Source of the DNA: a virus
Virus record (IMG/VR): IMGVR_UViG_3300048919_000181
Coordinates: 1-22,134 of that record
DNA: 22,134 nucleotides
Direction: 5' to 3' (one strand)
The notes below the pieces were generated by a model, which was given only the letters and a program-made list of their open reading frames with translations, was not told the DNA's origin and did not search any database. This document shows, piece after piece, positions 1 to 22,134 of the stretch (the stretch's first letter is position 1; every line of letters starts with the position of its first letter). The translations under genes were made by a program, and so were the position numbers.

Positions 1-117
1 CGGGTCAATCGTACAAAACGGATAGTTTGCAGACTCGGCACCTGCTTGTGTAATTGCGTTAAACAACGTAGATTTTCCGACGTTCGGAAGCCCTACTATC
101 CCAACAGAGAGAGACAT
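1..117 (-). CDS. ychF: YchF-type P-loop ATPase, N-terminal 39 codons (partial)
   Basis: Reading leftward from ATG at 117, the protein starts MSLSVGIVG and continues into the P-loop GLPNVGKST (residues 9-17) and the NYPFCTIDP segment, which are diagnostic of the Obg-related ribosome-associated ATPase YchF/OLA1. The gene runs off the left edge. AGGTGG lies 8 bases before the ATG. This is a conserved host housekeeping gene, so it marks the chromosome side of the prophage boundary. Family assignment is very secure despite the short piece, because the G1 motif and switch region are both visible. Confidence 0.93.
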
Positions 118-136
118 TTATATTGCCACCTTTATA

Positions 137-165
137 TTTGTATTTAGTCAGAATTCATTCTACAA
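137..165 (-). promoter_or_regulatory. Candidate promoter for ychF
   Basis: On the minus strand TTGTAG (165-160) and TACAAA (142-137) are 17 bases apart, about 20 bases before the ychF start codon. Both hexamers are imperfect. The long terminator at 177-229 lies just upstream, which would insulate ychF and is consistent with a local promoter here. Confidence 0.35.
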
Positions 166-176
166 CATATCTCAAA

Positions 177-229
177 AATAATAAACGAGCGATGACGTAT
201 TGTTAAACGTTCACCGCTCGTTTATTATT
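177..229. terminator. Bidirectional hairpin terminator between small gene and ychF
   Basis: Positions 177-191 and 215-229 form a perfect 15-base-pair inverted repeat (inner arm AAACGAGCG) with a 23-base loop. It has A-rich sequence on one side and T-rich on the other, so it can act as an intrinsic terminator in either direction. It sits two bases beyond the stop codon of the minus-strand gene ending at 231 and isolates that gene from ychF. Confidence 0.8.
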
Positions 230-230
230 T

Positions 231-476
231 TCATGACATTCTCTTGAAATATAATGTTTCCACTACACCAAGTCTATACGTGTGTTCAACTACAGATTTA
301 GTGTGTGCAATGAAAATGCTCTCAATTTCAAAATTAAATTCAGCATCATTCATTTGTTTCTTTTTGTCCATAATATTCAGCAGGGCCTGATAATACTCAG
401 ATTCAGGATCAAGCTTGCATTCCGAAATTTCTTCTGACCTATGCTGTATAACGGGTTCTAGCCATTGCTCAATCAT
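231..476 (-). CDS. Small hypothetical acidic protein
   Basis: An 81-residue protein, rich in Glu, Asp and Lys, with no signal peptide, membrane segment or recognised motif. A GGGGG ribosome site lies 7 bases before the ATG, and the stop codon is followed at once by a strong hairpin, so it has the anatomy of a real gene. It diverges from the small HTH gene at 531, only 54 bases away. Function is unknown. It could belong to the prophage edge or to the host. Confidence 0.6.
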   Translation of the reverse strand: MIEQWLEPVIQHRSEEISECKLDPESEYYQALLNIMDKKKQMNDAEFNFEIESIFIAHTKSVVEHTYRLGVVETLYFKRMS

Positions 477-494
477 GATGATACCCCCTATAAT
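465..494 (+). promoter_or_regulatory. Candidate promoter for the small HTH gene
   Basis: TTGCTC (465-470), an 18-base spacer and a consensus TATAAT (489-494) point rightward. The predicted transcript start near 501 leaves room for the AGAGGTG ribosome site of the gene at 531. The -35 lies inside the 5' end of the divergent gene 231-476. Confidence 0.55.
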
Positions 495-530
495 GGAAAG
501 TGGAATAATTTAGGCAAGAGGTGTAGCTGG

Positions 531-740
531 ATGAATCCCTTACCAGGGAGAAGCCGTTTGCCCTACCTCTTGGCCCGTAAGAAAATGAAGCAAACCGATT
601 TAGCGGCTAAGTTGGGCTTGACTGATGGATTCATTTCTCAAGTCATAAGTGGAAAACGTTTCTTTTCTTATCCAACTGCCGCACATGCAGCCAAAATACT
701 GGGCTGTACTATGGAAGAACTTCACGAATGGGAAGACTAG
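531..740 (+). CDS. Small XRE/Cro-type helix-turn-helix regulator
   Basis: A 69-residue protein that is almost entirely one XRE helix-turn-helix domain: the QTDLAAKLGLTDGFISQVI segment gives the two helices and the turn, and ISGKR is the typical end of the recognition helix. The frame stays open upstream to 465, but I choose ATG 531 because AGAGGTG lies about 7 bases before it and the candidate promoter start is near 501. No sensing domain is present, so it is a Cro-like or antirepressor-like DNA-binding protein. It ends at a GC-rich terminator. Its target is unknown; the nearby intergenic region is an obvious candidate. Confidence 0.8.
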   Translation: MNPLPGRSRLPYLLARKKMKQTDLAAKLGLTDGFISQVISGKRFFSYPTAAHAAKILGCTMEELHEWED

Positions 741-785
741 GCGAACGGCGGAGGCGAAAGCCCCTCCCCGGTCGCTTGTTTACTT
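741..785 (+). terminator. GC-rich hairpin after the HTH gene
   Basis: Directly after the stop codon, 741-775 folds into a long imperfect stem (GCGA with TCGC outside, GGAGG with CCTCC inside, GCGAAAGC-like loop), followed by TTGTTTACTTT. This is a standard intrinsic terminator for the rightward gene at 531. It is far richer in GC than its surroundings. Confidence 0.7.
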
Positions 786-956
786 TAAGTAAAGAAAATA
801 CAGCGATCATCTCTTAATCCATAAATTACATTAAGTACTTATCTATATTAAATCCCATTATACCCCACTTGTAAATGAAAATTGGTGTCTCTGAGTTCGT
901 CCAAGGATTCAACAATATTCGACATGAATATGACACGGTTACGACATTATGCGACT
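786..956. other. Non-coding AT-rich spacer between two terminators
   Basis: This stretch lies between the terminator of the plus-strand HTH gene and that of the minus-strand agr-like operon. I see no gene with a ribosome site. A 27-codon open frame at 875-958 has no ribosome site and runs into the terminator. The region separates convergent units and is one of the possible places for the prophage attachment site. Confidence 0.4.
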
Positions 957-981
957 AAAAAAGAGCCGCTATTTGCGACCC
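957..981 (-). terminator. Intrinsic terminator of the agr-like operon
   Basis: Immediately after the LytTR gene's TAA (984-982) the minus strand reads GGGTCGC, a 5-base loop, GCGGCTC and then six T. All seven pairs can form, two of them G-T. The stem begins on the base after the stop codon, so the operon ends cleanly here. Confidence 0.85.
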
Positions 982-1353
982 TTATGTCAGTGCTACTCTT
1001 GGATTCATTGCAATAAGTTCTTCCATGAAGTGGTTGTATCTATGATTAACGATCTCGCACCGAATGGATTTTTTGGTGATCACCCTGTCGAAATATGCCT
1101 CTTTGTATATCTCATTCACCGAGACCACTTTTTCCGTATTAATAATCGTGGCTCTATCTACATGGAGAAATTTGTACCCCATATTATTCATGGCATTCAA
1201 CCAATATTTAACTGGGCCAGGTAAGTAATACGTACCTACAGTTGAATATATGACCGAGCGATCAATCGGACCATCCCACCTCATGAAGTAAATGGACTCC
1301 ATGTGTATGTCAAGAATTTTACCGCCTTCTGGTTTAGTTGTGACTGATAGCAT
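982..1353 (-). CDS. Stand-alone LytTR-domain DNA-binding regulator
   Basis: A 123-residue protein that is essentially one LytTR DNA-binding domain, the domain found at the C-terminus of AgrA. The typical core is visible: YKFLHVDRATIINTEKV (60-76), then VNEIYKEAYFD (79-89) and a C-terminal VNHRYNHFMEEL (102-113), matching the family's conserved S/NxRY...L end. There is no receiver domain, so it cannot accept phosphate from a kinase in the usual way. AGGAG lies 7 bases before the ATG and overlaps the stop codon of the AgrD-like gene, placing both on one transcript. It is the last gene before a strong terminator. I infer that it is the output of the kinase-less agr-like circuit. Confidence 0.85.
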   Translation of the reverse strand: MLSVTTKPEGGKILDIHMESIYFMRWDGPIDRSVIYSTVGTYYLPGPVKYWLNAMNNMGYKFLHVDRATIINTEKVVSVNEIYKEAYFDRVITKKSIRCEIVNHRYNHFMEELIAMNPRVALT

Positions 1354-1363
1354 GATACCACTC

Positions 1364-1489
1364 CTATTTTTTGAGCAATTCTTTTGGTGGCTTAGGGTTG
1401 GAAACCCAAGCTAAGCTTGCTGGAACCACCGAAATTTTAGCTATACCATTAAGCGCACTCGCTGCTACTGAATAAATCATAGCCTTCAT
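1364..1489 (-). CDS. agrD: AgrD-like cyclic lactone autoinducer precursor peptide
   Basis: A 41-residue peptide: an N-terminal amphipathic part (MKAMIYSVAASALNGIAK), a central PASLAWV and a charged tail SNPKPPKELLKK. Aligning the PPKEL tail with the VPKEL tail of S. aureus AgrD puts Ser25 on the ring-forming cysteine and Val29 on the cleavage residue. The predicted signal ring is therefore Ser-Leu-Ala-Trp-Val closed as a lactone rather than a thiolactone. The ribosome site AGGAGGTG lies inside the end of agrB, whose TAA is one base from this ATG, and the next gene's ribosome site overlaps this gene's TAG. Gene order and spacing are typical of agrBD. The length of the exocyclic tail cannot be read from sequence. 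Confidence 0.85.
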   Translation of the reverse strand: MKAMIYSVAASALNGIAKISVVPASLAWVSNPKPPKELLKK

Positions 1490-1490
1490 G

Positions 1491-2024
1491 TTATTTTTCA
1501 CCTCCTTTATGAAATACATATGCTGCCAACATCAGACCCTGCATAAAGAATGCTATTGCAACAAATGTCGATTCAAACCAAAAATTAGAAGCTATGATAA
1601 CAATTCCAGATATCTTTAATATCGGATAAAATTTCTCAGGTATTATAGTTTGGTCTTCAATTCCTGCTGGCGCAAAAATAAGTACGAAAATCAACGCAAA
1701 TAATGTTAATAATGTCGTTGCAAAATGTCCAATCGATACCAATGATAACACTGTAGCCACACCAGCCGTAGCCACCGCGCACCAAGTGCTAGATTCCAAG
1801 TGTAGCCCGCCCGTTAGCTGCCTGAGGATAGCAAAAGAGAAAAGTAGTATTGCCGCCTCTTTTCCTTGTCCAGTAAAAAACGAACCTAAGATGCTTAAAC
1901 CTATAACTGTTATGAAATTAAGTGAAATAATGAGTGAATGATTAAGGTTTTCTATGGGTGCAGGGTGATCAGGAGTAACAGATTTTATATGTTTGGCAAT
2001 ACGCCAAGCCAGTGCCTCTATCAA
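1491..2024 (-). CDS. agrB: AgrB-like membrane endopeptidase (autoinducer processing)
   Basis: A 177-residue polytopic membrane protein of the accessory gene regulator B family, which cleaves the AgrD C-terminus and closes the signal ring. The catalytic pair is present in the usual context RQLTGGLHLESSTWC: His75 and Cys82, seven residues apart, as in S. aureus AgrB His77/Cys84. Five or six hydrophobic helices follow. The start is TTG at 2024, the only in-frame start that keeps the N-terminal helix, and it overlaps the upstream gene's TGA (TTGA), suggesting translational coupling. The ribosome site is weak. AgrD follows after one base. Confidence 0.92.
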   Translation of the reverse strand: MIEALAWRIAKHIKSVTPDHPAPIENLNHSLIISLNFITVIGLSILGSFFTGQGKEAAILLFSFAILRQLTGGLHLESSTWCAVATAGVATVLSLVSIGHFATTLLTLFALIFVLIFAPAGIEDQTIIPEKFYPILKISGIVIIASNFWFESTFVAIAFFMQGLMLAAYVFHKGGEK

Positions 2025-2647
2025 TACTCTTCTCTCTCTTTCTTAATGGCGTAATATAGGATCATAGCAACAGCTAAAGCCATATGTACGATCACTAACA
2101 ATTTGTTGTTGAGGTAAAACATTATAGTAGAAACGATGAGTGACAATACAATAAATATCGCTACTCCAATGTGTTCCCATTTTAATCTAAACTTTTCAAA
2201 ATCGGCTGTGAATCCGATCTTGAATTTCAGCAAAAAATAAGTAGTACCCAAAGCAACTATGCTCGTTACTGCTTGTAAGGCCGATCCCTCAGCTGATGTT
2301 GCTAGTGAAGTAGTGTCGACTCCACGAAAAAAGGTGAATAAGATAGCTGTTTGAACAACTGTGTAGCTAAATGTACCCAGAATAGCAATTATAGACGACC
2401 ACATAACCGGAACCTTCACTACCGTAGTAATAAGCAAAATATAGAGCATTGTACTTATGGCTGGAGCCAGCGGCGCCATGTATGTTTCTTCCCGCATTAG
2501 ATAACTCTGAAAATTCATAAGCAGACTCATAAAAAGACCAGCCCAGATGAATCTCTTCACTTTTATTCTAAAGATTGCAAGCATCAGGGCAAAGGCTGAC
2601 ATCGTTTCCAACGTTGAAAAAAGTAGAAACCGGACAGGCTCCCACAT
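2021..2647 (-). CDS. AgrC-like membrane sensor lacking a kinase domain
   Basis: A 208-residue integral membrane protein with about seven hydrophobic segments (roughly 5-26, 31-49, 57-76, 80-104, 118-136, 154-175 and 177-199 from ATG 2647). Its length and topology resemble the N-terminal peptide-sensing half of AgrC-type receptors. It ends ten residues after the last helix (IKKEREEY), where AgrC proteins continue into a coiled coil and a GHKL ATPase. The stop codon overlaps the agrB start, so no kinase is encoded downstream. I choose ATG 2647 because AAGGAG lies 9 bases before it; a GTG at 2665 has no ribosome site. I infer a receptor or an inhibitor that acts directly on the LytTR protein. 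AgrC kinship rests on topology and context, not on an alignment. Confidence 0.7.
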   Translation of the reverse strand: MWEPVRFLLFSTLETMSAFALMLAIFRIKVKRFIWAGLFMSLLMNFQSYLMREETYMAPLAPAISTMLYILLITTVVKVPVMWSSIIAILGTFSYTVVQTAILFTFFRGVDTTSLATSAEGSALQAVTSIVALGTTYFLLKFKIGFTADFEKFRLKWEHIGVAIFIVLSLIVSTIMFYLNNKLLVIVHMALAVAMILYYAIKKEREEY

Positions 2648-2670
2648 CACACATTTCTCCTTCACTTATC

Positions 2671-2694
2671 AATTAAATTAACTATTTAATTATA
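2671..2694 (-). promoter_or_regulatory. Promoter -10 and overlapping AT-rich palindrome before the agr-like operon
   Basis: On the minus strand a consensus TATAAT (2694-2689) lies about 40 bases before the sensor gene. No good -35 exists at 16-18 bases (TATGGA is the nearest), which suggests an activator-dependent promoter. A palindrome with perfect 8-base arms, AATTAAAT (2671-2678) and ATTTAATT (2684-2691), overlaps the -10 and the likely start region and could be an operator. I found no convincing pair of LytTR-type direct repeats upstream. Confidence 0.5.
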
Positions 2695-2735
2695 GTGTAA
2701 GGAGTGGCAATTCCATAGCCAAAATAATACAAAAG

Positions 2736-3068
2736 TTATACAGATGCAGACATTATTTCAGATAACTTGATCCATTGGCACTCTTCATCTAACATCAACT
2801 TAACTCGGCGTGTAGTGACATCTAGTCCAACCACAACACCAGATACCAGTTCATCATTGAATGGGTTGAATATCACCAGATCGACTGTACTGTTGTTACT
2901 GTATGACTCACCCAATACTTCACTGATCCGCTGTATCTCCTGCTCATCTAATTCCGGTTTCACACGTCTTTTCTGCTCCTGGATGTGAGTCAGCCAGGCT
3001 TCTCTATGTTCAGGCAATATCATCCGCGAAGACTCAAACAATCCGTTTCCCGATAACTTGATGCTCAT
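2736..3068 (-). CDS. YolD-like family protein
   Basis: A 110-residue protein with the YolD-family layout: LSGNGLFESSRMILPEHREA near the N-terminus, a PELDEQEIQ helix start near residue 39, and a C-terminal small beta domain ending QWIKLSEIMSA. In Bacillus and Paenibacillus, YolD-like genes often sit beside Y-family polymerase genes of the UvrX type and belong to the SOS response. Here the partner is the winged-helix-like gene 12 bases upstream, under a promoter with a LexA box. AGGAGGGG precedes the ATG. No terminator is visible between this gene and the agr-like operon. Confidence 0.85.
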   Translation of the reverse strand: MSIKLSGNGLFESSRMILPEHREAWLTHIQEQKRRVKPELDEQEIQRISEVLGESYSNNSTVDLVIFNPFNDELVSGVVVGLDVTTRRVKLMLDEECQWIKLSEIMSASV

Positions 3069-3080
3069 AATAACCCCTCC

Positions 3081-3365
3081 TTAGTATTCGGTCCAGTAAT
3101 CTGTATTACCAAGCTGTGGTGAACGATCCACCTTAGGACGTTCCCCTTCGCGCTCCCATCCCTCCAGGATGACGATATTAGCCGTGTTCGACTTATCCTC
3201 CCAATGAATGTATCTCTCGGCTATAAGAACGTCCAGAGCAGCCATAACGTCCGGTTTATGCTTACCTGTCTTAACCGTCAACTCATGCACAGTTGGCAAT
3301 CTCCTGCGCCCACCTTTGTAGTTATATAAGATGCGTAGCACCTTGCGTTGGAAATCCGTTAGCAT
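3081..3365 (-). CDS. Small winged-helix-like DNA-binding protein
   Basis: A 94-residue protein whose first 65 residues look like a winged helix: LTDFQRKVLRILYNYKG, then LPTVHELTVKTGKHKPDVMAALDVL (helix-turn-helix) and a strand IHWEDKSNTANIVIL. The opening resembles the N-terminal domain of LexA in layout, but no peptidase domain follows. GAGGTGATATC precedes the ATG. It is the first gene of an apparent SOS-controlled unit with the YolD-like gene. The DNA-binding role is inferred from fold-like pattern only. Confidence 0.65.
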   Translation of the reverse strand: MLTDFQRKVLRILYNYKGGRRRLPTVHELTVKTGKHKPDVMAALDVLIAERYIHWEDKSNTANIVILEGWEREGERPKVDRSPQLGNTDYWTEY

Positions 3366-3382
3366 GATATCACCTCGTGATT

Positions 3383-3412
3383 ATTATATGCGAACATACG
3401 TTCTTTAAGCAA
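3383..3412 (-). promoter_or_regulatory. SOS-type promoter with LexA box in its spacer
   Basis: On the minus strand TTGCTT (3412-3407) and a consensus TATAAT (3388-3383) are 18 bases apart. The spacer holds CGAACATACGTTCT (plus strand 3391-3404), which matches the Gram-positive LexA/DinR operator core GAAC-N4-GTTC exactly. LexA bound here would block RNA polymerase. The promoter drives the winged-helix and YolD-like genes, and perhaps the agr-like operon by read-through. Confidence 0.85.
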
Positions 3413-3415
3413 CAG

Positions 3416-3441
3416 TAAAAATACCCAGTCCGTAGACTGAG
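3416..3441 (-). terminator. Intrinsic terminator after the coiled-coil gene
   Basis: On the minus strand CTCAGTC (3441-3435), a TACG loop and GACTGGG (3430-3424) form a 7-pair stem with one G-T pair, followed by TATTTTTA. It ends the transcript from the genes at 4396-3508 just before the LexA-controlled promoter. Confidence 0.75.
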
Positions 3442-3507
3442 CATTGAATAGTAGCACTCATGGGAGAGAGAGTATTATCATCATCCCCACTTTGGGCAAA
3501 TTTATTC

Positions 3508-3960
3508 TTATTTGATCCCGTATATAACAGCTACAACCATAGCTGCTACGCCTAGTATTATTGAAACAGTTAGCGCTATAACTGTGTTCCTTGTTGTTCG
3601 TGATTCGTCCCTTACATCTTGGAAGTCGGAACGTAGATCGTTCTTCATATCATTGATCGCTGACATCAATCGTTCTTCACGCTCTTTAGACTCCTGTCTC
3701 CAGCGATCGTCTTGAGCTTTCATTTCTTCGCGATATCTATTTTCACGTTCTTTTACATCGTTATGATATCTAGCTTCCCGTTCTCGGGAGTCCTTATCCA
3801 TCCGTTCGAGGATCATTTTGGTACCATCATCCACACTATCACCCCTATCTTGATTATCATATGTTGCTGCAACTTCACTACGTGATTCAAAATTAATTAA
3901 AGACAGATGGCGATGGTCTTTTGTTGCTGTATTCTTGTGAAAACTACCCATTCTCTTCAC
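3508..3960 (-). CDS. Tail-anchored coiled-coil protein (XhlA-like topology)
   Basis: A 150-residue protein with a polar N-terminus, a long charged coiled coil (about residues 50-120, repeats of the REREARY/KEREERL type) and one C-terminal membrane helix (about 125-147). This is the topology of the PBSX lysis modulator XhlA, but I see no specific XhlA motif. The GTG at 3960 overlaps the upstream gene by 17 bases; ATG 3951, preceded by GGTGAAG, is an equally likely start. The EREERLM segment also occurs in the BhlA-like holin gene 7570-7935. It may be a lysis helper or another membrane-tethered protein. Confidence 0.6.
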   Translation of the reverse strand: MKRMGSFHKNTATKDHRHLSLINFESRSEVAATYDNQDRGDSVDDGTKMILERMDKDSREREARYHNDVKERENRYREEMKAQDDRWRQESKEREERLMSAINDMKNDLRSDFQDVRDESRTTRNTVIALTVSIILGVAAMVVAVIYGIK

Positions 3961-4396
3961 CAGATATCGCCGTTACATAAAAGAAACTCTCTGCAATTGT
4001 TTTTTCTTCAGAAATCACTTTAATAATATGCATGCCTGGTTTAATAACTTCTAATCCCTCTTCTGAAATCAGCGTTATTTCAGCCGCAACTGCTGCATCA
4101 ACTCTTGTTCCATCCTCTTCAAAGAGATCTGGACTATCAAAATGAAGTGCCTTCACATCCGTTTCATTCATCATCTTTTTCTCTGGATCGAAAATAGCCA
4201 TTCTTAAATCTGTCATTTCTGCATTGTCGAACAAAATACCAATTGAAACTGAAAAATCAAGCTTATTTGGCAAAACTAAGTGCCTCTTTACAAAAGGGTT
4301 GACCAATATAGCCGTGTCTTTTGAAGTGTGGGCCAACTCTTCGGATGGAACTATGTACGATATTCTTATCATTAATCTCACCGCATTAATCTCCAT
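3944..4396 (-). CDS. Hypothetical protein, beta-rich
   Basis: Up to 150 residues; predominantly predicted strands (ISYIVPSEEL, LDFSVSIGILF, DLRMAIFDP, AEITLISEEGLEVIKPGMHIIKVISEE), suggesting a small beta-sandwich. The start is uncertain: ATG 4396 has no clear ribosome site, whereas GTG 4381 (behind GGAG) and ATG 4372 (behind GGTGAG) do. It overlaps the coiled-coil gene and shares its terminator. I do not recognise a function. Similar short proteins of unknown function occur in Gram-positive genomes and phages. Confidence 0.55.
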   Translation of the reverse strand: MEINAVRLMIRISYIVPSEELAHTSKDTAILVNPFVKRHLVLPNKLDFSVSIGILFDNAEMTDLRMAIFDPEKKMMNETDVKALHFDSPDLFEEDGTRVDAAVAAEITLISEEGLEVIKPGMHIIKVISEEKTIAESFFYVTAISGEENG

Positions 4397-4465
4397 CGGC
4401 TGGAGGACTTGCTGTTATATTCTGTAACTTCATTTTACGCTACATGAACAAATTTGGATATAGTT

Positions 4466-4489
4466 AAAAGCCGCTCACTCTGATGCGGC
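4466..4489 (-). terminator. Terminator overlapping the stop codon of the HTH repressor
   Basis: On the minus strand GCCGC (4489-4485) and GCGGC (4474-4470) form a stem around a 10-base loop that contains the TGA stop, followed by TTTT. It is short, but well placed to end the repressor transcript. Confidence 0.6.
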
Positions 4490-4696
4490 CTCTTCATCAT
4501 TCACATAAACAATCAGATCACCTGGAGTAACTCCAAGTCGTTTACAAAGCTTGTCCAACATATCCCGAGGGTACCGCTCCATGGAATCATTGAATAATTT
4601 ACGCATCGTTTCATAATGGCAATCTGTATCTCTTGCCAATTCCCTAATCGAGATACCTTGTTCTTCTGCTATTTCAGCTAAACGAGATTTGATCAT
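4475..4696 (-). CDS. Cro/C1-type HTH repressor of the accessory cluster
   Basis: A 73-residue protein that is one XRE domain: MIKSRLAEIAEEQGISIREL, then ARDTDCHYETMRKLF as recognition region and LCKRLGVTPGDLIVY as closing helices. I choose ATG 4696 because GGAGG lies 7 bases before it, rather than an in-frame start at 4726. It is transcribed from a TTGACA promoter back to back with that of the divergent cluster at 4825, with three related operator-like sites between. I infer that it represses both its own gene and the cluster. Confidence 0.85.
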   Translation of the reverse strand: MIKSRLAEIAEEQGISIRELARDTDCHYETMRKLFNDSMERYPRDMLDKLCKRLGVTPGDLIVYVNDEEAASE

Positions 4697-4716
4697 GGAC
4701 AACCCTCCTAAGATCC

Positions 4717-4745
4717 AAGTTAGCACGACTACTTAAAGATGTCAA
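4717..4745 (-). promoter_or_regulatory. Leftward promoter of the HTH repressor
   Basis: TTGACA (4745-4740) and TAACTT (4722-4717) on the minus strand are 17 bases apart. The -35 and the first half of the spacer coincide with operator-like site O1 (4727-4744), so binding there would shut the promoter. Confidence 0.75.
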
Positions 4746-4812
4746 TTTACTGTTGACTATTTAAAATAGCCGTGTTATTCTTTGATCAACAAGTGACTAC
4801 TTTAAAATGTCA
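4727..4812. promoter_or_regulatory. Three operator-like repeats O1, O2, O3
   Basis: O1 (4727-4744, GACTACTTAAAGATGTCA) and O3 (4795-4812, GACTACTTTAAAATGTCA) match at 16 of 18 positions. O2 (4755-4771) shares the GACTA start and holds the perfect odd palindrome CTATTTAAAATAG (4757-4769). The sites are near-palindromic, with TGAC outer half-sites. O1 covers the leftward -35, O2 the rightward -35 and spacer, and O3 lies between the rightward -10 and the ribosome site. The arrangement resembles a compact repressor switch. Confidence 0.75.
4753..4781 (+). promoter_or_regulatory. Rightward promoter of the accessory gene cluster
   Basis: TTGACT (4753-4758), a 17-base spacer and TATTCT (4776-4781). 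Operator-like site O2 overlaps the -35 and spacer, and O3 overlaps the early transcribed region. It drives the six-gene cluster 4825-6508. Confidence 0.75.
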
Positions 4813-4824
4813 GGAGGAGTTAAA

Positions 4825-5076
4825 ATGTTCCCTTATCACGCACGAATGGCTGAGTTATGGTCCGCAAACAAGAAGCGTCCGCTATCTGAGGATGAACTGA
4901 TTGAGTTGGATCAATGCATGGCCCTTAATGCCAAGCATTGTTGGCACTTGGCCCGTTTGCAAAACGAATCTCTGATGGCATCCATGACAGATGATGTGGA
5001 GTGGCAGCATGTAACATGTGCTCGTCTGGAAGAATTGCAGCATACAGGCAAAGTGACTTACGGTGATGCATTATGA
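4825..5076 (+). CDS. Small hypothetical phage/Paenibacillus protein
   Basis: An 83-residue, mostly helical protein (MFPYHARMAELWSANKKRPL, then DECMALNAKHCWHLARLQNE-like and WQHVTCARLEEL helices). The ATG at 4825 has AGGAGG 7 bases upstream, whereas the in-frame ATG at 4807 lies within operator O3. Proteins with this 'HxRMAELW...LNAxxxWxLARLxNxSLxAxM' look recur in Paenibacillus prophages, but no function is known to me. It is the first gene of the cluster and overlaps the next one by ATGA. Confidence 0.75.
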   Translation: MFPYHARMAELWSANKKRPLSEDELIELDQCMALNAKHCWHLARLQNESLMASMTDDVEWQHVTCARLEELQHTGKVTYGDAL

Positions 5077-5357
5077 AGTGTGAACGTTGTGGCGGCTCCG
5101 GCCGCTACTCCAGCGGATACATTTGTTATGATTGTGCCGGCACGGGTAAGCAAAAACCCGTTTCTATCCGATTAATATGCATAAAGGCATTTGATAAATA
5201 TGGGTATCGTGTCGGTGATCGTTGTACAGCTTGGGAAACTACTCCTGCGCTCGTCACAGGTGAAGATAGGTACATTGTAAGGAACTGGAGCTTAAGGCGT
5301 GAGTATCCCCTTTTAGAGCGTCAGGTGAAGGAGTATTTTAAAGAGTTACCGAAATAA
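5073..5357 (+). CDS. Zinc-ribbon (CxxCxGxG) small protein
   Basis: A 94-residue protein with two DnaJ-type zinc motifs at the N-terminus: C3-x2-C6-GGSG and C18-x2-C21-AGTG, likely one bound zinc. A basic/aromatic tail follows (YRVGDRCTAWETT, then WSLRREYPLLERQVKEYF). Its ATG overlaps the previous stop (ATGA). Such rubredoxin-like knuckles bind nucleic acid or protein. The specific role is unknown. Confidence 0.75.
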   Translation: MKCERCGGSGRYSSGYICYDCAGTGKQKPVSIRLICIKAFDKYGYRVGDRCTAWETTPALVTGEDRYIVRNWSLRREYPLLERQVKEYFKELPK

Positions 5358-5375
5358 TAAACGGGAGGTCAGATC

Positions 5376-5825
5376 ATGAAGAAAAAGCTTGTAACAATAG
5401 CTTTGGCTGCAATTATCGTCGCATCTATTTTAAACTGGGGCGATAAACCAAATGAGGTTGATCAAAACAAATCCTCTCCAGTCACTCAGCAAGATCAGAA
5501 CGCAACAGTTCAGATTGTATTCCCTTCTGATCGCTATCCAGAGACAGCCAAACACATCCAAGACGCCATAGAGAGCGGTCACCCAAACACATGCACCATT
5601 GATAGGGATGGAGCGGAAAACAACCGCAAACTTTCACTGAGAGGCATTGAGACAAAGAAGGGGTATGACCGCGATGAATGGCCTATGGCAATGTGTGCTG
5701 AAGGCGGTGAAGGTGCAGATATTGAATACATAAGTCCATCAGACAATCGTGGTGCAGGTTCATGGGTAGGAAATCAGTTGGAGGAATATCCAGACGGTAC
5801 ATTAGTAGAATTTATTTTTGAATGA
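5376..5825 (+). CDS. Secreted NucA/NucB-family deoxyribonuclease
   Basis: A 149-residue protein with an N-terminal signal or anchor helix (KKK then about 15 hydrophobic residues) and a NucA/NucB DNase domain. Conserved blocks are [11 protein letters not shown] (74-84), [14 protein letters not shown] (98-111) and [16 protein letters not shown] (120-135). The Asp/Glu pair in the middle block and the DNRGAGSW loop form the non-specific, metal-dependent nuclease site in NucB. Cys73 and Cys107 could form a disulfide. GGGAGG precedes the ATG. The family degrades extracellular DNA. Because the gene sits in a prophage switch cluster, I infer a role in clearing DNA outside the cell, around lysis or in competition; no dedicated inhibitor is evident. 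Confidence 0.92.
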
Positions 5826-5847
5826 CAAACGAAAGGAGCAATAGAAT

Positions 5848-6078
5848 ATGAATAGATTAATTGATGAGAAGATTGTTGAGATTATGAAGCATACCAATGC
5901 CGACTATAGTAATTCATATCAACTTCTCTTATCTTTGGGAGGTAAATATTCTGACGCAGAAAAATTAGCCTTATTGCTCCGGCAAGGACTAACTATTAAC
6001 CAAATAAAGGAATTACATCAAAAAGGGATGTTTAAATATGACGCCGATGTATTACTCAGCATGCTAAGTACTATGTAG
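5848..6078 (+). CDS. Small hypothetical helical protein
   Basis: A 76-residue, mostly helical soluble protein without recognised motif (MNRLIDEKIVEIMKH, then YSDAEKLALLLRQGLTINQIKEL). GAAAGGAGC lies before the ATG, and the gene sits 22 bases after the nuclease gene in the same direction. The C-terminal half looks like a short helix-turn-helix-type repeat (LTINQIKELHQKGMF), but this is weak. It has the size of a nuclease immunity protein; no sequence feature supports that role. Confidence 0.65.
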   Translation: MNRLIDEKIVEIMKHTNADYSNSYQLLLSLGGKYSDAEKLALLLRQGLTINQIKELHQKGMFKYDADVLLSMLSTM

Positions 6079-6110
6079 ATTTTTGTTTGAATGAAATGGA
6101 GGTAAGGCTA

Positions 6111-6314
6111 ATGAAATTTGGATTCCGGAAGCCTAGCTTAAAGAAACGTATCGCTGCTAGAACCAGCATCAAACGTCAGATTGTACATCGGGCCGGATTG
6201 AAAATGCCACGTGGATATGGGTGGTTACGTAATCCTAAGCGGGCAGCGTATAACAAAGTGTACAACAAAACAAGTTTTGATATCTTCAAGGTGATTAGAA
6301 AGCTGTTCAAATAA
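6111..6314 (+). CDS. Small very basic phage/Firmicutes protein
   Basis: A 67-residue protein with strong positive charge (KFGFRKPSLKKRIAARTS, later GYGWLRNPKRAAYNKVYN). GGAGG precedes ATG 6111 by 8 bases; the frame opens at 6087 but without a ribosome site. Proteins with the pattern 'FRKPSLKKRIAARTS...PRGYGWLRNPKxAAYNKxYN' are common in Bacillus and Paenibacillus genomes and phages. Their function is unknown to me; nucleic-acid binding would fit the charge. Confidence 0.75.
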   Translation: MKFGFRKPSLKKRIAARTSIKRQIVHRAGLKMPRGYGWLRNPKRAAYNKVYNKTSFDIFKVIRKLFK

Positions 6315-6328
6315 AAGGGGGAATGAAA

Positions 6329-6508
6329 GTGTCCACATTGTCTAAATCAAAAGAAGAACATAAGGAATCATGTAAAAAATTCGTTGAAAAAATGAGATTA
6401 GAAAGCAGTGTATCTCCTGAAGATTTTTTAGAAATTATGATTAATCACGTCTACGAAACAGCTTATCTCAAAGGAGAATGGGATGAGAGCAAAAGACAAA
6501 AGTCCTGA
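6329..6508 (+). CDS. Small hypothetical protein with GTG start
   Basis: A 59-residue, charged helical protein (KEEHKESCKKFVEKMRLESS, then SPEDFLEIMINHVYETAYLKG). AGGGGG at about 6316-6321 is only one base from the ATG at 6323 but 7 bases from GTG 6329, so GTG is the likely start. It is the last gene of the plus-strand cluster, ending 13 bases before the terminator. Function is unknown. Confidence 0.65.
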   Translation: MSTLSKSKEEHKESCKKFVEKMRLESSVSPEDFLEIMINHVYETAYLKGEWDESKRQKS

Positions 6509-6521
6509 TAATAGAAAGAAT

Positions 6522-6560
6522 GCCCTGACAGCGTATAAACTGCAGGGCCTATTCTTATCT
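6522..6560. terminator. Hairpin shared by convergent accessory and lysis operons
   Basis: GCCCTG (6522-6527) and CAGGGC (6543-6548) pair, extended by CAG/CTG after a bulged A. T-rich sequence follows on the plus strand (CTATTCTTATCTTT), and a T-rich run follows on the minus strand as well. It stops the plus-strand cluster and the minus-strand lysis genes. Confidence 0.75.
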
Positions 6561-6609
6561 TTGAACAGCTTTATCTTTTTCCTCTTTAATAACCTCAGTT
6601 ACTACTTCT

Positions 6610-6888
6610 TTACTCCTTCGTCTTACCTTCTCTACTCTTCACCGCTTCAAAAATACCTGTACCCGCAAATCCAGACAGTGCACCAGCCCACAATCGGATA
6701 ACAAGAGGCGCGTCAGTAAACGGATAAGACAGAATACCAATGATGATACCAAACGCGATACTCATGATCGGCAGCCAGTTAACAGGGATGTTGAATGAGT
6801 TTTTGATGACTTGTACAATACCAGTTGATACACCCGCTATAATGGTCGCTAATAAAAGGACGTTGGTCCATAGTTCTTCATTCCACAT
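6610..6888 (-). CDS. Phage holin (small, multi-helix)
   Basis: A 92-residue membrane protein with three hydrophobic stretches (about residues 7-27, 37-56 and 62-82) and a charged tail SREGKTKE. This is the build of small phage holins that make the membrane lesion releasing the endolysin. AGGAGGT lies 8 bases before the ATG, inside the end of the amidase gene two bases upstream. It is the last gene of the lysis operon. A coding-like open stretch continues in another frame after the stop (see findings). Confidence 0.85.
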   Translation of the reverse strand: MWNEELWTNVLLLATIIAGVSTGIVQVIKNSFNIPVNWLPIMSIAFGIIIGILSYPFTDAPLVIRLWAGALSGFAGTGIFEAVKSREGKTKE

Positions 6889-6890
6889 AT

Positions 6891-7568
6891 TTATTTACCT
6901 CCTGGGGTGTCGAGTTTAGCTACTTTTGTCTTGTTGTTCCAGTCAATCACAGCGCCCTTGATGTTGTCGCCAGCAGCTCTAAGAGGGATAAGCGTAACCC
7001 CATCAATAAGCACCGCGCCTTCGATTTCTTTTCCGTTTACAATTGCAGTTACTTTCTCCACCTTGTCTGCACCCTCTCTTAGTTTCAGGTCAACCAACTT
7101 TTTAAACCGATCCCAGCCTGTCCATTTACCGCCATCATACATTAGACGTGGACAAATTTTGCCGGACCAATCAAAGTGTCTACGTAATTTTTCTACACCC
7201 CACCCTCGCTCTTTGAGCATGGATGCGACCAAATTAACCGCGTTATCCAGGTTCTTTGTGTAGTCTCCTGATTCACAAATCTCGATACCTATGCTGGTCA
7301 TGTTTCCCGACTTCGGACCGCTTCCATCTCCAGCATGCCATGCATTTTCATTCAACGGGATACATTCAATGGCTTCCTTGCCATCTATTACGATATGGAA
7401 TGATGCTTGACGGTTGTTTGTGGGATTCGTGAGCCATGCACGTTCGTTAGCTGCAGTAGATTTTTCATTCCCGGTGTTGTGGATCGTGATCGTTGTCGCT
7501 ACCATTGTTCGCCCTGGACGCCTATTGTTTGGAGTTCCTTGTGGTATATAATCCTTGCGGTAATTCAT
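6891..7568 (-). CDS. N-acetylmuramoyl-L-alanine amidase endolysin
   Basis: A 225-residue protein with an N-terminal Amidase_2 domain (about 1-160) that cuts the bond between muramic acid and the stem peptide. Expected zinc ligands are visible: His30 in TIHNTG, His131 in RRHFDWSGK and Cys139 in ICPR, with Glu96 in IGIEICE as likely catalytic residue. The C-terminal 50 residues (VNGKEIEGAVLIDGVTLIPL and on) look like a copper-amine-oxidase N-type 'stalk' domain that can bind the wall. It lies between two holin genes, as in typical Gram-positive lysis cassettes. Confidence 0.95.
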   Translation of the reverse strand: MNYRKDYIPQGTPNNRRPGRTMVATTITIHNTGNEKSTAANERAWLTNPTNNRQASFHIVIDGKEAIECIPLNENAWHAGDGSGPKSGNMTSIGIEICESGDYTKNLDNAVNLVASMLKERGWGVEKLRRHFDWSGKICPRLMYDGGKWTGWDRFKKLVDLKLREGADKVEKVTAIVNGKEIEGAVLIDGVTLIPLRAAGDNIKGAVIDWNNKTKVAKLDTPGGK

Positions 7569-7569
7569 T

Positions 7570-7935
7570 TTATTTCCCCTCCTTCTCTACCTTCACAATG
7601 ACCTTTGGATCAATATTCACAGCTCGTTCGATATACTCCATACGAGTCTGTATGCGTTCCAAGGTAGCTACCATCCTCGCTTGTACTCTTTCCGTTTTGT
7701 CCAAGTGGGTCATTAATCGTTCTTCTCGCTCTTTTGCTTCAGCTTTGTTTGCGTCAATAAGTTCATTAAGCTTCTGTTCGCGCTTGTTTGACTCTTCACG
7801 GCTCTCTTTGATCTGCTCCTTTTGATCTCTGATCATAATCCAAATAAGTACGGAAATAGCAAGTACCGCCAACGGCATCCATGCTCCTGTTTTAAGAAAC
7901 CCTGCAAACAACGTCCATACAGCCACTACGTCCAT
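7570..7935 (-). CDS. BhlA/UviB-like holin with coiled-coil tail
   Basis: A 121-residue protein: N-terminal membrane helix (about 15-37, GAWMPLAVLAISVLIWIMI) followed by RDQKEQIKESREE and a long charged coiled coil. This fits the BhlA/UviB holin-like family, though it is longer than usual. ATG 7935 shares its A with the upstream TGA (TGATG) and has AAGGTGG 7 bases before it; a GTG at 7941 is less well placed. The coupling suggests matched amounts with the ComEA-like protein. It stands just upstream of the endolysin. Confidence 0.75.
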   Translation of the reverse strand: MDVVAVWTLFAGFLKTGAWMPLAVLAISVLIWIMIRDQKEQIKESREESNKREQKLNELIDANKAEAKEREERLMTHLDKTERVQARMVATLERIQTRMEYIERAVNIDPKVIVKVEKEGK

Positions 7936-8258
7936 CACCACACCACCTTTCCGATGAGTCCTTGTATTTTCCCATCCCCTATCCCATCGACCCGTATAAG
8001 GTCGTACACGCTGCCATAAGGTCTGTTGTCAATGATTTTGTTCGCTAGTGTTTCCCCGATACCGGGCAGTGATTTCAATTCATCCACACTGCCCTTGTTA
8101 ATGTTTATTTTCGTAACGTCATCTGACTGAGATACTTGTATGTTGATATTATTGACGTTGTCTGCTCTAGTACCGTGTATCACCGCTATCAAGCTGGCTA
8201 TAAACATTAAGCATAGCGCGACAACAATGACGACACGGTAAAATCTCTCTCTATTCAC
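7935..8258 (-). CDS. ComEA-like membrane-anchored helix-hairpin-helix protein
   Basis: A 107-residue protein from GTG 8258: one membrane helix (about 8-28), an Asn/Ser-rich linker, then a ComEA-type double helix-hairpin-helix domain, ININKGSVDELKSLPGIG (51-68) and VYDLIRVDGIG (84-94). ComEA binds incoming double-stranded DNA outside the membrane during competence. An in-frame ATG at 8312 lies inside an intrinsic terminator and has no ribosome site, so I reject it. The gene heads the lysis cassette and is coupled to the holin. A ComEA-like DNA-binding protein here is unusual; it may bind DNA outside the membrane or simply be a repurposed scaffold. Confidence 0.85.
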   Translation of the reverse strand: MNRERFYRVVIVVALCLMFIASLIAVIHGTRADNVNNINIQVSQSDDVTKININKGSVDELKSLPGIGETLANKIIDNRPYGSVYDLIRVDGIGDGKIQGLIGKVVW

Positions 8259-8294
8259 AACGTCACACCATCCCCTGATTCTATATGTTGGCAC

Positions 8295-8323
8295 AAAAAA
8301 AACACGCTCCATGTTGGACGTGT
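8295..8323 (-). terminator. Strong intrinsic terminator between tail and lysis modules
   Basis: On the minus strand ACACGTCC (8323-8316), a short loop and GGA-G-CGTGT pair with one bulged G, followed by eight T (8302-8295). It ends transcription of the structural operon before the lysis cassette, so the lysis genes need read-through, antitermination or their own promoter in the 36 bases to GTG 8258. Confidence 0.85.
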
Positions 8324-8335
8324 CACGTCTGTTTG

Positions 8336-8462
8336 TTATGTGATTTTAGTTATGAGGTATCCAACCAGTTCATCCCCTCGCTCCCCTATCTCTATATATT
8401 GTGAACCCCATGCTACATAACTCTTCTCACTGTGAGTATGCGGTATAAGCTTTCCCGGCTCA
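8336..8462 (-). pseudogene. Possible frameshifted small gene
   Basis: A GTG at 8462 follows a GGGTGTGACGTT leader identical to that before the ComEA-like gene, but its frame stops after 16 codons. The neighbouring frame is open to TAA at 8336 and reads like protein (KLIPHTHSEKSYVAWGSQYI, then EIGERGDELVGYLITKIT). One extra base after the start would join them into about 42 residues. I infer a small broken or mis-read gene; function unknown. Confidence 0.35.
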
Positions 8463-8492
8463 CAACGTCACACCCTTTCCCCCTGCTCTATG

Positions 8493-8882
8493 TCATTCAG
8501 TTTTAAATGCTTGCCATTCGAAAGTAGAGCCCGAAAGACCGACTGGAATTTTAAAACCATTTTCGTTTATATACGCAATACCAGTTAAATAAAAAAGTTT
8601 TATACCGCTCGGGAAAATAGTAAACCCCGATTGCTTCGGTAGTTTTGTATCTATATACGTTTGGTTATAAAAATTGTTGGCAGATTTACTCTTCAATAAT
8701 ATAACATCAGGTACAAATCCAAACCCTCCAACTACTACAAAGTAGCTCAATTCCTCTGCTCCGCCATTATTTATAAAATTTTCGCGCATGGTACTTGAGG
8801 ATACTTCGCCACTTGCGTACTTAGCTCCACCAGGACCATCCAACCCGTAATTATCCAATGAGTAGTTATCTATCCCTGGCAT
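8493..8882 (-). CDS. Distal tail protein, probably tail fibre or tip component
   Basis: A 129-residue, Gly/Asn/Ser-rich protein with little charge and predicted strands (FVVVGGFGFVPDVILL, GFTIFPSGIKLFYLTG, GSTFEWQAF). No enzyme motif. Composition and position after the baseplate genes fit a receptor-binding or tail-fibre part. ATG 8882 overlaps the previous TAA (TAATG) with AGAGGTG upstream. It is the last intact gene of the structural operon. Confidence 0.6.
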   Translation of the reverse strand: MPGIDNYSLDNYGLDGPGGAKYASGEVSSSTMRENFINNGGAEELSYFVVVGGFGFVPDVILLKSKSANNFYNQTYIDTKLPKQSGFTIFPSGIKLFYLTGIAYINENGFKIPVGLSGSTFEWQAFKTE

Positions 8883-9190
8883 TATGTCACCTCTTTACCG
8901 CTGATGTAGTACCAAACAGCATTTGCGCTAGCAGAAGCTGTTATTGCTTCTCCAACCATTAAAATCTGATCAATGAAAGGAATAGTGATTGTGTCGTTAG
9001 GTTTGATGGTATGGTCAAAAATAACAGCAGCACCAGCAAAAGAAAGCCTCACCGTTACAGAGGTAGCGTTTGTGTTGCAGATTGTCACAGCTTTTACAAG
9101 TGTTGTTGTTGATGCGGGAACCGTGTATATCACTGTATTGGCTGTGATTGAAAAATTTCCTTTACCTAACCTCTTTGCTACTGTAGCCAT
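8882..9190 (-). CDS. Small beta-rich tail-associated protein
   Basis: A 102-residue Thr/Ala/Val-rich protein, almost all strand (FSITANTVIYTVPASTTTLV, VTVRLSFAGAAVIFDHTI, NAVWYYISG), like one beta-sandwich domain. ATG 9190 directly follows the previous TAG, with GGGGGG upstream. It is likely a decoration or receptor-binding module at the tail tip. Family not recognised. Confidence 0.6.
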   Translation of the reverse strand: MATVAKRLGKGNFSITANTVIYTVPASTTTLVKAVTICNTNATSVTVRLSFAGAAVIFDHTIKPNDTITIPFIDQILMVGEAITASASANAVWYYISGKEVT

Positions 9191-9454
9191 CTATAACGCC
9201 CCCCATAGGTTTTCTTGATCCACATAAGCCTTTGCCTGAGCGAGAGCGTCACCAACTGCCTTTTCCGTAGCAGCTAAAGTTTGAGATGATCCGCTTGTGC
9301 TGTTGGATAATTGCACAATCCCTTTTTCTGTTGTTGTGCCGTCTGGTATTTCGATGTTGTCCACGTCTATACGCAGTTGGTTGATATCTGTGCCGATCTG
9401 GTTCATGTCTGCTGGACGTACCGTATCAATTATTGTCCAATCTGTTTTAGCCAT
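9191..9454 (-). CDS. Short tail-fibre protein with one fibre repeat
   Basis: An 87-residue protein. Residues 41-71 (TTEKGIVQLS...QTLAATEKAVGDAL) match the phage fibre repeat 'GxVQLS...TxAATxxAV', which usually occurs in several copies in long fibres. Here only one copy is present after an N-terminal segment DWTIIDTVRPADMNQIGTDI typical of baseplate-attachment parts. It may be a connector between baseplate and the two proteins that follow, or the remnant of a longer fibre. ATG overlaps the previous TAA. Confidence 0.75.
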   Translation of the reverse strand: MAKTDWTIIDTVRPADMNQIGTDINQLRIDVDNIEIPDGTTTEKGIVQLSNSTSGSSQTLAATEKAVGDALAQAKAYVDQENLWGAL

Positions 9455-9741
9455 TATGAAGTCACCTCTTCTATTTCAAAAGTTTCTAGCATGAGCGTGT
9501 CTGATGTAACGGGTAGATTAACGGGTTTATAGCTAATCCGCGAATTGTCGGCCCGTTTTATCTCAATCGTAGTTACAAGAGACACTGCCGAAGCTGGTAT
9601 GATGTAATTGAGAGCAACGGTTGAATCCGTCACCGCTTTTTGCTCGAATTCCGTGATCTCGTAAACCCCGTTTAGTACCACCTTGGCGATATCGGTTTGC
9701 ACTACATCGGCAATCCTTGTTAAATATGCTTGCTCAATCAT
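9454..9741 (-). CDS. Small tail protein after XkdU
   Basis: A 95-residue protein from ATG 9741, which has GGAGGTG 6 bases upstream and overlaps the XkdU stop by ATGA; the longer frame to 9816 lies inside XkdU. It has an N-terminal helix (IEQAYLTRIADVVQTDIAKVVL) and beta strands afterwards. Its position suggests a baseplate-to-fibre adaptor. Function not recognised. Confidence 0.65.
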   Translation of the reverse strand: MIEQAYLTRIADVVQTDIAKVVLNGVYEITEFEQKAVTDSTVALNYIIPASAVSLVTTIEIKRADNSRISYKPVNLPVTSDTLMLETFEIEEVTS

Positions 9742-10319
9742 AGCGTCACCTCCGGCCCGAGTGTGGCAAATGGTTTCTCTCCCAATTTCCATGAGCCATC
9801 CAGTTTGTAATTCCAAGATACCGTTCTTCGTTTTGTCGTATGTTCAATGCCTATACGATGGTTAAGCGATGTATTTTGTTGATAGATCAGGTTAGCTGGT
9901 TTGACCGAACGTACTGTGTACTGCACCTCTTTAAAGAGATTGGCGTTTTCGATATTTGTCGTGACATACAAAATAAACTGTTGCACGTCTACCGAGACAA
10001 CAGCCATCCCAGGTCCAATGAGTCTATCCAATTGTTCTTGGAGCCAGCGTATACTAAAAGGCGGTTTTGTTGATTGCCGGTTGATGATGCGGCGGCGTCT
10101 GAACTCAAGCGGTTCGGTTGATGGGTCTGCTTGTATTTTAAGAATCTTTTCACGCCGCCTTATACCGTTTACGGATGCTGTCATGACAAACTGATCATCC
10201 ATGTAGCTTTGTATTGCATTGGACAGGTCATCCAGTTCCGGTACTTCAGCATCGGTCAAGGCCTTGAAGTCATCGATCTCTCGCAATACTTCCGGAAGGT
10301 ACGTTATTAGTCTATTCAT
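9738..10319 (-). CDS. xkdU: XkdU/YmfQ-like baseplate protein (DUF2313-type)
   Basis: A 193-residue protein starting MNRLITYLPEVLREI and containing RRRRIINRQSTKPPFSIRWLQEQL (helical centre) and a C-terminal half rich in strands. This is the layout of the XkdU/YmfQ baseplate proteins related to P2 gpI, which sit at the tail tip beside the J protein. It overlaps the baseplate J gene by 8 bases and the next gene by ATGA, continuing the exact PBSX order. Confidence 0.88.
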   Translation of the reverse strand: MNRLITYLPEVLREIDDFKALTDAEVPELDDLSNAIQSYMDDQFVMTASVNGIRRREKILKIQADPSTEPLEFRRRRIINRQSTKPPFSIRWLQEQLDRLIGPGMAVVSVDVQQFILYVTTNIENANLFKEVQYTVRSVKPANLIYQQNTSLNHRIGIEHTTKRRTVSWNYKLDGSWKLGEKPFATLGPEVTL

Positions 10320-11391
10320 TTAACGTCACCGTCCCGAGCACAGGGATTTGATCACCCGTCAGTGTTAGATTGGAGGATGATCCGTTAATCTGTGTGTTCA
10401 TTACATCGACTACTGTCGGTACGGTGAGTATACGAGATTCAATCTGTGCCACTCTGACAATGATGCCCGTTTCATCAGCCCAACCTTGGCGTAGTAGCAG
10501 TAGATATTCGGTAATAGCATCCTCTACCCCCTGCTGCACCTGACCAATTGTTGCGTCTGGAGCAAGAGTCAGTGTAGCCGAGACGTTAACGGCTAGTGTT
10601 GTTACGCCAACCACTGTGACGTGGTGACCAATAGGCGCAAGGCCTAATCCTTGACCGCTGTTTGTGATTGGATCGACCAACGTCTGCACCTCATTTACAA
10701 GCGTTGTAGAAGGGGGAACAAAACCTGTTGCAATGATGGCAACCTTGACCGTCCCACCGCCTTGCCAAGCTGGGTATACCTTGACGCCGCCAACACCATC
10801 AATTGCTCCTATTTTCAATTTATAGTCAGCAACATTACCGCCGAAAGGCTGTTCATTTACCGCCGCGCTGTATCTGGCGCGCAATGCATCGTCCGTTTCT
10901 TCATCTGCTCCCGGTTTTAATACCTCATCCAGCACAACCTGTACCAATCCATCGACATAATCCACAGGTAACATAGTGCCGAAATCTTGGTTACCTGAAA
11001 TCCCTGCCGTTTCCGCAGTCAAAACAAATGTACCAAGTCCGATTTTTGATGTGACTGTGTATATCAAATCGTTAAGAGAGTAACGGGACCCAATAGGGAC
11101 ATCAATGAGGGCATTGCCTGAACCATAGAATAGCCCTTTACGCTGTGCAAATGTAGCTGCCGCACGATTAACCCCGAACTCCGCTGCGCGCCTTGTAAGG
11201 AACTCTCCTGTGGCTGTGTCGGCGTATGAAAGGTTGATATTAGTATCCAACTCGATGTACATCTCTGACAGTTCCCACGCTGCTGGTGCCAGAGCGTTGT
11301 AAATAACACTGCCCTCTCGCTTATCCAGGTCATCCGGCACCCGGTCTAGCATGCGTTCCAGAATATTTTCAAATGTTTGATCCTCATACAT
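10312..11391 (-). CDS. xkdT: Baseplate J-family wedge protein (XkdT-like)
   Basis: A 359-residue protein: N-terminal YEDQTFENILERMLDRVPDDLDKREGS is the standard start of baseplate_J proteins, and the middle has GADEETDDALRARYSAAVNEQPFGGN, the usual signature before the second domain. The gp47/J family builds the wedges of contractile baseplates. Length matches PBSX XkdT. GAGGT precedes the ATG. It overlaps the gp25-like gene by 8 bases. Confidence 0.95.
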   Translation of the reverse strand: MYEDQTFENILERMLDRVPDDLDKREGSVIYNALAPAAWELSEMYIELDTNINLSYADTATGEFLTRRAAEFGVNRAAATFAQRKGLFYGSGNALIDVPIGSRYSLNDLIYTVTSKIGLGTFVLTAETAGISGNQDFGTMLPVDYVDGLVQVVLDEVLKPGADEETDDALRARYSAAVNEQPFGGNVADYKLKIGAIDGVGGVKVYPAWQGGGTVKVAIIATGFVPPSTTLVNEVQTLVDPITNSGQGLGLAPIGHHVTVVGVTTLAVNVSATLTLAPDATIGQVQQGVEDAITEYLLLLRQGWADETGIIVRVAQIESRILTVPTVVDVMNTQINGSSSNLTLTGDQIPVLGTVTLNE

Positions 11392-11785
11392 CCCGGGTTA
11401 CCTCCTGTTCAAAATTTCCGTATATCGTTACTACTGTGAATCGGATATCTGCTGTATCTCCTTGGATGTTGATTTGGAAATTAACCACGTCTGATATCCG
11501 GTCATCCTGTGTTAAAGCATCACGAATACTACGGGATAATTCAGATCGAATGATTGATGCAGAAGCACCAACCAGCCTCACTGACTCTGTACCGTAGTCT
11601 GTACTGTATATCAAAAACTCGAATCTCTCCGATTGTAGGATCAAAAAAACGGCCTGCTTCACTGCTTCTAGGCCGTCTGCTGTTCCGACTATTCTCTTTT
11701 TCACTGGGTCAATGTAATAGGTGAGTCCCGGTTCCTGGACCTCTTCTATTTCTTCATCTGCCACAATTTCGGTAACAGGTATCAT
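11384..11785 (-). CDS. xkdS: XkdS-like baseplate wedge protein (gp25-related, DUF2634)
   Basis: A 133-residue protein of the DUF2634/gp25 type: TYYIDPVKKRIVGTADGLEAVKQAVFLIL and FEFLIYSTDYGTE are characteristic, followed by the SRSIRDALTQDDRI helix. Related proteins initiate sheath assembly on the baseplate. ATG overlaps the previous TGA. Confidence 0.93.
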   Translation of the reverse strand: MIPVTEIVADEEIEEVQEPGLTYYIDPVKKRIVGTADGLEAVKQAVFLILQSERFEFLIYSTDYGTESVRLVGASASIIRSELSRSIRDALTQDDRISDVVNFQINIQGDTADIRFTVVTIYGNFEQEVTRDV

Positions 11786-12138
11786 GCATCCACCAGCCTA
11801 TCCATAACTACATAATTTTGACCACCTTGCACTCTCAAAAGCAAAACCTTATCTCCGACTTCAAGACCTCTGCGGATCACTATAGGTTCCTCGGGCAATG
11901 CGTATTCTGTTTCTTTCTCTTCGCCACTGTCGTCATACGCATGCTTGTGATGTAGATTTATTTCAAAATGGACCAGCGACTCGGTCACAACTAACAGGTC
12001 AGATGTTACCGTAAATCGTTGGTCTATATTTATTTCAAGAGGGTTTGATGATGTTACCTCGCCATACATAATTGCTGTAGGGTCAGATGCGGATACAGCT
12101 TCAATAGCAATCCTTTTCATCACGTCAATCATCGCCAT
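11782..12138 (-). CDS. xkdR: XkdR-like baseplate protein (DUF2577-type)
   Basis: A 118-residue protein from ATG 12138, which shares one base with the XkdQ stop (TAATG) behind GGTGGTGG. The frame stays open to 12186 inside XkdQ but has no start signal there. The C-terminal part IVIRRGLEVGDKVLLLRVQGGQNYVVMDRL is the typical beta-rich end of XkdR/DUF2577 proteins. Gene order supports the call. Confidence 0.88.
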   Translation of the reverse strand: MAMIDVMKRIAIEAVSASDPTAIMYGEVTSSNPLEINIDQRFTVTSDLLVVTESLVHFEINLHHKHAYDDSGEEKETEYALPEEPIVIRRGLEVGDKVLLLRVQGGQNYVVMDRLVDA

Positions 12139-13103
12139 TAAACCACCACCAGTTTCAACTTCATTTTGTGATCCACACCGCTCCAAGAATGCGAAACCTC
12201 ATCCACCAAGAAATACACGTTCAGACCCAACCGCTCAATAAAAATGGGTATAGAGCAACCGGCCCTCACTCGAATATCCCCGATGGCATCAACGGACAGG
12301 CTACGCATTTCGCGGTTATGGAGTTTAGCTAGTTGGTTTAAGGTTTGATTAATCTGCGCCCCGTTCAACTTTTCGTCAGCAACCTGGTATAACTGCAGTA
12401 ATCCCCACTTAGCAATATTGGCGCTGTCCTGAGCGATGAACACGTTTCTTTTCCCAGTCTTTTTATTGTTTTGCACAATCTTAATCTTGTTGTACGTCTC
12501 CCCATCAATAGATCGTTGGTAATCATAGTCCGTCATCAAGCTGTTATCACCTACAACGAAATCCAATTTCCAGTCCGCGACATTACGGATCTCCAACTTG
12601 CCGAAGTCATCGTAAAAAACAAAGTTTCGACCAGAGTTAATCAGCGTCAAGTCCAGAGCCTTGTATATGATATCTAACAGTTTTTTGTTATCCTCGACCA
12701 TGGATGGGATAGTATGACCGGTAGCCGGCAACGTGCCTGTGTTGAGTTTAAAGTCATTCGCTATTTTCTTGATAACCTGATCGGCTGTTGTGTTTTTGAA
12801 AACGTATGTGTCATTGGCCTGAAGATATCGTATCTGATCATAGGCCTTAACCTTCACTGCTTCGTCCATACCCTCACTGATCTCGAAAACGTAGCCGTAA
12901 AACACTTTCTCTTTACCATCGACCACCCGGATAACATCCCCATTATTGATTACAAAAGATTTGTCTTGGTATATGCCGCCAGTGATTAAGGTAAACTCGA
13001 ATGTTGCTCCGGCGCCGATGCGGACCGTTTTCCAACTGATCCCCGAAGCCACAGGAGTCAAATCCCACAGTTTTCCGTTTTTATTATCCAACGTGATTTC
13101 CAT
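12138..13103 (-). CDS. xkdQ: XkdQ-like tail hub protein
   Basis: A 321-residue protein matching the XkdQ/YqbQ group, related to the tail hub (gp27/D-like) that joins tube to spike. Visible blocks are WKTVRIGAGATFEFTL, DQVIKKIANDFKL, NFVFYDDFGKLEIRNV and the C-terminal FLVDEVSHSWSGVDHKMKLKL, typical of late-control hub proteins. GGAGG precedes the ATG. It lies between the LysM protein and XkdR as in PBSX. Confidence 0.92.
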   Translation of the reverse strand: MEITLDNKNGKLWDLTPVASGISWKTVRIGAGATFEFTLITGGIYQDKSFVINNGDVIRVVDGKEKVFYGYVFEISEGMDEAVKVKAYDQIRYLQANDTYVFKNTTADQVIKKIANDFKLNTGTLPATGHTIPSMVEDNKKLLDIIYKALDLTLINSGRNFVFYDDFGKLEIRNVADWKLDFVVGDNSLMTDYDYQRSIDGETYNKIKIVQNNKKTGKRNVFIAQDSANIAKWGLLQLYQVADEKLNGAQINQTLNQLAKLHNREMRSLSVDAIGDIRVRAGCSIPIFIERLGLNVYFLVDEVSHSWSGVDHKMKLKLVVV

Positions 13104-13114
13104 CGGCGCCTCCT

Positions 13115-13786
13115 TTATGACGGTAATTTAAGTACACGTCCAACTTTTAAGCTTTTCAGCTCCGAATCCTTGATGCCGTTCAGCTTTTGGATTTCTTTCC
13201 AACGCCCACTATCGCCCAATGTCTTCTTGGCCACTTTCGCCAATGTATCACCCGATGCCAGTTTGTATGTTTTCGGTTTCTGTTTATCGTTGGCCCTAGC
13301 CGTTTTCTTGCTGGTTGTTGTTTTCTTGGTTGTTGAGGTTTTTTTCTTCACCACGATCTTTTGAGGGCGATAGAAAACATATTCTTTGAGTATTATTGAA
13401 TACTCAATTGTCCCGGGTGATCCCGCTGCCTCTTTCCAATCAAATGATTCGATGCTAGTCGCAGCATTAATGTCAAACGTGGACCCTGTAAAAATAAAAC
13501 GGATGGGGCGCTTGGTCTCCATCCATTTGAGTATGAGATCTTTGTAATAACCTGGGTCAAACACTATTTCAGATGAAAAAGGCAGATCATATGCAGGGAA
13601 TATGCTCGAGAATTTATATTCGGCAAGTTGTGGGCTTTTGATCACGTTTATCTCACCCAGCGCGGAAACATCATATTTACTGCTATTGCCACCGTTTGAT
13701 ATCTCAATCTCGCCAGGAAGGATCGGGATTTCGAACCCCTCTTGTTGATTGTTAAACGAAAGGTATATGCCGTACTTATCAGCCAT
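13115..13786 (-). CDS. xkdP: XkdP-like LysM tail protein
   Basis: A 223-residue protein from ATG 13786 (GGGGG 9 bases upstream). The N-terminal domain (GIYLSFNNQQEGFEIPILP and on) is the XkdP/YqbP tail domain. Then follows a Lys/Thr-rich linker (about 150-175) and a C-terminal LysM domain (TYKLASGDTLAKVAKKTLGD to VGRVLKLPS) that binds peptidoglycan or stabilises the hub. It overlaps the tape measure stop by 8 bases. Confidence 0.93.
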   Translation of the reverse strand: MADKYGIYLSFNNQQEGFEIPILPGEIEISNGGNSSKYDVSALGEINVIKSPQLAEYKFSSIFPAYDLPFSSEIVFDPGYYKDLILKWMETKRPIRFIFTGSTFDINAATSIESFDWKEAAGSPGTIEYSIILKEYVFYRPQKIVVKKKTSTTKKTTTSKKTARANDKQKPKTYKLASGDTLAKVAKKTLGDSGRWKEIQKLNGIKDSELKSLKVGRVLKLPS

Positions 13787-16112
13787 TACCATACACCCCC
13801 GATGCATGGGTAGAGATTTGCTCAGTCATCAAGTCCTCTATTCTGGTGACAATTGTATCGATGTCCATCCCGTTGTTTATGTCACCTGTAGTCACTTGAA
13901 CGCTTGGTGTGAGTGTCACGTAGTTTTGGATGTTCTTCATTTCCGCCAGCTCACGCATGGTTTTAAGATCCTCACTGGAGATATCAACTTCTTTCTCGAT
14001 CTTACCGACCTTATCCACCTTGCCGATATTTTTCTTTTTGCCGTCATCGCCTACAGCTGGAGTTCGGGCGGCATCAGCAGCTTTATTCCATGCAGTGAAA
14101 TCGTAAGGTTTTGTGCCGCCAGCTGTTTTAATAGATTTGGCAGCTGCTTCCGCTTCACGTTCAGCCTTTCGACTGTTAACCATATCTAGCACCTGTTGTT
14201 CTCTTTGAGTAGCTTTGGCAGCGGCGTCATTTTCCATCGATGCAATTTTAGCTTCTCCTGCTTGTCTCTGAGCCTCTGCTTCTAAGGCTGCCCCTGCGGC
14301 AAAGCTAACCTTTTCAATCGCAGCAATTTCTACCAAAGGTATATTGTTCAACTTATCAATTAAAGCATTGAGCATGCTAATTGTTCCGTTGACCAAGCCT
14401 TCCATGAACTGCAATGACTTCACTTTTGCACTATAAAAAGCATTGGCTATACCATTTCCGATTTTCGCAAAGAAGATAGGTACTTTGTCAAAAAAATTAA
14501 GAACTGCATTCCATGCCCTCATAATAGCAGCAGCAACCTTATCATTTGTGTTCCAAAGGTTGTACAACCATAAAATAAAAGCAACAACACCAGTTATTAT
14601 TAATGCAATGGGGTTCGCTGCCATAATCGCATTCCAAGCCATCTGAGCTAATGCGGCTAGTTTAATTGCTCCCCAGACCATTAATATAGCTTCACCTATT
14701 CCTATAATTATTGGGCCGAGCCATCCCCAATTTTCCGCGAAAAAATTGTAAACGTTCGTTATTGTGTTAAGCAACCACAATGCACCCTGAACAACCCGAT
14801 TTATGCCTGAACTTAACGCTTCGAAAAACCTATCAAAAGTACCTGCTTGGAATGCTGTGTTAAGCATTGTTATAAGCGGTAGTAATGATTCCATTGCAGC
14901 AACACCGGCACCGGCAAACATTGATTTCATGTTATTTCCCAATACCTCGACTTGCTTCGCTGGACTCGCCATCATAGTATCAAATGCTGCCTGACCCATT
15001 TTTTGCTTTTCTAACAATTGGTCAAAGGCTTTAATAAAGTTATCCATGTCTCCCGCTTTACCGTACTCGTCAATTTTAAACGCTCTGATGTCTGTTTTGG
15101 ACATATTGAAACGTTCAGCAAGTGATACGATATCCCCTGACATTGCCTCTTTCAAAGCAAATGCCGCACCCTCAATGCCGTTACCAGCTGAGTCAAACGC
15201 GTTCATCCGTTGAGCAAGGTTGTTAAGTTTGGTTAATTGGTCAACATTCTGAGTTGTTGAAAAGAACGACAAAGAACTCTGGAGCGATTTGGTCACATCT
15301 TGACCAGCCGCCAGAGCATCCGCTTTGAATTTCTCAAACATTGCTTTACCCACTTCTGTATTACCTGTACGAGCAATGAACATATCTTCCATTTTCTTTT
15401 GTTCCATTGCAGCACCTACAGTGCCACTAAACAGTTTTTGGGCACCTGCGATGGAAAGGTAAGCCGCTGCAATCGCTTGGATATTCGATAGGAAGCCACT
15501 CGATTCCCTTGTACCATCCCTTATTCGGTTATTCAATCTTCCTTGCAACTGCAGTATTTGAGCTTCCAACGCAGCGATTCGTTGTAATGCGTTTTGTAAT
15601 TGTGCGGTATTGTCTCCGCTAGCAACTCTCAACTGACGAACAACTCTAATGAGTTGCAACACTAACCTTTGTAGATTTCCGAACATCGCTTCAAGTTGCA
15701 TTGGCATATCCAAACGGATTCGTGCAGTTATGTTGTTGAGTTGTCGATCTATTTGCGATCGGATACGCCTTGCCTGTCCCACAATGTCCCCAGCGTTTAA
15801 AGTGATATTAACAGCAGCGTTCGTAAACATGCCTCTCAGCCTGCTATGGATCTGTCTGATCTTATTTTCAACGTCCGCCGCATTGATAACGATATTAATA
15901 GCTGCTCCTGGTCCAATCTGTCGAACCCGTGAATACAACTGTTCGATCTGTCTCATAGCGCCAGATGCATCCATGTTAATTGTCATCCGTTGAGACATCG
16001 CTGATCTCAACCGTTCACTGTTCCGGACAGTTGATTGCAAAGCTGTATTCACTGCGTTCAATGGACGTGTAAATCGGTCCATTAACTCTAAGCCTGTGCT
16101 TACTGTAGCCAG
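13779..16112 (-). CDS. xkdO: Tape measure protein (XkdO-like), probable CTG start
   Basis: About 777 residues. The N-terminus (ATVSTGLELMDRFTRPLNAV) is typical of PBSX-like tape measures, followed by long heptad-rich helices, a hydrophobic segment (about 470-535 in the open frame) and a charged tail. It sets tail length and helps eject DNA. The open frame reaches GTG 16145, which lies in the T-run of the preceding terminator. AAAGGAGGG is 7 bases before CTG 16112, so CTG is the best start; no ATG fits. An ATT at 16118 is too close to the ribosome site. TTG/GTG starts occur elsewhere in this operon, but CTG is rare. Confidence 0.93.
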   Translation of the reverse strand: MATVSTGLELMDRFTRPLNAVNTALQSTVRNSERLRSAMSQRMTINMDASGAMRQIEQLYSRVRQIGPGAAINIVINAADVENKIRQIHSRLRGMFTNAAVNITLNAGDIVGQARRIRSQIDRQLNNITARIRLDMPMQLEAMFGNLQRLVLQLIRVVRQLRVASGDNTAQLQNALQRIAALEAQILQLQGRLNNRIRDGTRESSGFLSNIQAIAAAYLSIAGAQKLFSGTVGAAMEQKKMEDMFIARTGNTEVGKAMFEKFKADALAAGQDVTKSLQSSLSFFSTTQNVDQLTKLNNLAQRMNAFDSAGNGIEGAAFALKEAMSGDIVSLAERFNMSKTDIRAFKIDEYGKAGDMDNFIKAFDQLLEKQKMGQAAFDTMMASPAKQVEVLGNNMKSMFAGAGVAAMESLLPLITMLNTAFQAGTFDRFFEALSSGINRVVQGALWLLNTITNVYNFFAENWGWLGPIIIGIGEAILMVWGAIKLAALAQMAWNAIMAANPIALIITGVVAFILWLYNLWNTNDKVAAAIMRAWNAVLNFFDKVPIFFAKIGNGIANAFYSAKVKSLQFMEGLVNGTISMLNALIDKLNNIPLVEIAAIEKVSFAAGAALEAEAQRQAGEAKIASMENDAAAKATQREQQVLDMVNSRKAEREAEAAAKSIKTAGGTKPYDFTAWNKAADAARTPAVGDDGKKKNIGKVDKVGKIEKEVDISSEDLKTMRELAEMKNIQNYVTLTPSVQVTTGDINNGMDIDTIVTRIEDLMTEQISTHASGVYGNG

Positions 16113-16118
16113 ATGAAT

Positions 16119-16127
16119 CCCTCCTTT
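16119..16127 (-). promoter_or_regulatory. Ribosome site deciding the CTG start of the tape measure gene
   Basis: AAAGGAGGG on the minus strand is a near-perfect Shine-Dalgarno sequence, followed 6-7 bases later by CTG GCT ACA. It lies after the terminator stem, so any tape measure mRNA must read through that terminator. Confidence 0.7.
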
Positions 16128-16133
16128 CTGAAC

Positions 16134-16168
16134 AACAAAAAACACCCTTCTAATTTTAAAGGGTGTTT
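16134..16168 (-). terminator. Intrinsic terminator between lipoprotein and tape measure genes
   Basis: AAACACCCTT (16140-16149) and AAGGGTGTTT (16159-16168) form a 10-pair stem. On the minus strand the stem is followed by TTTTTTGTTGTT. It ends the lipoprotein moron's transcript inside the late operon. Confidence 0.85.
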
Positions 16169-16176
16169 AAATTACG

Positions 16177-16533
16177 TTATTCTACTTTAGAGAATATTTC
16201 TCTTGCTTCTTTCTTCGAAGATTCCAAAAGGAATTTCCCTCGTACAGGCCAATCTTTCATTTGTTCAAACTCTTTTTTAATATTTTCTATTTCGGATGAA
16301 TTTTCATACTCGTATATCTTTACCGGATGATTATCCAAATACATAATTTCCCCGTCTTTAGCTTTTATCATACTAAACATTGGCTTCTCATCTCTAGGTT
16401 CAGCTCCTGCATCAGTAAAAGCTTTTGTGAACTTTTCCATTGTAAGGTTATCATCCACTTCTGATCCGCCAGAGCAACCCGTAAAGATAAATGATAATAG
16501 TAAAGTCATGCTAATTATCAACATTTTTTTCAA
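16177..16533 (-). CDS. Prophage lipoprotein (moron) next to the tape measure gene
   Basis: A 118-residue protein with a lipoprotein signal: MKKMLIISMTLLLSFIFTGC with lipobox FTGC and acylated Cys20. The mature part is charged and small (TMEKFTKAFTDAGAEP, YLDNHPVKIYEYENSSEI). The start is TTG 16533, 8 bases after GGAGG; ATG 16524 is too far away. It has its own terminator and a possible weak promoter, and it breaks the usual chaperone-tape measure neighbourhood, so it is a moron. By analogy with the Ltp lipoprotein of Streptococcus phage TP-J34, which blocks infection by acting on a tape measure protein, I infer a superinfection-exclusion candidate. Confidence 0.8.
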   Translation of the reverse strand: MKKMLIISMTLLLSFIFTGCSGGSEVDDNLTMEKFTKAFTDAGAEPRDEKPMFSMIKAKDGEIMYLDNHPVKIYEYENSSEIENIKKEFEQMKDWPVRGKFLLESSKKEAREIFSKVE

Positions 16534-16564
16534 CCAAACAACCTCCGTCTAGGTAATTTTCCCT

Positions 16565-16595
16565 ATCTTACCATATCGTACGGAGTATGTGTCAT
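16565..16595 (-). promoter_or_regulatory. Weak candidate promoter of the lipoprotein gene
   Basis: ATGACA (16595-16590), a 19-base spacer and TAAGAT (16570-16565) on the minus strand. The spacing is long, so this is tentative. It overlaps the end of the frameshift extension of the tail chaperone. Confidence 0.3.
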
Positions 16596-16768
16596 TTACG
16601 TTTCAATTTAGCCGCTTCTTTCTTCTCTTTTTCAACTCTTATTTGAATAGCCGCGATAATATAGGCTTTCTCCTCCCGAGGCAGATTTATATATTGCCCC
16701 GGTAGGATTTTTAATTCATGGAGGGCATAGTACGCTATGTTCGCGTCAACATCGCCCTCCTCAATTAG
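16592..16768 (-). CDS. Frameshift-reached C-terminal extension of the tail assembly chaperone
   Basis: In the -1 frame relative to the chaperone gene, codons run open from CTA 16768 to TGA 16594-16592, giving 58 residues (LIEEGDVDANIAYYALHELK, then LPREEKAYIIAAIQIRVEKE and a Lys/Ala-rich end). It has no start codon or ribosome site of its own. Together with the slippery heptamer and stem at the junction, this is the GT-type arrangement of tail chaperones such as lambda G/GT: most ribosomes make the 136-residue form, a fraction makes a 194-residue fusion that recruits the tape measure protein. Confidence 0.85.
   Translation of the reverse strand, partial: LIEEGDVDANIAYYALHELKILPGQYINLPREEKAYIIAAIQIRVEKEKKEAAKLKRK
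16720..16760 (-). promoter_or_regulatory. Stem stimulating -1 frameshifting
   Basis: On the minus strand GGAGGGC (16760-16754) pairs perfectly with GCCCTCC (16726-16720), and ATGTT/AACAT can pair inside the loop. The stem begins 7 bases after the slippery heptamer, the ideal distance for stalling ribosomes on it. Confidence 0.8.
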
Positions 16769-17175
16769 TTTTTTGCCTCTTCGACCAATTCGTCCATACC
16801 CACATCGAAACCAGACAATTCTGTGATTTCTTCAACCAGTTTAGTAATTTCTCCAGGCAACAAAACTTTAGCTAGATACTGTTCAGGTGTTTGTACACCA
16901 ACAGCTTTCAAAGATGCAGCGTCTTTAAAGTCTGGATATATTGTGTTTTCGATGACCATGGATGTAGAAAATTTCCGATTATCAAAGTGTGTTTTACCAC
17001 GGGATTTTACCGTTGTACATTTTTCTTGTAGGTTATTATAGCCCGGATGATCCAGCGCTTTGATCTTAAACAACATAAGTTGCCCGTCTTTATCTTTGAA
17101 TCGGTTTGAAACTGGGACCTCTTTAGTAAGTCCGTCTACCAAGTGACTGTTCAGAAATTCTTGTAAGTTACTCAT
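16765..17175 (-). CDS. xkdN: XkdN-like tail assembly chaperone
   Basis: A 136-residue protein of the XkdN/Phage_TAC type: MSNLQEFLNSHLVDGLTKEV, GQLMLFKIKALDHPGYNNLQ, NTIYPDFKDAASLKAVGV and LAKVLLPGEITKLVEEITEL all follow the family pattern. It sits between tube and tape measure genes. The gene ends GCA AAA AAC TAA, where A-AAA-AAC is a -1 slippery site leading into the extension at 16768-16592. Confidence 0.92.
   Translation of the reverse strand: MSNLQEFLNSHLVDGLTKEVPVSNRFKDKDGQLMLFKIKALDHPGYNNLQEKCTTVKSRGKTHFDNRKFSTSMVIENTIYPDFKDAASLKAVGVQTPEQYLAKVLLPGEITKLVEEITELSGFDVGMDELVEEAKN
16768..16774 (-). other. Slippery heptamer A-AAA-AAC (programmed -1 frameshift)
   Basis: In the chaperone frame the codons are GCA AAA AAC TAA, so the heptamer A AAA AAC is in the exact X-XXY-YYZ phase needed for tandem slippage, directly before the stop. 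A 7-base spacer and a strong stem follow. All three elements of a classic bacterial -1 frameshift signal are present. Confidence 0.88.
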
Positions 17176-17201
17176 TTATTTAATCCTCCGTTTATTTAAA
17201 T

Positions 17202-17660
17202 TTATGATAATTCATTGAACGCTGTGATCATGTTAGCGCCCGAGAATGTGAATGGAATTTCCTCTTCCAGCATGTCGTCGCTGGATACATCAAACATAGT
17301 TAGCATAACACTATCAATATTACATCCAGTAAGCGCCATTGCTTGAGTACCAGCTGCTGATCCAGGTTGCTCATTGGTGCTGACCAAGTCAAAATATGTG
17401 TCCTCGCCTGTCTCCATGTATTTAAGCATCATTTGACGGAAAATAGGAGAAACATAATAAACTGTTAGCGTACCTGTACCGCTCCAACCTGCCGAACGTT
17501 GTGGCGTGCTTGTTTTACCTAGGATCGGTACATCAATTTTATTTTTTTCTGCTGTCGCTTCGATTTTTTTGGCCCAGAACAACTCAATAACTTGACCATT
17601 GATTGTTGCAAAAGCCGAAGCCATCTTACCGGAAATTGCGTCTCCCTCACGGAAAAACAT
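17202..17660 (-). CDS. xkdM: XkdM-like tail tube protein
   Basis: A 152-residue protein starting FREGDAISGKMASAFATING with IELFWAKKIEATAEKNKI and a C-terminal EEEIPFTFSGANMI, typical of XkdM (the PBSX tail tube, hexameric ring). AAGGAGG precedes the ATG. It lies just downstream of the sheath gene. Confidence 0.95.
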   Translation of the reverse strand: MFFREGDAISGKMASAFATINGQVIELFWAKKIEATAEKNKIDVPILGKTSTPQRSAGWSGTGTLTVYYVSPIFRQMMLKYMETGEDTYFDLVSTNEQPGSAAGTQAMALTGCNIDSVMLTMFDVSSDDMLEEEIPFTFSGANMITAFNELS

Positions 17661-17672
17661 ATAATCGCCTCC

Positions 17673-18998
17673 TTATCGAACCGTAATAGTCATGTAGATT
17701 TTTTCAATGCTGTCCACTGGCTGAACAACTAGATCGATGGTGATCGCATCTGAGTCGTTACCAGGAGCTACTGTGATATCCGTTTGGGAATCAAAGTTCT
17801 GGATAGCTTCGATGTTTTGGAGATTGGTCAGGTAATTGATTACCTCTTTCTTGAAAAGGTTACGTCCAGTAGCGTTATTGCTCACTTTTCCCAAGTAGAA
17901 CTCACCAAAGATACGTTGAAGGTCGTTATCAATTCCATCAAGAACCCGTAGTACTCGGTTCTTCCGGAACTCATTACGCTTCTCCAAAGTAAATGAGGTC
18001 AAGGTGTTGATATCCTGTTCCACCACTACACGGCCTTTGTTCAAAGAAATCACCAACTCGCCATCTTTCAGGGCTTGGATAATTTCTGCATTCGTATATT
18101 TTGGATATGCGTCAATTGCATTCGGGATGTCCGTATTGGTCAGAGACTGATTGACACGGGCCGCTGCCGCCATTGCTGCAATCTCCCAAATCAATGAAGT
18201 CGCTGGTACAGTCAGGCCATCATCTGTGATGATACCGTTCTTAAGGCTTGTCACACCTTCTGTGTCCGCTTGTGGGTAGCCGATTACCATTGTCGTGAAC
18301 TTCTTACCATCGTTACGCAAACGCTCTGTGTAGGCCACTGCAAGCTGTTTAATGCTTTGCTCCTCGGATGGGATACCAAGCACATTGAAGTCCTCAGCCT
18401 CAAAAGCTGTGAGCGCATCCGAATATTCATTGCCTGTGGATGTACCAGCGGCACCGCCAGTAAGGTTCGCGCCTGCTGTAGCAGTCAATGTTCCGGTACC
18501 GCTCCAATCGATGTAATCATTGGCTACCAGACCTGCGATACCAGCGACTGTCTGACGGTCCAACTCTTCATTTTCCAGCAATGTGTATACATCAAAGGAC
18601 CCGGACACATCCAAGCTTTGTTGAATAACCACTTTGAGGTCATTACCACGCAAGCCGCCGTATTTAGCTGTTGCCGTAAGATCACCCACGGTTGCTGTAG
18701 CTTTAACTGCACCCTGCCGACCCAACCCATACAACAGCAATGTGTTTGCATGAGCCATAGCCGCTGCGATATGACGAATACTTGCGTCCGTAGCCCGGTA
18801 CCCAAGTAGCGGTAATGCTTTGTCTTGGAATTCATCTGATGTGATTTTGATGATCCCTGTTGGACCCCATGGGAGAGACGCAGGAAATGCTACAATACCA
18901 CGCTCACCGATTGATCCAATGGGCCGGGACTGGCTTACCGTATTCATATATACGCCCGGTCTGACTTTGTTCTGAGTCGTCCACGTTCCTCCAGCCAT
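17673..18998 (-). CDS. xkdK: Contractile tail sheath protein (XkdK-like)
   Basis: A 441-residue protein of the phage tail sheath family: N-terminal WTTQNKVRPGVYMNTVS, a domain with RGIVAFPASLPWGPTGI, and the C-terminal conserved region NTLTSFTLEKRNEFRKNR...GKVSNNATGR with VQPVDSIEKIYMTITV at the end. It proves that the phage has a contractile (myovirus-type) tail. AAGGAGG precedes the ATG. Confidence 0.97.
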   Translation of the reverse strand: MAGGTWTTQNKVRPGVYMNTVSQSRPIGSIGERGIVAFPASLPWGPTGIIKITSDEFQDKALPLLGYRATDASIRHIAAAMAHANTLLLYGLGRQGAVKATATVGDLTATAKYGGLRGNDLKVVIQQSLDVSGSFDVYTLLENEELDRQTVAGIAGLVANDYIDWSGTGTLTATAGANLTGGAAGTSTGNEYSDALTAFEAEDFNVLGIPSEEQSIKQLAVAYTERLRNDGKKFTTMVIGYPQADTEGVTSLKNGIITDDGLTVPATSLIWEIAAMAAAARVNQSLTNTDIPNAIDAYPKYTNAEIIQALKDGELVISLNKGRVVVEQDINTLTSFTLEKRNEFRKNRVLRVLDGIDNDLQRIFGEFYLGKVSNNATGRNLFKKEVINYLTNLQNIEAIQNFDSQTDITVAPGNDSDAITIDLVVQPVDSIEKIYMTITVR

Positions 18999-19202
18999 CT
19001 ATTTAACCTCCTTCGCTTTAAAGGCCTGTACAGCCCGTTCTGCTTCGTCTAGCGTGTATGTCATATCGTTATCAAGCGTCACCGCAAGGATATCCTTATC
19101 AGCTGCCACGAATCGATTAGCAGTAATCAATTGTTGCTTTGAGTAACGCGAAATAGCCGCTTCCGCTTTTGGCGCTACCTTTGTTTCATCCGCTTTGCTC
19201 AT
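18999..19202 (-). CDS. Small hypothetical protein before the sheath gene
   Basis: A 67-residue protein from ATG 19202, overlapping the upstream TGA (ATGA); the ATG at 19211 is too close to AGGAGG. It ends AFKAKEVK just before the sheath ribosome site. The second half (LAVTLDNDMTYTLDEAERAVQAF) looks like a small beta-alpha domain. PBSX-like clusters often have a small unnamed gene here. Function unknown. Confidence 0.7.
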   Translation of the reverse strand: MSKADETKVAPKAEAAISRYSKQQLITANRFVAADKDILAVTLDNDMTYTLDEAERAVQAFKAKEVK

Positions 19203-19630
19203 TTGAGCCATCCCTCCTGTGCTAATGTTCTCATTTTCGGATCATCTGGTGCTTCTTCCCAAACCATAAAGTTGATATCGAAGAAAAAGTGAAGGACACC
19301 ATCTGTCACTTCATGGTTAGTGCCGGTGATCATGTACTGGTCCTGGTTGATTGTGATAAAACGGAACAAGTCATATAGCTTCTCAGCCATGTCATGTGCG
19401 GCGTTAACCTTGCGATCACCATCTGGGAAGTAGTGGATATCAAACGTGTGATAACGCCTGAACCTCCGCCCTAACTCCCTGGTATGTTCCACTGGCAATA
19501 ACTTCACAAAAAAACAAGGCTCCGTGAAGCCCTGCTTGATTTCTTCGCCATATCGCTTGATATTGGGAAACTTTTGGGATAGCGCTGAGATAACGCCGTC
19601 CCGGATAATGTTGATTGTTACTTCCTTCAC
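19199..19630 (-). CDS. Tail terminator-like protein (XkdJ position)
   Basis: A 143-residue protein from GTG 19630, 8 bases after GGAG and 4 bases after the upstream stop; the open frame to TTG 19663 overlaps the previous gene. It has VTINIIRDGVISALSQKFPN at the start and FDIHYFPDGDRK...DMAEKLYDLFRFI in the middle, the pattern of phage tail terminator family proteins. These cap the tail tube and join it to the head. Confidence 0.8.
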   Translation of the reverse strand: MKEVTINIIRDGVISALSQKFPNIKRYGEEIKQGFTEPCFFVKLLPVEHTRELGRRFRRYHTFDIHYFPDGDRKVNAAHDMAEKLYDLFRFITINQDQYMITGTNHEVTDGVLHFFFDINFMVWEEAPDDPKMRTLAQEGWLK

Positions 19631-19634
19631 AGCC

Positions 19635-20054
19635 TCAGCTCCATCCGCTAAATATTTTTTCAATCAGTTCAGTTTGTTTGCGCTGAAGGTATGCAGGTAA
19701 TTGGCGTTCGATTTCCTTCATGGATATCTTAGCCATGAATCTACCTTCCACCCAGCCGGTTAGATCCTTGCCTGTCCGGTGACCATTCTCCACGTAACTG
19801 GCATAGTCTAGGTTGTTGGATATCTCAATCATGTAGGTATCGCCTACCTTCTTAACTTCACCAACTACCCAACGCCGCCTAAGATCACCTGTATCTACCG
19901 GAGTGCGCATTTTGATCTTCCGATCAGCGCGATAAGCCATCTCTAACAAGAAGTCACGTATGAACTGATCAATCACATTGCTGTTCAGAGCCGTTTGAAT
20001 GCTCTGTGACAGTTGTTCCAGCTCTGAGTAATCAAACCTACCTAGCCGGGCCAT
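19635..20054 (-). CDS. HK97 gp10-like tail completion protein (XkdI position)
   Basis: A 139-residue protein with the HK97_gp10 signature: KIKMRTPVDTGDLRRRWVVG (about residues 47-66) and NNLDYASYVENGHRTG. This family closes the head-tail joint. ATG shares a base with the previous TAA, and GAGGATAAAG lies before it. Confidence 0.92.
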   Translation of the reverse strand: MARLGRFDYSELEQLSQSIQTALNSNVIDQFIRDFLLEMAYRADRKIKMRTPVDTGDLRRRWVVGEVKKVGDTYMIEISNNLDYASYVENGHRTGKDLTGWVEGRFMAKISMKEIERQLPAYLQRKQTELIEKIFSGWS

Positions 20055-20416
20055 TACGCTTTATCCTCACGTTGTAGGCTTATCTCCTGATGCGTTGGAT
20101 ACAAGAAAGGTTCTCCGGCTGTGTACTCATGGATTAAAGCACCTCGAGTCACAACACATTTATCGCCTTGTTTTAACTCGACATCAGGGGAAATGAACAT
20201 TTTGGTTTCATAGGCAATGGTGTTGACCGACTCCGTCTGCCCATTGGTACCAAGTGCCTTTTGAGATATGCGACAAGGTACGTTTGCATGCACGGGGTGT
20301 TCATCAGGAACAGTTTCCCCCGATTCTGGCAACTCTACCTCTCCATACCGCATGACCGTTACAACATCTTCATAAGTCGTCTCCAACTGTTGCCGATACT
20401 TTGTATAATCAGGCAT
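20054..20416 (-). CDS. Head-closure protein, XkdH/YqbH-like (DUF3599-type)
   Basis: A 120-residue protein with the YqbH layout: YEDVVTVMRYGEVELPESGE, VPCRISQKALG and ETKMFISPDVELKQGDKCVVT. AGGTGG lies 7 bases before ATG 20416 (an adjacent ATG at 20419 is possible). It belongs to the head-tail connector set. Confidence 0.85.
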   Translation of the reverse strand: MPDYTKYRQQLETTYEDVVTVMRYGEVELPESGETVPDEHPVHANVPCRISQKALGTNGQTESVNTIAYETKMFISPDVELKQGDKCVVTRGALIHEYTAGEPFLYPTHQEISLQREDKA

Positions 20417-20420
20417 CATA

Positions 20421-20822
20421 CTACCACCTCAATCTGCGAAACGCGTTCAACTCACCTTGGTAATCTCTCAATACATCTTCAATCACTGCAACCGTAGGCG
20501 TAGCAGGTGCTGCTTTAACAGCTGTTGCTGGCTTGATAGATGTATCTCCTATTTTGACCTCGAAAGCTTCTACAGGAGCCACAGGAGGGCGCAGGACATT
20601 AATTTGCTCCGTGCTTAATGCACTGGCTACCATAGCCACCCATGTAAATGATAAGTCGTCCGGTATATCACGGTTGATGTAGTTTCTGATACGCCAACCG
20701 ACCTCATCAACGTAGGTGCCAATGAGGTAATCATGTTCGGTATCGTTCACATCTAATCCCATGCGGCGTTTAACTTCAGTAATGATCAGTTCACGCTCAG
20801 CCTTCAGGCGTTGGATCTGCAT
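20421..20822 (-). CDS. Head-tail connector, YqbG-like (DUF3199-type)
   Basis: A 133-residue protein from ATG 20822 (MQIQRLKAERELIITEVKRR), with GGAGG 9 bases upstream. The frame is open back to 20918, but that part overlaps the previous gene and has no start signal. DDLSFTWVAMVASALSTEQI in the middle and a Pro/Ala-rich linker before the C-terminal VIEDVLRDYQGELNAFRRLRW fit the connector family. Confidence 0.8.
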   Translation of the reverse strand: MQIQRLKAERELIITEVKRRMGLDVNDTEHDYLIGTYVDEVGWRIRNYINRDIPDDLSFTWVAMVASALSTEQINVLRPPVAPVEAFEVKIGDTSIKPATAVKAAPATPTVAVIEDVLRDYQGELNAFRRLRW

Positions 20823-21015
20823 CGCCCTCAGCCTCCGCATCTTTTTTACGTTTGCGATTTGGTTTGTCGTCATCCTGCACATCAACTTCTGTATCCGCTG
20901 CGATAACCTGCTTTTCAATCATTTCAGCGATATCTTTCGAATCTACTTCAATTGATTCACCTGCCTTATACGGCTGCTTCTTGTATTTGATACCCTTCAG
21001 CAATGTTACTTCCAT
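20797..21015 (-). CDS. Small hypothetical phage protein after the capsid gene
   Basis: A 72-residue protein: N-terminal VTLLKGIKYKKQPYKAGESI (small SH3-like strand set) and an acidic/basic C-terminus (DDDKPNRKRKKDAEAEGDAD). AAGGAGG precedes the ATG. It overlaps the connector gene by 26 bases. Proteins of this size and look are usual between capsid and connector genes in PBSX-like phages; the role is unknown. Confidence 0.75.
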   Translation of the reverse strand: MEVTLLKGIKYKKQPYKAGESIEVDSKDIAEMIEKQVIAADTEVDVQDDDKPNRKRKKDAEAEGDADPTPEG

Positions 21016-21053
21016 GTATGTTCCTCCTTAGAGGAGAGGCGAACCTCTCCGCA

Positions 21054-22097
21054 TTAGTTGACTGTTGCGATAAAGATATTGTCCATGTTTTCAAACGATG
21101 GCAACACGATTTCCGATACGATAGTGTTCACGTTAACCGGATGCGGTTCTTTAATTGTTGTGATGGCTACACCAGTTTCGACAATGCTTACTTGTGCGTC
21201 AGTACCGCCGCTCATCAAGTCTGCTTCTTCTGGAGTTGTTCCGTACCAAGTGGTTCCCAAGGTGCCGCCGGGAATGAAGGTGACTACATCATCCGGGAAG
21301 AACAATTTGGACGCGCCGCTCTCATCTTTATATTGCTTGTTGTATACCGCAAAACTCACTCCGACTTTAGCTTGAAGGTATTGTCTCAACATCGCATCGG
21401 TCATGATGATATTCAGACCACCGAGAGGATTCATATCCAGAGCGATACCCTTATTACGCAAGATGTAGTTCCACGTTTTGCGAGTCAGTACACCGGATTC
21501 TGGACGAGTTCCTGTTTCATCCTCGATGAGATCCAACCAGCGTTGAATATCCTCAATGATTGTAGCGTCTGGTTGACTCCAACGCGCATCACCAATCAAT
21601 GTCTCTTTGTGATTAGGGTTAAACTTGTAGTCATAAACATAGTTCTGACGATTAGCAACGATAGAAATTGTACCAGTTGACAGCAATTGCATACGCATAC
21701 GCTCAGGCACTACCATTGCGCCACTTACCAATGTAGCCCGGTCATCATAAATACGAGTCACCAGCGGCTGGTAATAGCCAGGATTGTTTGTATTCAAAAG
21801 CTTGAACAATTCCTGACGTTCTTTTTCACCAATGTTCATACCCTCACGGAAGAAAGGCATTTCTGTTTCGATTCGATCCAGACCAATACGATCACGGAGA
21901 GTCGCTTTAGCATCAAACGCAGATGGCATCAGAGATACTGGCAGACCGCCAGCGCCTTTAATCCAGCTTAGGTCCAATCCTTGTTTTTTGTCTGGCGGAA
22001 ATAACGTTTCACCCAAGTATGGGATACGATTGGAGTTAGCCTCCTGATAATACGATGCGATTTCCTGTGATTTTACAAGATCAAAAATAGTTGGCAT
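21054..22097 (-). CDS. Major capsid protein, gpE type
   Basis: A 347-residue protein of the phage major capsid protein E family (lambda gpE-like HK97 fold): PTIFDLVKSQEIASYYQEAN at the start, PYLGETLFPPDKKQGLDL, then IEDIQRWLDLIEDETGTRPE and VLTRKTWNYILRNKG. It forms the head shell. AGAGAGGATG lies before ATG 22097. It is the first complete structural gene in the window, so terminase, portal and scaffold genes lie to the right, outside. Confidence 0.95.
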   Translation of the reverse strand: MPTIFDLVKSQEIASYYQEANSNRIPYLGETLFPPDKKQGLDLSWIKGAGGLPVSLMPSAFDAKATLRDRIGLDRIETEMPFFREGMNIGEKERQELFKLLNTNNPGYYQPLVTRIYDDRATLVSGAMVVPERMRMQLLSTGTISIVANRQNYVYDYKFNPNHKETLIGDARWSQPDATIIEDIQRWLDLIEDETGTRPESGVLTRKTWNYILRNKGIALDMNPLGGLNIIMTDAMLRQYLQAKVGVSFAVYNKQYKDESGASKLFFPDDVVTFIPGGTLGTTWYGTTPEEADLMSGGTDAQVSIVETGVAITTIKEPHPVNVNTIVSEIVLPSFENMDNIFIATVN

Positions 22098-22134
22098 TTA
22101 TGTTCATCCTCTCTTATTTAATGAATTTAATCAT

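Follow-up and report, generated by a model that had tools for sequence, protein, structure and literature searches.

A four-gene operon in a Paenibacillus prophage is, judged from its sequence, an agr quorum-sensing system without the kinase and the receiver. The window, the whole stretch of 22,134 nucleotides analysed here, is a 22-kb virus record (IMGVR_UViG_3300048919_000181), and the four operon genes were confirmed on its minus strand at the positions given by an initial annotation of this DNA. They follow the order sensor (S), AgrB, AgrD, LytTR and end at a terminator-like hairpin. The initial annotation had listed a seven-helix sensor of 208 aa, an AgrB with His75 and Cys82, an AgrD-like peptide, a LytTR protein of 123 aa and a terminator, with the S stop codon overlapping the agrB start; all of these are present, the overlap being formed by a TTG start at 2024. 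We read the operon as agr without phosphotransfer, in which AgrB and AgrD would make a Ser-lactone, S would bind it and S would directly control the LytTR protein, and give this joint reading a probability of about 0.6. The features are as follows.

1-117: start of a ychF-like host gene, at the left edge of the window
231-476: unmatched small gene, between the prophage end and ychF
540-740, plus strand: Cro/CI-type helix-turn-helix (HTH) gene, convergent to the operon; the cassette lies beside it at the prophage end
961..983, minus strand: terminator-like hairpin, after the LytTR gene, closing the operon
982..1353, minus strand: LytTR DNA-binding protein of 123 aa that stands alone, without a receiver
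1364..1489, minus strand: AgrD precursor, 41 aa; NCBIfam TIGR04223 (quorum_AgrD) E 6e-5, above cut-off
1403..1417, minus strand: predicted ring Ser-Leu-Ala-Trp-Val, placed by the position table of AgrD cores; cyclisation putative
1491..2024, minus strand: AgrB, peptide-processing membrane protease, 177 aa; PF04647 E 5.8e-14, phrog_10353 E 6e-28
2021..2647, minus strand: S, seven-helix sensor, 208 aa, by profile an AgrC sensor domain lacking the GHKL kinase
2689..2694, minus strand: -10 element TATAAT, 11 bp downstream of the dyad, kept in orthologous promoters
2706..2720, minus strand: dyad GGCTATGGAATTGCC, a candidate regulator site covering the -35 region of the operon's promoter
7570-7941: neighbour of the amidase gene, matching phrog_1625 (bacteriocin production or immunity) with E 4.8e-17

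The remainder of the window carries contractile-tail phage genes on the minus strand (head, sheath, tape measure and baseplate) together with an amidase and a holin. In the cultivated phages Abouo, Davies and Emery the cassette adjoins integrase and repressor-like genes, and in phage Harrison it adjoins integrase and HTH genes. Phage Davies is reported to form stable lysogens (PMC4168068). Emery and Davies also have a second S-like gene directly before the cassette (L016:2607-3272 and L189:2604-3263). Within the prophage group of the window the cassette follows YolD and winged-helix-like genes. Since this one slot is occupied by quite different versions, including tandem-LytTR cassettes and cassettes of the Lys type described below, the comparison suggests that cassettes are swapped at a fixed prophage site.

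The S protein starts at the ATG at 2647, the start also used by its close homologues. An AlphaFold model predicts seven helices (pLDDT 80, pTM 0.75), and the protein ends after helix 7. No Pfam family was matched by S, DUF3021 and DUF2154 were found in 0/50 S proteins, and a fold search of the model against the PDB and BFVD gave no significant match, the best being VIA with Z 6.8 on single helix pairs. The profile comparison with AgrC sensor domains that the initial annotation had proposed was made by hhalign, using a profile of 47 S proteins against AgrC kinases from agrC-B-D loci of other Bacilli. It returned probabilities of 95-96%, E-values of 3.4e-8 to 5.4e-9 and a score of 64, against at most 29 for 60 block-shuffled AgrC profiles, 20 for a reversed profile and 12 for AgrB. 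With the profile of Ser-type S proteins alone, 206 columns were aligned with AgrC, from the first helix to the last. Three kinases of the agrB-D-C type gave no match, so the relationship is limited to agrC-B-D-type AgrC and points to a single AgrC lineage; two Paenibacillus GHKL sensors compared as single sequences likewise gave nothing. Like S, the kinase gene of the matching lineage immediately precedes agrB. One locus, L146, holds a complete agrC-B-D-A operon with a receiver-LytTR protein of 254 aa and the order seen in the window. Because full operons of this type have the same order, the prophage operon is agr minus both phosphotransfer halves, and by profile comparison S is the sensor domain of AgrC without its kinase.

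At the other end of the operon, the LytTR protein alone reaches E 0.0033 against PF04397, under the gathering score, while 37 of the 42 members of its family match that model. Against the PDB the family profile finds the LytTR domain of AgrA (E 5e-6) and matches ComE in the C-terminal half only. The predicted fold (pLDDT 95) is similar to the AgrA LytTR domain 4xqj (Z 12.8) and to 3d6w (Z 14.0). According to profile and model, this protein is the DNA-binding domain of AgrA and nothing more. The claim that both phosphotransfer halves are missing here is thereby supported, S corresponding to the sensor domain of AgrC and the LytTR protein to the DNA-binding domain of AgrA. In some other cassettes (L088:597-1331, L202, L214, L216 and L188:4691-5413) the place of the single LytTR domain is taken by a last protein of ~240-250 aa; that of L088 was read as two tandem LytTR domains without a receiver. 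No recognised LytTR gene was present in L070 and L075.

Between these two genes lie those for the predicted peptide and its protease. The agrB gene begins with the TTG mentioned above, and His75 and Cys82 are invariant among eleven relatives. The AgrD start at 1489 was placed by homologues. Ser25 of AgrD stands exactly 10 residues before the Pro of PKEL, and because this is the position of the Cys in the thiolactone AgrDs of the comparison set, the ring in the window is probably a Ser-Leu-Ala-Trp-Val lactone. Among 57 distinct ring regions from S-type loci, 29 have Ser or Cys at -10 and 28 have an invariant Lys at -9; none fell outside these two classes, and under the rule applied a few loci yielded no AgrD. 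The window AgrD is of the Ser type. In the sister branch (L014, L015, L016, L033-L036, L082-L086, L088 and L157-L189) the ring position has neither Cys nor Ser, and the invariant Lys follows one residue later in the pattern K-x-x-[ILVFA]. By arithmetic, a ring closed between a Lys side chain and the fourth residue has 16 members, as many as one closed between Ser or Cys and the fifth, which makes the Lys-type AgrDs candidate natural macrolactam autoinducing peptides. No report of lysine lactam autoinducing peptides was found in open-access papers. Four kinase-type agr loci (L144, L147, L151 and L153) likewise encode AgrDs with neither Ser nor Cys but with a Lys (K-V-G-x-[ILF] before YEP) close to the ring position.

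The complete order S-AgrB-AgrD-LytTR, for which the initial annotation had suggested a survey, was found in 64 non-redundant loci across phages, plasmids and genomes, with near-constant gene lengths. All viral contigs found with the AgrB profile contain S, AgrB and LytTR, except one that is cut at the contig end before LytTR. Of 75 genomes of the genus, 40 matched the S profile, with at most six copies each, and in three genomes 10/10 AgrB genes lie beside an S gene. Related AgrB genes occur on four Paenibacillus plasmids, and the cassette was present in all three that were opened. Of the loci L005 and L012, the former is nearer to the window in AgrB and AgrD and the latter in S and LytTR. Two loci next to a mutS2-like gene (L080:1501-2160 and L081:1462-2130) have S but no AgrB, and a small Cys-rich protein is encoded after S. 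We tentatively propose, giving it slightly less than an even chance as a joint statement, that these loci form a phosphorylation-free agr class in phages, plasmids and genomes of Paenibacillaceae and in Brevibacillus phages, with both Ser lactones and Lys macrolactams.

S and LytTR each match only half of their full-length homologues, as they would if both were decayed remains of a full agr operon. Against such decay, the genes are open and of near-constant length in the 64 loci, the promoter element is conserved and dN/dS is mostly <0.1. In the closest group S, AgrB and LytTR have ratios of 0.03-0.1 and AgrD has 0.07-0.3; many comparisons with the window are saturated at silent sites. Given 64 intact loci and ratios mostly of 0.03-0.1, the sequences indicate an intact four-gene cassette under strong purifying selection and contradict decay. 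We therefore consider a relic very improbable, and the concern raised in the initial annotation, that close relatives might reveal decayed fragments, is answered.

We then come to possible phosphotransfer partners. No kinase or receiver gene was found in the 22-kb window, which is a fragment, and no GHKL kinase was found in the window or in 56 phage, plasmid and related loci (464 kb, some overlapping), where positive controls were detected; one receiver-like protein of 264 aa is encoded in L034. In a class-wide sample of Bacilli, GHKL was present at 29/30 top-scoring AgrB loci and S at 0/30, the ranking by AgrB score leaning away from Paenibacillus. A GHKL-LytTR pair without AgrB occurs elsewhere in two of three relatives' host genomes (G002 and G003). 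The initial annotation had named a partner kinase and receiver elsewhere in the prophage as the finding that would overturn its view: the searched phage regions yielded none, but some host genomes do carry such a pair.

These host pairs lend some weight to a split phosphotransfer, in which a host GHKL kinase would partner S while the LytTR protein would compete with the host response regulator at its sites. The same can be said of a chromosomal cassette, G002:C96 (L089, L120 and L122), in which genes for a receiver-LytTR protein and a kinase come after S-AgrB-AgrD-LytTR-tandem LytTR; this arrangement is possibly an intermediate between full and kinase-less agr. Yet in G001, the genome of L010, the best PF14501 match is 4.9e-8 compared with 3.5e-30 in G002, and it has no AgrC-like kinase candidate of comparable strength. 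The GHKL sensors of the host pairs, moreover, have no detectable relation to S as single sequences, and the LytTR protein has no domain to be phosphorylated. A split phosphotransfer is therefore improbable in our judgement, although well ahead of a relic.

Co-divergence of the four genes bears on the direct control of LytTR by S. The strongest distance correlation joins the two outer genes, S and LytTR (0.94; partial 0.58, and 0.69 within the Ser branch), whereas S and AgrB, which are adjacent and overlap, give a partial correlation near zero (0.13 to -0.10). Partial values are 0.41-0.56 for AgrB-AgrD and 0.34-0.40 for S-AgrD, links expected of enzyme and substrate and of receptor and ligand. 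The AgrB-LytTR value of 0.44-0.54 is not accounted for by the model of direct S-LytTR control. In all these correlations the distances are neither independent nor unsaturated and shared ancestry is uncorrected. The co-divergence of S and LytTR favours direct control of one by the other.

Alternatively, S could be a decoy or peptide sink and LytTR a constitutive one-component regulator, the operon tuning or blocking a host or rival agr system. This would suit an S protein without any output domain, a free-standing LytTR protein that could act without input, and the GHKL-LytTR pairs in two of the three host genomes. A pure decoy, however, would not need its own AgrB and AgrD. In addition, S and LytTR are retained together in 64 loci and co-diverge more than the adjacent S and AgrB, and every AgrB in the three relatives' genomes lies beside S, which leaves no other AgrB-linked agr there to jam. 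We regard a decoy as unlikely, if somewhat less so than a split phosphotransfer.

The operon promoter offers a candidate site for the regulator. No good -35 element was found at 16-18 bp from TATAAT in the window's operon promoter. The dyad has a single perfect match within the window. In the related host genomes that were searched, every perfect match lies shortly before an S gene; elsewhere there are few matches with 1 mismatch. When the viral collection was scanned blindly for the dyad's 16 fixed bases, 27 viral contigs were returned. Ten have it ~30-75 bp before an S gene; in one of these, L216, the S reading frame is over-long and includes the dyad. An eleventh is truncated by its contig end, and the remaining contigs are unrelated. 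As matches in both the genomes and the viral collection sit before S genes, the dyad thus appears to belong to S-type operons.

Cassettes share the element even where their LytTR proteins are 13-30% identical, and it is missing in other phage lineages. The dyad for this reason tracks the prophage slot, not the LytTR type, and another regulator may read it. In L005, L017, L019, L029, L049, L076 and L077, from other phage lineages, S directly follows an excisionase-like helix-turn-helix ORF and the promoter dyad is absent. Two further candidates were rejected: a second palindrome at the -10 element, whose symmetry looked conserved but did not exceed that of shuffles, and a dyad of similar form close to the gene for a holin-like toxin in relatives (L012:4414), which lies downstream of genes and is more like a small hairpin.

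Taken together, agr without phosphotransfer would operate as follows. AgrB would cleave AgrD and close the five-residue Ser-Leu-Ala-Trp-Val lactone, and the peptide would be exported. S, by profile the sensor half of AgrC, would bind the peptide at the cell surface and act on the LytTR protein directly, with no kinase or receiver between them. Because phosphotransfer parts are missing, and with HdrRM/BrsRM as an analogy, direct control is the simplest output. Most likely, the cytoplasmic loops of S and its charged C-terminal tail would hold LytTR at the membrane in an inactive state, and binding of the peptide would release LytTR as a transcription factor, the sign of control being our inference. 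The first target would probably be the operon's own promoter at the dyad 2706-2720, giving positive feedback, and other targets would probably be phage genes for lysogeny or the timing of lysis.

The operon resembles agr systems of Bacilli with the agrC-B-D-A order in the His and Cys of AgrB, in the ring and PxEL-type tail of AgrD, and in having an AgrC-homologous sensor and an AgrA-homologous LytTR domain in the positions of AgrC and AgrA. It differs in the missing GHKL kinase, receiver and phosphotransfer, in its Ser ring residue and in being phage-borne. The initial annotation had taken this for an apparently new combination in a prophage. The cassette is however also found on plasmids and in the 40 genus genomes counted above, and AgrC-like membrane proteins without a kinase (HATPase) domain were noted beside AgrB and AgrD in phages Davies, Emery and Abouo by Hargreaves et al. 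2014 (PMC3901668); the passage on those phages mentions no LytTR gene, breadth or homology evidence. Their cassettes are members of the same family as the window but belong to the Lys-type AgrD branch, while the window belongs to the Ser-type branch. Papers on P. larvae and Brevibacillus phages list only the AgrB gene, and we found no description of the four-gene module S-AgrB-AgrD-LytTR in the literature searched. The Clostridioides difficile phage phiCDHM1 likewise carries agrD, agrB and agrC, but its AgrC has a HATPase_C kinase domain and the phage has no response regulator (PMC3901668), so that the parallel is partial, as had been stated.

In the LytTR Regulatory Systems HdrRM and BrsRM, inhibition of a LytTR regulator by a non-kinase membrane protein is established (PMC6193735); positive autoregulation is a further trait of this class. 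They share with the window a LytTR protein without receiver and a non-kinase membrane protein. Their operons, though, have two genes, with the LytTR gene first and the membrane gene directly downstream, compared with S-AgrB-AgrD-LytTR here, and the membrane partner is mostly of DUF3021/DUF2154 (4/5 systems in S. mutans; PMC6193735), domains without a match in the 50 S proteins. They also have direct repeats upstream of the -35 element and no dedicated peptide genes (PMC6193735), whereas the window has a dyad and its own AgrB and AgrD; no such repeats (9-mers, ≤1 mismatch, 10-15 bp gap) were found in the window promoter. The parallel drawn in the initial annotation thus stands as a functional resemblance and does not extend to defining domains, gene order or direct repeats.

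Temperate phages also encode small-peptide signalling of the arbitrium/RRNPP kind. RRNPP systems use an intracellular receptor with an adjacent propeptide (PMC10075063), while the window operon has a membrane receptor and a cyclised peptide, both predicted.

If S controls LytTR directly, the operon would represent a form of agr without phosphorelay on mobile elements, a minimal circuit from peptide to promoter. It would open to experiment the question of how an AgrC-type sensor passes on peptide binding when it has no kinase, and with the Lys-type AgrD branch the range of chemistries known for autoinducing peptides would grow. For the phages themselves, it would mean agr-based communication encoded beside integrase and repressor genes and distinct from arbitrium.
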